Source: Gemmatimonadota bacterium
Lineage (GTDB): Bacteria; Gemmatimonadota; Gemmatimonadetes; Longimicrobiales; Gaopeijiaceae
Reading direction: 5' to 3'
Assembly: GCA_007121455.1 (NCBI GenBank)
Contig: SKKN01000035.1
Location: 1 to 64,000 of the forward strand
Length of the DNA: 64,000 nt
Position numbers and translations under genes: made by a program. Numbering within the stretch: position 1 is the first letter of the stretch; each line of letters starts with the position of its first letter. Under the pieces are notes generated by a model. The model searched no databases, was not told the origin of the DNA, and worked only from the letters and a program-made list of their open reading frames with translations. Below, one piece after another: positions 1 to 64,000 of the stretch.

Positions 1-2
1 CG

Positions 3-98
3 GAGCTGCTCTCGCTCGTCCGTGCCGGGGCCTCGTTCATCGACGGAGAGCAGCCGGAGAGAGGGGACCAGAAGGACGTGGAGAGGGTCGCCGCTTGA
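3..98 (+). CDS. C-terminal tail of an unidentified protein
   Basis: An open frame enters from the left edge and ends in TGA at 96-98, giving 31 residues that end KDVERVAA. The codon use (mostly G or C in third position) and the hydrophobic-then-charged composition look like a genuine protein tail. The piece is too short to assign a family, and the gene starts outside the window. It converges on the tRNA cluster, and the hairpin at 163-187 lies between them. Confidence 0.45.
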   Translation, partial: ELLSLVRAGASFIDGEQPERGDQKDVERVAA

Positions 99-162
99 TC
101 ATCCCGATCCACAACTTTTGACAATACCTCCCCTTCGGGACCCCCTCCCCGATACGCGAAAG

Positions 163-187
163 CCCCCGAACCCAATGGGTCCAGGGG
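163..187 (-). terminator. Possible terminator of the tRNA cluster
   Basis: A short GC-rich inverted repeat (CCCCC ... AACCC-AAT-GGGT ... GGGG) lies 26 bases past the last tRNA gene. On the minus strand it is followed by only CTTTC, so the U-tract is weak. Its position between converging transcripts supports a terminator role. Confidence 0.35.
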
Positions 188-212
188 CCAGGAGGCGCGT
201 GGTGACGCGGAG

Positions 213-296
213 CGGAGGCGGAGGGACTCGAACCCCCAAGGGCTTGCGCCCGCCGCATTTCGAGTGCGGTGCCTTACCAGTTAGGGCTACGCCTCC
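213..296 (-). tRNA. tRNA-Ser(CGA)
   Basis: Cloverleaf on the minus strand with acceptor GGAGGCG/CGCCTCC, anticodon loop CTCGAAA (anticodon CGA), the long variable arm typical of class II tRNAs, and a GTTCGAG T-loop. The discriminator is G, as expected for serine. CCA is not encoded. This is the last gene of the minus-strand cluster. Confidence 0.95.
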
Positions 297-385
297 AATA
301 CCCTGGTCTTCTCGGTTCGAACGGGTGGGTGCCCGGATGAGCTTCGCAGATCCGGGCGTGCTTCCCCTCCGGGCAATCCTCCTAA

Positions 386-459
386 TCGGGGCGCCCGGAT
401 TCGAACCGGGGACCTCTGCGACCCGAACGCAGCGCTCTACCGGACTGAGCCACGCCCCG
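386..459 (-). tRNA. tRNA-Pro(CGG)
   Basis: Acceptor CGGGGCG/CGCCCCG with discriminator A. The anticodon loop TTCGGGT gives CGG, and the T-loop is TTCGAAT. CCA is not encoded. It complements the tRNA-Pro(GGG) at 3701-3774. Confidence 0.95.
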
Positions 460-475
460 CTTCAACGTCCTACGA

Positions 476-561
476 CGGACGGGGTGGGATTCGAACCCAC
501 GAGGGTGTTTAGCCCCACACGATTTCCAATCGTGCGCCTTAAGCCTCTCGGCCACCCGTCC
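476..561 (-). tRNA. tRNA-Ser(GGA)
   Basis: Class II tRNA with acceptor GGACGGG/CCCGTCC, anticodon loop TTGGAAA (anticodon GGA) and a long variable arm. Discriminator G. CCA is not encoded. Confidence 0.95.
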
Positions 562-678
562 CAATGGAAGCCGGGCACGGACCCTGGCACCTTCGCCCGG
601 CGTCGCCGCTCAGGCCTCTCCGCACCCTCCTTCCTCACCCCTTCCACGCACATCCTCGCTTCAACATCCCGTCGTTCA

Positions 679-764
679 CGGAGGGGGTGGGATTCGAACC
701 CACGCGGGCCTTTCGGCCCAACGCCTTAGCAGGGCGTCGCCTTAAGCCACTCGGCCACCCCTCC
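679..764 (-). tRNA. tRNA-Ser(GCT)
   Basis: Class II tRNA with acceptor GGAGGGG/CCCCTCC, anticodon loop CTGCTAA (anticodon GCT, reading AGC/AGU) and a variable arm closed by GGGCC/GGCCC. Discriminator G. This is the third serine tRNA in the cluster. Confidence 0.95.
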
Positions 765-769
765 CGTAA

Positions 770-842
770 TTGCCCCGCCTGGATTCGAACCAGGAATCTT
801 CTGATCCAGAGTCAGACGTGTTGCCAATTCCACCACGGGGCA
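770..842 (-). tRNA. tRNA-Gln(CTG)
   Basis: Acceptor TGCCCCG/CGGGGCA with the U1-A72 pair typical of tRNA-Gln. The anticodon loop CTCTGGA gives CTG. Only five bases separate it from tRNA-Ser(GCT), which indicates co-transcription. Confidence 0.95.
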
Positions 843-901
843 AGAATCATCATCGGCAGTCCACCGAGTCCCATCCGGATGTCACCGGACCGCCCGTTCA
901 G

Positions 902-974
902 AGCCACCAGTCGGACTCGAACCGACGACCCCGTCATTACGAGTGACGTGCTCTACCAGCTGAGCTATGGTGGC
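902..974 (-). tRNA. tRNA-Thr(CGT)
   Basis: Acceptor GCCACCA/TGGTGGC, anticodon loop CTCGTAA (anticodon CGT), T-loop TTCGAGT. It reads ACG codons. CCA is not encoded. Confidence 0.95.
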
Positions 975-985
975 GACGACCGAAG

Positions 986-1058
<73 letters not shown>

Positions 1059-1092
1059 AGATGTCGGCGGCTGGACGAGCCGAGCCGTCCTA

Positions 1093-1166
<74 letters not shown>

Positions 1167-1215
1167 CCGACGCCCCTGCGCGCGTAGCGTAGGGACGCGT
1201 GCGTCGGTAATAAGG

Positions 1216-1289
1216 TACGCCCGGGAGGACTCGAACCCCCAACCTCTTGATCCGTAGTCAAGCGCTCTATCCAATTGAGCTACGGGCGC
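1216..1289 (-). tRNA. tRNA-Arg(ACG)
   Basis: The anticodon loop CTACGGA gives ACG, which in bacteria is edited to ICG by TadA and reads CGU/CGC/CGA. The acceptor GCGCCCG pairs with CGGGCGT, so the terminal 1-72 pair is a G-U wobble. Discriminator A. Confidence 0.93.
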
Positions 1290-1315
1290 CCACATCCTTA
1301 CGGAGCCTCACGAAG

Positions 1316-1399
1316 TGCCCACGACAGGACTCGAACCTGTACGCCCTTTCGAGCACTGGTCCCTCAAACCAGCCTGTCTACCAATTCCAGCACGTGGGC
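1316..1399 (-). tRNA. tRNA-Leu(GAG)
   Basis: Class II tRNA with acceptor GCCCACG/CGTGGGC, anticodon loop TTGAGGG (anticodon GAG) and a long variable arm. It reads CUC/CUU. Confidence 0.95.
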
Positions 1400-1476
1400 A
1401 ACCAACGAAAAACCTGCTCCGAGGAGTCCCGGGCCTCGAGGCCGCCGAACATCTGCAGCGAATCCCGCTCCTTCAA

Positions 1477-1560
1477 TGCTCGGGGAGGGATTCGAACCCT
1501 CACAGGGTTTCCCCCACAGGATCCTGAATCCTGCGCGTCTACCAGTTCCGCCACCCGAGC
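1477..1560 (-). tRNA. tRNA-Leu(CAG)
   Basis: Class II tRNA with acceptor GCTCGGG/CCCGAGC, anticodon loop TTCAGGA (anticodon CAG) and a long variable arm. It reads CUG, a leucine codon this genome uses heavily. Confidence 0.95.
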
Positions 1561-1578
1561 CCAGGGCTCTACCCGAAA

Positions 1579-1651
1579 TGGAGCTGAGGGGAATCGAACC
1601 CCTGACCTCCTGAATGCCATTCAGGCGCTCTCCCAACTGAGCTACAGCCCC
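1579..1651 (-). tRNA. tRNA-Ala(GGC)
   Basis: Acceptor GGGGCTG/CAGCTCC carries the G3:U70 alanine wobble. Anticodon loop ATGGCAT gives GGC. It closely resembles tRNA-Ala(CGC) at 986-1058, which suggests duplication within the cluster. Confidence 0.95.
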
Positions 1652-1691
1652 TTCCAACGAACCGAGAACCCAGAGTTGTCAAATAACCGAG

Positions 1692-1765
1692 CGGGGCTGA
1701 CGGGACTCGAACCCGCGGCCTCCGGTGTGACAGACCGGCACTCTAACCAACTGAGCTACAGCCCC
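1692..1765 (-). tRNA. tRNA-Asp(GTC)
   Basis: Acceptor GGGGCTG/CAGCCCC, anticodon loop CTGTCAC (anticodon GTC), and discriminator G, the aspartate identity base. Confidence 0.95.
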
Positions 1766-1786
1766 TCCCTACTTCCTTCCCGAACA

Positions 1787-1858
1787 TGCCCCCACGGGGA
1801 ATCGAACCCCGATCGCCACCTTGAAAGAGTGGTGTCCTAGCCGTTAGACGATGGGGGC
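1787..1858 (-). tRNA. tRNA-Glu(TTC)
   Basis: Acceptor GCCCCCA/TGGGGGC, anticodon loop CTTTCAA (anticodon TTC). It reads both glutamate codons. Confidence 0.95.
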
Positions 1859-1919
1859 CTCGCTCCTGTTCCTCAAGGCCCTGCGTGCCCCGGCGGCCAG
1901 ACAAGGGCTTTCCTCGCCA

Positions 1920-1992
1920 CAGGCCCGGAGGGACTCGAACCCCCAACCGCCGGTTTTGGAGACCGGTGCTCTACCAATTGAGCTACGGACCT
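1920..1992 (-). tRNA. tRNA-Trp(CCA)
   Basis: Acceptor AGGTCCG pairs with CGGGCCT (one U-G wobble). The anticodon loop CTCCAAA gives CCA. Discriminator G matches tryptophan identity. Confidence 0.95.
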
Positions 1993-2034
1993 CTGCTCGC
2001 TCACCGTACGCTGTCGCAGCCCCGGGGCACCCAG

Positions 2035-2107
2035 TGGCCAGGGGCGGAATCGAACCGCCGACACCACGATTTTCAGTCGTGTGCTCTACCAACTGAGCTA
2101 CCTGGCC
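2035..2107 (-). tRNA. tRNA-Phe(GAA)
   Basis: Acceptor GGCCAGG/CCTGGCC, anticodon loop CTGAAAA (anticodon GAA). Its 5' end lies one base past the U-tract of the strong minus-strand hairpin at 2109-2143, an odd position because a terminator there would cut this gene off from initiator tRNA upstream. Confidence 0.95.
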
Positions 2108-2108
2108 C

Positions 2109-2143
2109 AAAAAAATCCGCCCGGGCCATCGTGGCGCGGGCGG
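2109..2143 (-). terminator. Strong intrinsic terminator or attenuator just before tRNA-Phe
   Basis: On the minus strand, CCGCCCG (2143-2137) pairs with CGGGCGG (2123-2117), and an inner GCCA/TGGC helix is separated from it by one mismatch. Seven T residues (2115-2109) follow immediately. This is a textbook intrinsic terminator. It sits between initiator tRNA and tRNA-Phe, so it either ends the first transcript or attenuates readthrough into the other 16 tRNAs. Confidence 0.8.
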
Positions 2144-2406
2144 GTCGCAGAGTGAGGACCAACTCATCATCGGTCTCTCTACCGGCGTTTCCCACCCATC
2201 CGGTTGGCCGAACTAGACCACGTGTCGGCCAGAAGCCGACCACATACCCGGAGCGCTTCACCGGGGAGCATCCCCTCCCCTGCACCCTGGCCGGGACGGA
2301 AAAGGTCCAGCATTTCGGTCTCCCTTGAGTGACCATGCCTCATGCAGACCGGTCGCTCAACGTGGAAACGCCGCCAGAGGCGGCGCTCACTCTACTCTAC
2401 AACCAG
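2144..2406 (-). other. 263-base spacer, possibly transcribed non-coding segment
   Basis: No tRNA, known RNA or convincing reading frame was found here. The segment lies downstream of the initiator tRNA promoter and ends in the strong terminator at 2109-2143. It contains small hairpins, including GTCGGC/GCCGAC near 2240. It could be only a long 3' trailer, or it could hold an unrecognised small RNA. A search for SRP and 6S-like signatures by eye was negative. Confidence 0.3.
2366..2385 (-). terminator. Weak terminator hairpin after initiator tRNA
   Basis: CGCCGCC-TCT-GGCGGCG on the minus strand is a perfect seven-pair stem with a three-base loop, 22 bases after initiator tRNA. Only TTT follows, so it is more likely a processing or partial termination point than an efficient terminator. 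Confidence 0.45.
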
Positions 2407-2480
<74 letters not shown>

Positions 2481-2493
2481 CCAAAGGACCCCA

Positions 2494-2522
2494 AGTATAC
2501 CCTAGCCGCCAGGGGGTGTCAA
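2494..2522 (-). promoter_or_regulatory. Sigma-70-type promoter of initiator tRNA
   Basis: On the minus strand TTGACA (2522-2517), a 17-base spacer and TATACT (2499-2494) make a near-consensus promoter. The predicted start is about seven bases before the tRNA 5' end. It is the best promoter in the region and probably drives initiator tRNA and, by readthrough, the remaining cluster. Confidence 0.85.
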
Positions 2523-2868
2523 CCCGATTCCACCGGCCCTTCCGGCCTTCATCAGAGGGCCCCCGAAACCACCTCTCGGGAGGGTACCCCCCTCACCTTT
2601 CGTGCCAGAAAAACGAGCGGCGAGCCCCCCTCTTTTCCTGGTGCAGCTCCTCGGAAACGGTCCGACCCCCATGGGTGGGACCGACGAGGCCTGTACAGGT
2701 GCGTTGAATGCATTCTCCGGACAACCTTGCAAGTTTCTTTCTCTCGGGACATTATGCGCACGGTCCGGGGCTGAAGTCGCCCCCGGGCGGGCCATTCCGA
2801 ACGAACCGACACCAACCCCGGATGCATAGTGATGCGAGGGACTGAACCCGACTGTGACGTGAGGTGAG
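2523..2868. other. Intergenic region upstream of the response regulator
   Basis: No gene is visible in these 346 bases. A weak plus-strand promoter candidate is TTGCAA (2727-2732), 17 bases, CATTAT (2750-2755), which would give a 5' leader of about 105 bases. A hairpin CGGTCC/GGACCG lies at about 2658-2684. The region separates divergent tRNA and regulator transcription. Confidence 0.4.
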
Positions 2869-3666
2869 ATGACCACGGCCGGAACCATGGACTCGAGTGA
2901 AGCCACCGCCTCCTCCACCAGGAAAGCTGCGGAGGAAGGCCGACAATGCTGCCAAATCCTCCTTGCGGGGCTCGGTCCGCTGGCCCGGCGCGTGATCCCC
3001 GCCCTGGAAGGGGAGGGCCTGGAGCACACAGCGTTCCGCCGCCCGCCCGACGCCCTCGAGGCTGCAGGCACTGCGAACCCGGAGCTCGCAGTCGTGGGCG
3101 TCTCCCTCCCTGGTTGGGATCCTCTTTCGTTCCTGGAGGAGCTGAGCACGACCAATCCCCACCTGCAGATCCTCTTCCTCTGCGATCGGGCCGAGGTCGG
3201 CTTCGCGCTCGAGGCGCTGAAGCGCGGCGCCCACGACATCCTGCCCCCGCCCCACCCCGTAGCCTCGATCCTGCTGCGCGTGCGCATGCTCCAGGCGAAA
3301 CGTCGAATCGGGAGCCCCCACCCTCCAGATGCCGGCAGCCCGCCACAGCCATCCCTCCTGGTCGATCCGGAATCGAAGGCGGTGCAGCTGCGCGGGACCA
3401 CGATACGGCTCACCGCACGGGAGTTTTCCGTGCTCGACCGTCTCATCCAGGCGGATGGATCGCCCGTGAGCCGCGAGGCGATCCTCTCCGATGTCTGGGG
3501 TGAAGCGCAGGAAAGCCCCGCCGTCCTGGATGCTACCGTCCACCGCCTCCGCCGAAAGCTCGAGGACGAGCCGTCGTCACCTCGTGTCGTGACCACGGTT
3601 CGAGGCCGCGGGTACCGGATCGACCTCCAGGTAGCCACGAACGGGCTATCTGCCCCCAAGGCTTGA
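2869..3666 (+). CDS. OmpR-type regulator with a phosphorylation-deficient receiver
   Basis: 265 residues. Residues about 28-145 follow a receiver fold, but the acidic pair is missing (ILLAGLG where DD is usual), the phospho-acceptor Asp position reads G77 (VVGVSLPGWD) and the conserved Lys position is in a PPPHP run (126-130). Residues about 165-255 form the OmpR/PhoB winged helix, ending with the RGRGYR motif. A GAGGTG Shine-Dalgarno sequence lies two bases before the ATG, and an alternative ATG is at 2887. No histidine kinase is adjacent. Family knowledge says such atypical receivers act independently of phosphorylation. The target genes are unknown. The promoter of tRNA-Pro overlaps its stop codon. 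Confidence 0.85.
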   Translation: MTTAGTMDSSEATASSTRKAAEEGRQCCQILLAGLGPLARRVIPALEGEGLEHTAFRRPPDALEAAGTANPELAVVGVSLPGWDPLSFLEELSTTNPHLQILFLCDRAEVGFALEALKRGAHDILPPPHPVASILLRVRMLQAKRRIGSPHPPDAGSPPQPSLLVDPESKAVQLRGTTIRLTAREFSVLDRLIQADGSPVSREAILSDVWGEAQESPAVLDATVHRLRRKLEDEPSSPRVVTTVRGRGYRIDLQVATNGLSAPKA

Positions 3667-3691
3667 GGGGCCTATACAGCGCGGTTATATT
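3663..3691 (+). promoter_or_regulatory. Promoter of tRNA-Pro(GGG)
   Basis: TTGAGG (3663-3668), a 17-base spacer and TATATT (3686-3691) lie just before the tRNA, with the predicted start about three bases before its 5' end. The -35 box overlaps the TGA of the regulator gene. Confidence 0.75.
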
Positions 3692-3700
3692 GGCCCTCTT

Positions 3701-3774
3701 CGGGACGTGGCGCAGTCCGGTAGCGCACCTGAATGGGGTTCAGGGGGTCGCCGGTTCGAATCCGGCCGTCCCGA
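3701..3774 (+). tRNA. tRNA-Pro(GGG)
   Basis: Acceptor CGGGACG/CGTCCCG, anticodon loop ATGGGGT (anticodon GGG), T-loop TTCGAAT, discriminator A. It stands alone on the plus strand, apart from the minus-strand cluster. Two further copies of its last 16 bases follow downstream. Confidence 0.95.
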
Positions 3775-3914
3775 TTGGTAGATCGCCCTCGTAGGCGGCA
3801 TGGCGGATCAGCGACCGAAGGGAGTTAATCCGGCCGTCCCGATTAGGGTAGATCGCCCTTCGCAGGAAGCACGGCGGATCACGGAGCCGCAGCGACGTAA
3901 TCCGGCCGTCCCGA
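3759..3914 (+). repeat. Iterated copies of the tRNA-Pro 3' end
   Basis: The sequence AATCCGGCCGTCCCGA occurs three times without change: at the tRNA 3' end (3759-3774), at 3827-3842 and at 3899-3914, with periods of 68 and 72 bases. The intervening segments are also related: both carry GGTAGATCGCCCT and GGCGGATCA. This is a degenerate tandem repeat seeded by the tRNA terminus. Confidence 0.85.
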
Positions 3915-3956
3915 CTTTCGTAAGTGTTTGTGAGTGCCGGCCTTAGACCTTCTGTT

Positions 3957-3990
3957 CAAGCCCCCTTCACCACGCGGTGAAGGGGGCTTG
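3957..3990. terminator. 14-pair hairpin ending the tRNA-Pro unit
   Basis: CAAGCCCCCTTCAC and GTGAAGGGGGCTTG form a perfect 14-base-pair stem around a six-base loop. It follows the tRNA-derived repeats. There is no T-tract directly after it on the plus strand (a run of T occurs about 50 bases on), so it may be a terminator without a U-tract or simply a transcript end-stabilising hairpin. Confidence 0.55.
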
Positions 3991-4145
3991 GCATATGTGG
4001 GAGGTGTTGTTGACCTCTTCTTGGGCTCCCGATCGGACTTTTTTTTTCGGCCTCGCCGTATCGGGCTCGCCGTCACCTTTCACCTCCTTGACCGGTTCTC
4101 CGGGCTCGAGCGAGCGCCCGAACGCTACGGAGCGAACGCGCCGCC

Positions 4146-4343
4146 GTGTCGCCGCGGATTTGGCCCGGACCTCGGCTGCGGGAGGCCGCGGATCCGGCCC
4201 GCCTGGCCGATTTCGTGACCGCCGTCCTGCAGGGGGCGCTCCTGCTCTCTTCCGTACAGAAGGAGCGAGAGCCGCTCGAGGCGGCGCTGGACGAGGCCTA
4301 CCGGCACCCGCGCTCGTTCGCCGTCAGCGACTCCGTCCTTAGT
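4146..4343 (+). pseudogene. Remnant of a TetR-family regulator (C-terminal domain)
   Basis: About 60 residues, including REAADPARLADFVTAVLQGA and EPLEAALDEAYRH, resemble the ligand-binding C-terminus of TetR regulators, where a helix ending GALLL is common. No helix-turn-helix region precedes it in any frame, so only the gene end survives. It has a nominal ATG but no Shine-Dalgarno sequence. The surrounding 3.9-4.5 kb has no intact gene and looks like a decayed region. Confidence 0.45.
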
Positions 4344-4516
4344 TGAAATGTGCGCGCCGGTGGTGGCGCGCCGCATGCAACCCACACTGCGCCTCCACTC
4401 CACCCGGTGAGCTCCACGCGTGGCTCGATCCACTACACCGTGCTGCCGCCGTAGTGACCTTTTCTGCGGAGACGCGTTGGGAAGTTGGGCAATGACCACG
4501 GAGTAAACCTACGCTG

Positions 4517-4936
4517 GTGGACAAGCTGCAGTTGAGCGACGAGGGGTGGAAGAGGCGACTTTCGCCGGAGGAGTACCGGGTGTTGCGGCAGCACGGGACC
4601 GAGCGGCCGTGGGAAGGCTGCTTTCTCGGTACGAAGGAGCCGGGCACCTATGTCTGTGCGGCGTGCGGCAACCCTCTGTTCAAGTCGGGAGAGAAGTTCG
4701 AGTCCGGGGCCGGCTGGCCCTCGTTCACCCAGCCAATCTCGGAGGATGCGGGGACGGAGGTCGAGGACCGCAGCTTCGGGATGGTCCGTACGGAGGTGCG
4801 CTGCGCCCGCTGCGACAGCCATCTCGGCCATGTTTTCCCAGATGGCCCGCCGCCGACGGGGCTCCGGTACTGCATCAACTCGGTCAGCATTAAGCACGTC
4901 CCCGAGGGGGAGCCGATCCCGCTGGTTACGGAGTAG
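4517..4936 (+). CDS. msrB: Peptide-methionine (R)-S-oxide reductase MsrB
   Basis: 139 residues, full length for the family. It reduces the R form of methionine sulfoxide in proteins with thioredoxin electrons. Zinc ligands are visible as Cys47/Cys50 (CAAC) and Cys96/Cys99 (CARC). The catalytic Cys119 lies in RYCINSVS, and the substrate-binding GWPSF motif is at 66-70. The start shown is GTG at 4517; GGAG at 4500-4503 is rather far upstream, so the start is not certain. It stands alone between a decayed region and the frameshifted NDH-2. Cytoplasmic repair of oxidised protein is the expected role. Confidence 0.93.
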   Translation: MDKLQLSDEGWKRRLSPEEYRVLRQHGTERPWEGCFLGTKEPGTYVCAACGNPLFKSGEKFESGAGWPSFTQPISEDAGTEVEDRSFGMVRTEVRCARCDSHLGHVFPDGPPPTGLRYCINSVSIKHVPEGEPIPLVTE

Positions 4937-5044
4937 GGCATGACGCGGGCGGCTGATTGCCTGTTCCTGTTGCTGCATCATGTTGGCTGGGTATGCGGAG
5001 GCAGTGCTCGCTGCGGCTGAGGGTCTGAAGCCGAAGGCATCGCG

Positions 5045-5295
5045 TCAGCACGAGGGACGGAGCGGCTTGCCTGCGACCTCGATCAGCCGGTCCAGCCGCA
5101 GCGTGGCGCCAGTGTCCAACCGGACGAGTTCCGCGAGAGCCGAACTCCTCCGAAGCCATTCGCTCCAGCGCCTCCTTGACGAGCTCACGGTGCCGGTGGG
5201 TCTCCTCGACGCGCGCTCGGATCCTCTGCTGGGAAACCTGCGAGGGCGTGCTTCTTGCACTCGCCTTTGCCCTTCGGATGCTTTAGCGCAAGCAT
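5045..5295 (-). pseudogene. Double-frameshifted remnant of an unidentified small gene
   Basis: Three consecutive coding-like pieces on the minus strand lie in different frames: MLALKHPKGKGECKKHALA, then RIRARVEETHRHRELVKEAL, then ELVRLDTGATLRLDRLIEVA ending at TGA 5047-5045. Joining them needs two single-base shifts. The last piece (TGATLRLDRLIEV) resembles the end of Rof-type Rho-binding proteins, but the match is too short to assert. It is either a decayed gene or an assembly artefact; the neighbouring ndh is also frameshifted. Confidence 0.35.
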
Positions 5296-5367
5296 GGCAG
5301 AGGAGACCGTGAGAGAAGACTCGGAAAGATCCACCCACGAGATCGTGGTCACCGCCCATCCGCTCCG

Positions 5368-6736
5368 ATGAGGTCCGGATCCCGGCGACCACACGTGGTG
5401 ATCGTGGGCGGCGGTCTCGCCGGGCTGAACGCTACCCGTGCATTGCGGCGCGCGCCGGTGAGGATCACGCTCATCGACCGACGGAACCATCACCTGTTCC
5501 AGCCTCTCCTCTACCAGGTTGCCACAGCCGCCCTCTCCCCAGCGGACTTCGCGGCGCCCATCCGCCAGTTCCTCCGAAACCAAGAGAATGCCTCGGTACG
5601 CCTCGGCCAGGTCATCGACGTGGACGCCGAGGGGAAGGCCGTGGTTCTTGCCGGCGGGGACCGGATCCAGTACGACCACCTCGTCCTTGCCACGGGGGCC
5701 GTGGACCAGTACTTCGGCAACGAAGAATGGGCCGAGAGCGCGCCGGCGCTCAAGAAGCTCGAAGATGCCATCGAGATCCGCCGCCGCTTCCTTCCGGCGT
5801 TCGAAGCCGCGGAGCAGGAAGAGGATCCCGAGACCTGCCGGGCCCTCCTCACCTTCGTGGTGGTGGGCGGTGGTCCCACCGGCGTGGAGATGGCGGGCGC
5901 GTTCGCCGAGGTGGCGAGACATACGCTCACGCGCGGCGACTTCCGCCGCATCGATCCCTCCACGTCCCTAGTCCTCCTCCTCGAGGGTGGCCCGCGCGTT
6001 CTGGCAAGCTATCCCGAGCAATTGTCGGAAAAGGCGCTGCATGAGCTGCAGCGACTGGGAGTGGAGGTGCGCCTCAACTCCATCGTCACACTGATCGGCC
6101 CAGACGCGGCATGGGTCAGCGAGGAGCGAATCCCCACCCGCAACGTGGTCTGGTCCGCGGGCGTCGCGGCCTCACCACTGGGGGGCCCGGCTTGGGGCAC
6201 CGACCGACCGGCTGGGACGGGTTCACGTCGAGCCAGACCTTTCCGTGGCAGCCCATCCCGAGGTCTTCGTGGTGGGCGATCTCGCCGCCTTCCCCCAACA
6301 GACCGGCACCCCGCTCCCGGGGATCGCTCCGGTGGCCATCCAGCAAGGGCAGGCTGCGGCCGAGAACATTCGGCGAAGCGTGGCCGGCAAGCCGCGAAAG
6401 CCCTTTCGCTACTTCGACCGCGGCAGCCTCGCCACCATCGGACGCGGTGCGGCCGTGGGCCAGATCCGGCGGCGGAGCGTGCATGGATTCGGCGCCTGGC
6501 TGATCTGGCTCTTCGTGCACCTCATGTACCTGGTGGGGTTTCGGAACCGGGTTGCGGTCCTCCTCGAGTGGGCCTGGTCCTACCTCACGTGGCAGCGAGG
6601 CGCCCGCTTGATCACCGGCGAACTGGGTCCCGAGTTGGCCCCCGACGACGCGGTCCTGGGAGCGCCGAAGAAGCCGGCCGGCGGCGGAGGATGGCTCGAG
6701 GGGGACCCGGAACAGAGTGGGGAGGCGAACCGGTAG
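5368..6736 (+). pseudogene. ndh: Type II NADH dehydrogenase (NDH-2), frameshifted at a G run
   Basis: The first frame runs from ATG 5368 and carries an FAD-binding Rossmann motif (VVIVGGGLAGLNA), the LLYQVATAALSP segment and a second nucleotide-binding motif (VVVGGGPTGVEMAG). The frame is lost at six G residues (6180-6185). Removing one G restores SPLGARLGAPTDRLGRV and continues through EVFVVGDLA into the membrane-associating C-terminus (WLIWLFVHLMYLVGF) to the stop at 6736. The repaired protein would be about 455 residues, normal for NDH-2, which passes electrons from NADH to quinone without proton pumping. The break may be real or a homopolymer sequencing error. Confidence 0.85.
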
Positions 6737-6865
6737 CGGAGGAGTGGGCCGCGGACGGAGCGGCACGGCAGCTCCACTTGTCGGTTTGGAACGATCTCCA
6801 CGTGGACCGAGCGGGAATACTTGGGGTGGCAGCGGTCCCGGTGCCTCGGAATATCCAGCCCCGCC

Positions 6866-7246
6866 TCAGGGGAGCTCGGCCACCAGGAGCGGATGATGCT
6901 CACGGATCGTTCGGTCGAGGGTGCAGAGGGGGGTTCGTCGGGCGAGGCTATGTGCCGCCAGGAGGCGGTCGAAGGGATCTCTCGTCCAATCAAGACCCAG
7001 GGCGCGATCGATGAGCCCGAGGAGCGGGACCTCATCCACCACGAAGCGCGGGTCCTTACCGATGGTCTCCGTGAACTCCGGGTGACGAACCTCCAGGCGT
7101 CCCACCTCCGCGAGAAACTTCACCTCCAGAAAGGAAATGGGAGACACCCCCCAGGGACGATAGCGCTCGAACCATTCGAATGCATCGAGCCTGGGGGTCC
7201 CGAGTACCACCCAGAGGAGGAAGTGCGTGTCCAGAAGGACTTTCAA
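6866..7246 (-). CDS. PIN-domain (VapC-type) toxin
   Basis: 126 residues. PIN ribonucleases of type II toxin-antitoxin systems use four acidic residues: here Asp6 (LLDTHFLLW), Glu41 (SFLEVKF), Asp93 (DPFDRLLAA) and Asp111 (CTLDRTI). The DPFDRLL block marks the subgroup that pairs with Phd/YefM-type antitoxins. The start is TTG at 7246, overlapping the antitoxin TGA by the sequence TTGA, so translation is probably coupled. Predicted activity is cleavage of RNA, often tRNA; the target cannot be read from sequence. Confidence 0.85.
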   Translation of the reverse strand: MKVLLDTHFLLWVVLGTPRLDAFEWFERYRPWGVSPISFLEVKFLAEVGRLEVRHPEFTETIGKDPRFVVDEVPLLGLIDRALGLDWTRDPFDRLLAAHSLARRTPLCTLDRTIREHHPLLVAELP

Positions 7247-7494
7247 TCGGACGCCTTCAGCGAGACTTCTCCCTCCTCACCGGACCACTCCCACCCCCAC
7301 TCATCCGCCCTCTCGACCCCAGGTGCCCGGAGGATGCTGGAATAATCGGCCACCTCCGCCTCACCGGTGGCCTCCTCCCTGCAAATGAGGATGCGCCGGT
7401 CACCCCGCTCGATGACCACCGTTTCTCCAGCCGCGACTTCGTCGAGCAGGCGGAACCAGTTCCTCCGGGCGTCAGTCGCCGTGACTCTCTTCAT
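7243..7494 (-). CDS. Phd/YefM-type antitoxin
   Basis: 83 residues from ATG at 7494 (MKRVTATDARRNWFRLLDEV). The N-terminal half matches the DNA-binding Phd/YefM fold, where the antitoxin binds its own promoter; the C-terminal half would wrap the PIN toxin. The upstream in-frame ATG at 7533 is rejected because the promoter and operator lie between the two ATGs. There is no Shine-Dalgarno sequence, and the predicted transcript starts at or next to the ATG, so a leaderless mRNA is likely. The stop overlaps the toxin start by four bases. Confidence 0.8.
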   Translation of the reverse strand: MKRVTATDARRNWFRLLDEVAAGETVVIERGDRRILICREEATGEAEVADYSSILRAPGVERADEWGWEWSGEEGEVSLKASD

Positions 7495-7506
7495 ACGTAC
7501 AACGTA
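7494..7506 (-). promoter_or_regulatory. Operator of the toxin-antitoxin pair, on the start codon
   Basis: TACGT-TGT-ACGTA is a perfect five-base inverted repeat that covers the -10 box and touches the antitoxin ATG. Phd/YefM proteins autoregulate through such short palindromes, so this is the natural binding site. Confidence 0.6.
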
Positions 7507-7529
7507 CACCCATGATGCAGAAAACTCAA
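7501..7529 (-). promoter_or_regulatory. Promoter of the toxin-antitoxin pair
   Basis: TTGAGT (7529-7524), a 17-base spacer and TACGTT (7506-7501) on the minus strand. The start site would fall on or beside the A of the antitoxin ATG, giving a leaderless message. The -10 box lies inside the inverted repeat at 7494-7506. Confidence 0.5.
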
Positions 7530-7663
7530 CCATCGGGCCGCTGTGGCCTGGGATCCGGAGTCCGACTGGTCGGTCTCAGCGTCATGGTACGGGCCATGCT
7601 CACGCATTGGGCGGGCACGGACACTCCATCCTCCGACGGACAGAGCCGAGGATCATGTAAATC

Positions 7664-8713
7664 ATGGTACGAGCCACGCCCATGCTTCTCCTCGCACTCC
7701 TTTCCGGTTGCCAGGCACTTCGCACCGCTGATCCGGAGCGACTGGTCCCTGCCTATACGGAGCCGGCTTCCCGGTTCGTCGAAGTCGCGGACACCGAAGT
7801 CCACCTCGTGGACGAGGGGGAGGGGCCCGCGATGCTCATGCTCCACGGCGCCGCCTCCTCGCTTCATGACTGGGACGGCTGGGCCCGGGAGCTCTCCCGC
7901 GATCATCGAGTCCTGCGCATCGATCTGCCTCCCTTCGGCCTCACCGGACCGCTTCCCGGGGGACGGTATGATCCGGACGTCTACCTGGAGCTCGTGCACG
8001 AGGTGCTGGACGAGTCGGGCGTGGAGGAGGTCGTGCTCGTGGGAAATTCCCTCGGCGGGTACATCGCCGCCAACTATGCGGCGGTTCACCCGGAGCGCGT
8101 GCGGGCACTCGTCCTCGTGAGTCCGGCCGGATACCCGCAGTCGCTTCCCTGGCCACTTCGAGTACCGACCCTGCCGGTCATCGGCTGGATCAGCCAGCAT
8201 GTCACCCCACGCTGGGTGGTAGCCCGGGGCATCAGGGACGCATATGGAGACCCGGAAAGGATCGAACCCGGAACGATCGATCGTCACTTCGACCTGATTC
8301 GAGCCCCTGGCGCTCGTGAAGGACTCAGGCAGCTCGCCAGGACGATGGATGAGCTTCGCCACGAGCCGCCGGACTGGGTCGATGAGGTGCAGGCGCCAGC
8401 GCTTATCCTTTGGGGAGAGGATGACGACTTCTCTTCCGTGGAGTTGGCCGACCTCTGGATCGAAAGCCTTCCGGAGGCGAGGCTCGTGACGCTACCAGGT
8501 GTGGGCCACGTCGCGATGGAGGAGGTGCCTGAACGGAGCCTGGCTGTGGCTCGGCCGTTCCTCGACGACGTCCTCGACCGGCCCGGACCCGAGTCCACCG
8601 CAGGTCATGGATCCACACGATCCCCCGGAGACAGCGCCACTGGCGCGATGTTTGCACGATCGCGATGTTTGCACGATCGAACCCCCGGTAGGTACACACG
8701 GATGAACCCATGA
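7664..8713 (+). CDS. Alpha/beta-hydrolase lipoprotein
   Basis: 349 residues. A short signal peptide ends in a lipobox (LLSGC, Cys16), so the protein is predicted to be lipid-anchored outside the cytoplasm. The alpha/beta-hydrolase fold shows an oxyanion HGAASS segment, the nucleophile elbow GNSLGG (Ser127), an acidic residue in WGEDD and a His in GVGHVAME. The substrate is unknown; the nearest families are esterases and C-C hydrolases. The last 60 residues are Ser/Arg-rich and unlike the family. A 17-base tandem duplication at 8644-8677 shifts the frame near the end and lengthens the protein. A related cytoplasmic hydrolase lies at 23436. Confidence 0.85.
   Translation: MVRATPMLLLALLSGCQALRTADPERLVPAYTEPASRFVEVADTEVHLVDEGEGPAMLMLHGAASSLHDWDGWARELSRDHRVLRIDLPPFGLTGPLPGGRYDPDVYLELVHEVLDESGVEEVVLVGNSLGGYIAANYAAVHPERVRALVLVSPAGYPQSLPWPLRVPTLPVIGWISQHVTPRWVVARGIRDAYGDPERIEPGTIDRHFDLIRAPGAREGLRQLARTMDELRHEPPDWVDEVQAPALILWGEDDDFSSVELADLWIESLPEARLVTLPGVGHVAMEEVPERSLAVARPFLDDVLDRPGPESTAGHGSTRSPGDSATGAMFARSRCLHDRTPGRYTRMNP
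8644..8677 (+). repeat. 17-base tandem duplication at the end of the hydrolase gene
   Basis: CGCGATGTTTGCACGAT occurs twice in direct succession (8644-8660 and 8661-8677). Because 17 is not a multiple of three, the second copy changes the frame. With one copy the gene would end after MFARSNPR at a TAG; with two it continues to TGA at 8711-8713. Confidence 0.9.
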
Positions 8714-8729
8714 TCGAGGTAGGGAGTCG

Positions 8730-9287
8730 ATGGATGTTCCGCCGGAGATCGCGTTTCGGAATGTTGAAGCCACAGCCGTCGTGGAATCGAAGATCATGGA
8801 AGGGCTCGACCAGTTGGAGAAGGTCTACGACCGACTCGTGAGCGTTCGGATCATGGTGGAAGATCCGAATCCCGGCCGCGAGAGCGGGCACCTCTACCAG
8901 GTGCGGATCGAGATGGGTGTGCCCGGAAAGGAGATCGTCGTCCGACGGAAGCCCCCGCAGAACCCCCAGGAGACCCTGGTGCAGGCCATCGGGGAGGCGT
9001 TCATGATCGCCCGGCGGAGACTCAGGAAGTTCTCGGAGCAGCAGAGGGGCGACGTGAAGACGCACGTGGGCCCACCCCTCGGCCGGGTGCTCGAGCTCAC
9101 TCCGGCCGAAGACCATGGTTTCATCGAGTCGGACGACGGCCGGGAGGTCTACTTTCACCGCAACAGCATCATCAATGGCGACCTCGAGGACCTGAGCATC
9201 GGCGCGGTCGTCCGCTTCGCGGAGGAAGAGGGCGAAAAAGGACCGCAGGCCAGCACCGTCCACATCGTCACGGCCCCGGAGCGATAA
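8730..9287 (+). CDS. hpf: Ribosome hibernation factor (HPF/RaiA) fused to a cold-shock domain
   Basis: 185 residues. Residues about 5-100 match the S30AE fold of HPF/RaiA, which binds the 30S decoding centre and silences ribosomes in stationary phase. Residues about 117-183 form a cold-shock domain with the RNA-binding pattern GFIESDDGREVYFHR, corresponding to RNP1/RNP2. Ordinary long HPFs carry a dimerisation domain at this position instead. GGGAG three bases before the ATG is a close Shine-Dalgarno sequence. The fusion suggests simultaneous contact with ribosome and RNA, which is inference. It is a cytoplasmic single gene. Confidence 0.88.
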   Translation: MDVPPEIAFRNVEATAVVESKIMEGLDQLEKVYDRLVSVRIMVEDPNPGRESGHLYQVRIEMGVPGKEIVVRRKPPQNPQETLVQAIGEAFMIARRRLRKFSEQQRGDVKTHVGPPLGRVLELTPAEDHGFIESDDGREVYFHRNSIINGDLEDLSIGAVVRFAEEEGEKGPQASTVHIVTAPER

Positions 9288-9411
9288 GGTCTCCGGCCGC
9301 TTCCGCCTCTGTTCATGCCGACCTCCTCGCTATAGCTTTTTTCCTCGTTAGCCGGCCAGCACCGAGACATCGAACCACCGGACGAACCCACACGTGCTCT
9401 CTCGACTTCAC

Positions 9412-9798
9412 ATGCGTCGCCGCCTTCTCGGGCCCTTCATGGCCGGAGGCTTTGCGCTTGCCCTTCTGATGGGCGGCGTCGAGGCGGTCGCCGGAGACGG
9501 GATTGACGGGCCGACACACGAAACCGTCGTGGCCATCGAGCAGGGCGACGACGCGGAGGGCCACGACCATCATGACCACGAAGCACCCACCGATTCCGAA
9601 GGAACGGACCATCACGAGGATCACGGCTGCGACGGCTGTGCGTGCTTTGCACCGGCCGGAGGGTGCTCCGTCCCCCTGAACCACGTCGCAAACCCCTCAG
9701 CTCCATCTCCCGGCGAGACCACGGTCGGCTCCGGGGCCCCCAACCCGCCCGCAGACGCACGCTCGGCCTTCGACATCTTCCGCCCCCCACGCTCCTGA
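9412..9798 (+). CDS. Secreted His/Asp-rich small protein, possible metal binder
   Basis: 128 residues from ATG 9412, with an alternative GTG at 9394. A basic start and hydrophobic stretch (FMAGGFALALLMGG) form a signal peptide. The mature part contains GHDHHDHE and DHHEDHGCDGCACF, a dense His/Asp/Cys region suited to binding Zn, Cu or Ni. No known domain is recognised. The downstream gene also encodes a His-rich envelope protein, so the two probably work together in metal handling. That link is inference from composition and adjacency. Confidence 0.6.
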   Translation: MRRRLLGPFMAGGFALALLMGGVEAVAGDGIDGPTHETVVAIEQGDDAEGHDHHDHEAPTDSEGTDHHEDHGCDGCACFAPAGGCSVPLNHVANPSAPSPGETTVGSGAPNPPADARSAFDIFRPPRS

Positions 9799-9862
9799 CC
9801 TGAAGCAGCTCTCCGGGCGCTGTTAGGCGCGCCGAAACCCGGGACTTTTCAGGAGCTCAACC

Positions 9863-11407
9863 ATGTACTACAGGACTCTCTCGACCCTTTCGCTGGGGGC
9901 GGCAGGGGTGTTTCTCGCAGCGGGTGCGCTCGCTGCCCAGGACCACTCGCATGAACACACCGAGACGGAAACGAGCGAAGCTCAGCAGGACTTCTCGGCC
10001 CAGACGCATTCGCCCATGTGGATGACGATGCTGCCGGGCGGATGGCACCTCATGGGGATGGCGCACATCTTTCCGGTCGCCTCCTTCTCTGCACCCTTCT
10101 CCTCCGACAGCCCACTCCAGAGGACGGACCTCGACTTTCCTCACTCCGGCGCGATGGTGAACGTCGAGAGCCCAGCCTCGCGCGTGGTGTTCCGGCTCAT
10201 GCCCAACTTCGAGGGGCTTACACTTCCCGACGGCGAGCCCACGTTCGGTGGATGGGGGGAGGGCTTCATCGATGCCCGCCACCCGCACACCCTCCTTCAC
10301 GAGGCGATGCTCAGCTTCAACTGGTGGGAGGCCCCGGGAGGAGCATTTTCGATTTCTGCCGGTCGGGGGTTCGCTCCGTACGGGACGGACGATCCGATGT
10401 ATCGCCCCGCGCTCAAGTACCCGACGAATCACCACCTCTCACAGATCCTCGAGCGGTGGACCCTGAACGCCACGTACATCTCGGATGGTGGATGGGGGGT
10501 GGAGGCCGGGATCTTCGATGGGGACGAACCGGAAGATCCGTGGGACGTCGGCAATTACCGCAACTTCGGGAATTCCTGGTCCGCGCGTCTCTCGAGGCGG
10601 CTCGGCGGGCAAGGGACAGCGGCGCCCTGGGAACTTTCCGCGTCCTTTGGCCAGGTGCGCGAGACCCACGACGGTCATCGCGACGAGCGGACGACCCTCT
10701 ACAACGCAGCGGTCCGTCACGATGCGAGCTATGACTTTGGCGGCGTCTACGGGCTCCTCGAAGCCTCGCGGAGCGATCCCGAGGAAGGAGAGGGATATTT
10801 CTCTTTGCTTGCCGAAGCGCAACTCGGCCTCGGCTCCGATGGGGCGCGACAGCCCTACTACCGAGTCGAGCACGCGACCCGTCCCGAGTATCCGCGGCAG
10901 GCGCAGGATGGAGAGGACTTTTTCAGGTATGACCACGGTGTGCATGCCGCCGGAGCGACGCGCTGGACGATCCAGACCCTGGGATATTCTCACACCTCGA
11001 CGGAGCTGCCGCTGAGCGCCCGCCCGTTCGTAGAGGTGAGCCACAACCGCATCACCCATGAGCGGGGACCTGACACGACGACCCCCGACCACCTCTTCGG
11101 CGGGGGGCGGTTCTGGAGCTTCGCGGCAGGCGTTCGGCTCTACCTGGGCGGCGGGCCGATGCGGATGGGCACCTATGGCACCCTGGATCCGATGACCGCG
11201 GGGATGCGGGAGGGTATGCCTCCGAGTCATGATCAGCACGTCGAGCCGGAGCACGATCATCTCGAGGCCGGCCGTGCGCCTTCCCTTCCCGTGGCTCGGG
11301 AACAATCCTTGCCAAACGGCGGTTCGAAGGCCATGCCTCATCCCGACCCGGCATGTATCTTCCAGGATCCAGCCGGCCCGGATCGGACACGTCCTTCTTC
11401 TCCATGA
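9863..11407 (+). CDS. Outer-membrane-type protein with His-rich ends
   Basis: 514 residues. A signal peptide ending LAAQ is followed by DHSHEHTETET. Alternating, aromatic-rich segments across residues about 60-440 (for example SWSARLSRRLGG, FVEVSHNRITHE, FWSFAAGVRLYLGG) look like beta-barrel strands. The C-terminus after the barrel is again His-rich (HDQHVEPEHDHLEAG). The barrel resembles uncharacterised porin-like proteins found near copper or heavy-metal genes, but no family name can be given safely. It follows the His-rich secreted protein by 64 bases, probably in the same transcript. Confidence 0.65.
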   Translation: MYYRTLSTLSLGAAGVFLAAGALAAQDHSHEHTETETSEAQQDFSAQTHSPMWMTMLPGGWHLMGMAHIFPVASFSAPFSSDSPLQRTDLDFPHSGAMVNVESPASRVVFRLMPNFEGLTLPDGEPTFGGWGEGFIDARHPHTLLHEAMLSFNWWEAPGGAFSISAGRGFAPYGTDDPMYRPALKYPTNHHLSQILERWTLNATYISDGGWGVEAGIFDGDEPEDPWDVGNYRNFGNSWSARLSRRLGGQGTAAPWELSASFGQVRETHDGHRDERTTLYNAAVRHDASYDFGGVYGLLEASRSDPEEGEGYFSLLAEAQLGLGSDGARQPYYRVEHATRPEYPRQAQDGEDFFRYDHGVHAAGATRWTIQTLGYSHTSTELPLSARPFVEVSHNRITHERGPDTTTPDHLFGGGRFWSFAAGVRLYLGGGPMRMGTYGTLDPMTAGMREGMPPSHDQHVEPEHDHLEAGRAPSLPVAREQSLPNGGSKAMPHPDPACIFQDPAGPDRTRPSSP

Positions 11408-11420
11408 GGGTTTCCACTCA

Positions 11421-13442
11421 ATGCATTACGGCATCCTCAACCGCGCCATCTCAGTTCCGCTCCTGGCTCTCGCTTTGGTTCTCTCGGGCTGTGACGGGGT
11501 TACGGATCCGGAGCTTCCGGCAAGCGTCGAGAAGCTGGCCGGCAACGACCAGCTGACGGGTCCCGGGGAGTCCCTTCCCCAGGCGCTGGTGGTGCAGGTG
11601 GTGAGCGACCGGGGTCAGGCCATGGAGGGGGTCGAAGTCACCTGGACCGTGGAGCGGGGAGGCGGATCGGTCGACCCGGCCACCGACTTCACGGATGCGG
11701 AGGGACGGGCCGAAACCTCCTGGACGTTGGGCCCGGAGGAGGGCACGCAGGAGGTGTCGGCGGAAATCCCGGGACTCGAACCGACCCGTTTTGTCGCGAC
11801 CGCCGGTGAATGCCCCGCGGCCCGAACCTTCTCCCTCGAGGTCGGAGAGAGCATGCGACTGACGGGCCCCCAGGCATCGGCCTTCTGCGTCGAGGGAGCC
11901 GCGAGCGGGGCGGAGTTCGTGGCTGTGGGATTCCATGGAGCTCCGGCCACCCAGGAGGCGAACCTGGAGTTCCGACCCCACAACACCGCGCCCCTCTCAG
12001 GCCCTCCGCTTCCGGCAATGGCGGGGCCCCAGGCCGCGCCGCTGCACCTCGATCGAGGCGGCCTGCGCGACGCGGGACGTCCGGAGGTAAACCACCGCCT
12101 CCACATGGAGCTCCTCCGGCGCACCGAGACCGAGTTGGGGCCCCGGATCCGACTTGGACGCACGAGCGGGAATGCGCCTCCGGAAACGAGCGCAGCAACG
12201 GCACCGGCCTCCGTCCCGTCGGTCGGTGAGCTCATGACCTTCAACACCCAGACGGAAAGCGCCTGCGAGGACCCCGTCCACCGCACCGGGCGCGTGGAGG
12301 TCGTGGGAGAGACGGTGATCATCGTGGCGGACACGCTGAACCCCACGCCCACTTTCACGCAAGCAGACTATCAACGCTTCGCGAACGCTTTCGACCAGGA
12401 GGTGCGCCCCCTGACGGACGCCCTCTTCGGAGCGCCGGCCGACATCGACGACAACGACCGGGTGATCGCGTTCTTCACCCAGGAGGTGAACCGTCTCGCG
12501 GCATCCGACGGAGGAGAAGGGGTCGTGCTCGGGTTCTTCTTCGCGCGGGACCTCTTCCCCCGTACGACGGCCTGCGAGACGAGCAACGAGGCGGAGATGT
12601 TCTACATGCGGGTGCCGGACGAGGAGGGGGAGGTCGGATCGGAGCAGACGATCGAGCAGGTGCGGCGGTTCACGGTCGCCACGATGGCGCACGAGCATCA
12701 ACATCTCGTGAACGCGAGCCGTCGGCTCTTCGTGCACGAAGCACCGCACTTCGAGGTCCTCTGGCTCAATGAGGCCCTCTCCCACATCACGGAGGAGTTC
12801 CTCTTCTACGACCGATCGGGCCTGTCTTCGGGCATGAACCTCGAGGTCGACGACCTGCTCGATGCCGGCGACGCCGCGCGCGAGGCATTCAACGAGATCC
12901 AGATCATCAACATGCTTCGGGTCGCCGAGTACATGCAGAACCCCCACAGGAGCTCCCTGTACGATACGGAGGACGGGGCGGCGATGCGGGGAGCGGCATG
13001 GCACTTCCTCCGGTACGCGCTCGACCGCGACGGTGACGATACCGGCCGGTTTTCGGAGCTCGTCAACACCACCTCTCGAGGCATGGACAACGTCGAAGAG
13101 GTGTTCGGGGTCGATGCTCGCAGTTGGATGCGGGACTGGTCTGTCACGCTCTATGCCGACGACCGCGTTCCGGGCATATCCGACGCGTTTACGGAGCCGA
13201 GCTGGAATCATCGCGACTTCTACAGTCGACTGCAGAGCGACGGGCAGCCCGCCTTTCCCGAGTTTCCGATCGCCACCGTCGACCTCGAAGACGGCGGACC
13301 GCGCTCTCTGACGCTGAAAGGAGGAGGCTCCGTGTATCTCCGGTTCATGGCGGAACCGGGTGCCACCCCCGGCATTCGCACGGAGGCGGGGAACGGGTCG
13401 ATTCCGGACGTCTTCAGCCTCACGATCCTGCGCACGAAGTAG
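11421..13442 (+). CDS. M30-like zinc metalloprotease lipoprotein with an Ig-like domain
   Basis: 673 residues. The lipoprotein signal ends LALVLSGC (Cys23). Residues about 45-120 form a Big/invasin-type Ig fold with a repeat pattern VEVTWTVERGGGSVDP. The catalytic region carries HEHQH (MAHEHQHLVN) followed by WLNEALSHITEEF, the arrangement of hyicolysin-like (M30) zinc peptidases, where a Glu some 30 residues later is the third ligand. It is expected to be anchored to the outer membrane and to act on extracellular protein. ATG 11421 is preferred over upstream starts because it begins the signal peptide. A hairpin terminator follows at 13471-13498. Confidence 0.82.
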   Translation: MHYGILNRAISVPLLALALVLSGCDGVTDPELPASVEKLAGNDQLTGPGESLPQALVVQVVSDRGQAMEGVEVTWTVERGGGSVDPATDFTDAEGRAETSWTLGPEEGTQEVSAEIPGLEPTRFVATAGECPAARTFSLEVGESMRLTGPQASAFCVEGAASGAEFVAVGFHGAPATQEANLEFRPHNTAPLSGPPLPAMAGPQAAPLHLDRGGLRDAGRPEVNHRLHMELLRRTETELGPRIRLGRTSGNAPPETSAATAPASVPSVGELMTFNTQTESACEDPVHRTGRVEVVGETVIIVADTLNPTPTFTQADYQRFANAFDQEVRPLTDALFGAPADIDDNDRVIAFFTQEVNRLAASDGGEGVVLGFFFARDLFPRTTACETSNEAEMFYMRVPDEEGEVGSEQTIEQVRRFTVATMAHEHQHLVNASRRLFVHEAPHFEVLWLNEALSHITEEFLFYDRSGLSSGMNLEVDDLLDAGDAAREAFNEIQIINMLRVAEYMQNPHRSSLYDTEDGAAMRGAAWHFLRYALDRDGDDTGRFSELVNTTSRGMDNVEEVFGVDARSWMRDWSVTLYADDRVPGISDAFTEPSWNHRDFYSRLQSDGQPAFPEFPIATVDLEDGGPRSLTLKGGGSVYLRFMAEPGATPGIRTEAGNGSIPDVFSLTILRTK

Positions 13443-13470
13443 CATCGCTTCCGGCCCACTCCCTGCCCGC

Positions 13471-13498
13471 CGGAGCCGTCCCGTGGACGACGGCTCCG
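13471..13498 (+). terminator. Hairpin after the metalloprotease gene
   Basis: CGGAGCCGTC and GACGGCTCCG form a ten-pair stem with an eight-base loop, 29 bases after the stop. There is no U-tract, so termination efficiency is uncertain. Confidence 0.45.
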
Positions 13499-13611
13499 GG
13501 TCGCGTATCTTGAGTGGCACCTGGAAGCCGCGATGATCTCTCCGGAACCCGTGGTGCCCACCGCGTGTTCAAACGATCTGAAAGTCGGCAATCATGCTCG
13601 ATTCCGACCGA

Positions 13612-13639
13612 TTGACATTTTTTTCCGAATCGCGATAAT
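13612..13639 (+). promoter_or_regulatory. Near-consensus promoter of the basic small protein
   Basis: TTGACA (13612-13617), a 16-base spacer containing a run of seven T, and GATAAT (13634-13639). The predicted start near 13646 leaves a leader of about 57 bases before the ATG at 13703. The AT-rich spacer stands out from the high-GC surroundings. Confidence 0.8.
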
Positions 13640-13702
13640 TCGGCCGTGGTTTTCTTATTCTCCACATCGAACCCAAAGAAACACTTGCGGTTAGGAGGTT
13701 GC

Positions 13703-14113
13703 ATGGCCAAGACCGATAGTAAGGTAATGGCGTTTGTGGAAGCCGAGCTCGAGCGGAACCCGACCATCGAGGTGAAGGACCTCTTCGAGATGGTGAAGGA
13801 GGAGCACCGTTCCGTGCGCAGCCTCGATCTTCGACAGTTCAACGCACGCTACCCTCTCCAGGTGAAACGGAGGAAGGGCGGAGGACGCCGACGCCGGCGT
13901 AGGCCCGCGACGGAAAGAGCCGCGGCTCGCAGTCAGACGAACGGGAACGGGAGTGCTGTTACGAACGGGAACGGGGGCCGGGATGCCGTTCGAACCACGC
14001 TCCTCTCCTTCGCGACCGACGTGACGGCCGCGGAGGACAAGAAGGAGCTCGTAGAGGTCCTCGCCGGCGTGGACAGATACGTGGACGAGGTCTGGAAGGC
14101 AACGCGAAAGTAG
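13703..14113 (+). CDS. Basic small protein of unknown function, strongly expressed
   Basis: 136 residues from ATG 13703, chosen because AGGAGG lies four bases upstream. The N-terminus (residues 1-50) is helical and charged (VEAELERNPTIEVKDLFEMV). A run KRRKGGGRRRRRR at about 55-68 looks like a nucleic-acid-binding patch. A low-complexity NGNG linker follows, then a C-terminal helix (EDKKELVEVLAGVDRYVDEV). The layout resembles nucleoid-associated or histone H1-like proteins, but no family is recognised. The consensus promoter and Shine-Dalgarno sequence point to high expression. Confidence 0.75.
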   Translation: MAKTDSKVMAFVEAELERNPTIEVKDLFEMVKEEHRSVRSLDLRQFNARYPLQVKRRKGGGRRRRRRPATERAAARSQTNGNGSAVTNGNGGRDAVRTTLLSFATDVTAAEDKKELVEVLAGVDRYVDEVWKATRK

Positions 14114-14123
14114 GAGGCCGAAA

Positions 14124-14156
14124 CCCGCCTCCTGCCCCCCTCGGGCAGTGGGCGGG
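14124..14156. terminator. Bidirectional hairpin between converging genes
   Basis: CCCGCC/GGCGGG encloses TGCCC/GGGCA, a two-part stem between the stop codons of the basic protein and the glutamate dehydrogenase. Only TTT follows on the minus strand. Confidence 0.5.
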
Positions 14157-14163
14157 CTTCCGC

Positions 14164-17100
14164 CTATGAACCGACCGATCGCTTCTCGGATCGCACCCCG
14201 CCGACCGGGGCGAGTTGCTCCGCGAGGCTCATCATCTCCCGCACTGCGACCGTAACGGCCGGGAGCGTCATCCGGTCCTCGTGCTCGATCTCCTCGACGA
14301 CCTCGCGGAAGCGTGAGAGGACTCGGTCGCCGGCGGTTTCGAGATGACGGATCCCCTCCTCGACGCTGCCGTGCTCTTCCACGAACCCGACCAACGCCGC
14401 AGTCAGCCGCTGATGGGCTCGCCTGAGATCCTCGCTCAGGGCCTGCGCCGCCCGCTGCTCCCATCGATCACCACCCGCTGCCGAGAAGATCGCCTGGCGA
14501 AGCCAGGGAGCCTGAAATAGATCGGACACGTGATAGAAGGCTCGCGCGACCTCGAGCGGCTCCGCACCGGATTCCTTGACCACGCGAAGAATCTCGAGCA
14601 ATTGATCGAGGAAGCGGAGCGTGATCAGATTCCGGGCGAGCTCGCTCTCCGCTCCGGTCTCCTCCAGCTCCCGGACCAGGTGCTCGAAAATCCTCCGGTC
14701 CTCCCCGGTGACGATCGTTTCGAAGCTCTTTCGCAGAGCATCGAGCCCCACGGAATTCTGTGCGATGATTTCGGAAGCGGATGCATCCAGTGAGACGTTC
14801 ACCAGAACCCAGCGGGTCGTCCGGTCGAGCACGCGAACCAGGCCGAACAGCCAACGGTAGACGTCTCTCAGCGGGAGTTCGCTCTTGCGCATGCGCAGCC
14901 GGCTCAGAAGAGCCCGGTGGCCGGCGAGACGTGCAGCGACCAGCCACGCCTGCGCGACCTCCGCAGGGCTGCGTCCCGTATCGCGCACGACCCGCTGCAC
15001 GAATCCCGCGCCCATCAGGTCGACGAGATCGTTGGTCAGCTGGCTCACCACGATCTCGCGGCGGAGCGGATGCGCCTGCACCCGCTCCTCCCCCGTCACC
15101 CGGATCGCCGCCGGAGGAAAATAGTCGCGCAGATAACCTTCCATTTCCGGGTCCTCGGGAAGGTTGCTCCGCAGCAGGTGCCCCGCGAGATGCAGCTTCC
15201 CATATGCGAGCAGCACCGCCAGCTCGGGCCGCGTGAAGGCTTTGCCCTCCTCCTGCCGCTCGAGCAGGACCTCCCACGACGGCAGACGCTCGGAGAAGCG
15301 GTCGAGGAATCCCTCCTTCTCGAGACCGGACATGAGGTCCCGGAAGTCGTCCACCGCACGGGACGCCCGCCGCTCGTCCAGAGATACCGCGAGGCTCTGG
15401 GATTCGTTGTCCCTGAGGACGAGGCGGGAAACAGGATCCGAAAGCTCCTGGAGGAGCTCGTTCCGCTCCTGAACATCGAGCACCCCCGCATCCACTGCGG
15501 AGCGCAGGAGGATCTTCAGGTTGACCTCCCGGTCGGAAAGGTCCACCCCTCCCGAGTTGTCGATCGCGTCCGTGTTCACGCGCCCCCCCGCAAGGGCATA
15601 CTCGATTCTCGCCTTCTGGGTGAACCCCAGATTCCCTCCTTCTCCTACCACCTCCGCTCGGAGGTCCGTCGCATCCACTCGGACGGGGTCGTTCGCCGCA
15701 TCGCCCACCTCTGCGTGGGTCTCGCTCGACGCCTTCACGTAGGTTCCCACCCCTCCGTTCCAGAGGAGCTCTGCGGGAGCGGAAAGCACCGCGCGGATGA
15801 GACTTTCCCCATCCATCGGCCCGGTCCCTTCGGGGAGCCCCAGTGCCTCCCTCGCCTCGGGCGTGAGCTCCACTTCTTTCGTTCCTCGGGGAATGACCAT
15901 TCCCCCTTTGCTCAGCACGACCTGGTCGTAATCGTGCCACGTGGTGCGACCGAGCCCGAAGAGGCGCTCCCTCTCCAGGAAGCTCAGCTCCGGGTCCGGG
16001 TCGGGATCGATGAAGATGTCCCGGTGGTCGAAGGCGGCGATGAGCCGGATCTGGCGGGAGAGGAGCATTCCGTTCCCGAACACGTCCCCGCTCATGTCCC
16101 CGATGCCGACCACCGTGAAGGATTCCGACTGGATGTCCTTCCCTCGCTCGAGGAAGTGGCGCTTCACGCACTCCCATGCACCCCGGGCGGTGATCCCCAG
16201 CTCCTTGTGGTCATACCCGTTGGACCCACCGGAAGCGAAGGCGTCTCCCAGCCAGAAATCGTACTCCGCGGCCACCTCGTTCGCGACATCGGAGTACTTC
16301 GCCGTTCCCTTGTCCGCAGCGACGACGAGATAGGGGTCGGGGTCATCGTGGCAGATCACGTTTTCCGGCGGAACCGTTTCTTCGCCCTCGAGGTTGTCCG
16401 TGAGATCGAGGAGCCCGCGGATCAATGTCTTGTACTGCTCCAACACTTCCTCTGCCACCTTCTCCGGCGTAGGCAGGACCCGGAGAGTGATGAAGCCCCC
16501 TTTCGAGCCCGCCGGCACGATCACGGCATTCTTCACCATCTGGGTCTTCACGAGCCCGAGCACTTCCGTACGAAAGTCGTCCGGACGGTCGCTATAGCGA
16601 ATCCCTCCACGAGAGACCCTTCCCCCCCGAAGGTGGACCCCCTCCATCCTGGACGATCGAACCCAGACCTCCACGCGAAGACGTGTGCGCGCCACGGCCT
16701 CGAGGGCAGGCGCATCGAACTTGAACGAGAGATACGGCACCCCGCCGGAGCGCCGGGTGGGGGCCCGGCCCCCGTTCCGGTAGTAGTTCGTCCGCTGGGT
16801 CGCGTCAATGAGGTTCGCCAGGCGACGGAGCGCGCGGTCGTCACCGAGAACCGATACGCCCGAGAGGGAAGCGAGGAACTCCCGCCCCATCCGCGATGCC
16901 TCCACCCTCCGGTCGCCAATGTTCACCGGGCCTTCCGGATCGAACTTGACCTCGAAGAGGCGGAAGAGAATGCGCGCGATCGCGGGGTATTTCGTGAGGG
17001 CGACTGGAAGAGACAGTCGGCTCGGCACCACACCGACCTGGAATCCGTAGGCAGCGTATGCCCGCAGCACCTCCACTTCGCGCCATGACAGTCCAGCCAG

Positions 17101-19125
17101 GATTACGAGCTGATTCAACCGATCGTCGGTAACCTCTCCGGCTCGGACCGCCAGGATCGTCTCCGCGAGCAGCGTGCCCCGCTCCTCGATATCCAGGGGC
17201 TCTCCGGAGGAGTCCTGCACCATGAAGGAGTAGAGGATCGCGTCCGGAACCTCGCTGCCCCGCACCTCGTACGGGTTCACGGCGATCACCCGAAGGCCTG
17301 CATTCTCGAGGATCGGCATGAACTCGGAGAGGATCAGCCGCTCTCCGATCAGATAGAGGTTGAGCTCCGTGAACACATCGCCGCCCGCGACCGCGGGCTT
17401 CGCCTCCGGATTCCGGAAGGTGATGGAGACCAGGCGCTCCTCGGACTCCAGCGCCTCCAGCTCGAGGATGTCCTGCACCGCCGTCTCGGGAGCGGTAGCG
17501 GCCTTGAACTCGGGACTGAATGCTTCAGCGTAGCGACGGCCCAGCCGCCGTGCTTCATCCGGTGGGCGGATCCGCTCGAGGCCCTCGAGAACCCGGTCGG
17601 ACCACGTGCGGGTCAGCTCCCGCACCAACTCCTCCAGCTCCTTCGACCGGATCGCGGCGATCCGGTCGCCGGGGGCCGCGAGATAGAAGTGCATTCTCGC
17701 CTGGTCTCCTTCTCCGAGCGCCAGGTGATAGTTGAGTACCTCGCCGTCGAAGCGCTCGACGAGTGCTTCTTCGATCCGCTTCCTCACCTCTCCCGAGAAC
17801 TTCTCCTTCGCCAGGATCACCATGACGGAGACCCCGCGGGCCAGGGGGTCTCGGCGCAACGTCACCCGGACTTCGTCCGTATCGAACGTGGTGAGAACCG
17901 TCTGGACATCCGCTCCGATCTCGTCCGCCGAAGTGAGGAAGAGCTCTTCCTTCGGCAGGGAGTTGAAGATCGTGTGGATTTCCTTGTAGTCGTGAGAGCC
18001 CTCCTGAACGCCGGCGTCATAGAGGATTCGCTGCAGCTTCTCGCGGAGGATCGGAATGCGATCGGCCTTCTCGGAATATGCCTCCGAGGTGAAGAGCCCC
18101 AGGAACCGCCGTTCCCCTACCACGTTCCCCTCGGAGTCCAGCTTCTTCACCCCGATGTAATCCATCCGCGCTCGCCGGTGCACGGTGGAGGTTGCATTGG
18201 TTTTCGAGATGATGAGGAGCGGGCCCCCCTCCGCGAGCGCCCGGAGAGTACTGGGCATCTCATCGAGCGGAATGGGGTCGGCGAATCCGGACGTCTCCTC
18301 CGACCGGAGGATCCCCAGTCCCGATCCCGGTTCGACGACGACCGCTCGACGCCCCGGTTCCTCCGGCATCTCCACGATGTCGTAGCCGCGATAGCCGAGA
18401 AAGACGAACCCCCCGTCGCGTAGCCACCGGAGAAATGCCTGGACTTCCTCGACCTCCTCCCTCCGCTCGGGCAGGTCCCGGGCACACTCACCGAGGACCG
18501 CAATCGTGTCGTTCAGCGCATCCACGAGGAGCGGGAAGTCATCCGTCACACGGACCACATCACCGAGTCTTCGCTCCAGCTCCGAATGCAGATATTCGCG
18601 ATAGTCCGGATCCGTAACCCGAGCGACCTCACAGTGGACGAGCGACTCCCGTCTCGTTCCCGACCGGGACGCGGCGATATCCACGACTCGACCCTCGTCG
18701 TCCCTTTCAATCTGGAGGACAGGATAGATGTAATGCTCGATGGAGAGCTGTTCAGAGTGGAGGAACTCCCGAATCGAGTCCACGACGAAGGGACGCTCCG
18801 AAACGTTCGTGCGGAGGACCGTCACGGGCGCGAACCAGCCCTCATTGTCCACGTCCGGATTCAGGACCTGAACATCGACCGTGTCCCGGCGGGTGCCCTG
18901 GAGGAACCGGAACGCTCCCACGAGCATATGGGCGACCGCATCGGCGCTTCGCTGTTCGAGGAAGCCAGGAGGGGCCTTGGAGAGGAAGAGGCCGGCGAAG
19001 CGGAGTGCGAGCTCCAGCTCATCCTCGTCTCCCCCGACGTGCCGGCGTACCCGCTCGTAGACGGCATCGACTCCGGGGGCACCCTCTCGGAGTCGCTCGA
19101 CGGCAGCTTCGGTGGTATCGCTCAT
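14164..19125 (-). CDS. NAD-specific glutamate dehydrogenase, large (about 180 kDa) type
   Basis: 1653 residues, normal for the GdhB/GDH2-like large class. It oxidises glutamate to 2-oxoglutarate and ammonia with NAD. The N-terminal half carries regulatory regions (ACT-like segments). The catalytic core shows RGGIRYSDRPDDFRTEVLGL followed by VIVPAGSKGGF, holding the substrate-binding Lys residues, and a later Rossmann region. The start ATG 19125 has no clear Shine-Dalgarno sequence. It is divergent from the yhaO-type nuclease gene, with a 211-base shared upstream region. Large GDHs usually work in the catabolic direction, feeding 2-oxoglutarate to the TCA cycle, where sucA (28013) acts next. 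Confidence 0.95.
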   Translation of the reverse strand: MSDTTEAAVERLREGAPGVDAVYERVRRHVGGDEDELELALRFAGLFLSKAPPGFLEQRSADAVAHMLVGAFRFLQGTRRDTVDVQVLNPDVDNEGWFAPVTVLRTNVSERPFVVDSIREFLHSEQLSIEHYIYPVLQIERDDEGRVVDIAASRSGTRRESLVHCEVARVTDPDYREYLHSELERRLGDVVRVTDDFPLLVDALNDTIAVLGECARDLPERREEVEEVQAFLRWLRDGGFVFLGYRGYDIVEMPEEPGRRAVVVEPGSGLGILRSEETSGFADPIPLDEMPSTLRALAEGGPLLIISKTNATSTVHRRARMDYIGVKKLDSEGNVVGERRFLGLFTSEAYSEKADRIPILREKLQRILYDAGVQEGSHDYKEIHTIFNSLPKEELFLTSADEIGADVQTVLTTFDTDEVRVTLRRDPLARGVSVMVILAKEKFSGEVRKRIEEALVERFDGEVLNYHLALGEGDQARMHFYLAAPGDRIAAIRSKELEELVRELTRTWSDRVLEGLERIRPPDEARRLGRRYAEAFSPEFKAATAPETAVQDILELEALESEERLVSITFRNPEAKPAVAGGDVFTELNLYLIGERLILSEFMPILENAGLRVIAVNPYEVRGSEVPDAILYSFMVQDSSGEPLDIEERGTLLAETILAVRAGEVTDDRLNQLVILAGLSWREVEVLRAYAAYGFQVGVVPSRLSLPVALTKYPAIARILFRLFEVKFDPEGPVNIGDRRVEASRMGREFLASLSGVSVLGDDRALRRLANLIDATQRTNYYRNGGRAPTRRSGGVPYLSFKFDAPALEAVARTRLRVEVWVRSSRMEGVHLRGGRVSRGGIRYSDRPDDFRTEVLGLVKTQMVKNAVIVPAGSKGGFITLRVLPTPEKVAEEVLEQYKTLIRGLLDLTDNLEGEETVPPENVICHDDPDPYLVVAADKGTAKYSDVANEVAAEYDFWLGDAFASGGSNGYDHKELGITARGAWECVKRHFLERGKDIQSESFTVVGIGDMSGDVFGNGMLLSRQIRLIAAFDHRDIFIDPDPDPELSFLERERLFGLGRTTWHDYDQVVLSKGGMVIPRGTKEVELTPEAREALGLPEGTGPMDGESLIRAVLSAPAELLWNGGVGTYVKASSETHAEVGDAANDPVRVDATDLRAEVVGEGGNLGFTQKARIEYALAGGRVNTDAIDNSGGVDLSDREVNLKILLRSAVDAGVLDVQERNELLQELSDPVSRLVLRDNESQSLAVSLDERRASRAVDDFRDLMSGLEKEGFLDRFSERLPSWEVLLERQEEGKAFTRPELAVLLAYGKLHLAGHLLRSNLPEDPEMEGYLRDYFPPAAIRVTGEERVQAHPLRREIVVSQLTNDLVDLMGAGFVQRVVRDTGRSPAEVAQAWLVAARLAGHRALLSRLRMRKSELPLRDVYRWLFGLVRVLDRTTRWVLVNVSLDASASEIIAQNSVGLDALRKSFETIVTGEDRRIFEHLVRELEETGAESELARNLITLRFLDQLLEILRVVKESGAEPLEVARAFYHVSDLFQAPWLRQAIFSAAGGDRWEQRAAQALSEDLRRAHQRLTAALVGFVEEHGSVEEGIRHLETAGDRVLSRFREVVEEIEHEDRMTLPAVTVAVREMMSLAEQLAPVGGVRSEKRSVGS

Positions 19126-19336
19126 GGTATGACCGGAAAGGGGAACAGCCGCACTCTGCCAGGCAGGAGAAGGAGTCCGATCGTCGTGCTCGGGTCACGA
19201 CCGTATCGTATCAAGGAGTTGGAAGGGGGGAAAGGGCGGGAGAACCCGTTCCCGCACCGGAGAGTGGAGGGTATCTTGCGACGAGCCCGGAGCGGCGGGA
19301 CCGACCCGCCGACCGACGGTCGAACTGCCGAAGGCC

Positions 19337-20602
19337 ATGCGTTTTCTTCACTTGGCAGACGTACATCTGGACACTCTCTTCGCCGGACGATCCCCGGCGC
19401 TTCGAGAGCGACTGCGTGGCGCACTCCAACAGGCGTGGACCCGCGCCGTCGATCAGGCCGTCGAGGAGGAGGTCGACGCGCTCCTGATCGCCGGGGACCT
19501 CTTCGACGGAGAGCGCCTCTCCTTCCACACCGAGCGGTTCCTGGGAGAGGAGCTCGCACGCCTGGGAGAGAAGGGGATTCCGGTTTTCTATGCCACCGGC
19601 AATCACGACCCTGGGGAAGGTACCGCCGAACGGGGACGAATCGAGTGGCCCGACCATGTGACGGTGTTCGACGACGCCACGCCTCGGACCGTCGACGTGC
19701 GAAGGAATGGCGAGGTCGTCGGCCGGATTACCGGCTCCGGTCACCGGACGGCAGTCGTGACGGAAGATCTCTCGCGCCGCTTTCCCCGCCCTGCCGAGGA
19801 CGGGGTGCCCGCCGTCGCCCTCCTCCATACGCAGGTGGGAGGAGCGCGGGGGGAGGATGCACATGACCCGTACGCTCCGTCCGAGCTGAAACACCTCGAG
19901 CGCGCCGGATACGACTACTGGGCAATCGGACACGTACATCAGCGTCAGAAGCTCTCCTCGGTGCCCGGCATCCATTATCCGGGAAACCTCCAGGGGCGCC
20001 ACCCTCGCGAAAACGGGGCGAAGGGGGGTCTCCTGGTTCACGTCCCGGGGCGCGGAGCCACCCCTGACGTGCGGTTCGTCGACCTCGCGCCGGTCCGCTG
20101 GGCACGAATCCAGGTCGAACCGGGGCCCGAGGTCGCGCGCTTCGATGGGTTGGTGCGTGCTGTCCGTGATGCATGGCGCCGGCTTCTCGAAGACGAACCG
20201 GCCCGACCCGGGACCGAATGGGTGCTCCGGGTCGAGCTGGCAGGGCCGTCCCCACTCCACCGGGAGCTCACCCGAGCCGACGAGGTCGAGACGCTCCGGT
20301 CGGAGCTCACCTCCGATCTGGGCGTCCTCGAGGTGGATCTCCGGTGCGGAGAGGTTCGCCCCGCCGTGGATCCGGCACCCTACCTCGAACGTCAGGATGC
20401 TGCAGGGGAGGCCCTGAGGCTCGTGCGGGCGATGAGCCAGGGTGAGGAGGACCCATTCGAAGTCCTGGGAATTGCCCCTCAGGATCTCGGCGGAGCGGAG
20501 ACCGAGGAGGCGTCGCAGGTGGCCCGCTACGTCCGACATCTCCTCGACGAAGGCGACCGCGAGCTTCTGGAGAGGTTCCTGCAAGAGAGAGAGGACGGGT
20601 GA
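19337..20602 (+). CDS. YhaO/SbcD-type DNA-repair exonuclease
   Basis: 421 residues. All calcineurin-type phosphoesterase motifs of Mre11/SbcD are intact: ADVHLD (Asp8, His10), GDLFDG, GNHD, HTQVGG and GHVH near residue 197. The enzyme should be a manganese-dependent nuclease acting on DNA ends. The C-terminal 150 residues form a capping/ATPase-docking region as in B. subtilis YhaO. Its stop overlaps the start of the YhaN-type ATPase by four bases (GTGA), so the two are translated together and probably form a complex. It contrasts with the degenerate fused version at 53622-55988. Confidence 0.9.
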   Translation: MRFLHLADVHLDTLFAGRSPALRERLRGALQQAWTRAVDQAVEEEVDALLIAGDLFDGERLSFHTERFLGEELARLGEKGIPVFYATGNHDPGEGTAERGRIEWPDHVTVFDDATPRTVDVRRNGEVVGRITGSGHRTAVVTEDLSRRFPRPAEDGVPAVALLHTQVGGARGEDAHDPYAPSELKHLERAGYDYWAIGHVHQRQKLSSVPGIHYPGNLQGRHPRENGAKGGLLVHVPGRGATPDVRFVDLAPVRWARIQVEPGPEVARFDGLVRAVRDAWRRLLEDEPARPGTEWVLRVELAGPSPLHRELTRADEVETLRSELTSDLGVLEVDLRCGEVRPAVDPAPYLERQDAAGEALRLVRAMSQGEEDPFEVLGIAPQDLGGAETEEASQVARYVRHLLDEGDRELLERFLQEREDG

Positions 20603-23439
20603 AGTTCACGCGGATTCGCGTCGATCGGCTCGGGCCGATCCGGGACCTCGACACCGGCCGGACGGAGCTGCCCGGCCTTGTGGTGGTTTGCGGTCCGAAC
20701 GAGGCGGGGAAGACCTCCCTCTTCACAGGTCTCCGAACCCTGCTCCACGGATTCTATCCGGCCGCGCGGGACCGACACCCCCTCGCCCCGTGGGATGGAG
20801 ATGAGGCCGAGCTCCGGGCGGAATACCTGGACCGGGAGGGCCGGGCCACCTCCGTGCACCGGCGGCTCCTCTCCGCACCGTGGGGACGCCTCGACCACGG
20901 GAACGGTAAACCCGTGAACCTCCGGAACGATGCTCTTCCGTGCGCTCGCGAGCTTCCCCGTGACGTATACGAGCAGATGTTCACGATCACCCTTCCACAA
21001 CTCGCGCGACTTCGCGACTCGACCGGGTGGAAGAGCGTTCGGGACCGGCTCGTGACCGGCATGGAGGCCTCGGACCTCGCTTCCCCGGGTCGCGTCGCCA
21101 ACGCACTTGAAGGGGAGGCACGGGCGCTGTGGCGCCCTTCGCGGAACCGAGGGTCGATGGAAGACAAGCTCGGCGATGACGAAAAGGCGCTGCGGGACCG
21201 GCTCGCGGCGGCTCGCGTGCGCGACCGGGATCTCCGCCAGGCCTCGAGACGGCGTGAAGAGGTGGCCGTGGAGATCGAGGAAGCCCAGGAGGTGCGCATT
21301 GGCCTCGAGGCCCGCCTGAAGCAGGTTCGCACCCTCCTCCCCGCAGGCGAACGGCTCGACCGATTCGATCGCCTCCTCCGGGATGCGGGAGACCCGGAAG
21401 CTCTCCTGGCGCTTCCTGCGGACCCGGTCGACCGCCTGGAAGAGCTCTCCCGCACCCAGGCACGGGAGGAGGAGCAGCGAATGGAGGCGGCCACCAAGGT
21501 GGAGGAGCTCCGTTCGAAGGTCCCGGAACTGGATTCCGGAAGCGAAGCGCTCCTCTCCCGTTCCGACGCGGTGGAGAAGCTTACGGTACATGCGCCCCTC
21601 GTCACGGAGCGTCGCTCCCGATCATCGGCGCTGCGCAGCGATCTCCAGCGGATCGATGACGATCTCGAGCCCCTGATTCTCGAAGTCTTCGGGGAGTCCG
21701 GGAAAGGCATCTCCTCCGACGACCTGAGAGGCGTCGCCATTTCGGACCTCCGGTCGAGAATCGAACAGGCGGGCGAGATCGACCGGCGACGTGCGCACGT
21801 GGAGGACCTTCTGGTCGCTGCGCGCGCCCGACATGCACCCCAGGCCGGAGAGTCCGGCGTCCCCGCGGGAATCATGGCCGCAAGTGGTCTCGCCGCGGCC
21901 ACTCTCCTCGCCGCCATCCTCCTCCTGGTGGCCGGGGGCGTGGACGAGCCGTCCTCCTTGGGGCTCGTGCTCCTGCTCGCCGGCAGCGTGCTCGGCGTGG
22001 GCACCTGGCTCCGTTGGGCCGGATGGCGGCAGCGAGTGGAAGCCGCGAGCCGGGAACACGAGGAACGGGCCCAGGAGCTCGATGACCTCGAGGGCCGCAT
22101 CGCGACCTTGAGCGAGGAGAGGGTGCTTCAGCAGGACGCGGCGCTTGCGGCAGTATCGCCCCTGCCCATTCGGAAGGAGCGGCTCGACCGCCTCCCCCAC
22201 GAGCTCCCCGGAGAACTGGAACGCCTTCGCGACCTCCTGCGAGAGCGGGATCGGGCCGAACGCGAGTTGAACGAGATTCAGCAGGAGGAAGCGCGCTTCG
22301 CCGGCGAGCTGCACAGCCTGCTCACGGACGTCCCCGCCTTCCAGCTTCCAGATGATCCGGCACAGGCACTCCCCCTGCTCGAAGAACGCCTGCGGGTCGC
22401 CCGGGCCCGGTCCGAAGCCCGGACGGATGCGGAGCTCGCGGTCCGGGAGGCCGAACGCGAGCTCGAACGGTGTGCGGAATCCGCCGACAGAGGGACGGAG
22501 GCGGTCCGATTGCTCGGCCATGCGCTCGAGCAGGTCGAGCCGGGCCAACCGCTCCCGGAGGCGGCCCGGCGGGCACGGGACAGGAGGGAGTCCCTCGAGA
22601 ATGCCCGCAGGATGGCGCGCGAGCTCGAAGCCGAGTTCGGCGACCTCCAGCAGCTACGAGACCGTGTATCCGAGGCCCGCGCCACGATCGACGACGAGGG
22701 GGGAGCGGAGGGACGAACGGATTCTCGGGAGGAAGTGGAGACGCGGATCATCCAGGAGCTCGAGGCTGCAAATCAGGAGCTCGACATCCTCCGAAATGAG
22801 AGGGCGACACTCACCGCTGCGCTCCGTCCGGGGAAAGACGACGCATCCGTCGCGACGATCGAGGCCTCGATCGAGCGCATCCAGGAGCAACGGGCCGAGC
22901 TACGAAGAGAGCGGGACCGCCTCTGGCTTCTGAGTCGGGTGGTGCGGGTGGCCGAACGTCGCTTCCGCGATGCACATCAGCCCGAGCTGATCCGTCGTGC
23001 ATCCCGCCACCTGGGCCGGATCACCGGAGGCCGGTACGAGCGCCTCATTCTCGGGAATGAAGAGGATGGTGACGCCCTCCTCCTGCAGGCCCCCCACCTT
23101 CCGGAGCCCCTGCCCGCGGAGGAGCCGCTCTCCACCGGCACGTGCGAGCAGGTGTACCTCGCCCTCCGGCTCGCCGTGGTGGAGTTGGTGGAAGGAGAGG
23201 GAGAGCCCCTCCCCCTCATTCTCGACGAGGTGCTCGTCCACTGGGATGCGGAGCGCCGAAGCCGCGGGCTGGACCTGCTCGAAGCGTTAGCAGAAGAGCG
23301 ACAGGTATTCCTCTTCACCTGCCACCCCGCGATCGCCGAGGAGGTGGAGACTCGAGGCGGCTTCCGGCTGGACCTCCAGATGCCGGGCGAGCGTCCGCCG
23401 GCGACCGAACCGGAGGCGGCGCTCGGACGAGACCCATGA
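20599..23439 (+). CDS. YhaN-type ABC ATPase, SbcC/Rad50-like, with membrane hairpin
   Basis: 946 residues from GTG. Walker A is GPNEAGKTS at about 33-41. Long heptad-rich coiled-coil arms flank two adjacent hydrophobic segments at about 423-472 (MAASGLAAATLLAAILLLV and LGLVLLLAGSVLGVG), where Rad50 has its zinc hook. The C-terminal lobe keeps a signature-region Ser-Thr-Gly-Thr and a Walker B ILDEVLVHWD near 873. The membrane hairpin in place of a hook is a known YhaN-family trait. It works with the preceding nuclease in double-strand-end processing. An ATGA overlap couples it to the following hydrolase. Confidence 0.88.
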   Translation: MKFTRIRVDRLGPIRDLDTGRTELPGLVVVCGPNEAGKTSLFTGLRTLLHGFYPAARDRHPLAPWDGDEAELRAEYLDREGRATSVHRRLLSAPWGRLDHGNGKPVNLRNDALPCARELPRDVYEQMFTITLPQLARLRDSTGWKSVRDRLVTGMEASDLASPGRVANALEGEARALWRPSRNRGSMEDKLGDDEKALRDRLAAARVRDRDLRQASRRREEVAVEIEEAQEVRIGLEARLKQVRTLLPAGERLDRFDRLLRDAGDPEALLALPADPVDRLEELSRTQAREEEQRMEAATKVEELRSKVPELDSGSEALLSRSDAVEKLTVHAPLVTERRSRSSALRSDLQRIDDDLEPLILEVFGESGKGISSDDLRGVAISDLRSRIEQAGEIDRRRAHVEDLLVAARARHAPQAGESGVPAGIMAASGLAAATLLAAILLLVAGGVDEPSSLGLVLLLAGSVLGVGTWLRWAGWRQRVEAASREHEERAQELDDLEGRIATLSEERVLQQDAALAAVSPLPIRKERLDRLPHELPGELERLRDLLRERDRAERELNEIQQEEARFAGELHSLLTDVPAFQLPDDPAQALPLLEERLRVARARSEARTDAELAVREAERELERCAESADRGTEAVRLLGHALEQVEPGQPLPEAARRARDRRESLENARRMARELEAEFGDLQQLRDRVSEARATIDDEGGAEGRTDSREEVETRIIQELEAANQELDILRNERATLTAALRPGKDDASVATIEASIERIQEQRAELRRERDRLWLLSRVVRVAERRFRDAHQPELIRRASRHLGRITGGRYERLILGNEEDGDALLLQAPHLPEPLPAEEPLSTGTCEQVYLALRLAVVELVEGEGEPLPLILDEVLVHWDAERRSRGLDLLEALAEERQVFLFTCHPAIAEEVETRGGFRLDLQMPGERPPATEPEAALGRDP

Positions 23440-24257
23440 CCCGTGCGAAGGAGGTCTTCAACGTCGAGGTACGGGGCGAAGGAGAGCCACCGCTGGTTTT
23501 GTTGCACGGCTTCGGCGCATCCAACTTCAGTTGGCGATTCTGGACCGACCAGCTAGCCGAATCCCACGCCCTGCACCTGATCGAGCTCAAGGGCTTCGGG
23601 GAGGCCTCGAGGGACCCGGAAGGTGGATTCGGACCCCTGGAGCAGGCGCGTCTCGTGGAGTCGTACATCGAAGAGGCCGGTCTCCACCGGCCCGTGCTCG
23701 TGGGACATTCCTTCGGTGGGGGGGTGGCACTGCTCGCGGCCCTCTCCCTCCAGGACGCAGGTCGTCCTGTGGGCGGGCTCATCCTGGTGAGCGCCGCCGC
23801 CTATCCCCAGGCCATCCCGATCTTCATCCGGCTCGCGCGCATCCCCCTCCTCGGTGAAGCCGTCTTTTCCGTGCTCCCCGCGCGGACGCTCATGAGACTG
23901 GCGCTTCGACGGGTCACATACCGTCCCGAACAGGTGACGGACGCCGACATCGAAGGCCACGCGCGAGCCTTCCATACCCTCTCGCGCCGGTTCACGATGA
24001 TCCGCGCCGCCCGTGAGCTTCTGCCCGAAGGACACGAAGGGTTCGTACGGCGGTTTCGGGAAGTGGACTCCCCCACCCTTCTCCTGTGGGGTGAAGAGGA
24101 TCCGGTGATTCCGGTGGAACTGGGGCGTCGGCTCGCCCATGAGCTCCCGCGCTCCGAGCTCGTGACGCTGCCGGAGTGCGGGCACCTGCCGCCCGAGGAA
24201 CGGCCCGAGGAGAGCGCGCGCGCAGTCCTCCGATTTCTGGAGAAGCACGAGTTGTGA
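23436..24257 (+). CDS. Alpha/beta hydrolase, third gene of the YhaO-YhaN operon
   Basis: 273 residues from ATG 23436, overlapping the YhaN stop by ATGA. The fold is complete: oxyanion HGFGAS, nucleophile GHSFGGG (Ser near 93), acid in WGEEDP and His in ECGHLPPEE. No signal peptide, so it is cytoplasmic, unlike its relative at 7664. The substrate is unknown; similarity is to epoxide hydrolase and C-C hydrolase groups. The tight overlap with DNA-repair genes may be functional or merely organisational. Confidence 0.85.
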   Translation: MTRAKEVFNVEVRGEGEPPLVLLHGFGASNFSWRFWTDQLAESHALHLIELKGFGEASRDPEGGFGPLEQARLVESYIEEAGLHRPVLVGHSFGGGVALLAALSLQDAGRPVGGLILVSAAAYPQAIPIFIRLARIPLLGEAVFSVLPARTLMRLALRRVTYRPEQVTDADIEGHARAFHTLSRRFTMIRAARELLPEGHEGFVRRFREVDSPTLLLWGEEDPVIPVELGRRLAHELPRSELVTLPECGHLPPEERPEESARAVLRFLEKHEL

Positions 24258-24295
24258 TGGGGTGAAGCTCTCCGCGCCGCGCCGTGCCGGTGCGA

Positions 24296-25006
24296 TCAAG
24301 CCGTGCGGAAGCGCTCGCGAACCGCGGTGTAGAGCATCTTGCTTCCCGCTCGAATCGACCCGCTGAGGGTGCCGGAGATCTTCGAACGTCCGGCTCGTCG
24401 TCCGCTGTGCGGAATGGGGACCTCCTCGATCCGAAGCGCATGCCGCACCGCCCGTACCTGCATCTGGAGGGTCCAGCCCCAGTCTCTGTCGTCCATCGAG
24501 AGGAGGTCCAGCGAGTCGGTGCGGATCGCGCGGAATGGCGCAAAATCCTCGAACCGACGACCGAAAAGGATGTGAACGAGGGTGAGGACGAGGCGGTTGC
24601 CCATCCGGGCATGGAGAGGAACCGGGGAGTGAGCCGAGGCCTCCACAGTCCGGCGGGTTCCCAGAACGAGGTCCGCGACCCCCGAGATGATCGGGTCGAG
24701 GAGGAGGTCGAGGTGCTCGGCCGACCCGCCCGCGTCGCCGTCCACGAAGACGATGATGTCCGGAGGGTCCGTCCATGCTCCCATGTGCTGCATCCCGGCG
24801 AGGCACGCCGCCCCGTACCCACGACGGGACTCCTCCACCACGACCGCGCCTCCTTCACGTGCCACCTCGCGGGTGCGGTCGCGCGATCCGTTGTCCACCA
24901 CCACGATCCGGTTCACCCGTCCTCGCGGGATCGCCGCCAGGGTGGCTGGAAGCGCTTCCTCCTCGTTCAACGCCGGAATGAGGACGGCCACCGAGAGCTC
25001 CGTCAC
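24296..25006 (-). CDS. Family 2 glycosyltransferase (dolichyl-phosphate-mannose-synthase type)
   Basis: 236 residues from GTG 25006. The GT-A fold shows LIPALNEEEALPATL, a VVDNGSRD nucleotide-sugar segment, and DGDAGG as the metal-binding DxD. No C-terminal membrane segments are seen, so it is probably peripheral. It follows the cellulose-synthase-like enzyme with a four-base overlap (GTGA), suggesting that both act on one polysaccharide or glycolipid. Its stop faces the hydrolase gene at 24257 with a 38-base gap. Confidence 0.85.
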   Translation of the reverse strand: MTELSVAVLIPALNEEEALPATLAAIPRGRVNRIVVVDNGSRDRTREVAREGGAVVVEESRRGYGAACLAGMQHMGAWTDPPDIIVFVDGDAGGSAEHLDLLLDPIISGVADLVLGTRRTVEASAHSPVPLHARMGNRLVLTLVHILFGRRFEDFAPFRAIRTDSLDLLSMDDRDWGWTLQMQVRAVRHALRIEEVPIPHSGRRAGRSKISGTLSGSIRAGSKMLYTAVRERFRTA

Positions 25007-26613
25007 GCGACCCTCCCGGCCTCCCGGTCCCGAAGGCGGACCAGCCGGGCGTCCTTCCCATCCCGTTCCAGCTCCGGCGACGCCTCTCTCCCGGATTGTG
25101 GCGACGGCCACACCTTTGCGGCCCCTTCGTTCATCCCGGAAGCGGGGGCCGTGAAGATCGGGCGGACCCCCTCTACGCCCAGGAACGTCCAGCCGGAGGC
25201 GAAGAGGAGCAGAAAGGGCAGCGACCCGTAGAATCCATTCGCCACAGCTCCGGCAATGCAGACCCACATCCAGGTCGCGAGTGTCAATTTGAGCGCCGTA
25301 TGAGCGGGCTTGCTCGTCCCCGGAATCATCGTACCGGGCCGCGAGCCTCCCGCCGCTGCGCCCTGTTTCGGCGTGCGAAGGAAGGGGTCGTTCCCGCCCG
25401 CGGGCACGAGCCCGCGCAACACGGCTCCCGCGACGGATGCGGTGAGACCGATCCCCGTGGCAAGCACGAGGGGGAGAGTCGTGACGACCCCTCGCCACGA
25501 GCGACTCCGCTTCCGTCCCGCGACTCCGTAGAACATGAGAAAGGGAAGGGTCGCGGCTGCGAATACCGCCAGGTCCAGGACCAGGTACCGTTCGAGCCCG
25601 AGCGTCTGGCGGGCCCAGGCCGAGGGAAAGATCAGAATTCCCAGAAGGAGAGTGAGCGGGTGGGCCAGATGGCCGCAGAGGTGGAAGATCGCTTCCACCT
25701 TGACCCGGCCGGGGAATTCCCCCCGCAGGAGCTCCGGCAGGACCTTCCGAGCCGTCTGGATTCCACCCTGTGCCCACCGCCGCTGCTGGCCTTCGAGCGA
25801 GCCGACGACCGCCGGGAGCTCGGCGGGCACCCCGACGTCCTCGAGGTAGCCGAAGCGCCACCCACGCATCTGGGCCCGGTAGCTCAGGTCCAGATCCTCC
25901 GTCAAGGTGTCCGCCTCCCAGCCGCCGGCATCCTCGAGGCAGCGCCTCCTCCACATCCCCGCCGTTCCGTTGAAGTTGAAGAACCGTCCGGCCGCGAACC
26001 GTCCCCCGTGCTCGAGGAAGAAATGCCCGTCGAGCAGGAAGGCCTGAACGCGGGTGAGGAGATTCTCCCGCTCGTTCAGGTGGTCCCACCGCGCCTGCAC
26101 CATTCCGATGCCGGGCTCTTCAAAAGGCGGCAGGAGGCGGTGGAGAAGATCCGCATGGGGCACGAAATCGGCATCGAGCACGAGCAGGAACTCGCCTTTC
26201 GCCTCGAGAAGCCCCTCGGAAAGCGCTCCCGCCTTGAACCCGGTCCGCTCCGTTCTCCGGATGTGGTGGACGTCCGTGCCCTTCGCCCGCCACGCTGACA
26301 CGCGCGCCTCGGCGAGCGCGTCGCTCCCGTCGGTGGAGTCGTCGAGCACCTGAATTTCGAGACGGTCGCAGGGGTATTCCAAGCTGCAGGCTGCGTCGAT
26401 CAAGCGCTCCACTACCGCCGCCTCGTTGTATACGGGCAGCTGAACGGTCACGTGGGGCAGCTTCCCGACCCAGCGCGTGGGGAGCTCCGGGCGTCTCCGT
26501 GCAGCGAGCAGGAGGAGATAGGTCCGGTGCACCGCGAAGGGCACCAGAAGGAGCAAAGTCCCTCCGGCCAGGGCGAGAATGGTGTATGCGAGCAGATCGA
26601 CTGTCGGTGACAT
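25003..26613 (-). CDS. Cellulose-synthase-like processive glycosyltransferase (GT2)
   Basis: 536 residues. An N-terminal membrane segment (LLAYTILALAGGTLLLLVPF) precedes a GT-A domain with the full processive signature: DDSTD, DADF, TEDLD and QQRRW. Several C-terminal membrane helices follow, which would form a translocation channel. This pattern is shared by bacterial cellulose, glucomannan and ceramide-glucose synthases; the product cannot be fixed. ATG 26613 is chosen because upstream in-frame sequence is non-coding in character, although no good Shine-Dalgarno sequence is present. It is the third gene in the pgeF operon. Confidence 0.85.
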   Translation of the reverse strand: MSPTVDLLAYTILALAGGTLLLLVPFAVHRTYLLLLAARRRPELPTRWVGKLPHVTVQLPVYNEAAVVERLIDAACSLEYPCDRLEIQVLDDSTDGSDALAEARVSAWRAKGTDVHHIRRTERTGFKAGALSEGLLEAKGEFLLVLDADFVPHADLLHRLLPPFEEPGIGMVQARWDHLNERENLLTRVQAFLLDGHFFLEHGGRFAAGRFFNFNGTAGMWRRRCLEDAGGWEADTLTEDLDLSYRAQMRGWRFGYLEDVGVPAELPAVVGSLEGQQRRWAQGGIQTARKVLPELLRGEFPGRVKVEAIFHLCGHLAHPLTLLLGILIFPSAWARQTLGLERYLVLDLAVFAAATLPFLMFYGVAGRKRSRSWRGVVTTLPLVLATGIGLTASVAGAVLRGLVPAGGNDPFLRTPKQGAAAGGSRPGTMIPGTSKPAHTALKLTLATWMWVCIAGAVANGFYGSLPFLLLFASGWTFLGVEGVRPIFTAPASGMNEGAAKVWPSPQSGREASPELERDGKDARLVRLRDREAGRVA

Positions 26614-26681
26614 CAGGTGTCCACGATGGTTGAACAGGGGCGGGCGGGCGGGCTCCAAGCCCACGGTTCCGCCGCGGGATT

Positions 26682-26927
26682 TCAGCCTTCCCCACCTCCT
26701 TCGTCCGCTTCCTCGAACCCCTTGCAGCGCAGGACCGGGAGAGGCGGATAGCGAGGGTAACCCGGATCCGTCTCCGAGCGCCTGCAGAGCCGGAACACGG
26801 ACCCTCGCCGCGTCACGATCTCCCGGCTGTGGCGACAGCGCCCGCAAAGACCCGGTGGCGGTCCGGCTCCACGCCGAGCTCCTGCATCTTCCGCATCGGC
26901 GGATCCGCCGAGTCCGTCCGTCAACAC
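26682..26927 (-). CDS. Four-cysteine mini-protein, unknown function
   Basis: 81 residues from GTG 26927 (or TTG 26924), overlapping the pgeF stop. The conserved-looking core is LCGRCRHSREIVTRRGSVF, then LCRRSETDPGYPRYPPLPVL and RCKGFEE: a CxxC pair plus two further Cys around a YPxLPV block. This pattern suits a small zinc or iron-sulfur knuckle. I recall similar short proteins as uncharacterised in several soil phyla, without a function. Translation is probably coupled to pgeF. Confidence 0.65.
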   Translation of the reverse strand: MLTDGLGGSADAEDAGARRGAGPPPGLCGRCRHSREIVTRRGSVFRLCRRSETDPGYPRYPPLPVLRCKGFEEADEGGGEG

Positions 26928-27709
26928 CGCATACCGACGAAGGCGACCTGGCGCCCCTCGGACCCGCCGCGATGTGAGAAGAACGGCGCTTCCCCACATC
27001 GCGTACAGTGACTCGAGACGGTGAGCCGTTCCTCCAGGACCCCACCGCGGAGGATCCGATCACGCAGCACGCTTCGCAGGTCCAAAGACTCGGGACCGGG
27101 GGGAGTGTTCCCGACGAGAGCCTGGTGGACCTCGGGGCCGACCTCGTAACAGCGCCCGCAGATCGCCGGGCCGAGGTGAACATGGAGCGCACTCGACTCG
27201 GCCGCCAGCCGGTCGTATAGCGTGGAGATCGCGTGCTCGACCATTCCGGCCGCGACTCCCCGCCATCCGCAGTGGAGGAGCCCTAAAGCCCTTCGAACGG
27301 GATCGACGAGAAAAACCGGGACGCAGTCGGCCAGGGCAACGGTGAGCAGCACTCCGCGGTGGCGCGTGACATGCCCGTCGGCGTCCGGATGGAGCTCGAG
27401 TCCAGCCGGTCCGGGCTCGTGGAACACGATCCGCGTCCCGTGCGTTTGCCGTGCATGCACGGTGCGGCAAAGCCCCGTGTAATCGCGAAGGGCGCCCCAC
27501 CGTGCGAGCACCTCCCGGGAAGGCGCAGGTCCGAAGAGTCGGAGGTCGAAGTCGTCTACCGGGAGGTCCGGATCGTTGGTGAGGGTTGTCCCCTGCACCA
27601 GCCAGGGAAACCGCTTCTCCCATCCGTGATGGGTGACCGAGGGCACGGCTCCGGCAATGATGCGTTCGCGGATGAACCGCCTCCCCATCTGCGTCCTCTC
27701 ATGACTCAT
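26921..27709 (-). CDS. pgeF: Purine nucleoside phosphorylase / multicopper-like PgeF (YfiH family)
   Basis: 262 residues. YfiH/PgeF proteins remove mis-attached L-Ser from peptidoglycan precursors and also have purine-nucleoside phosphorylase activity. Family residues are visible: His in HARQTHG, ADCVPVFLVD, HCGWRG (Cys and His ligands) and GPAICGRCYEVGPEV. GGAGG lies seven bases before the ATG, supporting this start. It heads an operon with the mini-protein and two glycosyltransferases, in line with an envelope role. It is divergent from sucA. Confidence 0.92.
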   Translation of the reverse strand: MSHERTQMGRRFIRERIIAGAVPSVTHHGWEKRFPWLVQGTTLTNDPDLPVDDFDLRLFGPAPSREVLARWGALRDYTGLCRTVHARQTHGTRIVFHEPGPAGLELHPDADGHVTRHRGVLLTVALADCVPVFLVDPVRRALGLLHCGWRGVAAGMVEHAISTLYDRLAAESSALHVHLGPAICGRCYEVGPEVHQALVGNTPPGPESLDLRSVLRDRILRGGVLEERLTVSSHCTRCGEAPFFSHRGGSEGRQVAFVGMRC

Positions 27710-28012
27710 CGTGACTCCTCCCGGCGCGATGGCAGAACCCCGAATGCCGGCGTGCGATCCAGGTTCCGTCGACGTCGTTCGGGAAAAAGCGGCGCCAGAA
27801 CTGCACTCCTCTCGAGGCGTTCCGCTCGTGGTGCCACTCTTGCATGCGCCTCGGGTAGAAGGGAGAGGACGAGACGCGCGGCCAGCCGGCCGGCACGAGG
27901 ACCTCGCTTGTCCGACGAAAAACTGTACCTTATATCGTTGCGGCGCCGAAAGCCTGGGGGCGCCGATCCAGAGGCACCGGGGAAAGGCGTCCAGGGACCA
28001 GATTCAAGGACG
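27710..28012. promoter_or_regulatory. pgeF-sucA divergent region with a sucA promoter
   Basis: These 303 bases hold no convincing gene. A good plus-strand promoter is TTGTCC (27908-27913), 17 bases, TATATC (27931-27936), giving sucA a leader of about 70 bases. No clear minus-strand promoter for pgeF was found. Confidence 0.6.
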
Positions 28013-30886
28013 ATGTCGACATACAAGCTGTTCGACCCGCACAACGCGGGATATGTGCAGGAACTCTACGAGCGTTACGCTCGCAACCCCCATTCGGTCC
28101 CGGAAGAGTGGCAGGAAATCTTCTCCCGGGGGACCCGAGATGCACTCGATTCCGGGCTGATCGTCCCGGAAGGGTTGCAACGAAACGGAGAGCCCCTGGC
28201 TCCGGCCGAGGGTGCTCGAGCTCCCGCAGCCGGCGGGGTCCCCACGGAGCAGGCCGAGCAGATCGACCAAGGACAACTCGATCAGCTCCGTCGATTCCTC
28301 CCTCTCATCGCCCGTGCCACGGCGCTGATCCAGGCTTTTCGGGATCACGGCCATCAACTCGCGCACATCGACCCGCTCGGGACTGCCCCGCCGGGTCACC
28401 CGCAGCTCGATCCGTCCTTCTTCGGTACCTCGATGGAGGAGTTGAGGGAGGTCCCGACCTCGCTCGTGGTGGAAGGGGGCGGCGACGTTCCGCTCTCCGA
28501 GACCCTGCAGAAGCTCAGGAACATCTACTGCGGATCGATCGGCTACCAGTTCGAACATCTGGAAGATCCCGAGAAGGTCCAGTGGCTCTGGAATGAGGTG
28601 GAGTCCGGGGTCCACCAGCGTCATCTCGACGAGGCCGAGAAGCGTGCGCTCCTCCGGCGCCTTTCGGAGGTGGAGGGGATGGAGAAGTTCCTCCACCGTG
28701 CCTACCTCGGAAGCAAGCGGTTCTCCGTGGAGGGGAACGACATGCTCGTTCCGATGCTCGACCTCGCGATCGAAGCGGTGGCCCGGGCGGGAGGAAGCCG
28801 CGTCGTGCTCGGCATGGCACACCGCGGCCGGCTCAACGTCCTCGCCCACATCGTGGGGATCGAGTACCAGGCGATCCTTCGTGAGTTCGAGGGAGCGCCT
28901 CAGAACGATGGAGCACTCGCGATCACGAATCCCGGTACCGGGGATGTGAAGTACCACCACGGCGCCCTCGGAGAGTATCCCCTGGAGGACGGTGAGTCCG
29001 TTCAGGTCGAGCTCGTGCCGAACCCGAGCCACCTCGAGTTCGTGAACCCGGTCGTCATGGGAATCGCTCGCGCCCTTCAGTTCTCGGGGTCCGAGGCCGA
29101 TGCAACGCAGGACACTTCCTCCGTGGTGCCCATCCTCATCCACGGAGACGCGGCCTTCGCGGCCGAAGGGGTGGTGGCCGAGACACTGAATCTCGCCCGG
29201 CTCCGCGCGTACACCACCGGTGGGACCGTCCATCTGATCGTCAACAACCAGGTCGGATTCACCACGAATCCGGAAGAGGGGCGGTCGACCCGGTACGCGA
29301 GCGATGTCGCGAAAGGGTACGACATTCCGATCCTGCACGTGAACGCCGATGATCCGGAGGCATGCCTCGCAGCGGTCCGCCTCGCGATGGCCTACCGTGC
29401 GAAGTTCCGTGACGACGTGGTGATCGACCTTCTGGGCTATCGTCGCCACGGGCACAACGAGGGTGACGAGCCCACCTATACGCAGCCCACCCTCTATCAG
29501 AAGATCGAAGAGCATCCCACGGTGCGGACCCAGTGGGCTTCCCGGCTCGTCGAGGAGAAGGTCGTCACCAAGGACGAAGCGAAGGAGGTCGACGACGAGG
29601 TCTCCGAGATCCTCCGCACCGCCCAGGAAGGGGTGATCGTGGAAGCGGGGCAGGGCGAGGGCTCCATGATGCCCCCCCCGCCCGACGAGCCCGAGCCGGT
29701 CGAGGTGGATTCCTCAGTGCCGATCGAGATTCTCGACGAGGTGAATCGCGCTTCGCTGACTCTTCCGGATGGGTTCACGATTCACCCGAAGCTGGGCCGC
29801 CAGCTCGAGCGGCGGCGAAACGAGTTCTCCGATGAGACGACGTTGGACTGGGCGCACGGGGAGACGCTCGCCTTCGGCTCACTGATCCGGGAGGGGATCC
29901 CCATCCGACTCTCCGGACAGGACTCCGAGCGGGGCACGTTCAGCCAGCGACACATGATTCTGCACGACGTGGAATCCGGCGAACGCCACACCCCTCTCTC
30001 GACCCTGTCCTCGGCTCGCCTGGAGATCTACAACTCGCCCCTTTCGGAAATCGCGGTCATGGGCTTCGAATACGGACACAGCGTCGCCGACGACCAGGGC
30101 CTCGTGCTCTGGGAAGCGCAGTTCGGAGACTTCGTGAACGCGGCCCAGGTGACCGTCGATCAGTTCATCGCTTCGGGCCGGACGAAGTGGGGGCAGTTGT
30201 CGCGGCTCACCCTGCTCCTGCCCCACGGATACGAGGGCCAGGGCCCGGAGCATTCGAGCGCCCGACTGGAGCGATTCCTTCAGCTCTGTGCCGAAGACAA
30301 CATGCGCGTCGCGTACCCGACGACGCCGGCGCAGTACTTCCACCTGCTGCGGAGGCAGGCGCTCGCGAAGCCGAGACGTCCTCTCGTCGTCATGACGCCG
30401 AAGAGCCTGCTGCGGCATCCGAAAGCAACCTCGACGGTTTCGGAGCTCAGCAACAGCGGGTTCCAGCGCGTGCTCCCCGATCCGCTCGTGGAGGACGGAG
30501 AGCAGCACGCTTCGGTGCACCGCCTGATCCTGTGCAGCGGAAAGTTCTACTACGACCTCCTCACGAGCGAGCTCCGCCAGGAGGTGACCGATCTGGCGAT
30601 CGCCCGGGTGGAGGAGCTCTATCCGTTCCCGGCGGAGGAGATCGGGGACCTTCTCGAACGCTACCCCGAGATACGGCAGGTGATCTGGGCGCAGGAGGAG
30701 CCGAGGAACATGGGGGCGCTCTCCTACATAGGGCCCCGGTTGCGTGGTGTCGTGCCCCGTGACATCCCGCTTCGCTATGTCGCTCGTTCCGAACGCGCCA
30801 GCCCGGCCGAAGGACGGATCAAGTCACATGCGGCGAAGCAGAAGCTTCTACTCGAGGAGGCCTTGAGGCCTCCGGAAGAGGGCTGA
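28013..30886 (+). CDS. sucA: 2-oxoglutarate dehydrogenase E1 component
   Basis: 957 residues, standard length. Together with E2 and E3 (not in this window) it converts 2-oxoglutarate to succinyl-CoA; E1 performs the thiamine-diphosphate-dependent decarboxylation. Visible landmarks are the N-terminal E2-binding segment (GYVQELYERYARNPHSVPEEW), GMAHRGRLNVLAHIVG, the GDAAFAAEG thiamine-diphosphate motif, NNQVGFTTNP, and YRRHGHNEGDEP. AAGGA lies before ATG 28013, and the many in-frame upstream codons are rejected as they cross the promoter. The gene is monocistronic with a convergent oxidoreductase 10 bases downstream. Confidence 0.97.
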   Translation: MSTYKLFDPHNAGYVQELYERYARNPHSVPEEWQEIFSRGTRDALDSGLIVPEGLQRNGEPLAPAEGARAPAAGGVPTEQAEQIDQGQLDQLRRFLPLIARATALIQAFRDHGHQLAHIDPLGTAPPGHPQLDPSFFGTSMEELREVPTSLVVEGGGDVPLSETLQKLRNIYCGSIGYQFEHLEDPEKVQWLWNEVESGVHQRHLDEAEKRALLRRLSEVEGMEKFLHRAYLGSKRFSVEGNDMLVPMLDLAIEAVARAGGSRVVLGMAHRGRLNVLAHIVGIEYQAILREFEGAPQNDGALAITNPGTGDVKYHHGALGEYPLEDGESVQVELVPNPSHLEFVNPVVMGIARALQFSGSEADATQDTSSVVPILIHGDAAFAAEGVVAETLNLARLRAYTTGGTVHLIVNNQVGFTTNPEEGRSTRYASDVAKGYDIPILHVNADDPEACLAAVRLAMAYRAKFRDDVVIDLLGYRRHGHNEGDEPTYTQPTLYQKIEEHPTVRTQWASRLVEEKVVTKDEAKEVDDEVSEILRTAQEGVIVEAGQGEGSMMPPPPDEPEPVEVDSSVPIEILDEVNRASLTLPDGFTIHPKLGRQLERRRNEFSDETTLDWAHGETLAFGSLIREGIPIRLSGQDSERGTFSQRHMILHDVESGERHTPLSTLSSARLEIYNSPLSEIAVMGFEYGHSVADDQGLVLWEAQFGDFVNAAQVTVDQFIASGRTKWGQLSRLTLLLPHGYEGQGPEHSSARLERFLQLCAEDNMRVAYPTTPAQYFHLLRRQALAKPRRPLVVMTPKSLLRHPKATSTVSELSNSGFQRVLPDPLVEDGEQHASVHRLILCSGKFYYDLLTSELRQEVTDLAIARVEELYPFPAEEIGDLLERYPEIRQVIWAQEEPRNMGALSYIGPRLRGVVPRDIPLRYVARSERASPAEGRIKSHAAKQKLLLEEALRPPEEG

Positions 30887-30896
30887 GAAACTCAGG

Positions 30897-31901
30897 TCAC
30901 CGGTCGTCGTCGCCCCATAGAAGGAGCGCTTTCCCGAAGCTGCGATTCTCCTCGAGGAGCCGGTGGGCGTCGGGGGCGTCGGCCGGGGCGTACGTGCGGT
31001 CGAGCACGGGGTGAAGGCTTCCCCTCTCGAAGAGCGGGACGATCCTCCGCTCGAATACCCTGGCGAGGCGCACCTTTTCTTCCGAGGGGCGGGCCCGGAG
31101 CACCGTGCCGCGAACGACCGCGCGCTTCTGCATCAGCCTCCGGAGGTCGACCTCGATCCGTCGTCCTCCGGGGACACCGACGACCACGTGACGTCCCCGC
31201 TCTGCGATCGCGTGCTGGTTGCCGGTCAGGTAGGGCCCGCCCACCAGATCCAGGATCACATCGGCCCCGCTTCCCCCGGTGACCTCGGCGACTTCGGCCG
31301 CCCAGTCCCCCCGCCCCACGAAGCCGTGATGCAGCCCCATCTCGCGGGCGCGGTCCAGCTTCTCCGGGGTGCGCGAGGTGCCGAGGACCGTGGCACCCGC
31401 CTCGAGCGCGAGCTGGAGCCCCGCCGTTCCCACACCACTGCCGACGGCGTGGATGAGCACGGTTTCCCCCACCCCGAGCTCCGCCTGGAGGAACAGGGCG
31501 TCGAACGCGGTCATGAAGGCCTCGGGGATTGCAGCGGCTTCCGCCGGGGAATGATCGCGTGGAACACGCACGAGTGTCCGTTCCTCCACGACCACGAACC
31601 GGGCATATCCGCCTCCGGCGATGATTCCCATCACCGGATCGCCTACCTTCCAGAGGCGGCTGCCCGGACCCACCGCCTCCACCTTGCCGGAGAACTCGAG
31701 GCCGGGGATCTCCTGCGGGTAGCCCGAAGGGGCCGGGTAGAGGCCTTTTCGCTGGAGGAGATCCGCCCGGTTCACCCCGGAGGCTGCGACCCGGACACGC
31801 ACCTCCCCCTTGCCGGGATCAGGGCGGGAGACCGCTCGGAGCTCGAGGACCTCGGGACCGCCCGGACTCCGAATGCAGACCGCCTCCATCTCCTTACTCA
31901 C
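30897..31901 (-). CDS. Zinc-independent quinone oxidoreductase (MDR, PIG3-like)
   Basis: 334 residues from GTG 31901, chosen because GGGAG lies eight bases upstream; ATG 31889 is an alternative four codons later. The N-terminal block VNRADLLQRKGLYPAPSGYP matches the TP53I3/PIG3 group of NADPH:quinone reductases. The NADPH-binding Rossmann motif is HAVGSGVGTAGLQLA. Zinc-binding Cys residues of alcohol dehydrogenases are absent. It should reduce quinones in the cytoplasm. It converges with sucA. Confidence 0.88.
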   Translation of the reverse strand: MSKEMEAVCIRSPGGPEVLELRAVSRPDPGKGEVRVRVAASGVNRADLLQRKGLYPAPSGYPQEIPGLEFSGKVEAVGPGSRLWKVGDPVMGIIAGGGYARFVVVEERTLVRVPRDHSPAEAAAIPEAFMTAFDALFLQAELGVGETVLIHAVGSGVGTAGLQLALEAGATVLGTSRTPEKLDRAREMGLHHGFVGRGDWAAEVAEVTGGSGADVILDLVGGPYLTGNQHAIAERGRHVVVGVPGGRRIEVDLRRLMQKRAVVRGTVLRARPSEEKVRLARVFERRIVPLFERGSLHPVLDRTYAPADAPDAHRLLEENRSFGKALLLWGDDDR

Positions 31902-32091
31902 TCCACTCGCTCCCTCTCTCACCACCGTGTCCTCCTTCCGCAGCTCGATCGCCAGGTCGGGCCCTGCCGCCGTCGTTCGCATCAAAGGGCTTCGCCCGGG
32001 CCCTTCCTCCCATTCGCTCGCCTCCCCTGCCCTGTCCCCGCCCCGAAGCCTCGCCTATCTTGGCGTCCACCGCCTGGACATGGAGTCACCG

Positions 32092-32892
32092 ATGGATCCG
32101 AATGAAGCGCTCAGCCTTCCTGTCGAGCTGGACCGCCCCCTCGTCTTCCTCGACCTCGAGACCACCGGACTTCGCGTCGGACAGGACCGGATCGTGGAGC
32201 TCGCGGTGCTTCGCCTCTCACCGCAGGGAGACATAACCGAGAAGGTCCGCCGGTTCAATCCTGGGATGCCGATCCCTCCGGAGGCGACCGCGGTCCACGG
32301 AATCCGGGATGCCGATGTCGCGGACGCACCTCCGTTCGAGGCTCGGGCCCGGAGCCTCGCCCGCTTTCTCGGCCCATGCGATCTCTGCGGGTTCAACGTA
32401 CGCCGTTTCGATCTGCCGATGCTCCTCGCGGAGTTCCAACGCGCAGGAGTGCCCTTCGATCCGACTGCGCATCGGACCATCGACGTCCAGATGATCTTCC
32501 ACCGCGAAGAGCCGCGAGACCTTTCAGCCGCAGCCCGTTTCTACCTCGAGCGGGAGCCTGAAGGCGCGCACACGGCGCTCGGGGACATCCGGACGACCGC
32601 AGCCGTCCTCGCCGCCCAGCTCGAGCGATACGACCACCTCCCTCGGGCGCTCGACGGTCTTGCCCGCTACTGCGACGAGGTCAGCCCGTTCCGCACGGAG
32701 TTCGACCGTTGGTTCCAGGAAGCGGACGGCGAGCTCGTCTTCCAACGGGGAAAGCACAGCGGCCGAGAATTGCGCGACGTTGCCGCTCACGAGCCCGACT
32801 ATCTGCGGTGGATGCTTTCCTTAGAGGGAATGGATCCGGGAGTGCTCGACGCCGTACGAAGCGCCCTCGGCATCCCCACCGAGGCCGAATAA
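32092..32892 (+). CDS. DEDDh 3'-5' exonuclease with a C-terminal YLxW module
   Basis: 266 residues. Residues about 15-180 form a DnaQ-like exonuclease: FLDLETTGL (Asp, Glu), GFNVRRFDLPML (Asp) and HTALGDIRTT (His, Asp), the complete DEDDh set. The last 45 residues (FQRGKHSGRELRD and EPDYLRWMLS) match a small module often attached to such exonucleases, in which GKHxGR and YLxW recur. ATG 32092 is preferred over 32080 because GGAG is six bases before it. Likely roles are proofreading or single-strand trimming; it is not the Pol III subunit on length and architecture alone. Confidence 0.88.
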   Translation: MDPNEALSLPVELDRPLVFLDLETTGLRVGQDRIVELAVLRLSPQGDITEKVRRFNPGMPIPPEATAVHGIRDADVADAPPFEARARSLARFLGPCDLCGFNVRRFDLPMLLAEFQRAGVPFDPTAHRTIDVQMIFHREEPRDLSAAARFYLEREPEGAHTALGDIRTTAAVLAAQLERYDHLPRALDGLARYCDEVSPFRTEFDRWFQEADGELVFQRGKHSGRELRDVAAHEPDYLRWMLSLEGMDPGVLDAVRSALGIPTEAE

Positions 32893-32916
32893 CGCACTTC
32901 GGGTCCGGTCGTGGGA

Positions 32917-33777
32917 TCATCCCGCACACCGGGTCTCCTGACGCACGACCTCCTCGTACGCCGCCCGCAGCCGGTACCACAGCGGTCCCGGAGCCCCCGA
33001 ACCCACCGCGCGGCCATCCAACGAGACGACGGGGGCCACCCCCCGAAGGCTGCTTGTGAGCACGATCTCATCCGCATCCGCCAGATCGGCGGGTGCGAGC
33101 GGCGCCCGCTCGAAAGGGATCCCGGAGCGCTGCGCCACGGTCAGAACCACTTCCCTCGTGATGCCGGGCAGAGGGCCACAACGATCGGTAGGGGTGCGGA
33201 TCATTCCATCGCTGATCACCAGCACGTTTCCGGCCGAGCTGCCGACCACGTGTCCGCTCCCGTTCAGCAGGAGTGCATCATCGGCTCCCGCCTCGACCGC
33301 TTCGTGGAGTGCCGCGATCCGCTCCCCGTAGCCGAGGGTCTTCATGCCCGAGGTGAGGCCTCCTTCGGCAACCCTCCCGCCACCGATGATCACCCGGAGC
33401 CCGTCGAGCGATCGACGGCTGCGGGCGATGGAGCGAAGGGAGATCACCAGGGTGGGTTCGGAGCAGGGGCGCGGGTCGAGTCCCGGCGGGCCGACGCCCC
33501 GGGTCAGCGTAATTCGGAGCGCTCCCTCGGATGAGCGGCGGCGCTCCAGCACCGCCTCCACACCGGGCTCGAGCGTCGGTGGTACCGGAATGTGGAGATG
33601 CTGTGCACCTCGCCGGAGACGATCGATGTGCTCCTCCAAGCGGAAGGCCCGGCCGCCCTGCACCCTCAGCGTCTCGAAGAGGCCGTCGCCCAGAGTGAAC
33701 CCCCGATCGTCCGTTCGCACGAGGCGCCCATCGGGAGCTTCGAATGTGCCGTCGACCCACACCAGGGCGTCCGTCAC
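32917..33777 (-). CDS. pabC: Aminodeoxychorismate lyase (class IV aminotransferase fold)
   Basis: 286 residues from GTG 33777, preceded by GGAGG and overlapping the pabA stop (GTGA). It is a PLP enzyme of fold type IV with the Schiff-base Lys in SGMKTLGYGE, a DDRGFTLGDGLFETLRV start and GNVLVI near the phosphate site. The family contains branched-chain aminotransferases and PabC; the operon with pabB and pabA makes PabC, which releases pyruvate from aminodeoxychorismate to give p-aminobenzoate, the better choice. The usual Glu of the second conserved block reads GSSAGN here. Confidence 0.85.
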   Translation of the reverse strand: MTDALVWVDGTFEAPDGRLVRTDDRGFTLGDGLFETLRVQGGRAFRLEEHIDRLRRGAQHLHIPVPPTLEPGVEAVLERRRSSEGALRITLTRGVGPPGLDPRPCSEPTLVISLRSIARSRRSLDGLRVIIGGGRVAEGGLTSGMKTLGYGERIAALHEAVEAGADDALLLNGSGHVVGSSAGNVLVISDGMIRTPTDRCGPLPGITREVVLTVAQRSGIPFERAPLAPADLADADEIVLTSSLRGVAPVVSLDGRAVGSGAPGPLWYRLRAAYEEVVRQETRCAG

Positions 33778-34394
33778 CCATCCTCCATTGATTCCGGAGG
33801 ACACGGCTCGAGTCTCAGAAAATTCGCAAGAATCGCACGGCCCTCGGGAGTGAGGACCGATTCCGGATGGAACTGCACGCCCCACGTGGAGAACGTCCGG
33901 TGGCGCAGCGCCATGATCTCTCCATCTTCCGTATCCGCTTCGACGATCAGAGAGGAAGGCAGGTTCGCACGGTCCACGGCGAGGGAATGATACAGGGCCC
34001 CCTCGAGCGGGTTTTTCACACCTTCGAGGATACCTCGGCCTCGATGACGCACCTGCAAGCTGCGTCCGTGCCTCGGCACCCGGGCAGGTCCCACAGATGC
34101 ACCAAAGGCAGCGGCGACGCACTGATGACCGAGGCAGATTCCCAGCACCGGAACGCGGTGGGCCATGGAGCGGACCGCTTCCGTCGAGATGCCCGCTTCG
34201 GTCGGCGTACACGGACCGGGGGACACGAGCAGGTGGGTCGGGCGGAGTGCGGCCACCTCCGCGACCGTGACGGCATCGCTTCGGAGCACGGTGGAATCCG
34301 CGCCCAACTCCCTCAGGTAGCGCGCCACGGTGTGGACGAACGAATCGCGGTTGTCCAGGAGCACCACACTCGACCGTCCGACGGTTCCGCTCAT
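33774..34394 (-). CDS. pabA: Aminodeoxychorismate synthase glutaminase subunit
   Basis: 206 residues. Class I glutamine amidotransferase with LLDNRDSFVHT, the oxyanion SPGPCTP, the nucleophile Cys in GICLGHQ and the His-Glu pair in QFHPESVLT. It supplies ammonia to PabB for p-aminobenzoate synthesis. Both ends overlap neighbours by four bases (ATGA with pabB, GTGA with pabC). trpE at 50104 has no glutaminase beside it, so this subunit may serve both, as in B. subtilis; that is inference. Confidence 0.92.
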   Translation of the reverse strand: MSGTVGRSSVVLLDNRDSFVHTVARYLRELGADSTVLRSDAVTVAEVAALRPTHLLVSPGPCTPTEAGISTEAVRSMAHRVPVLGICLGHQCVAAAFGASVGPARVPRHGRSLQVRHRGRGILEGVKNPLEGALYHSLAVDRANLPSSLIVEADTEDGEIMALRHRTFSTWGVQFHPESVLTPEGRAILANFLRLEPCPPESMEDG

Positions 34395-35866
34395 GAGCCT
34401 CCCGTCGTGTGGCCCCCGGCGCCGAGCGCACGAAGAAGCCCCTCCGCTTTGTCGAGCGTTTCGACGTACTCCCGCTCGGGGTCGGAGTCGAGAAGAATCC
34501 CCCCACCGACAGCGAGATGTGCACGCCGGTCTTCGAGCACGATCGTGCGGATGACGACGCTGAGGTCGACCGTACCGTCGAACCCGAGGTACCCGATCGA
34601 TCCCGTGTAGACGCCGCGCTGAATCGGCTCCAGCTCCCCGATGATCTCGACCGCACGGATCTTCGGAGCGCCGGTCACCGACCCCCCGGGAAACGTCGCC
34701 CGAAGCAGCTCCTCGACTCCCACTCCCTCCCGAAGGCGTCCCCGTACCGTCGAAACGAGATGGTGCACGGACGGATGGGACTCCAACACGCAGAGCCCCG
34801 TCACCTCCACGGTGTGATCGGCACAGACCTTCGAGAGGTCGTTTCGCAGCAAATCGACGATCATTACGTTCTCGGCCCTGTCCTTCGCGCTCGCACGAAG
34901 TCCCTCCGCGAGCTCGGCATCTTCCCGGGGAGTTTTGCCCCGCGCGGCGGTTCCCTTGATGGGCCGGGTCTCCACCTCTCCTCCGCGGACTCGGAGAAAC
35001 CGCTCGGGTGAGGCGCTGAAGATCCAGGACCCCTCGGCACGGATCGCCGCGGAGAAGGCCGCTGGATGCTTGCCCCGGATGTGGTGGTACACCTCCCGCG
35101 GATCTTCGGAGCACTCGAACGAGAGGCGCTGTGAAAGGTTCACCTGGAAGACGTCCCCCTCCCGGATGAAGGTCCGGACTCGGTCGACGGCGGCCAGGTA
35201 CCCTTCCCGGGAGAACGTGGAGTCGAGACCCGGGAAGCCGGGAACCGGATGGGCGGGCCGAGGAACAGCCGACATTGCCCGCCTCTTTCCGACCAGGCTC
35301 GACGCAGCACCGGCCAGGCTTCGTCGCTCCCCGTCCACCTCCGAGCCCGCCTCCAGCAGTCCCTCCACGAACGCCATCCTCCGCTCCGCGCGGCGCCGCC
35401 GTTCGGGCGCGCTCGATTCGGGAAGCCCCGTCGAGAGGATCCAGCACCGGCCGAGCTCATGGTCCCATGCCACCGTCCAGTCGTATGCCCCCATCCAGAG
35501 GTCCGGGTGCCGGTGGCTCCTCTGCGGAAGGCGGGAGGCCGGCTCCACGAATCGGTGCAACTCGTACCCCAGGTATCCGGCGAGACCACCCTGGAACGGG
35601 GGCAGCCCGGCCAGGGTCTCGACAGGAAATCGGTCCAGAACAGCCTGAAGGGCATGGAAGGGATCGGATGCCGCACCGGGTGCGACGCTCACGACCGAGA
35701 AGGGGTCCGCGGCGAGGAAGGAGTACCTCCCCCCCGCTCCTCCCCCCGGCACACTCTCGAGGAGAAGCGGGTGCGGGAGCTCGAGCGCGCGAGCCCAGAC
35801 CCGTTCCGGATCGGGAACGGGCACGACCTCCCGGGCCAGGGGATGGATCACCTCGCGAGCTTCCAC
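34391..35866 (-). CDS. pabB: Aminodeoxychorismate synthase, chorismate-binding subunit
   Basis: 491 residues from GTG 35866. The C-terminal chorismate-binding domain shows FQVNLSQRL, ETRPIKGTAARG (with the catalytic Lys in PIKGT, as expected for PabB rather than the PIAGT of TrpE), DLLRNDLSKVC and GSVTGAPKIRAVEI. It aminates chorismate at C4 using ammonia from PabA. First gene of a pabB-pabA-pabC operon. The start is uncertain by a few codons, since another GTG lies five codons later. Confidence 0.92.
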   Translation of the reverse strand: MEAREVIHPLAREVVPVPDPERVWARALELPHPLLLESVPGGGAGGRYSFLAADPFSVVSVAPGAASDPFHALQAVLDRFPVETLAGLPPFQGGLAGYLGYELHRFVEPASRLPQRSHRHPDLWMGAYDWTVAWDHELGRCWILSTGLPESSAPERRRRAERRMAFVEGLLEAGSEVDGERRSLAGAASSLVGKRRAMSAVPRPAHPVPGFPGLDSTFSREGYLAAVDRVRTFIREGDVFQVNLSQRLSFECSEDPREVYHHIRGKHPAAFSAAIRAEGSWIFSASPERFLRVRGGEVETRPIKGTAARGKTPREDAELAEGLRASAKDRAENVMIVDLLRNDLSKVCADHTVEVTGLCVLESHPSVHHLVSTVRGRLREGVGVEELLRATFPGGSVTGAPKIRAVEIIGELEPIQRGVYTGSIGYLGFDGTVDLSVVIRTIVLEDRRAHLAVGGGILLDSDPEREYVETLDKAEGLLRALGAGGHTTGGS

Positions 35867-36030
35867 TTTCCCTTTTCTCCGAATCCCTCCACCTTCTTCT
35901 CCGCGTGGGAGCTTGCCGGGCCGGGTGCTCGCCGAGCCCGATCGATGCTCCCCTACCCGGTCCTGTCGAGAGGGATTCACCCGGCCCTCCGGCCGTCCGG
36001 CAGCCGAGCGATCCATCCAGGGATGCAAAC

Positions 36031-36420
36031 ATGGCGAACATTCTGTTCCACGCCCATTCGGGAGTACGGTACCTGATTCTCCTCGCAGGCGTCCTGGCGA
36101 TTCTGTACAGCCTGTACGCGCTCGTCTCGAGACGGGGGTACGATTCAGGCGTACGGATTTTCGCATCGTCGTTCGCGGGACTCCTCCACCTCCAGGTCCT
36201 CCTCGGGTTCGCGCTTCTGTTCTCCGGCCGATTCTACCCCGCCCTCGGTGGTCACATCCTCATGATGCTGATGGCGGCGGTGGTCGCACAGATCCCGGTG
36301 TCGGTCCTGAAGCGCCGGCCGCTGGAGGAGCGAACGGTCACCCCTCACCTCGTGGCCGCCGCCGTGGCCCTCGTCCTCATCATCGGCGGAATTCTCTCGA
36401 TCCAACGCCCGATCCTGTAG
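36031..36420 (+). CDS. Four-helix conserved membrane protein of unknown function
   Basis: 129 residues with four predicted membrane helices: YLILLAGVLAILYSLYALV, GLLHLQVLLGFALLFSG, ILMMLMAAVVAQIP and LVAAAVALVLIIGGIL. His in FHAHSGVRY, LLHLQ and GGHILM could be haem or metal ligands, since the layout recalls small cytochrome-b-like proteins, but no haem motif is certain. It is followed two bases on by the patatin gene, indicating one transcript. Confidence 0.7.
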   Translation: MANILFHAHSGVRYLILLAGVLAILYSLYALVSRRGYDSGVRIFASSFAGLLHLQVLLGFALLFSGRFYPALGGHILMMLMAAVVAQIPVSVLKRRPLEERTVTPHLVAAAVALVLIIGGILSIQRPIL

Positions 36421-36422
36421 CA

Positions 36423-37625
36423 ATGCCCGATCACTCCGCTCCCGGACCCCGACGAGCAGAGGGCGATTCCGGCGACCTCGCCCTGGTCATGAGCGGAGGA
36501 GGCGCGCGCGCAGCCTATCAGGTCGGATTTCTCCGGTCGGTGGCGCGGCACTACCCGGACCTCGAGATCCCCATCATCACCGGGGTTTCTGCCGGCGCGA
36601 TCAATGCCGTATTCCTCGCGGCACACCCCGGATCCTTCAGGGAGGCGGTAGGGGAGCTCTCCGATCTCTGGGCCACTCTCACGGTCGAGGACGTCTTCCG
36701 GGTGGACCCCCGTTCCCTCACCTCCAATGTGATGCGATGGGGCTTCCAGCTGATCTCCGGCGGGATATCGGCGGAGAGCCAGATGCGAAGCCTGGTGGAT
36801 ACCGAGCCCCTCCGGGACTTCCTTGGCCGACACCTTCGAACCGTGGAAGGCGGATTTCCGGGAATCGGGGAGAACCTCCAGCGGGGAAGGCTGAAGGCCC
36901 TCGCCCTCAGCACATCGAGTTACACGACCGGACAGTCGATCACCTGGGTGGAGGGCCGAGGAGTCCGGGAATGGACCCGCCCCCAGCGACGTGCGATTCT
37001 CACAAACGTCACGCTCGATCACCTCATGGCGTCCACTGCGCTCCCCTTCTTCTTTCCCGCCATCAGGATCGGCAACGAATGGTATGGAGACGGCGGAATC
37101 CGGCTCACGGCGCCCATCTCGCCGGCCCTCCATCTCGGCGGAGACCGGATCCTCGCCATATCCACTCGGCACGAGCGAGAGCAGGAGGATGCGGACCGTC
37201 CCGAGATCCGGGGCTACCCGCCTCCTGCCCAGGTCGCCGGCGTACTTCTGAACGCCGTCTTCCTCGACCTGTTCGACCAGGACGCGTTCCGGGTGGAGCG
37301 GTTGAACCGCATGCTCGCTCGCGTTCCCGAGGAAGCACGAGAAGGGCTGAGGATCGTCGACCTGATCACCCTCCGGCCGTCCCGAGACCTCGGGCGGCTC
37401 GCGAACCGGTTCGAACCCCGACTGCCGCGTACCTTCCGCTTCCTGACCCGGGGGTTGGGCACGCGCCAGACGCGGAGTTCGGATGCGCTCAGCCTGATTC
37501 TCTTCCAGCCCGACTACCTGAGGGCATTGATGCGAACTGGAGAGAGGGACGCCGAGAACCGCATCGGTGAGATTTCCCGCCTGATCGACGGCCGGGCCGA
37601 CCCGGCCGAGGGCGTTGCAGGCTGA
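36423..37625 (+). CDS. Patatin-like phospholipase
   Basis: 400 residues. Patatin domains use a Ser-Asp dyad: the oxyanion GGGARAAYQVG, the nucleophile Ser in GVSAG and the Asp in YGDGGIR are all present. No signal peptide is seen, so the enzyme is cytoplasmic or secreted by another route. Such proteins hydrolyse acyl esters of phospholipids. Residues about 280-400 lie beyond the core and are unassigned. It begins two bases after the membrane-protein stop. A 20-base tandem duplication lies after its end. Confidence 0.9.
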   Translation: MPDHSAPGPRRAEGDSGDLALVMSGGGARAAYQVGFLRSVARHYPDLEIPIITGVSAGAINAVFLAAHPGSFREAVGELSDLWATLTVEDVFRVDPRSLTSNVMRWGFQLISGGISAESQMRSLVDTEPLRDFLGRHLRTVEGGFPGIGENLQRGRLKALALSTSSYTTGQSITWVEGRGVREWTRPQRRAILTNVTLDHLMASTALPFFFPAIRIGNEWYGDGGIRLTAPISPALHLGGDRILAISTRHEREQEDADRPEIRGYPPPAQVAGVLLNAVFLDLFDQDAFRVERLNRMLARVPEEAREGLRIVDLITLRPSRDLGRLANRFEPRLPRTFRFLTRGLGTRQTRSSDALSLILFQPDYLRALMRTGERDAENRIGEISRLIDGRADPAEGVAG

Positions 37626-37656
37626 AGAACCCGATACCGATCCCGCGGGTAGACAG

Positions 37657-37696
37657 GGGTCCAGGTCCCGGTCATCGGGTCCAGGTCCCGGTCATC
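37657..37696. repeat. 20-base perfect tandem duplication
   Basis: GGGTCCAGGTCCCGGTCATC occurs twice back to back, between the patatin stop and the acyl-CoA dehydrogenase start at 37717. It lies outside coding sequence and has no obvious secondary structure. Confidence 0.9.
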
Positions 37697-37716
37697 GCCT
37701 CTTTCCGGAAGCCGCC

Positions 37717-39663
37717 ATGTCCTCAGACACGCCAGCCAAGCACTCCTCCGCATCGGAGTCCCGCGACGTCGCGGAGGCCGCGCGGGAGAAGGAGTGGGAT
37801 CAGGAGAGTTTCGCTCGCCACCTCTTCGACGGGTGCTTCCGCCTCGATCTCCTGGATCCCCTGCCCCAGCCCGACCCCGCCGAGGAGGCGCGGATCCGGG
37901 AGTTCCTGGAACGGCTCGACGCCTTCGCCAGGGAGCATATCGACGGGGAACGCTTCGACCGGGAAGGATGGGTCCCGGACGAAGTGCTCGACGGACTGCG
38001 GGAGCTGGGCGCCTTCGGGATCAAGATCTCGCGGGATTATGGAGGGTTGGGTTTCTCGCAGCTCACCTACAACCGGGCGCTCGAGATCGTTGGAAGCCGG
38101 TGCGGGTCCACGGGAGCCTTCCTCTCGGCCCATCAATCCATCGGGGTGCCCCAGCCGCTCGCCCTCTTCGGGAGTGAGGAGCAGAAGCGGAAGTACCTCC
38201 CTCGACTCGCAAAGGGAGCGCTGTCCGCCTTTGCGCTCACCGAAGCCGAAGTCGGGTCGGACCCGGCGAACATGTCGACGACGGCGGAGCTGACCGAAGA
38301 CGGGGACGCGTACATCCTGAACGGGGAAAAGCTCTGGACGACGAACGGCCCTCGATCCGAGCTGATGGTCGTGATGGCGAGGACCCCACCGCGAGAGAAC
38401 GTGCGGGCGAAACGTCCGATCACCGCGTTCATCGTGGAAACGGATTGGCCGGGTGTCGAGGTGAAGCACATCTGTCACTTCATGGGGCTGAGAGCGCTCT
38501 CGAATGGCGTGATCACCTTCGACAACGTGCGGGTGCCCAAGGAGAACCTCCTCTGGGGGGAGGGTCAGGGCCTGAAGCTGGCACTGATCACATTGAACAC
38601 CGGACGACTCTCCCTACCCGCTTTCTGTACCGCGACGGGGAAGGTGTACCTGGAGCTCTCGAGGAAGTGGGCGGCGGAGCGGGTCCAGTGGGGCGCGCCG
38701 ATCGGAAAGCACGACGCGATCGCCCAGATGCTCGGTCGGATGACCGCGAACACCTTTGCCATGGATGCGGGGCTCGAGCTCTCCTCGCTCATGGCGGATT
38801 CCAAGCGCTATGACATTCGTCTCGAAGCCGCGATGGCGAAGCTCTGGCACTCGGAAACGGCGTGGGCGCTCGCCAACGATGCCCTTCAGATTCGTGGAGG
38901 CCGGGGCTACGAGACCGAGCAGTCCCTGAAAGCGCGTGGAGAGCCGCCCATTCCGGTCGAGCGGGGGCTCCGTGATCTCAGGATCAACCTCATCTTCGAG
39001 GGCTCGAGTGAGATCATGCGCCTCTTCATCGCACGGGAGGCCGTCGACAGCCACCTGAAGGTGGCCGGGGACCTCGTCGATCCACGAGCCCCTGCGGCGA
39101 AGCGAGTCCGGGCCGCCATACGCGCGGCCATCCACTATGCATGGTGGTACCCGAGCCGCTGGGTGGGTTGGGGGGGCTGGCCCCGCTACCGCGAGTACGG
39201 GCCGCTGGCGCGGCACCTGCGCTTCGTGAACCGGACCTCCCGTCGCCTCGCCCGGTCCCTTTTCCACGCCATGGTCCGGTTCGGCCCTCGTCTCGAGCAG
39301 AAGCAGGCCGTGCTGGGCCGGCTGGTGGACATCGGCGCCGAACTCTTCATGATGACAGCGGCATGCCTGAGGGCTCGGGTGCTCGTGGAGCGCACTCCCT
39401 CGGACCGGAGTCCCGAGGCGGCTGCGGATCTCTTCTGTCGACATGCCCGGAGGCGGATCAGGGCGTCGTTCCGGAATCTTTTTGCGAACGACGACGACGC
39501 GACTTACCGCCTCGCACAGCGTACGCTCGAGGGGCAGTACGCATGGGTGGAGAAAGGGGTGATCGGCCTTGATGCACTCGAGGCGGCGGATGCGCCACCG
39601 GAGCCCGCGACCGCTCAGCCTCGATCGGCAGAAGCTTTGGAGGCCAAAGCGTCGTCGAACTGA
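37717..39663 (+). CDS. Acyl-CoA dehydrogenase with a C-terminal extension
   Basis: 648 residues from ATG 37717. It is an FAD enzyme that introduces the first double bond in fatty acid beta-oxidation. Core features are DYGGLGFSQLTYNRALE, the FALTEAEVGSDPANM signature, WTTNGPRSELMVVMA, GGRGYETEQSL, and FEGSSEIMRLFIARE. About 180 residues follow the usual 400-residue core (from about 465), resembling the vestigial second domain of VLCAD/ACAD9-like enzymes. Its 3' end overlaps the convergent ABC transporter gene by 49 bases. The neighbouring patatin could supply its fatty acids. Confidence 0.92.
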   Translation: MSSDTPAKHSSASESRDVAEAAREKEWDQESFARHLFDGCFRLDLLDPLPQPDPAEEARIREFLERLDAFAREHIDGERFDREGWVPDEVLDGLRELGAFGIKISRDYGGLGFSQLTYNRALEIVGSRCGSTGAFLSAHQSIGVPQPLALFGSEEQKRKYLPRLAKGALSAFALTEAEVGSDPANMSTTAELTEDGDAYILNGEKLWTTNGPRSELMVVMARTPPRENVRAKRPITAFIVETDWPGVEVKHICHFMGLRALSNGVITFDNVRVPKENLLWGEGQGLKLALITLNTGRLSLPAFCTATGKVYLELSRKWAAERVQWGAPIGKHDAIAQMLGRMTANTFAMDAGLELSSLMADSKRYDIRLEAAMAKLWHSETAWALANDALQIRGGRGYETEQSLKARGEPPIPVERGLRDLRINLIFEGSSEIMRLFIAREAVDSHLKVAGDLVDPRAPAAKRVRAAIRAAIHYAWWYPSRWVGWGGWPRYREYGPLARHLRFVNRTSRRLARSLFHAMVRFGPRLEQKQAVLGRLVDIGAELFMMTAACLRARVLVERTPSDRSPEAAADLFCRHARRRIRASFRNLFANDDDATYRLAQRTLEGQYAWVEKGVIGLDALEAADAPPEPATAQPRSAEALEAKASSN

Positions 39664-41393
39664 CGCTGGTAGAGCCGTGCGTAGAGGGGGCTGCTTTCGA
39701 GGAGCTCGAGGTGGGTTCCCCCCGCGACGATTCGGCCGTCCTCGAGCAGCACGATCCGGTCCGCCCGGAGCACCGTCGAGAGGCGGTGCGCGATGACGAG
39801 GGTCGTCCGGCCCTCCATGAGACGGTCGAGCGCCTCCTGAACCAGGGCCTCGCTCTCCGCATCGAGGCTGGCTGACGCCTCGTCCAGGATCAGGACCGCG
39901 GGGGACTTCAGAAGGACGCGTGCGATCGCGATTCTCTGGCGCTGCCCCGCACTCAAGGTCACGCCTCGCTCGCCGATCTCCTCCTCGTACCCGTGCGGGA
40001 GGGCCGTGATGAACTCGTGGCCGTTCGCTCCGCGGGCGGCCTGCTCCACCTCCTCCCGGGTGGCGTCCTCCTTCCCGTACTTGAGATTATCGAGGATGGT
40101 GCCCGCAAAGAGCATCGGTTCCTGTGGGACGAGGCCGATCGCGCGCCGCAACTCGGGCAGGGCCACCTCCCGGACGTCGACCCCGTCGAGCGTCACGCGC
40201 CCGTCCAGCACGTCGTAGAACCGGGGCAGAAGGGATACGACCGTGCTCTTTCCGGCCCCGGAAGGCCCCACGAGCGCAACGGTCTCTCCCGGACGGACCT
40301 CGAGATCGATTCCGCGGACGACTTCCGGCAACTCCGGCCGGTAACGGAACCGCACACCCTCGTACCGCACGTGACCCTGGACCGGATCGGGCAGAGCCCT
40401 GGGCTCCGCGGGGCTCGCGAGCGCCACGGGATGGTCGAGGAGGTCGAAGATCCTTCGGGCCGCACCCGCGGCTTCCTGGAGGTTGCTCCAGAAGCCGGCG
40501 AGGGACGAGATCGCTCCGGCAATCGCGACCGCATAGAGCAGGAAGGCCACCAACGTCCCGGGAGTGAGGGCCCCGTCCAGAACGAGGCGTCCCCCCTCCC
40601 AGAGAACGAGGACGATCGCGGCGAATGCGGCGAAGGTGACCGCTCCGGTGAGGCCCGCCCGCGCGATCGCTCGCCGGAGGCCTTCGTCACGCGTCGCATC
40701 GATTTCCCGCGCGAAGAGCTCCGCTTCCCACTGCTCCCTCGCGAAACTCTGGACGGTCGTGATCTGTGTGAAGACCTGCTCGGCTCGTGACACTGCTCCG
40801 GCCAACCGGTCCTGGATCCCCGTGCTGATTCGTCGGACCCGGCGCCCGAGAATCCATCCGACAAAAGCGGCCGGGGGAATCGCCACCAGCGTGACGAGGG
40901 TGAGCCGGGGGTGGGTGATCGTGACGAGGAGGAGGGCACCCACGAGGAAGAGCCCCTGGCGGGCGAGCTCCGGGATCCCGAAGCGGAGGATTCCCTGGAT
41001 GAGCCCGGCGTCCGAGGCAACTCGGGAGCTGAGCTCTCCGACCCGGCGCACCTCGAAGAAACCAGGGGACTGCATCATCAGCCGCTGGAAGAGGTCCTTG
41101 CGAAGCCCCGCCACCACTCGTTCCGAGACGGCCGCCGTGATGTAGCTCTGTCCGAAGGTCAGAAGGGCCTGCACGGCGAAGAGCCCGACCAGGAAGAGGG
41201 CCACGCGATTCAGGAGCGCTCGATCCTCCGCCAGAAAGGCCGCATCGAGAAGCTCCCGGACGATCAATGGGAACGCAAGTCCGATCGCCGTCGCCAGGAG
41301 CACGAGCAGCGATCCGACGATCAGGGCGATGCGGTGAGGCCGGATCCGGGGCCAGAGTCGGGTCAGAAAAGAGAAGGTTCCGCGACGGCTCAA
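39615..41393 (-). CDS. MsbA-like ABC exporter (fused permease and ATPase)
   Basis: 592 residues. Residues about 15-310 hold six membrane helices of a type I exporter. The ATPase shows Walker A GPSGAGKST, Q-loop VPQEPMLF, signature LSAGQRQR, Walker B VLILDEA and the H-loop IAHRLS. This half-transporter would form a homodimer and export lipids or drugs; lipid A transport by MsbA is the closest model. The start is TTG at 41393, and no strong Shine-Dalgarno sequence precedes it. It overlaps the acyl-CoA dehydrogenase gene tail to tail. Confidence 0.92.
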   Translation of the reverse strand: MSRRGTFSFLTRLWPRIRPHRIALIVGSLLVLLATAIGLAFPLIVRELLDAAFLAEDRALLNRVALFLVGLFAVQALLTFGQSYITAAVSERVVAGLRKDLFQRLMMQSPGFFEVRRVGELSSRVASDAGLIQGILRFGIPELARQGLFLVGALLLVTITHPRLTLVTLVAIPPAAFVGWILGRRVRRISTGIQDRLAGAVSRAEQVFTQITTVQSFAREQWEAELFAREIDATRDEGLRRAIARAGLTGAVTFAAFAAIVLVLWEGGRLVLDGALTPGTLVAFLLYAVAIAGAISSLAGFWSNLQEAAGAARRIFDLLDHPVALASPAEPRALPDPVQGHVRYEGVRFRYRPELPEVVRGIDLEVRPGETVALVGPSGAGKSTVVSLLPRFYDVLDGRVTLDGVDVREVALPELRRAIGLVPQEPMLFAGTILDNLKYGKEDATREEVEQAARGANGHEFITALPHGYEEEIGERGVTLSAGQRQRIAIARVLLKSPAVLILDEASASLDAESEALVQEALDRLMEGRTTLVIAHRLSTVLRADRIVLLEDGRIVAGGTHLELLESSPLYARLYQRQFDDALASKASADRG

Positions 41394-41591
41394 GGGATCA
41401 CCAGATCATGGTGGAAGGGATGATGTCGGCCGAGAATCGATGGAAGATATCTCACGTGGCTGGATCCTTAAAGGCGAGCACGTCATCCCACCCTGGACAC
41501 GGGAACGGGGTGCGCGGAGCGTGGGTATGCCGCCGAATCGTTCCGACCCCCGCATGGAAGGAGGCTCCGTGGGATTTCGGTCCACGACCCC

Positions 41592-42518
41592 GTGACCGTC
41601 CCGAGCCGAACCGCTCGGCCATGGGCCTACCTCTCGGTTCTCGGCGCCGGCACGCTGTGGGGGACCTCCGGCCCGTTCAGTGTCGCGCTCTTCCAGATGG
41701 GCCTCCCACCGGAAAGTGTCGCGCTCCTTCGCACTGCAGTCGGCGGCGCCTTTCTCGGTCTGTTCCTCCTCGTCCTGAACCCGCGTGGGTTCAAGCATTC
41801 CGGGCGCACCCTTCTCTGGATGGCGGGGGCAGGCGGGCTGATCGTCGGTGTCTTCCAGCTCTCGTTCCAGATGTCCACGAAGGCGATCGGCGTCCCCTCC
41901 ACGGTGGCGTTGCTCTACCTCGCGCCCGCGTTCGTCGTGGCCACCTCGCCCTTCGTGCTCGGAGAGCGCCTCTCGATCGGCAGGGCGACCCTCGCCGCCG
42001 TGTCGGTGGTCGGAGTTGCGTTGACCGTCGCGGGGTCCGGAGGAGCGGACGTCCCCCTCACCGTTGGGGGTGTGGTCTGGGGAATCCTCTGCGGTGTGAC
42101 CTATGGAAGCTATACCATGTTCGGAAGGATCCTCTCTCCTCGTCACGGGCCCCTCGCTCCTCTCTTCTTCAGCACCGCCGGGGGGGTGGCCGTGCTCGGC
42201 CTCGCCTTCGTACTCCTCGGAATCCGCCCCATTCTCCCTGCGACACCCGCTGCGTGGGGCGTGGTGACGCTCTTTGGGCTCACGACCATTGCCATGGCTG
42301 CAATCCTACTCTTCTACGCGCTGCGCGCGCTCGACGCCGGCCGCGCGGCGATCGGAACCACGATCGAACCCTTCGTAGCGGCGCTGCTCGCAATCACCCT
42401 GCTCGGAGAGAGCGTGGCGCCGCACGGATGGTTGGGACTCGCCCTCCTCGTCGTAGGGGTCAGTGGAGCGTACTCCCTCGGAGCCCCCCGACCGACCGAT
42501 GCAGGCCGCAGCGGCTGA
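41592..42518 (+). CDS. EamA-family (DMT) transporter
   Basis: 308 residues from GTG 41592. Ten hydrophobic helices in two EamA repeats are visible (first WAYLSVLGAGTLWGTSGPFS, second from about 155). The end of each repeat carries the conserved helix with a Glu (APAFVVATSPFVLGERLS and IEPFVAALLAITLLGESVA). The family exports amino acids or other metabolites; the substrate is not readable. It lies alone, divergent from the ABC exporter. Confidence 0.9.
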   Translation: MTVPSRTARPWAYLSVLGAGTLWGTSGPFSVALFQMGLPPESVALLRTAVGGAFLGLFLLVLNPRGFKHSGRTLLWMAGAGGLIVGVFQLSFQMSTKAIGVPSTVALLYLAPAFVVATSPFVLGERLSIGRATLAAVSVVGVALTVAGSGGADVPLTVGGVVWGILCGVTYGSYTMFGRILSPRHGPLAPLFFSTAGGVAVLGLAFVLLGIRPILPATPAAWGVVTLFGLTTIAMAAILLFYALRALDAGRAAIGTTIEPFVAALLAITLLGESVAPHGWLGLALLVVGVSGAYSLGAPRPTDAGRSG

Positions 42519-42526
42519 ACCGAAGC

Positions 42527-43363
42527 TCAGGCCGGCGGTGGAACCCGTATCTCCACCTCGGCACCGCCACCGTCCCGGTTCCTGATCCTCACGACGCCGC
42601 CGGCGCCCTCCACCACCTGTCGGACATGTGTCAGGCCGAGGCCAAGCGAATCCCTCTCCGTGGTGAAGAACGGCTCCATCCCCTTGTGAAGGGCCTCCTC
42701 CGAGAAACCGCGTCCCTGATCGACGATGCGCACCCGGGGTCCGTTCGGCCCTCCGTCCCCTCCCTCTATGAACACCTCGACGGCACGGTCATCTCCGAAG
42801 CGGGCGCCGTTCACCAACAGGAGGTAGACCGCATCCTTCAGCGACTCCGTCGGAAAACGCGCACGCACGGGACGCTCCGCCCCCCGAAGCTTCACCGGCA
42901 CCGCGTACTCCAGAGCGAACTCTCGAGTGACCTCCTGGATCGCGGAAGTCAGGTTGCCCGCCTGCGCATCCTCATCCCGGTCGCGAGTGAAGAACTCCAG
43001 ATCCGCCAGGGCGTCGAGAGCCTCGCCGGCGGCCGCCACCGGATCCCCGTCGCCCGCGGAGCCGGCTTCGAGGGGCCGCACGACCATCTCCTCGAGGTAC
43101 CGCGCGATCCGGATCAACGCTTCATCTCCGGAGCTCGGCCTTTCCCGTCCTCGCGGGGCCCAGTCGTCTCTGAGCACCCTCCTCAGCTTCCGGACCTCGT
43201 CGGACTCACCCTCGTCGGACGCCTTAGAGACCCGACCACTCTTCAGTTCCTGGAGGAGCGGTCCGAGGCCCGACGGTCCATGCGGGTCCGACCGGCCCCG
43301 AATCCAGAGGAATGCGGACAGGGCCGCAAACGCCAACGCCAAAATCCAAGCCAGTGTGGTCAT
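42527..43363 (-). CDS. Membrane-anchored histidine-kinase-like ATPase without an H-box
   Basis: 278 residues from ATG 43363. One N-terminal membrane helix (WILALAFAALSAFLWI) is followed by a linker of about 100 residues and a HATPase domain. The N-box Asn185 (LLVNGAR), G1 DQGRGF and the F/G2 region FFTTERDSLGLGL are present, so ATP binding is likely. The dimerisation region has no HE/HD-x-x-N/T phospho-acceptor motif. It may be a pseudo-kinase or phosphatase. No response regulator is adjacent, although an atypical one lies at 2869. Confidence 0.75.
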   Translation of the reverse strand: MTTLAWILALAFAALSAFLWIRGRSDPHGPSGLGPLLQELKSGRVSKASDEGESDEVRKLRRVLRDDWAPRGRERPSSGDEALIRIARYLEEMVVRPLEAGSAGDGDPVAAAGEALDALADLEFFTRDRDEDAQAGNLTSAIQEVTREFALEYAVPVKLRGAERPVRARFPTESLKDAVYLLLVNGARFGDDRAVEVFIEGGDGGPNGPRVRIVDQGRGFSEEALHKGMEPFFTTERDSLGLGLTHVRQVVEGAGGVVRIRNRDGGGAEVEIRVPPPA

Positions 43364-43489
43364 CGATGCGCTCCGGCCCCCTCGAGAGGTGCGAGAACCC
43401 CCGGTCGGCCGTCCCCCCAAAGCTTTGATGCCAGGGGAGCCGCCCACCGAAGGTGCAACGAGCGTCCGGATGATGGGCGCCCGGAGCCT

Positions 43490-43519
43490 CCGGGGCAACC
43501 AATCGAGCGGTTGCCCCGG
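43490..43519 (+). promoter_or_regulatory. 11-base palindrome on the promoter of the CoA-binding protein
   Basis: CCGGGGCAACC and GGTTGCCCCGG form a perfect inverted repeat with an eight-base gap. The right arm covers the -35 box of a candidate promoter, TTGCCC (43511-43516), 17 bases, TATCCT (43534-43539). This arrangement suits a repressor operator. Confidence 0.5.
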
Positions 43520-43567
43520 GCGGGGGCGGGGAATATCCTGTTGCCCGCACATTCCAACAGGAGCCCG

Positions 43568-44068
43568 ATGAGACAGCTCGAACGCCTGGCCCGCGTCATC
43601 CGGGAAAGCCGCGATTCCGGAAATCCACCACCCGAGGCGCTCCGAGAGCTCATCGAGTCTCTCGGGACCGTCGCGGTCGTCGGGCTGTCACGGGATCCGA
43701 TCAAAGCGGCGCGGCGGGTTCCTTCCTACCTCGCGGCGAAGGGCCTCGAGGTGATCCCGGTCAACCCGTATGCGGAGCGCATCCTGGGACGGATGGCGCT
43801 GGATCGATTGGCGGAGGTGGACCCGCCGATCGACCTCGTTCTCGTCTTTCGGCCCTCCGAGGAGGCCGGCGCAATCATCGAGGAAGTGGCCGGGCGTCCG
43901 GACCGGCCGGCGGTCTGGCTACAGGAAGGGATCCGAGCGGACGAGGCGGCGAAGTGCGCACGTGCAGCGGGGGTGATCGTCGTTCAGGATCTCTGCCTCT
44001 TCAAGGCGCACCGGGCCCTCCAGGAGAGCCTTCCGCTCCCGACCTACCGGAACCGGCAGGGCGTCTGA
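43568..44068 (+). CDS. CoA-binding domain protein (YccU type)
   Basis: 166 residues with AGGAG five bases before the ATG. The Rossmann-type CoA-binding fold starts at TVAVVGLSRDPIKAARRVPS and includes VIPVNPYAERILG and VWLQEGI. In larger enzymes this fold binds CoA in succinyl-CoA synthetase; the stand-alone proteins have no settled function. The N-terminal 30 residues form an extra helix. Its upstream palindrome suggests regulation. Confidence 0.85.
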   Translation: MRQLERLARVIRESRDSGNPPPEALRELIESLGTVAVVGLSRDPIKAARRVPSYLAAKGLEVIPVNPYAERILGRMALDRLAEVDPPIDLVLVFRPSEEAGAIIEEVAGRPDRPAVWLQEGIRADEAAKCARAAGVIVVQDLCLFKAHRALQESLPLPTYRNRQGV

Positions 44069-44086
44069 GCCGGGCCGGGGGGAAGG

Positions 44087-44551
44087 CTATTCTCCTGCGC
44101 CGAGGGCATCGGCCACACTTTGAGCGTGCCCCTTCGGCCGCACGCGCTTCCACACCCGCTCCACCACCCCGTCCTCGCCGATCAGAAACGTCGTCCTCTC
44201 GACCCCCCAGTACTTCCGGCCGTACATGTTCTTTTCCTTCCACACGCCGTACCGCTCCGCGACGGCGTGGTCGTCGTCCGCAAGCAGGGGAAAGGTCAAG
44301 CCGTACTTCTCTTTGAACTTCCGGTGGGATTCGACCGCGTCGGGGGAAATGCCGAAGACGAGGACATCCTCGCTGTCGAACCGCCCGAGGTGATCGCGGA
44401 ACTCGCATGCCTCCGTCGTGCACCCCGGAGTGTCGTCTTTCGGATAGAAGTAGAGCACGACCCTGTTGCCGCGAAGTCCCGACAACCTCACTTCGTTGCC
44501 GTCGTCTGCAGTCAATGTGAACTCCGGTGCAGTCTCACCCTCCTGAACCAT
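44087..44551 (-). CDS. bcp: Thioredoxin-dependent peroxiredoxin Bcp
   Basis: 154 residues, standard size. The peroxidatic Cys44 and resolving Cys49 lie in TPGCTTEACEFRD, the five-residue spacing of atypical 2-Cys Bcp/PrxQ enzymes. The catalytic Thr and Arg (VERTTFLI) are present. It reduces hydroperoxides with thioredoxin. The start lies inside the end of the upstream V4R-type gene (17-base overlap), so expression is coupled. With msrB it is part of the oxidative-damage defence. Confidence 0.94.
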   Translation of the reverse strand: MVQEGETAPEFTLTADDGNEVRLSGLRGNRVVLYFYPKDDTPGCTTEACEFRDHLGRFDSEDVLVFGISPDAVESHRKFKEKYGLTFPLLADDDHAVAERYGVWKEKNMYGRKYWGVERTTFLIGEDGVVERVWKRVRPKGHAQSVADALGAGE

Positions 44552-45239
44552 CGCTCCCCCTTCCCTCTACCTTCGATTCGTCCTGTTCCTCGGTGGCGAC
44601 GATCGGAGCCGCCGCGTGGGTCGTCTGGTTTTCCACTCCCTCCCCTGCATCGGGCTCGCCCACCACCTCCCAACGGCAGAGCGGATCCCGCCTCGATCGG
44701 CAAGACGTGTGCGCCACTTCGACCGGATGTCCCATCGCGTGGCTCAGGGAGGCTGAGGCGAACCCGGTCACGAGATGACATGCGTCCCCACCTGGATCCC
44801 CCGTCATGAAGATCGACTCGGAGGCTTCGAGCGCAAGCTCGCCTTCTCCCACGGTCAGAACCTCTTGCCCGAAGAGCCGTCGGAGACCCTGCACCACCGC
44901 GCGGCGGGCCAACCGGACCTTCACCGAGGCCGGGACGATTCGTCGAAGACGAGATGGACGGCCGGTAGCCGCATACAGCTCACGACCCACCACATCGAAG
45001 AGGTCCTCCGAGTCGGGCCTCCGGATCACGAGCCGGAAGAGGTCGTGAACCTCGGCATCAGGAACGCGGTGTCCGCGACGAGCGTCCTCCCGATACCTCC
45101 TGATCTGGGTCTCGATCACACCGCTCAAGCCCAACCGCCGCGGCATCGTAATCGTGACGTTCTCGTCTTCGAAGACCTCGGGAGGGAGGTCATGGCTACG
45201 GATCGCCTCGAGCAGCGCCAGGGCGACACGTGAGTGCAC
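44535..45239 (-). CDS. V4R-like small-molecule-binding protein, co-transcribed with bcp
   Basis: 234 residues if GTG 45239 is the start; a TTG at 45359 would add 40 residues and no start has a good Shine-Dalgarno sequence. The C-terminal half ends in SCRSRRDPLCRWEVV, the Cys-x-Cys-aromatic finish of V4R (4-vinyl-reductase) domains, which bind small hydrophobic molecules in sensors. The N-terminal part (TMPRRLGLSGVIETQIRRY) is unassigned. The last 30 residues are hydrophilic. The overlap with bcp hints at redox or lipid-peroxide sensing, which is inference. Confidence 0.6.
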   Translation of the reverse strand: MHSRVALALLEAIRSHDLPPEVFEDENVTITMPRRLGLSGVIETQIRRYREDARRGHRVPDAEVHDLFRLVIRRPDSEDLFDVVGRELYAATGRPSRLRRIVPASVKVRLARRAVVQGLRRLFGQEVLTVGEGELALEASESIFMTGDPGGDACHLVTGFASASLSHAMGHPVEVAHTSCRSRRDPLCRWEVVGEPDAGEGVENQTTHAAAPIVATEEQDESKVEGRGSDGSGG

Positions 45240-45439
45240 GCGGCGCTTGGGCTTTGCCCCCTCCGAGGGAATGGATGTCGCGGCCAATGCGCTTCTCGAC
45301 AGAGAGTTCGACAATCGGTCTTCGGTTTTCAATGTCGGGGACGCCGCCTCGCGGGGCAACGATTGCGCATTGCCCCCGGATCCCCGACCGAGATACCTTC
45401 ACGATTGTCCAGATTCTGCTTCCGCCAGCTTCCACGGCC

Positions 45440-46558
45440 ATGAAACGCTTTCCTGCCTACGATCCTCCGGAGTACGTCGATTGGAGCCCCGATCCCGGGC
45501 TCCAGGCCGAATACCGCTCCCGAATCGCCGCGGAGCCGGAGCGGAATGAGGTCGTGGCCAGCCTCGACCGGAACGAACTCCTTGGGTTGTATCGGGAACT
45601 CCTTCGAACCCGTCTTCTGGATATCGGCCTGAAACGATGGGTTCGGCAGGGCGTCATCTCGAAGGCGTGGCTGGGAACCGGCGAGGAGGCCGTCACGGTG
45701 GGAAGCGTCTTCGCCCTGCAGAGCGACCGGGATGTCGTCTGTCCCATGATCCGGAACGCCGGAGCCTGTCATATGATGGGCATGCCGCTCGCGGACGTGT
45801 TCCGCGGCTACCTGGCCACTGCGGACTCTCCCAGCCGTGGCCGCGACCTGCATGTTGGCGATCCATCCGTCGGCGTGATCCAACCGGTGAGCCAGATGGG
45901 TACGAACGCCGCGGTGATGGCGGGCGTGGCTCTTGGATTCAAACGCAAGCAGGAGCCCCGGGTTGCCCTGACCTGGCTCGGGGACGGTGCTACGAGAACC
46001 GGGATCTGCCATGAGGGAGTGAACCTCGCGGGTGTCCAGGAGCTTCCGGTGGTCTACGTCCTCCAGAACAACCAGGTCGCGCTCGGCACCCGCCTCGCAC
46101 AGCACAGTCGTGGACGGATGTCCCAGGTACCGCAGATGTACGGGATCCATGCAGAGGAGTGCGACGGAAACAATATCCTGGACGTCTACGCCGCTTCCGC
46201 ACTCGCCGTGCGGCGGTGCCGAGCGGGCGAGGGTCCGGTGATGATCGTGGCCGACACCTTTCGGATGGGTGGTCACGCGACCCACGACGAGCGCGAGGCT
46301 CGGGAGACCTTCCCGGCGGAGCTCTTCCAGCACTGGGGACGGCGGGATCCCGTGGGGATGTTCGAGCGGTATCTGGTCGAAGAGGGCGTTCCCGCAGAAG
46401 AGCTGGAGAGGTTGGAGGAAGCCACCGGGATGGAGATCGACGCGGCAGCGGAAGAGGCACTCTCCTCCCGCGCCCACATGCCCGCCCCGGAGGAGGCCCG
46501 CTACGAGGGATTCACGGAGGGAGGGACGCTTCTCTCCCTCGATCTCCGACCCTCCTGA
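45440..46558 (+). CDS. Thiamine-dependent 2-oxoacid dehydrogenase E1-alpha, orphan
   Basis: 372 residues. E1-alpha of the branched-chain/pyruvate dehydrogenase type, with the thiamine-diphosphate motif GDGATRTGICHEGVNLAG ... VLQNNQVA and an RMGGHATHDE phosphorylation-loop-like region. E1-alpha normally pairs with E1-beta encoded next to it, but no beta subunit follows; the next gene is an ECF sigma factor. The partner must lie elsewhere, or this is a specialised decarboxylase. It is divergent from the V4R-bcp pair. Confidence 0.87.
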   Translation: MKRFPAYDPPEYVDWSPDPGLQAEYRSRIAAEPERNEVVASLDRNELLGLYRELLRTRLLDIGLKRWVRQGVISKAWLGTGEEAVTVGSVFALQSDRDVVCPMIRNAGACHMMGMPLADVFRGYLATADSPSRGRDLHVGDPSVGVIQPVSQMGTNAAVMAGVALGFKRKQEPRVALTWLGDGATRTGICHEGVNLAGVQELPVVYVLQNNQVALGTRLAQHSRGRMSQVPQMYGIHAEECDGNNILDVYAASALAVRRCRAGEGPVMIVADTFRMGGHATHDEREARETFPAELFQHWGRRDPVGMFERYLVEEGVPAEELERLEEATGMEIDAAAEEALSSRAHMPAPEEARYEGFTEGGTLLSLDLRPS

Positions 46559-46755
46559 GAGCCCACCGGAAGCATTCGAGAGAAGGCGTAGAGGAGACGT
46601 GGATCTTGAAGCTGGGCGTGATCCGACCCATATTAAAGTCGCGCACTCATAAACCCAATAGATACCATGACCTCGTCGAGGGGTTCCCGCAGCCTTGCGT
46701 GAGCGGGCGAAACCTGCCCGTGTTCGCTCTCTCGACGTCAGACTCAGGAAGGGAG

Positions 46756-47391
46756 ATGCCCCAACTCGGCTCCAACGGAATAGAATTGCCCGAGCGCGTT
46801 CCCGACCTCCCGGTGCCGGAACTGTCCGACGAGCAGCTGGTCACCGCGCACCTGGAGGGACGGCCCGGCGCCTTCAACGAACTATTCAACCGATACCGTG
46901 AGCGTCTGATCCACTTCATCGCCCGCAAGACGGGTGACCCGGATCGGGCACAGGACCTGGTTCAGGAAGCGTTCATCCGGGTTACCCGTCACCTTCACCG
47001 ATTCGACACGAGCAAGAAGTTCTCGACCTGGGTGTATACGATCGCCAGCAACCTTTCGAAGAACGAACTTCGGAACCGGTCGCGCAGCCCCCTGGTGCTC
47101 TTCCAGAAGCTCACGAACAACTGGGAGGACGATCACCGTCCGCTCCAATTCGAGGACTCGACCATGAAGCCGGACGACCTCTACCGGAAGCGGTACCTGG
47201 AGAGGATCGTCGAGGATACCGTCAAGGAGCTTCCCGAGCACCACCGCCTCGTGTTCCGGCTCCGGGAGCTCGAGGGGAAGAGCTATGAGGAGATCGCCGA
47301 GATCACCGGTGTGAACCTGGGAACCGTGAAGAGTCGGCTCCATCGGGCCAGGAACTCGTTCGCGCAGAGGATCGAGCATCTGCTGAACTGA
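46756..47391 (+). CDS. ECF-type RNA polymerase sigma factor
   Basis: 211 residues. Region 2 runs from FNELFNRYRERLIHFI through AQDLVQEAFIRV and FSTWVYTIASNL; region 4 is LPEHHRLVFRLRELEGKSYE with EIAEITGVNLGTVKSRLHRA as the helix-turn-helix. A 25-residue N-terminal extension precedes region 2. No anti-sigma gene is adjacent, although the coiled-coil protein downstream could be regulated by it. GGAAGGGAG precedes the ATG. Possible promoter elements TTGAAG (46606) and TATTAA (46631) are 19 bases apart and weak. Confidence 0.9.
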   Translation: MPQLGSNGIELPERVPDLPVPELSDEQLVTAHLEGRPGAFNELFNRYRERLIHFIARKTGDPDRAQDLVQEAFIRVTRHLHRFDTSKKFSTWVYTIASNLSKNELRNRSRSPLVLFQKLTNNWEDDHRPLQFEDSTMKPDDLYRKRYLERIVEDTVKELPEHHRLVFRLRELEGKSYEEIAEITGVNLGTVKSRLHRARNSFAQRIEHLLN

Positions 47392-47416
47392 CCACCGCCG
47401 ATCGAGTGCATTTCCG

Positions 47417-47452
47417 GCCCCTTCGTCCGCCCGCCGGCGGCGGAGGGGCTTT
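47417..47452 (+). terminator. Terminator after the sigma factor
   Basis: GCCCCT/AGGGGC outside and CCGCC/GGCGG inside form a two-part stem with a four-base loop, followed by TTTGT. It lies 26 bases after the stop codon. Confidence 0.55.
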
Positions 47453-47515
47453 GTACAGCATGTTCGATCACCCCTTCCTTCTACCGGATGCTCCCACGAC
47501 CGAGAGGTAGAGCCC

Positions 47516-48175
47516 ATGTTCGAAGAGCTCCGGCAGGCGTTTCGCGAAGCGCTGGAAAACTTCAAGAAGGAGTTGAATCGCGACCAGGTCCCCGAGGCGG
47601 TCGACCGGCTCGTGGGGGCGATGCGCCGCGAACTCGTACAAGCCAAGGCCGACCTCTCGAAGCTGGAAGATGAGATCAAAGCCACCCTGCAGGCGTTGGA
47701 GGACGAGAAGAGAGAGGTGAAGACGTGCCGACGCCGGGAGACGATGGCGCAGGAGATCGGCGACGAGGAGACGGCGGAGGTCGCTCGTGGGTTCGCGGAG
47801 AAACACGAGCGGCGCGCTTCGGTTCTGGAGCGGAAGGCACTGGCGCTTCAAGACGAGCTCGATCTTCGGAAGGCCGAGGTGGAGGAGATGACGGAGACGG
47901 TGCAGAAAGCCGGCGAACGGCGTGCCGATCTTGCCACCCGGGCAGGCCGGGCTCAGGGAAGACGCTCGATCCAGGAGGCGGACACCCTCTTCGAGGAGTT
48001 TCGTCGCATGGGCGAACGGGTCGATGAGATGCAGGCGAGGGCCGACGCATCAGAGATCATGTCGGAGGAGTTTCCAACGGACGCATCCTCGGGACAGATG
48101 CCCCCGCACGGCCCCTCCCCCGAGGGCGTCGAGCGCCGCCTCGAAGAGCTCAAGCGCCGGATGCAGTCCGAATGA
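47516..48175 (+). CDS. Coiled-coil protein, PspA/IM30-like
   Basis: 219 residues, almost wholly helical with heptads over about 5-165 (for example AKADLSKLEDEIKATLQAL). The order of helices and an alternating acidic/basic pattern recall PspA/IM30 membrane-stress proteins, which coat damaged inner membranes; the family's N-terminal amphipathic helix is only loosely matched by MFEELRQAFREALENF. The C-terminal 50 residues are disordered. It follows an ECF sigma factor and precedes a small stress-type membrane protein, which supports an envelope-stress role. Confidence 0.55.
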   Translation: MFEELRQAFREALENFKKELNRDQVPEAVDRLVGAMRRELVQAKADLSKLEDEIKATLQALEDEKREVKTCRRRETMAQEIGDEETAEVARGFAEKHERRASVLERKALALQDELDLRKAEVEEMTETVQKAGERRADLATRAGRAQGRRSIQEADTLFEEFRRMGERVDEMQARADASEIMSEEFPTDASSGQMPPHGPSPEGVERRLEELKRRMQSE

Positions 48176-48280
48176 GGGACGCTTGGGGCTGGCCGGAACT
48201 CACCGCCGGCCGTAGATTCGGCGGCACGTTTTCGAACCGATCCGAATGGGTCGGCCACACCCCTCAAACGCAGTGGATCG

Positions 48281-48559
48281 ATGGAGAACTGGATCGGGGT
48301 CGGGATCTGGATCGTCGTCGGGGGCGTCATCGGCCTCGCGATGAAATCGCTGGTGCAGCGTCCCGACGAGCAGCCGGGACACAGCGTCATCCTCTTTTTC
48401 TTCGGAGCGTTCGGCGCCGTGATCGGCGGCATGTTGGGGGTGGGTCTGTTCCACTTCGCCGACCCTACCGCATTGAGCCTCGGCGGAATGCTGAGCGCGG
48501 TCTTCCTTGCCGGCTTCCTCACATGGCTCTACCGCTGGGGGATCGGGGCTTTTCGCTGA
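48281..48559 (+). CDS. Small stress-type membrane protein (GlsB/YeaQ-like)
   Basis: 92 residues with three hydrophobic segments (VGIWIVVGGVIGLAM, SVILFFFGAFGAVIGGMLG and GGMLSAVFLAGFLTWLY). Gly-rich helices and the GAFGAVIGGMLG block resemble the transglycosylase-associated/GlsB family of general-stress membrane proteins. No enzymatic residues. It is likely in the inner membrane and part of the same stress block as the neighbouring coiled-coil gene. Confidence 0.7.
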   Translation: MENWIGVGIWIVVGGVIGLAMKSLVQRPDEQPGHSVILFFFGAFGAVIGGMLGVGLFHFADPTALSLGGMLSAVFLAGFLTWLYRWGIGAFR

Positions 48560-48641
48560 GGCAGCTCGGCGAGCTTCACAGGGAGGTCCCGGTCGGAGCC
48601 GTTGCACCGGATCGGCATCACCCGTTGGCCAGGGTACCGCA

Positions 48642-50048
48642 GTGAGACCGGAAGAGAAGCTCGGCCGTGAGCTCCCCAGGTACAGGGAGGAGCTCTTCGA
48701 TTTCCTCCGTATTCCCTCGATCAGCGCTCAGCCTTCGCACCAGGATGACGTCAGGCGCGCGGCCGCATGGATCCGCGAGGACCTGGAGAGGACGGGGTTC
48801 GCCGCGGAACTCGTCGAAACCGAAGGGCATCCCGTCGTCCTCGGGGAATGGAGGGGGGCCGGCCCCGAAGCGCCGACCCTCCTCATCTACGGACACTACG
48901 ACGTCCAGCCCCCCGAGCCTCTCCCCGAATGGGACTCGCCTCCCTTCGAGCCTTCCCTCCGCAACGGTCGCATACACGCGCGCGGCGCGACGGACGACAA
49001 GGGTCAGGTGTTCCTTCACCTGAAGGCGCTCGAGGCCATGCTGCGAGACGGTGGGTCCCTTCCGGTCAACGTGGTCACCCTCTTCGAGGGGGAGGAGGAG
49101 GTCGGTTCCGTCCACCTCCTGCCGGTTGTCGAGAGGCTCCGGGACCGGCTGGCTTGCGACGCTGTGGTCATCTCGGATTCGAACATGTACGCCCCGGGCA
49201 TTCCCTCTCTCCTCCTGTCCCTCCGAGGCCTTGCGTACTTCGAGCTCCGGGTTCGCGGCCCCGCGCGGGATCTCCACTCCGGCACCTACGGTGGGGCGGT
49301 GGTCAACCCTGCAGGAGCGTTGGCTCGGATCCTTTCCTCCCTCCACGACGACCGAGGTCAGATCGCGGTGCCGGGGCTATACGACGATGTCGTCGAATGG
49401 GACGAAGAGACGAGAGACGCCATTCGCACGCTCCCTTTCGACGAAGCGGCGTACCGACGCGAGTGCGGGGCCGAGGCGCTGGGAGGCGAAGAGGGGTTCT
49501 CGACGCTCGAACGGAGCTGGATCCGGCCGGCATGCGACGTCAACGGAATCGCATCCGGCTACACCGGAGAGGGAGCGAAGACCGTCCTTCCCGCGACGGC
49601 AATGGCGAAGGTCAGCTTCCGGTTGGTTCCAGACCAGGATCCGGAGAGAGTGGGCCAGCTCTTCCGCCGGCACGTGGCGAACGTGGCTCCGCCCGGTGTT
49701 CGTGTGGAGGTCGTGGAGCTCCACGGGGGGCACCCATGGAGAGCCCGCCCCGAGGGTGCCTTCTTCGAAGCCGCCCGCAGCGCGCTTCGACAGGGGTTCG
49801 GCGAACTCCCCGTCCTGACTGGAGAGGGTGGGTCCATCCCGATCGTACCCGCGTTCGAAGAGGTACTCGGCGCCCAGGTGGTGCTCCTCGGATTTGGGCT
49901 CCCCGGCTCGAACATGCACGCGCCGAACGAATGGTTCCCCGAGGCTCACGTCGAAAAGGGGATTCGCACCCTGATCCACTTCTATCGAGAAGCTGGAAAG
50001 GCTCCGCTTCGTGGGCCGCGAGGGAAGGATCCGGCCCCACGCTCATGA
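48642..50048 (+). CDS. M20-family metallopeptidase (dipeptidase)
   Basis: 468 residues from GTG 48642. Metal-binding motifs of M20 di-zinc peptidases are present: YGHYDVQPP, GATDDKGQ, EGEEEVGS and the distal SNMHAPNE. The dimerisation insert (LHSGTYGG) is typical of the carnosinase/CNDP-like branch, which cleaves dipeptides. No signal peptide, so it is cytoplasmic. It converges with trpE, 55 bases apart. Confidence 0.92.
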   Translation: MRPEEKLGRELPRYREELFDFLRIPSISAQPSHQDDVRRAAAWIREDLERTGFAAELVETEGHPVVLGEWRGAGPEAPTLLIYGHYDVQPPEPLPEWDSPPFEPSLRNGRIHARGATDDKGQVFLHLKALEAMLRDGGSLPVNVVTLFEGEEEVGSVHLLPVVERLRDRLACDAVVISDSNMYAPGIPSLLLSLRGLAYFELRVRGPARDLHSGTYGGAVVNPAGALARILSSLHDDRGQIAVPGLYDDVVEWDEETRDAIRTLPFDEAAYRRECGAEALGGEEGFSTLERSWIRPACDVNGIASGYTGEGAKTVLPATAMAKVSFRLVPDQDPERVGQLFRRHVANVAPPGVRVEVVELHGGHPWRARPEGAFFEAARSALRQGFGELPVLTGEGGSIPIVPAFEEVLGAQVVLLGFGLPGSNMHAPNEWFPEAHVEKGIRTLIHFYREAGKAPLRGPRGKDPAPRS

Positions 50049-50103
50049 CGCGTGTGCGTCCATCGGCACGCCGCGTGAGCCGCCGGTGGACGATTCCGGA
50101 GGC

Positions 50104-51618
50104 TCACGGTCGCTCGTCCTCGGCTGCGGGCAGCATGGCCACTGCCCGGAGAAGTGCGCGCGCCTTGTTGCGGGTCTCCTCGTACTCCTTTCGCGGATCC
50201 GAGTCCGCCACCACACCGGCTCCGGCCTGAACGTGCGCACGGCCGTCCTTCACGAGCACCGTTCGGATGGCAATCGCCGTATCCATTCCCTTTCCCCCGT
50301 AGGAGATGTGACCGACCGACCCGGCATAGGGCCCTCGGCGCACCGGTTCGAGCTCGTCGATGATCTCCATCGCTCGGATTTTCGGTGCACCGGAGACGGT
50401 GCCGGCGGGAAAGCACGCCTGGAGGACGTCGAGCGCCGAGAGCTCTTCCCGCACCGTGCCTTCGACCTGGCTACACAGATGCATCACATGCGAGTACCGC
50501 TCCACTTCCATCAGCTCGGGCACGCGGACCGAGCCGTACTGCGAGACGCGCCCGACATCGTTCCTCCCGAGATCGACCAGCATCCGGTGTTCAGCGAGCT
50601 CCTTCTCGTCCTCCTGGAGATCGCGCGCAAGCGCCCGGTCCTCCGCCGCCGTCCCCCCCCTCGGTCGCGTTCCGGCGATCGGCCGCACCGTCACCGTTCC
50701 CCCCTCGAGGCGCGCCAGAACCTCCGGAGACGATCCGACCAGGGAGAAATCGTCCATCTCGAGAAGGAAGAGATAGGGGGAGGGATTCAGCGTGCGCAGC
50801 GCCCGGTACAGCAGGAAGGGTGGATGAGCGAGGGGCATCGAGAGCCGCTGGCTGAGAACCACCTGGAAGGCGTCTCCCGCGAAGATGTATTCGCGAACGC
50901 GCTCCACCGCCGCTTCAAACTCCTTCGGGGTAAAGGTGCTCTCTACCGCAGGGTCCTCCTCCGGCTCGTCCCGAAGCTCGAGCGCGGGAGGGGAGGTTCC
51001 CGCATGCAGTCGGGCGACCATCCCCTCCAACTTCTCCTCCGCTTCTTCATACCGCCGCCGAAGCTCGTCCTCAGACAGATCCCCCTCCACCGGGACCGGG
51101 GCGATGACCATCGCCCGTCCGCGCAGGTTATCGATCGCGAGCACGACATCCGTAAACACGAGGAGGGCCTCTGGCAGGCCCAGGTCATCCGGGGGAGGAT
51201 CCGGGAGCTCCTCGACCTCCCGGACGATATCGTAGCTGAAATAGCCCACCGCCCCGCCCCAGAAGCGGGGGAGCCCCGGGACGGAGGCCGGCACCGCCTC
51301 CCGAAGCTTGCGGTCCAGCGCCTCCAGGGGATTCGTGTCGTCGATGGGACGCCAGTCCCCCCCGGGCGTCCACTCCTCGGCTCTTCCGCCCTTGAGGCGC
51401 CATGCCGAGCGCGGCTCGGTTCCGAGAAAGGTGTACCGCGCCCACTGCTCGCCTCCGACCACCGATTCCAGGAGGAATCCAAACGGGGGCCGGAAGAGCT
51501 TCCCGTAGGCGGTCACCGCGGTATCGAGATCGAACAGGATCTCCCGTCGCACCGGGACGATGCCGGCCGTCCGGGAGAGTTCGACGAAGTCTTCGAAGCG
51601 AGGAAGCAGGTCCATGAA
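50104..51618 (-). CDS. trpE: Anthranilate synthase component I
   Basis: 504 residues from ATG 51618. The N-terminal LLESV element (FGFLLESVVGGEQWARYTFLG shortened here) is the tryptophan feedback site region. The chorismate-binding domain carries FQVVLSQRLS, TVRPIAGTRPRGG (PIAGT with Ala, the TrpE form, in contrast to PIKGT in pabB), LGRNDVGRV and GTVSGAPKIRAMEI. It makes anthranilate for tryptophan synthesis. No other trp gene or glutaminase is adjacent; PabA at 33774 may supply ammonia. It is divergent from the HyuA gene; an upstream ATG at 51693 overlaps the HyuA start codon and is less likely. Confidence 0.92.
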   Translation of the reverse strand, partial: FMDLLPRFEDFVELSRTAGIVPVRREILFDLDTAVTAYGKLFRPPFGFLLESVVGGEQWARYTFLGTEPRSAWRLKGGRAEEWTPGGDWRPIDDTNPLEALDRKLREAVPASVPGLPRFWGGAVGYFSYDIVREVEELPDPPPDDLGLPEALLVFTDVVLAIDNLRGRAMVIAPVPVEGDLSEDELRRRYEEAEEKLEGMVARLHAGTSPPALELRDEPEEDPAVESTFTPKEFEAAVERVREYIFAGDAFQVVLSQRLSMPLAHPPFLLYRALRTLNPSPYLFLLEMDDFSLVGSSPEVLARLEGGTVTVRPIAGTRPRGGTAAEDRALARDLQEDEKELAEHRMLVDLGRNDVGRVSQYGSVRVPELMEVERYSHVMHLCSQVEGTVREELSALDVLQACFPAGTVSGAPKIRAMEIIDELEPVRRGPYAGSVGHISYGGKGMDTAIAIRTVLVKDGRAHVQAGAGVVADSDPRKEYEETRNKARALLRAVAMLPAAEDERP

Positions 51619-51691
51619 ACCGGATGGGGAAATGCCGAAGTCGGGTAAGGAGGGGCGAATCTCCTCCGACGAAGGGGGAAAGTCAACTCCC

Positions 51692-53635
51692 ATGGTTGCC
51701 GTCGATACCGGTGGCACGTTCACCGATCTGATCCTGCGTCGAGGGTCGGAGATCCGCACCCTGAAGGTACCCTCCACCCCCGAGGATCCATCGGTCGCGG
51801 TGCTCGAAGGTCTTCGCGAGCTCCTCGACGAGGGGGAAGCATTCCGACTGGTTCATGGATCCACGGTCGCCACGAACGCTCTCCTGGAGCGGACGGGCGC
51901 CCGGGTCGTTCTGGTCACGAACGAGGGGTTCGAGGACCTGATCGAGATCGGGCGCCAGAACCGCGACGAGCTGTATGCACTGTCTCCCAGTCGTCCGACC
52001 CCCCTCGTCGCCCGGGAAGCCCGAATCGGGATTTCCGGACGCATCGTACCGGATGGTGAGGAGATCGAGCCCCTGGATGCCGAAGAGCTCTCCATGCTCG
52101 GCGCCCGTGTGGGCCGAGCAGAGTCCATCGCCGTCTCCCTCCTGCACGCTTACGCCCGCCCGGATCATGAGCGCGCGATCGAGGCGGCGCTCTCCGGCAG
52201 CCCCGCGCCCGTCTCGCTCTCGTCCCAGATCCTGCCGGAATACCGGGAGTACGAAAGGACCGCCACGACCGTGGTCAATGCTTACGTGCGGCCGATCATC
52301 TCGCGTTACCTGGAGCGGATCGAGGCATCCGCAGGGGCTGAGAGCATCCGCATCATGGGCTCCGACGGAGGCGCGCTCTCGCTCGGCCGCGCCGCCGCAG
52401 AACCCGTTCACACCGTTCTCTCCGGCCCTGCGGGGGGGGTCGTCGGAGCACGCGAATGGGGGCGGAGAATCGGAACGGACCAAATCATGGCCTTCGACAT
52501 GGGCGGCACGTCCACGGACGTCGCCCTCGCACCGGGCCGGCTCGTTCGCACTCGTGAATTCCAGATCGCGGGCCTCCCCGTGGCGATCCCGGTCCTCGAC
52601 ATTCACACCGTGGGAGCGGGTGGAGGCTCGATTGCCCAACTCGATCCGGGTGGAGCCCTGCGGGTGGGGCCCCGTAGCGCCGGTGCGGATCCCGGCCCGA
52701 TCGTCTACGGTCGAGGGGGCACGGAGCTCACCGTGACCGATGCACACGTCCTTCTCGGCCGTCTCCCCCCCGATGCCTTCCTCGGCGGGCGGCACCAACT
52801 TCGGACCACGGAGCTCTCCAACAGGTTCGGAGAGCTCGCGGGGAGGCTCGAGCAGGAGCCCGAGCACACGGCGGCCGGGATCCTGGCTGTGGCGAACACC
52901 GCAATGGAGCGCGCTCTTCGTGTCATCTCGGTGGAGAAAGGGCATGATCCGCGCGACTTCACGCTCGTTTCCTTCGGTGGGGCTGGTGCGCTTCATGCCG
53001 CAGAGCTCGCTCGCCGGCTCGGGGTGCGCCGGGTGCTGATTCCCCCGGACCCCGGCCTCCTCTCGGCGTTTGGGATGCTGGCCGCCCCGGTGACCCGCGA
53101 ACGGGCCCGGACGGTGCTGATCTCGTCCGAGGAGACGGAGGCGGTAGACGCCGTGCTCGATGAGCTCGCCGCGGAAGCTCATGGCGAGATGCTGGATGAA
53201 GGGCACGCGCCGGAAGGCCTGTCCGTGGAACGACAGGTGGACGCTCGGTACGGGGGACAGAGCTTCGAGCTCACGGTCCCGGCAGAGAAGTGGGCCAGCG
53301 CGTTCCACCGCCAACACCGGGAACGGTACGGGTATGACCGCCCCGCAGATCCCGTTGTCGCAGTGACGCTGCGTGTGCGGGTCATTGCTTCCGGCGATGC
53401 GCCGCCGCACTCCCGCCTCTTCGACGCCTCGGGACCTCCTCCAACCAAGCCGGTGCCGGTCTTCGCGGACGGGCAGTGGACCGAAGGCCGGAGTGTATGG
53501 AGGGAGACGCTTCGATCCGGCCACCGGCTCATGGGACCGGCCCTAGTTCTCGAATACAGCTCCACGGCCTGGATCCCCTCGGGCTGGAACGCCGAGGTAC
53601 ATCCCTCCGGATCGCTTCTCCTCACCCCTCTCTGA
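51692..53635 (+). CDS. HyuA-type hydantoinase/5-oxoprolinase subunit, without HyuB
   Basis: 647 residues. The actin-like ATPase fold shows VDTGGTFTDLILR, a LVHGSTVATNALLERTGA block, FDMGGTSTDVAL and SFGGAGALHAAELA. HyuA hydrolyses ATP to open hydantoin or 5-oxoproline rings, usually together with HyuB encoded next to it. Here the next gene is on the opposite strand and overlaps by 14 bases, so no HyuB follows. The enzyme may be specialised or paired with a distant subunit. ATG 51692 begins the fold directly; ATG 51629 is an alternative. Confidence 0.88.
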   Translation: MVAVDTGGTFTDLILRRGSEIRTLKVPSTPEDPSVAVLEGLRELLDEGEAFRLVHGSTVATNALLERTGARVVLVTNEGFEDLIEIGRQNRDELYALSPSRPTPLVAREARIGISGRIVPDGEEIEPLDAEELSMLGARVGRAESIAVSLLHAYARPDHERAIEAALSGSPAPVSLSSQILPEYREYERTATTVVNAYVRPIISRYLERIEASAGAESIRIMGSDGGALSLGRAAAEPVHTVLSGPAGGVVGAREWGRRIGTDQIMAFDMGGTSTDVALAPGRLVRTREFQIAGLPVAIPVLDIHTVGAGGGSIAQLDPGGALRVGPRSAGADPGPIVYGRGGTELTVTDAHVLLGRLPPDAFLGGRHQLRTTELSNRFGELAGRLEQEPEHTAAGILAVANTAMERALRVISVEKGHDPRDFTLVSFGGAGALHAAELARRLGVRRVLIPPDPGLLSAFGMLAAPVTRERARTVLISSEETEAVDAVLDELAAEAHGEMLDEGHAPEGLSVERQVDARYGGQSFELTVPAEKWASAFHRQHRERYGYDRPADPVVAVTLRVRVIASGDAPPHSRLFDASGPPPTKPVPVFADGQWTEGRSVWRETLRSGHRLMGPALVLEYSSTAWIPSGWNAEVHPSGSLLLTPL

Positions 53636-55988
53636 GGACGAGGCTCGCGGGTCCGGAGGCCAACCTTCGCACCGATGGCCTTCCTGGCCCGGGATCCGGG
53701 AGGACTTCGAGTACCGAGTCGAAGTATTCGGGGAAGCGTTCCGCCAGTTCCCCCTTCGTGACGACGAGTCGCTGAGGAATCCCTCCGAATCGGGTTCGGA
53801 GGAGATGCAGTGTCTGCATCTTCCCTTCCTCGGAGAGGCCCTCCAGAGCACCGGTGAGCACCACCACACCGGGCCCCACCCCCGCCTCGCCCGCCAACTC
53901 GAGGGTGGCCAGCCGGAGCGCGAGCACCGTCGGGCGGCAATCCTCCTCGTCACGAGGCAGCCACGCCCTACCATCGCGGACCAACTCCAGCCTCCCGTCC
54001 TCCAGTTGGATGCCACCAAGCGAGCCGCCCGTCAACGCCGACAGGATCGCCGAGCCGCGTCGCACGATCGCCACTTCGACCGCCGCCCCGCGCCCGGTCG
54101 CCGGAAGGTCCGCACCCGGGGAACCGCTCCGCACCCGCGCCCTCTCCAGTCGCTCCGTCAATACCCGAATCTTCGCCTGGAGCTCGAGCGATGAACGTTC
54201 CCGCTCCCTCAGATCGTCCGGCTTCAACTCGAGCTGCTCCCTCCGCCGCCGCCACCACGTTCCGTCCTGAACGACCTCCTCCCACTCCTCCTCGAGCCCC
54301 TTCAGCACTTCTTCGAAACGATCCTCCAGCACGACGCCGCACATGGGGCAGGGGAGGTCCGGCCCCTGCTCTCGGACCTGCTGGAGCCGCGCTTGCAGGA
54401 CTCGCGCGCGGTCCCGGTACGTAAGGAGATGGGTCTCGGCATCCTGTCGCTCTCGGAGCCACTCCATGATGCGAACGTCGAGCTCGCCTGCCTCCTCAGC
54501 GGCGTCCGCACGGGCGGCCTGGAGCTCCCGGGCGAGGCGCTCCGGATCATCATCGCTCTCCCCCCGCGAAGGACCCTGGACGTTCGGTCCTCCCTCCGCT
54601 CCGTCTTCCGGATCGTGCACCGGATCCCGGCCGTCCAGGGGGGCATCCTCGCTCCACGGCACGTGCTCGTCCCGGCCTGCGAGGAATGCCGTAAGCTCAC
54701 GCACCCCCTCCCGTACTGCGTGGATGGGGGAGATCCCGACGTCGATCCAGCAGCAGCGAGTCAGTCCGGGAACGGATCCGCGGTCCCCCCCCACATGAAT
54801 CTGGAAGGGGCTCTGACCGTAAACCGCCTGATCCGGTGGTTCGCCGATGAGCGCTTCGTGGAGCCCTCCGAGAAGCTCGCTTCGCACGGGAGCATCGCGG
54901 ACGATGAAAGATACGAGGCCGTCCCCGACCTCCGGGCTCGACCCGGCCCGGCGCGAAACGTCCCCTCGGGAGAGTCGACGGACCCGGAGAGAATCCCACC
55001 GGATACCCACGCCCGGCCCGCACAGCCCCAACGGAAAGAGGTGTGGACCATTCTCGAACGTGAGCCGCAAGTGGGCCACCTCACCACGGACATGGGCGAG
55101 GAGCGACGGTTCCAGCTCCCCGATTCGTTCCGGCGGAAGGCCGTCGATTGCAAGGTGCACAAGCTTCCCCCGGATTCCTCCGGGAACCGCCTCGACCACC
55201 TCTCGCAGCCGGGAACCGATTTTCTCCGGGGCCCCGGCGTCGACGGTCAGGGGCGGAAGACGGACCACGGGCCGGCCCGGCACCGGATGAAACCGGTGCG
55301 TGCCTGCCGACAGGTCACAGGTGATGAACCCCTTTTCCGCGCCGGCCTCCAGCCAGGGGGCGGGGCCGATCCGCTCGAGCGATCCGGCTTGATGCGCATT
55401 CGACCCGAAGCGCCGGTACTCATGCCCGCAGCCGGCGGCAATATAATCCCAATCCGATGTCTCCACCACCGGCCCTCGTCCCGTGCCGCATGCGACGGCG
55501 CCGCGGGCGACCAACACATTCCAACGTTGGGTCGGATCGGGTCGAATTGCGGGAAACGGCGACTGCATGATCGCCCGGTGCGGCAACAGGAGCGCGTGGG
55601 CTCCTTGCGCCTGAAGGTGGATCGAGCGGGGAGCGCCCGAGGCCGCCTCCACGCCGGGAAGCGCGTCGAATGCGGTCAGCACTCCCGGGTCCGCCGGGCG
55701 TAGGGGAGTATCACGGGCTCCTGCCACGAGCAGGATGGGAGCGTCGGGGAGGGCGCCGTGCAGGAATTCGAGGCCGCGGCTCAACTGGGTGAGCGCGCCG
55801 GCGGGCGGGTGGGGTGTATCGAAGATGTCCCCAGCCAGGACGATCAGATCGGGCCGGAGTCGCACCAGGGCTTCGATCGCGGCGTGAAAGACACGCGCAA
55901 CGTCCCGTTCCCGCAGGTTGAGGCCCCGTTCCTCCCGCGGAAAAATGCGATGACCCAGGTGAATGTCGGAGAGGTGGGCCAGAATCAC
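53622..55988 (-). CDS. Single-chain Mre11-Rad50-like fusion with eroded catalytic motifs
   Basis: 788 residues from GTG 55988. Residues 1-235 are an SbcD/Mre11-like phosphoesterase: SDIHLG (Asp8, His10) and GDIFD (53-57) are kept, but GNHD reads GARD (90-93), the motif IV His is Arg162, and GHxH reads GCGH (186-189). Residues 330-430 align with a Rad50/YhaN N-lobe, where Walker A GPNEAGKST is replaced by VRDAPVRSE (363-371) while the following helix LLGGLHEALIGE is kept. Residues 480-620 form a short coiled coil with a CPMC zinc hook (547-550). Residues 640-760 resemble the C-lobe: LALRLA is kept, but the signature reads PRDEED and Walker B reads VVVLTGALEGLS. Predicted to be structural or DNA-tethering, not catalytic. 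Third gene of an operon, four bases after its neighbour's stop. Confidence 0.75.
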   Translation of the reverse strand: MILAHLSDIHLGHRIFPREERGLNLRERDVARVFHAAIEALVRLRPDLIVLAGDIFDTPHPPAGALTQLSRGLEFLHGALPDAPILLVAGARDTPLRPADPGVLTAFDALPGVEAASGAPRSIHLQAQGAHALLLPHRAIMQSPFPAIRPDPTQRWNVLVARGAVACGTGRGPVVETSDWDYIAAGCGHEYRRFGSNAHQAGSLERIGPAPWLEAGAEKGFITCDLSAGTHRFHPVPGRPVVRLPPLTVDAGAPEKIGSRLREVVEAVPGGIRGKLVHLAIDGLPPERIGELEPSLLAHVRGEVAHLRLTFENGPHLFPLGLCGPGVGIRWDSLRVRRLSRGDVSRRAGSSPEVGDGLVSFIVRDAPVRSELLGGLHEALIGEPPDQAVYGQSPFQIHVGGDRGSVPGLTRCCWIDVGISPIHAVREGVRELTAFLAGRDEHVPWSEDAPLDGRDPVHDPEDGAEGGPNVQGPSRGESDDDPERLARELQAARADAAEEAGELDVRIMEWLRERQDAETHLLTYRDRARVLQARLQQVREQGPDLPCPMCGVVLEDRFEEVLKGLEEEWEEVVQDGTWWRRRREQLELKPDDLRERERSSLELQAKIRVLTERLERARVRSGSPGADLPATGRGAAVEVAIVRRGSAILSALTGGSLGGIQLEDGRLELVRDGRAWLPRDEEDCRPTVLALRLATLELAGEAGVGPGVVVLTGALEGLSEEGKMQTLHLLRTRFGGIPQRLVVTKGELAERFPEYFDSVLEVLPDPGPGRPSVRRLASGPASLVLREG

Positions 55989-55992
55989 GTAC

Positions 55993-57372
55993 TCAGACGC
56001 CTCCGGGCGTCGCTTCCAGGGTGCCCTCGGAGGCCCGGTCGGAACGCCACAGGAGCTCGAACCCGTCGAGCCGGACGGGTGGATCCGGATCGATCGGGCC
56101 GAGCACCAGCAGGGCATCCTCCCCGGCACTGTAGAGGTACTGTGGGGCAAAGCGCGCCGCCGACTCGTCGAGAAGCGCCTTCAGGGGCGGGTCATCCGGG
56201 ACTTCGGGTGAGAGGAGGCCTTCTCGGGCCTGGCGGCCCCTGATCGGGAACCCGTACGCAACCACCACTCCATCCGCACCGAGCAAGGTGTCGAACCACG
56301 GCAGCAAATCGCGAAGCGCAACGGGAATGGGATTACCTCCTGCGAGAAACGATCCCGATACCACGATGGCGTCCACCTCTCCGAGGAGCTCCACCAGCCG
56401 CCAATCCGGCGGTCCATGATGGATCTCGATCCGATCGGATTCGGAGACGGCGAAGTGCGAATATGCCAGGTCGGTGAGGGTCTGGTTCTCTTCCAGGACG
56501 ACGATCCGGGCGTCCGGGTGGTACCTTCGAAGCAGGCACGGCACCGTCATGGCGCCGCCGCCCACGAAAAGCACCGTTCGTGGATCGCGAAGCCCCGGAA
56601 GGAGGTGCTGGAGGGCAACCTCCGCGGGTATGCGCGGATCTCCCTGCTCGGTCTCGAGCCCCCGGAGCCGATCATTCTCCTGAAGGGCCCTGAGCACACT
56701 CCGCGGCCTGCCGCGCACCCAGTGGTCGACCCTGAGCTCTCCGCGATCCGAGGCTCTGCGCTCGACATTCCGCACCAAGATCACCTGATCGAGGATCCAT
56801 CCATGCACGAGGGCCCCGGCCGAGAGGAGAACCACGCAGACGAGGAGGAGGTGGGGCGCGGAAAACCGGGGGAAGAGCACGAAGCCGGCGAGCATGAATC
56901 CGGCCGCCGTGCCGAGGATCGCAGCCACCCCGGGGGAGAGCCGGGACACTCCAGGAGGAGGGTGAAGGACGGAGCCGGCACGGGTCATGGCGCCGAGCAG
57001 CGAGCCGCCGAAGAAGAGTGGAAGGCCGGCCAGGAGCGCCAAGCCCATTGCCTGAGACCAGGGCCGCACCCCGAATGCTCCGAAGTATTCCCAGGCTCCG
57101 GAGAAGACGACCGCGGCGGTGAAGGAGACGAGCGTGAGGAGCCAGCGCCGACGCACCCCCTCGACGGATGCATCCGGATGGATTCCGCGTCCGGTCCACA
57201 TCCCGAAGGCGAGGGCACCCGCCAGTGTTGCGAGAATGACGGAGAGCGCTTCGATGAACCCGACTCCGCCGTAGAGGAGCAGCCCCACCGCCACCTTGCT
57301 CGCCACAGCCAGACACGCGCCCAGGATGAACGGCGGGACGAGGAAGATGCGGCGCCAACGCTCGGTCACCAT
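55993..57372 (-). CDS. Membrane-anchored spermidine-synthase-like protein
   Basis: 459 residues from ATG 57372, overlapping the flavin-reductase stop (ATGGTGA). About six hydrophobic helices fill residues 10-200 (for example VGFIEALSVILATLAGALAF, VFSGAWEYFGAF and GTAAGFMLAGFVLFP). The C-terminal 250 residues match the nucleotide-binding fold of spermidine synthases and SAM methyltransferases: VLFVGGGAMTVPCLLRRY, acidic VVLEEN, and VDAIVVSGSF. Catalytic Asp residues of true spermidine synthases are not evident, so the activity is open. It is encoded between a flavin reductase and the Mre11-Rad50-like fusion. Confidence 0.7.
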   Translation of the reverse strand: MVTERWRRIFLVPPFILGACLAVASKVAVGLLLYGGVGFIEALSVILATLAGALAFGMWTGRGIHPDASVEGVRRRWLLTLVSFTAAVVFSGAWEYFGAFGVRPWSQAMGLALLAGLPLFFGGSLLGAMTRAGSVLHPPPGVSRLSPGVAAILGTAAGFMLAGFVLFPRFSAPHLLLVCVVLLSAGALVHGWILDQVILVRNVERRASDRGELRVDHWVRGRPRSVLRALQENDRLRGLETEQGDPRIPAEVALQHLLPGLRDPRTVLFVGGGAMTVPCLLRRYHPDARIVVLEENQTLTDLAYSHFAVSESDRIEIHHGPPDWRLVELLGEVDAIVVSGSFLAGGNPIPVALRDLLPWFDTLLGADGVVVAYGFPIRGRQAREGLLSPEVPDDPPLKALLDESAARFAPQYLYSAGEDALLVLGPIDPDPPVRLDGFELLWRSDRASEGTLEATPGGV

Positions 57373-57845
57373 ACCGGACGCTGGAACGAGCCCTTGAAGA
57401 ACACGAGCGGCGCCCCTTCCCGAGCCCCACAGTCCTGAACCTCTCCGATTACGATCGTATGGTCTCCTGCAGTCATGCACTTCCATACCCGGCAATCCAA
57501 CCACGCCAGGGCGCCCTCCAGGATGGGACTCCCCGTGGTCCCCGTTTCATACCGGAGCCCGGGGAATCGCTCCTCCTGGCTTTTCCCAGCGAAGCGCCGT
57601 GCCATGCCCTCATGTTCCGTGCCAAGGACGCTCACAGCGAACGCCCCGGCATCCATGATGAGGTCGTGCGAAGACGATTCCTGATCGACACAGACGAGTA
57701 CCATGGGCGGCACCAGCGAGACCGATGCGACGGAATTTGCGGTCATCCCGCAAGGGTTTCCTGCCGGATCGACGGCCGCGACGACGGTCACCCCGGTAGC
57801 GAATCGGGCCATGGCGTCCCGGAAGCTCCTTTCGTTCAACGTCAC
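57366..57845 (-). CDS. Flavin reductase domain protein (FMN split barrel)
   Basis: 159 residues from GTG 57845 with AGGAGG four to five bases upstream. Features of the flavin-reductase-like split barrel are FATGVTVVAAVDPAGNPCGMTA, NSVASVSLVPPMVLVCVD and GDHTIVIGEVQDC. These enzymes reduce FMN with NAD(P)H and often feed a monooxygenase; none is adjacent. First gene of the operon that continues into the membrane protein and the Mre11-Rad50-like fusion. Divergent from a lipoprotein gene. Confidence 0.9.
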   Translation of the reverse strand: MTLNERSFRDAMARFATGVTVVAAVDPAGNPCGMTANSVASVSLVPPMVLVCVDQESSSHDLIMDAGAFAVSVLGTEHEGMARRFAGKSQEERFPGLRYETGTTGSPILEGALAWLDCRVWKCMTAGDHTIVIGEVQDCGAREGAPLVFFKGSFQRPVW

Positions 57846-57941
57846 GTCCCCTCCTGGCCGGAGCGTCACTTTACTTTGGGAGCATCTCGGCCGTAGCTTT
57901 GAACGTTCCTGCCAGGGGTAGCCGGGGGTCCTCTGGAGAAG

Positions 57942-59003
57942 ATGAACCCGCCCATCCACGTCCCGGAAAAGCCCATGCGTCACAAGGTCTTTGCCCTCGT
58001 CCATACCGTGCTGATTCTAACGGCCCTCTCCGCATGCGACAACGTGGAATGGGGAGGCGTCGACCTCGCGATGGAGGCATCCAGCGACCCTTCCCGCTGG
58101 AACGTGGCGGGGGACTCGGAAACGACCGAGGAGTTCATGGAGCCCCTGGAGCTGGGCCCGGTTCTCTACATGGTCGACCGGCGAAGCGAGGAAGCCGTCG
58201 CGCTTCCCATCGCGGAGCTCTCGAACGGCGAATACCGTCCGCTTCCCAGCGAAGGGGAGGTTCGGGACTTCGAGGAGCGTTTCATCCACCAAACCCTTGC
58301 CCCAGGGGATGAGTTGGTCCTCTTTCATCAGGGGCGTCGCGCCGGGACCTTTCTGACCGATACAGCCCGGGAGCCCGACGGTTCCTACTGCCGGGCTCGG
58401 CCTCGGGTCCAGGGAGACCTCGAGCTCCGCGAGGGCGCGGCGAGCGCCCAGCTCTTCCTCGCTTTGGCAAAGGGCGACCATCCCCCCTTCCACCATGCCC
58501 CGTACGGCCCAATGACCGTGTCGGAGGAGGACGATTCGCTCGCCGACGCACTGGCGACACGTCTGCTCACCCGGGTGGAAGCCCCGTGGCCTCCGTCCGT
58601 TCCCGAGATCCGGCGCAACGTGCAGGTGCTTCCGCTCGGGCAGCCGGAGCGGAACGCGATCGCGGGCTCCTTCATCTACGATGACGTTCTCGAGGTGGGC
58701 GCGGCACCGAGTCTCGCCTACTCCCTTTTCTTCCTCGCGGCGGAGGGCGCGGAGGAGGTAGGATACGAGACCCTCTGGTACTGGTACCAGCGGCAGGCCG
58801 ACGGGGGAAAGGCCTGGCCGAGCCTCGTCGGATCCATTGCGTGGAGTCCGGAAGGCGAAGCCGAGGACGCGGTCCTCGAGGTCTTCGGAGAGGACACTTC
58901 CTGGTTTGCGGTCGTGGGGACGAGGGATGGCACCTGGGACCTCCTCTTCCAGGATCCATGCGCTGCGTACACGTCGATCGGGCGGACGGGCACCGGACCT
59001 TGA
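57942..59003 (+). CDS. Lipoprotein of unknown function upstream of the ABC importer
   Basis: 353 residues from ATG 57942 (GGAG just upstream), or 342 from ATG 57975, which gives a more usual signal peptide. The lipobox is LTALSAC (Cys32). The mature part is acidic with no recognised domain; segments such as LYMVDRRSEEAVALPIAEL and SYCRARPRVQGDLELREG look globular. The stop overlaps the start of the binding-protein gene (TGATG), so it belongs to the BtuFCD-type operon, perhaps as an accessory surface receptor. Confidence 0.65.
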   Translation: MNPPIHVPEKPMRHKVFALVHTVLILTALSACDNVEWGGVDLAMEASSDPSRWNVAGDSETTEEFMEPLELGPVLYMVDRRSEEAVALPIAELSNGEYRPLPSEGEVRDFEERFIHQTLAPGDELVLFHQGRRAGTFLTDTAREPDGSYCRARPRVQGDLELREGAASAQLFLALAKGDHPPFHHAPYGPMTVSEEDDSLADALATRLLTRVEAPWPPSVPEIRRNVQVLPLGQPERNAIAGSFIYDDVLEVGAAPSLAYSLFFLAAEGAEEVGYETLWYWYQRQADGGKAWPSLVGSIAWSPEGEAEDAVLEVFGEDTSWFAVVGTRDGTWDLLFQDPCAAYTSIGRTGTGP

Positions 59004-59893
59004 TGGCCCGGCACTCCGCCTGGGCCCCCATCTTCGCAGCCCTCCTTTCGATCGTTCTCCTCTCCTGCACCGAGCACGAGCCCGAACAGCCCCGGGACCC
59101 GGTGGACGAGCCATCCGGGCAAGCGATCCGCCTCACCGACGATGCCGGAGCCCTCCATGAGCTCCCGCAACCTCCCGCACGAATCGTCTCTCTCGTGCCG
59201 GCAGCAACGGAGATCATCATCGCGCTCGGAGAGGAAGACCGGCTTGTCGCTCGTACGGACTTCGACACGACCTCGGTCCTGCACGCGCTTCCCTCCGTGG
59301 GCGGGGGGCTCGAACCCAACATAGAGCGCCTCCTCTCCCTCGCTCCCGCTCTCGTGATCCGCTTCGATGCGCGATCGGACCCCACGACGCCGGAACGTCT
59401 CGACCGGGCGGGAATTCCTCATTTCGCGGTCGGCCCCGAACGGATCGAGGACATCCGTCGGACCGTTCGCAACCTCGGTACCCTGGTGGGCCGCAAGGAG
59501 CTTTCCGAGGAACAGATCCGGAACATGGACCGCGAACTTTCGGACGTTCGTGCCGCGGTCGCGGGACGACCCCCTCGCCGGGTCGCCTACCTTCTCGGAG
59601 GAAGCCCACCTTGGGTGGCCGGGAGCGGGACGTTCGTGGACGAGATCCTCACCGCGGCGGGAGGGGAAAACGTATTCGATGATCTTCCCGCCCGCTATGC
59701 CGAGGTGAGCCTGGAGACCCTGGTGAGTCGGGACATCGAAATTATCCTGGTCGTAGAAGGCGAGCCCCTTCCGTCGGGCATCGCGCTGGACCGGGTGGAG
59801 AGGGTCTCCACCCTCACCCGGTCGCCGGGGCTCCGATTAGCGGAGGCAGCGCGCGAGTTGGCCCGGCTGCTGCACCCGACCGCGTTGCCGTGA
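59003..59893 (+). CDS. Periplasmic-binding lipoprotein, BtuF type
   Basis: 296 residues. Lipobox LLSC (Cys22). Class III binding-protein fold with RIVSLVPAATEIIIALG, LLSLAPALVI and AYLLGGSPPWVAGSGTFVDE, typical of BtuF and siderophore/haem binding proteins. The substrate could be cobalamin, haem or a ferric chelate. TGATG joins it to the upstream lipoprotein, and GTGA joins it to the permease. Confidence 0.88.
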   Translation: MARHSAWAPIFAALLSIVLLSCTEHEPEQPRDPVDEPSGQAIRLTDDAGALHELPQPPARIVSLVPAATEIIIALGEEDRLVARTDFDTTSVLHALPSVGGGLEPNIERLLSLAPALVIRFDARSDPTTPERLDRAGIPHFAVGPERIEDIRRTVRNLGTLVGRKELSEEQIRNMDRELSDVRAAVAGRPPRRVAYLLGGSPPWVAGSGTFVDEILTAAGGENVFDDLPARYAEVSLETLVSRDIEIILVVEGEPLPSGIALDRVERVSTLTRSPGLRLAEAARELARLLHPTALP

Positions 59894-60879
59894 GTCGCAC
59901 CGGTTTCGGGACTCTTCTTGCAGTGCTCGTCGTCCTCGCCGTGCTTCTCGCCGTCGGCTTCGGTACCGTATCGATTCCACCCAGGGAGGTGGCCGACGCG
60001 CTGTTCGGCCGAGGCGACTCGACGACACGCTACATCATCATGGAGCTCCGCCTCCCGCGAGCGATCCTCGCCGTGCTGGTGGGTGGGGGTCTGGCCCTCG
60101 CAGGCGCCGTGTTCCAGGCTCTCCTCCGCAACCCGCTCGCGGAGCCGTACATCCTCGGGATCTCGGGAGGAGCGGCGGTGGGGGCCGTGCTCGCCATCGC
60201 CACCGGAGTGGTGGTGGCGAGCTCCTGGGCGCTTCCCGTCGCCGCCTTCGCAGGAGCGCTTGCGGCGATCGCACTGGTATTCGGCGTCGCAGCCTCTGCC
60301 GACCGGAGGATGGACGTTCGCGTTCTCCTCCTGGCGGGGGTCGTAGTGGGGGCGTTCTTCTCGGCGTGCATCGCCCTGATCCTGGCGGTCTCCGACGCAC
60401 CGACGGTCCGGACCGCGATCCTCTGGATGATGGGGAGCCTTTCCGGAGCGGACTGGAACGCGGTCATGGTCGCGGCTCTCTATACCCTTCCCGCCGCACT
60501 CGTGCTGCTCGGACTCGCTCGCGCCCTCAACCTCATGGCCATCGGAGAAGAGACCGCGAGTTACCTGGGAACGGATGTCGAAAAGGTGAAGCGGACCGCT
60601 TTCGGCGTCGCCTCTCTCGTGGCCGCATCCGGGGTAGCGGTAGCGGGGGTGATCGGGTTCGTCGGACTCATCGTGCCCCACGGCATCCGACTCCTCGTGG
60701 GGTCGGATCACAGGGCGCTCCTCCCTCTTTCCTTTCTGGGGGGCGCCGCCTTTCTGACGTCGGCCGACCTGCTGGCACGCACTGTTCTGTCCCCTTCGGA
60801 AATCCCCATCGGGGTCGTGACTGCGTTCGTCGGCGTTCCCATCTTTCTGGTGCTCCTTCGGCGGAGCCTTCAGGGATGA
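59890..60879 (+). CDS. FecCD/BtuC-family permease
   Basis: 329 residues from GTG 59890. About ten membrane helices with the family signatures RLPRAILAVLVGGGLALAGA and NPLAEPYILGISGGAAVGAV, and LIVPHGIRLLVGSDH near the end. It forms a homodimeric channel for cobalamin or iron-chelate import with the next ATPase. Four-base overlap with both neighbours. Confidence 0.93.
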   Translation: MSRTGFGTLLAVLVVLAVLLAVGFGTVSIPPREVADALFGRGDSTTRYIIMELRLPRAILAVLVGGGLALAGAVFQALLRNPLAEPYILGISGGAAVGAVLAIATGVVVASSWALPVAAFAGALAAIALVFGVAASADRRMDVRVLLLAGVVVGAFFSACIALILAVSDAPTVRTAILWMMGSLSGADWNAVMVAALYTLPAALVLLGLARALNLMAIGEETASYLGTDVEKVKRTAFGVASLVAASGVAVAGVIGFVGLIVPHGIRLLVGSDHRALLPLSFLGGAAFLTSADLLARTVLSPSEIPIGVVTAFVGVPIFLVLLRRSLQG

Positions 60880-61679
60880 GATTTGCGACCCAGGGGCTCA
60901 CCGTGGCGTACCGAGACGCTGCGCGTCCAGCACTCGACGATGTGACCATGGACGTCCCGGCCGGCCTCCTCTACGCCGTCCTCGGGCCCAATGGCTCGGG
61001 GAAATCGACGCTCATGCGAGCGCTCCTCGGCTTCCTGCAGCTGCGAGCGGGCGAGGTACGCATCGGTGGGCTCCCTGTCCAATCCTGGACGCGAAGAGGG
61101 CTGGCCAGACGGGTCGGCGCAGTAACCCAGTTCGAGGAGATGCCCTTCCCCCTCACCGTCCGAGAGCTCGTGGCGATGGGACGATATCCGCACCTCGGTC
61201 CCATGAGATCCGAAGGTCCGGCGGACAGGGCCGCCATTTCACGCGCGCTGGAGGAGTGTGACGTCACGGCCCTCTCCAACCGTCCAGCGAATGAGCTTTC
61301 GGGCGGAGAGCTCCAGCGGGTCAGGATCGCCAGGGCTCTCGCGCAGGAGCCGGACGCCCTCGTTCTGGACGAGCCGACAGCGAGCCTCGACATCCGTCAC
61401 GAGATGGCGATCTTCCAGCTGCTTCACCACTCCGCGGACCGGGGCCGGACCGTACTCCTGGTAACGCACAACCTCAATTTCGCAGCACGGTTCGCGGACC
61501 GGATCCTTCTGCTCGACCAGGGCCGAGTGGCAATGGAAGGCGTGCCCGGGGAGGTGCTTCGGAAAGAGATCGTGGAGGACGTCTACGGCTGGCCCGTGAA
61601 GGTGAGGCACGACGACCTGACCGGGGCGCTCCAGGTCACTCCGCTCTCCCGCCCGGAACCCGGTCCAGGAAATCGATGA
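60876..61679 (+). CDS. ABC ATPase of the BtuFCD-type importer
   Basis: 267 residues. Walker A GPNGSGKST, Q-loop VTQFEE, signature LSGGELQR, Walker B LVLDEPTASLD and H-loop THNLN are all intact. The GRYPHLG segment after the Q-loop is typical of the FecE/BtuD group. It powers uptake with the preceding permease and binding protein. No cobalamin riboswitch could be found upstream of the operon, so the substrate remains open. Confidence 0.93.
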   Translation: MRFATQGLTVAYRDAARPALDDVTMDVPAGLLYAVLGPNGSGKSTLMRALLGFLQLRAGEVRIGGLPVQSWTRRGLARRVGAVTQFEEMPFPLTVRELVAMGRYPHLGPMRSEGPADRAAISRALEECDVTALSNRPANELSGGELQRVRIARALAQEPDALVLDEPTASLDIRHEMAIFQLLHHSADRGRTVLLVTHNLNFAARFADRILLLDQGRVAMEGVPGEVLRKEIVEDVYGWPVKVRHDDLTGALQVTPLSRPEPGPGNR

Positions 61680-61713
61680 GCTGGGGCGATGCGCTGGGAG
61701 AGGTCGACCAGCC

Positions 61714-62628
61714 TCACCACTCCGTTCCGGCCTCGGTTTCCTCCAGAAGCCTCAGGTAGCTCGAATACCGGTCCCGAGGGAGCGCCTCTTCGTTCACGGC
61801 CGCCTTCACGGCGCAGTCCGGCTCCGCTCGGTGGAGGCATCCGCGGAACCGGCATTCGCCGGTTCGTCCGCGAAGCTCGGGGAAATACTGATCGAGATCC
61901 TCCGGAGCCACGCCCCAGAGGCCGGCGTCGCTGAACCCCGGCGTATCCACCACATCGGCCCCGAAGGACAGGGAGATGATGCGCGAGCGAACCGTCGTGT
62001 GGCGTCCTCGCTGAACCTTCCGACTCAATTCTCCCACCCGAAGGTCCAGACCGGGATCGAGCGCATTCAACAGGCTCGTCTTCCCCACGCCGGACGGGCC
62101 GATGAGGACGGACGTTCGGTCCCGTAGGAGCTCCTCGAGCGCCGGGAGACCGTGGCCTTCCTTCGCGGAGACCAGAAGCAGAGGGTAGCCCGTGCCGCGA
62201 TACCGCTCGCGCAGGGCCTCGAGCTCGGCGGGGCCCACGAGCTCCGACTTGTTCACGATGAGTGCGACTTCGAGCCCCGTCGACTCCCCCACGACCAGAA
62301 ACCGGTCCACGACATCCAGACCGATCCGAGGCTCCCGAATCGACGCCACCACCAGGATTTGATCCACGTTCGCGGCGACGACCTTCGGCTGCCGTCCGAC
62401 GGGGCCCCGCCGTTTCAGTTCACTCCTCCGCGGCAGGACCTCCTCCACGGTTGCCGTCTCGGCTTCGATGTCCACCCGCACCCGATCACCAACCACCAGC
62501 CGGGTGCCCGGGCGCTTCGTTTCCCTCTTGAGGCGGCCCCGCAGAGAGGCAGCCACGACTTGGCCATCCTCCAGCTGAACGCGGTACACCCCTCCTACCG
62601 CCCCCACCACCCGTCCGGTTGCATTCAT
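61714..62628 (-). CDS. rsgA: Ribosome-assembly GTPase RsgA
   Basis: 304 residues from ATG 62628. An N-terminal OB fold (about 1-70) precedes the circularly permuted GTPase: G4 VNKSE comes before G1 GPSGVGKTS and G3 DTPG, the order unique to this family. The C-terminal zinc knuckle is CRFRGCLHRAEPDC. It checks late 30S maturation. A perfect 16-pair hairpin ends 13 bases before the ATG, and no Shine-Dalgarno sequence is visible, so initiation may be regulated. It follows the sigma factor gene on the same strand. Confidence 0.94.
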   Translation of the reverse strand: MNATGRVVGAVGGVYRVQLEDGQVVAASLRGRLKRETKRPGTRLVVGDRVRVDIEAETATVEEVLPRRSELKRRGPVGRQPKVVAANVDQILVVASIREPRIGLDVVDRFLVVGESTGLEVALIVNKSELVGPAELEALRERYRGTGYPLLLVSAKEGHGLPALEELLRDRTSVLIGPSGVGKTSLLNALDPGLDLRVGELSRKVQRGRHTTVRSRIISLSFGADVVDTPGFSDAGLWGVAPEDLDQYFPELRGRTGECRFRGCLHRAEPDCAVKAAVNEEALPRDRYSSYLRLLEETEAGTEW

Positions 62629-62640
62629 GGTGAACGCACT

Positions 62641-62677
62641 GGGGCCCCGTTCCTCCATCGCGGAGGAACGGGGCCCC
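62641..62677 (-). terminator. Perfect 16-pair hairpin between the sigma factor and rsgA
   Basis: GGGGCCCCGTTCCTCC and its exact complement flank a five-base loop. On the minus strand it lies 36 bases after the sigma-factor stop and 13 bases before rsgA. There is no U-tract. It may end sigma-factor transcripts by a Rho-linked route, stabilise the upstream mRNA, or restrain rsgA translation. Confidence 0.55.
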
Positions 62678-62712
62678 AAAGGTGACCTGACCCGGGCGCG
62701 CTCAAGAAGCCG

Positions 62713-63624
62713 TCAGGCTGCAAACGACTCCAGGGCACTGCCCTTGTTCCCCTCACGGAGTCGACGGAGGGCCCGATCCCGGAGCTGGCGAATCCGTTCC
62801 CGGGTGACGCCGAGCATGTTCCCGATCTCCTCGAGCGTGTGCTCCCTTTCACCCTCCAACCCGAAATACAGCGTGAGCACCTTGGCGTCCCGCGGCTCGA
62901 GGGTCTCGAGCGCGCTGCGGACCGACTCGCTCAGGAGGTTGGCCTCCACGTCCTGCTCCGGCTCGGCGGCCTCCTCGTTGATGAACCGCTCCACGAGCTG
63001 CGAATCCTCACTGTCCCCGATCGGAGCATCGAGGCGGATCTCCGCTGCGTTCAGCGTCTGGAGTGACTCGATCAACTCAGGCGTCAGATCCGTCGCCTGA
63101 CTCAGCTCCTCGGGGCTCGGCTCCCTGCCGAGATCCTGCTTCAAACGCTCCTTCTCGCGGAAGATACGCGCGAGGTCGGAGGCCCGGTTCAGCGGCACTC
63201 GAACCGACCGGCCGTGATTCGCGAGGGAGGCGAGAATCGCCTGGCGAATCCACCAGACCGCGTAGGAGATGAACTTGACGCCTTGCTCCGGATCGAACTT
63301 CCGTGCAGCCGTCACGAGCCCGACGTTCCCCTCCTGGATCAGGTCCGTCAGGGAGACGCCGCGATTCTGATACTTCTTCGCCACGCTGATCACGAAGCGG
63401 AGGTTCGCACGTGCCAACTCCTGCACGGCATCCTCGTCGCCGAGCTGCGCACGGGCTCCCAGTTCCTTTTCGCGATCCGGACTGATCAACTCGTGCCGGC
63501 TCACGTCCCGGAGGTACTGGTCCAGGGCCGACTGCTCCTCGACGGTGCCGTCGAAGCCGGCCATGGGACCCTTCTTCCCGGTCGCTCCTTTCCGCGTCCG
63601 ACGCGTCTTCGTCGCCGTAGCCAT
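62713..63624 (-). CDS. Sigma-70 group 2 RNA polymerase sigma factor
   Basis: 303 residues. Region 1.2 (SALDQYLRDVSRHELISPDR), region 2 (NLRFVISVAKKYQNRGVSLT, FISYAVWWIRQAI), region 3 and region 4 (TLEEIGNMLGVTRERIRQL) are complete. It lacks the large N-terminal region 1.1 of RpoD, so it belongs to the RpoS/SigB-like group or is a short primary sigma of the type found in several phyla. The first 25 residues are Lys/Arg/Thr-rich. GGAG lies about 13 bases before the ATG. The candidate promoter is at 63791-63819. Confidence 0.92.
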   Translation of the reverse strand: MATATKTRRTRKGATGKKGPMAGFDGTVEEQSALDQYLRDVSRHELISPDREKELGARAQLGDEDAVQELARANLRFVISVAKKYQNRGVSLTDLIQEGNVGLVTAARKFDPEQGVKFISYAVWWIRQAILASLANHGRSVRVPLNRASDLARIFREKERLKQDLGREPSPEELSQATDLTPELIESLQTLNAAEIRLDAPIGDSEDSQLVERFINEEAAEPEQDVEANLLSESVRSALETLEPRDAKVLTLYFGLEGEREHTLEEIGNMLGVTRERIRQLRDRALRRLREGNKGSALESFAA

Positions 63625-63790
63625 CTTCTTTAACTCTCCTTCGAATCTACCAGGACCGTCCCCTCGAGCGGGACTCGAAGCCTGCTGCTCCGGCCGCTGT
63701 CGGCGTCTATGCGAAACCCTTTTTCAGGCTCGTTCTCCCCTTCCTACTCCGCTCTTCCGTGGAAGGTCCACATGAGATCCACAGCCCTTT

Positions 63791-63819
63791 AATTTAGGCT
63801 TTCGGGGAGATTCTGTCCA
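63791..63819 (-). promoter_or_regulatory. Candidate promoter of the sigma factor gene
   Basis: TGGACA (63819-63814), a 17-base spacer and TAAATT (63796-63791) on the minus strand. It overlaps the last codons of the upstream gene fragment and would give the sigma factor a leader of about 160 bases. Confidence 0.45.
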
Positions 63820-64000
63820 GTGATCGCAGCGCCGTCGGCGAGATCGAGCGCGGGTCGTGAAGCAGGATGTCGGGACCGGCGCACGGCTCCCAGGTGGTGG
63901 CGAATACCGCCCCCAAACCTCTGGAGTCACGGATCGTAAACCTTCTCCAAGGAGGAGTTCCCCGAATTCGGCGCATGCCATCGGCGAGTGCGACAGACCC
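63794..64000 (-). CDS. C-terminal fragment of an unidentified protein
   Basis: An open frame enters from the right edge and ends in TAA at 63796-63794, giving about 68 residues that include GLGAVFATTWEPCAGPDILL and end LDRISPKA. The composition is protein-like, but the third-position GC is lower than usual and the family is not recognised. The gene starts outside the window. Confidence 0.4.
   Translation of the reverse strand, partial: GSVALADGMRRIRGTPPWRRFTIRDSRGLGAVFATTWEPCAGPDILLHDPRSISPTALRSLDRISPKA

Follow-up and report, generated by a model that had tools for sequence, protein, structure and literature searches.

The locus

The window (the whole 64,000-nucleotide stretch of Gemmatimonadota DNA analysed here) contains a minus-strand gene, running from a GTG at 55988 to a stop at 53622, that encodes a fused pseudo-Mre11-Rad50 chain of 788 residues, hereafter pseudo-MR (Table 1). 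These are the coordinates given by the first-pass annotation, which had been made from the sequence alone, and all motif strings that it quoted are present in the chain (DIHLG, GDIFD, GARD, VARG, GCGH, VRDAPVRSE, CPMC, PRDEED and VVLTGALEGLS). The GTG is preceded by a Shine-Dalgarno-like GGAGG and lies 4 bp beyond the stop of the preceding gene, and GC content per codon position (0.78/0.50/0.76) is like that of the neighbouring genes. A sequencing error or a wrong frame was ruled out as the origin of the 788-aa frame, which is open in many species and has a normal codon composition. The upstream gene is probably co-transcribed with pseudo-MR, and a relative of it sits before pseudo-MR in about 26 loci. 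In a Pfam search of the chain, the phosphoesterase was the sole match, slightly under the cut-off. A separate Mre11-like and Rad50-like pair, YhaO-YhaN, lies 31 kb from pseudo-MR. Intact SbcC or SbcD genes of the pseudo-MR lineage were not found in the host genome, where the YhaO gene at 19337 is the only other Mre11-like gene and SMC gives the best AAA_23 match.

Table 1. Features of pseudo-MR and of associated genes in the window.
Feature	Position	Strand	Evidence or remark
YhaO-like phosphoesterase, intact GNHD	19337..20602	+	PF00149, 5.8e-16
YhaN-like ATPase, intact Walker A GPNEAGKTS	20599..23439	+	PF13514, 3.7e-14
pseudo-MR, whole gene	53622..55988	-	788 aa, GTG start
Rad50 C-lobe remnant, residues 630-788	53625..54101	-	Profile and structure matches
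Walker B/D-loop position, VLTGALEG for ILDEVFGS	53838..53861	-	Asp-Glu lost
ABC signature position, PRDEED for SGGEED	53940..53957	-	Signature replaced
Short antiparallel coiled coil, residues 482-620	54129..54545	-	AF2 pLDDT mostly above 90
VQDGTWW motif, return helix	54252..54272	-	84/85; common to intact SbcC of sister families
Zinc hook CPMC, C547-C550	54339..54350	-	CxxC in 85/85
Reduced Rad50 N-lobe remnant, residues 334-437	54678..54989	-	AF2; weak profile match
Walker A position, VRDAPVRSE for GPNGxGKS/T	54876..54902	-	Family alignment
Mre11/SbcD-like phosphoesterase and capping region, residues 1-313	55050..55988	-	TIGR00619, AF2, Foldseek
Motif V, GHxH to GCGH	55422..55433	-	First His lost; second His (metal-1) in 79/82
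Motif IV, metal-2 His to Arg162	55503..55505	-	His remains in 48/82 relatives
Motif III, GNHD to GARD, catalytic His to Arg	55710..55721	-	Arg in 80/82 pseudo-MRs
Motif II, D54, metal-1/2 ligand, retained	55827..55829	-	80/82
Motif I, D8-x-H10, metal-1 ligands, retained	55959..55967	-	D in 81/82, H in 80/82
Upstream gene	55993..57504	-	4 bp from pseudo-MR; without Pfam match

Retained and eroded sites in the two halves

The N-terminal half matches the sbcd profile TIGR00619 (6.7e-12, profile search) and archaeal Mre11 chains (1e-6). In the AF2 model of the whole chain (pLDDT 82.5, pTM 0.73; residues 315-349 and 440-477 disordered), residues 1-313 have pLDDT values mostly of 85-98, and the top Foldseek match of this model is Mre11 (4tug, 9.5e-14). 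Metal-1 and metal-2 ligand positions were taken from the Pyrococcus Mre11 assignments. Read in this way from the alignment, the nuclease site is unevenly eroded, with an intact metal-1 site and a broken metal-2 set and catalytic His. The metal-1 set D8, H10, D54 and H189 is complete in 79 of the 82 non-redundant pseudo-MRs, the last His of the window GCGH aligning with the second His of GHxH, whereas the three further metal-2 ligands are jointly retained in none of the 82. The position of the catalytic His in motif III is occupied by His in 25 of 26 intact relatives, and the Asp that follows the Arg of motif III is kept in 81/82 pseudo-MRs. In the window protein, 64 of the 70 Mre11-half columns that are conserved at 90% or more elsewhere are retained. 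The erosion of phosphoesterase motifs that the first-pass annotation had described thus applies to the metal-2 set and the catalytic His and not to the metal-1 ligands.

Such a pattern could reflect a changed enzyme, in which the metal-1 site together with the new Arg-Asp would provide a single-metal phosphoesterase or nucleotide-binding activity. The joint persistence of the four metal-1 ligands, the near-fixed change of His to Arg with the conserved Asp next to it, and the fact that the losses hit metal-2 and the proton donor are in line with this idea. It is nevertheless unlikely: members differ in what stands in place of motifs IV and V, a variability not usually seen in a new active site under constraint, the ATPase that would drive the chemistry is gone, and calcineurin-like phosphoesterases normally require both metals.

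Because Foldseek with the whole chain returned Mre11 only, a separate model of the Rad50 half was built (pLDDT 84.1) and used as a query; it matches Rad50 and SMC heads (3auy, 6.3e-8). The C-lobe is the better preserved of the two lobes: its profile matches that of intact sister SbcC proteins (hhalign probability 97.7%, E 2.5e-12), the C-half profile matches Rad50 in the PDB (5e-10), and the C-lobe model superposes on 1f2u with a TM-score of 0.73 by target. In contrast, the Rad50 N-lobe appears to be mostly gone. The hhalign match of this region is weak (probability 17%, P 0.0015), only the strand-loop-helix of Walker A aligns, and pLDDT is modest, so that the N-lobe and Walker A assignment rests mainly on its place in the family alignment. 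A P-loop occurs in none of 85 family members, and the ABC signature is absent from all 82 non-redundant pseudo-MR homologues. Profile searches have thus recovered SbcD and the C-lobe with only a weak N-lobe match, and structure prediction gives a confident fold overall, in which the N-lobe is reduced. The proposal that scaffold helices are kept around each motif consequently stands for the Mre11 half, the hook and the C-lobe, but not for the N-lobe, which seems to be largely lost.

Between the lobes, all 33 hook columns that are conserved at 90% or more elsewhere are retained in the window protein. Next to the hook, intact and degenerate forms alike conserve a VQDGxW(W)xxRxEQLxxKP segment (window, L068, L070). 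The coil measures about 62 residues per side in the AF2 model. In intact relatives the hook Cys lies at residue 406 of about 814, which would put arm length at roughly 240 residues, assuming an N-lobe that ends close to residue 165; the pseudo-MR arms are about four-fold shorter. The zinc hook of Rad50 is a stable, constitutive dimerisation module (PMC6969161), and the pseudo-MR hook resembles it in carrying a CxxC where the two strands of an antiparallel coil meet at the apex, although the heads in that system are active ATPases. The first-pass annotation had suggested a non-catalytic DNA tether. A long-range tether, as proposed for Rad50 hooks, would agree with the hook and apical coil being the best conserved part of the protein; arms of about 60 instead of about 240 residues per side, and the loss of ATP-dependent head engagement, make it highly improbable.

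Descent, distribution and selection

Homologues were found in 43 of 58 related genomes searched, and scanning about 85,000 species returned 202 relatives, the best 80 of which are nearly all from Gemmatimonadota MAGs. A MAG labelled as Gammaproteobacteria (Ww582, L132) has pseudo-MR in Gemmatimonadota-type synteny and is probably mislabelled or contaminated. In the host family (f1), a large group of bacteria living in soil and water, homologues consist of single frames or of two overlapping frames, and the 82 non-redundant homologues of this type all replace GNHD, usually by GxRD. In two other families of the same order (f2 and f3), SbcD (about 400 aa) and SbcC (about 815 aa) are separate proteins and show the textbook motifs (GNHD, GHYH, GPNGAGKST, SGGEED and LILDEVFGSLD). 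Sampled members of f6, f7 and f9, which belong to the class, likewise have an intact SbcD-SbcC pair. Homologues with intact motifs in the same positions thus occur in sister families only, where they represent the ancestral state. In the loci checked, degenerate and intact forms share gene neighbourhoods, which identifies pseudo-MR as an orthologue of the resident SbcCD that still occupies its locus. This shared synteny, together with the lack of intact SbcC/SbcD in the genome, rules out that pseudo-MR is a paralogue or a horizontal acquisition accompanying an intact SbcCD, and the family-wide motif losses rule out decay specific to the window. As the alignment shows, these losses are fixed in 82 homologues, and the description of the window protein as a single-chain Mre11-Rad50 relative that has lost both catalytic centres is supported. 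Pseudo-MR is SbcCD by descent and, as judged from its motifs and metal site, fails the enzyme definitions of both SbcC and SbcD.

A quick tree of the Mre11 half, built with the motif columns removed and without the f6, f7 and f9 sequences, and containing some long branches, separates 15 intact relatives of the order from the 82 pseudo-MRs by one branch with a support of 100. Since the motif-less sequences form one clade, a single loss of catalysis is implied. Catalysis looks to have been lost once and fusion or fission to have been recurrent, the fused and split states requiring seven changes on the tree, of which at least three are forced by well-supported branches.

In a sample of 246 genomes of the class, pseudo-MR is present in 64 of the 77 f1 genomes. 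It is missing from some f1 genera (g9, g12, g15 and g33), and is therefore dispensable; the loss appears complete in genus g12 (G011, G106, G115, G126, G179 and G207) and genus g15 (G014 and G147). Where the gene is present, it is maintained by purifying selection. In a pairwise codon model applied to 14 close pairs (13 of pseudo-MR and one intact control, some with high, saturated dS), omega lies between 0.003 and 0.44 for all regions of all pairs, and omega = 1 is rejected with LRT values above 10 except in four comparisons that are short or weakly diverged. This upholds the earlier proposal of selection for structure over random decay.

A slowly decaying pseudogene, left to drift after SbcCD had become redundant, would account for the graded loss across the family, the absence of the gene from several genera, the long window branch and an in-frame stop in the closest kin of the window protein. 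At the family level this explanation is largely refuted by the purifying selection that close pairs show in all domains, the frames that are open in most species, the confident fold, and the hook and metal-1 residues that are invariant over many genera, and it is very unlikely. The window lineage itself evolves fast (branch 0.59). Its closest kin (G001, L039 120-2492, minus strand) has an in-frame TAG between the halves and has lost the DxH of motif I, lesions that are compatible either with an incipient pseudogene or local decay or with an assembly error. From the fast branch and these G001 lesions, relaxed selection in the window sub-lineage is possible.

Possible roles and relation to YhaO-YhaN

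The distribution of YhaN suggests that YhaO-YhaN is a clade-specific acquisition. YhaN relatives (E 1e-20) occur in 51 of the 246 class genomes, all of them from f1 (51/77 versus 0/169 elsewhere). Within f1, YhaN is found in 48 of 64 genomes with pseudo-MR and in 3 of 13 without it (odds ratio 10, Fisher p 0.0007), a p value that ignores kinship and overstates the evidence because genera share history. In the host genome, YhaO-YhaN may supply catalysis. Like pseudo-MR, this pair is composed of Mre11-like and Rad50-like parts, but it has intact motifs and is encoded by two genes at a separate locus. The first-pass annotation had put forward pseudo-MR as a regulator of this pair. A regulator or accessory subunit specific to YhaO-YhaN, making mixed contacts with it via the hook or the Mre11 part, would fit the restriction of these YhaN relatives to f1 and the co-occurrence, and is possible; it cannot be the sole role, since 16 of the 64 pseudo-MR genomes, many of them over 90% complete, have no YhaN match. 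Furthermore, the genes are not adjacent to pseudo-MR, a YhaN-like domain match also occurs in one f2 genome (G040), and the association tracks genera and could be produced by phylogeny alone. As the explanation of pseudo-MR, it is unlikely.

The explanation preferred here, with a probability of roughly 0.6, is that the SbcD-SbcC orthologue was converted once, in the f1 ancestor, into a repurposed, non-catalytic, zinc-hook-dimerised scaffold that was repeatedly fused. It is favoured because conservation is highest in the hook with its apical coil, in the Mre11 fold and in the metal-1 pocket. On this view, a single conversion in the common ancestor of the family would have made the class-wide SbcD-SbcC pair a double pseudoenzyme, and its two genes would have fused into a single chain several times. 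Two chains would then join through the zinc hook, and perhaps also through their Mre11 halves, to form a compact scaffold that does not depend on ATP. Its single-metal pocket and Mre11 surface could hold DNA ends, branched DNA or some other phosphate ligand without cleaving it. Such a scaffold would position or restrain active repair factors, including YhaO-YhaN where present, and these would do the cutting. More tentatively, break repair in f1 might combine this non-enzymatic hook scaffold, arrived at under selection and equipped with a single-metal pocket that senses DNA or nucleotides, with a YhaO-YhaN pair that took over cutting.

Several known systems resemble pseudo-MR in part. The canonical SbcC-SbcD of sister Gemmatimonadota families shares with it the locus, the D-then-C order, the VQDGxW hook region and a homologous C-lobe and Mre11 half, but consists of two intact genes with GNHD, GHxH, GPNGxGKS/T, SGGEED, a DE Walker B and long arms, whereas pseudo-MR is fused, short-armed and devoid of these motifs. 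Mre11/Rad50 fusions are known from mimivirus R555 and its relatives, R555 being reported to have both Walker motifs, A and B, and almost the full set of nuclease residues (PMC3175470); it is likewise a single chain in Mre11-Rad50 order, while pseudo-MR has lost the ATPase motifs and several of the nuclease residues. Inactivated Mre11-like folds became scaffolds in polymerase B-subunits (PMC4996933). Those of the eukaryotic DNA polymerases alpha and delta, like pseudo-MR, combine a Mre11-like phosphodiesterase fold and dead motifs with a scaffold function, but they are polymerase subunits without a Rad50 half or zinc hook. In the open-access literature searched, there was no report of a motif-less, short-armed Mre11-Rad50 fixed across a bacterial family, nor any account of a Gemmatimonadota SbcCD. 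The shares of structure and of catalysis in what Mre11-Rad50 does are a long-standing question that is usually studied by point mutants. Here evolution has run the experiment in dozens of species: the ATPase and nuclease motifs have gone, arms and N-lobe have shrunk, and the hook, the fold and one metal site have stayed. The structural role can thereby be tested directly in a small, natural single-chain protein. If YhaO-YhaN did take over cutting from such a scaffold, the structural role of Mre11-Rad50 has parted from catalysis at the scale of a clade.

Additional SbcCD-like genes occur in a few genomes of the order. Two f1 genomes (G021, L177, and G025, L178) have an extra SbcC/SbcD-like pair beside pseudo-MR, with DWHLG, GHIH, a P-loop and SGGEQ; these pairs were probably acquired separately. 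In one f3 genome (G053; L074 3502-7084, minus strand, and L176), the resident SbcD has GDRD and GHHP next to an intact SbcC, and the genome encodes a second SbcCD-like pair. This may be an independent instance of the same His-to-Arg change after duplication.
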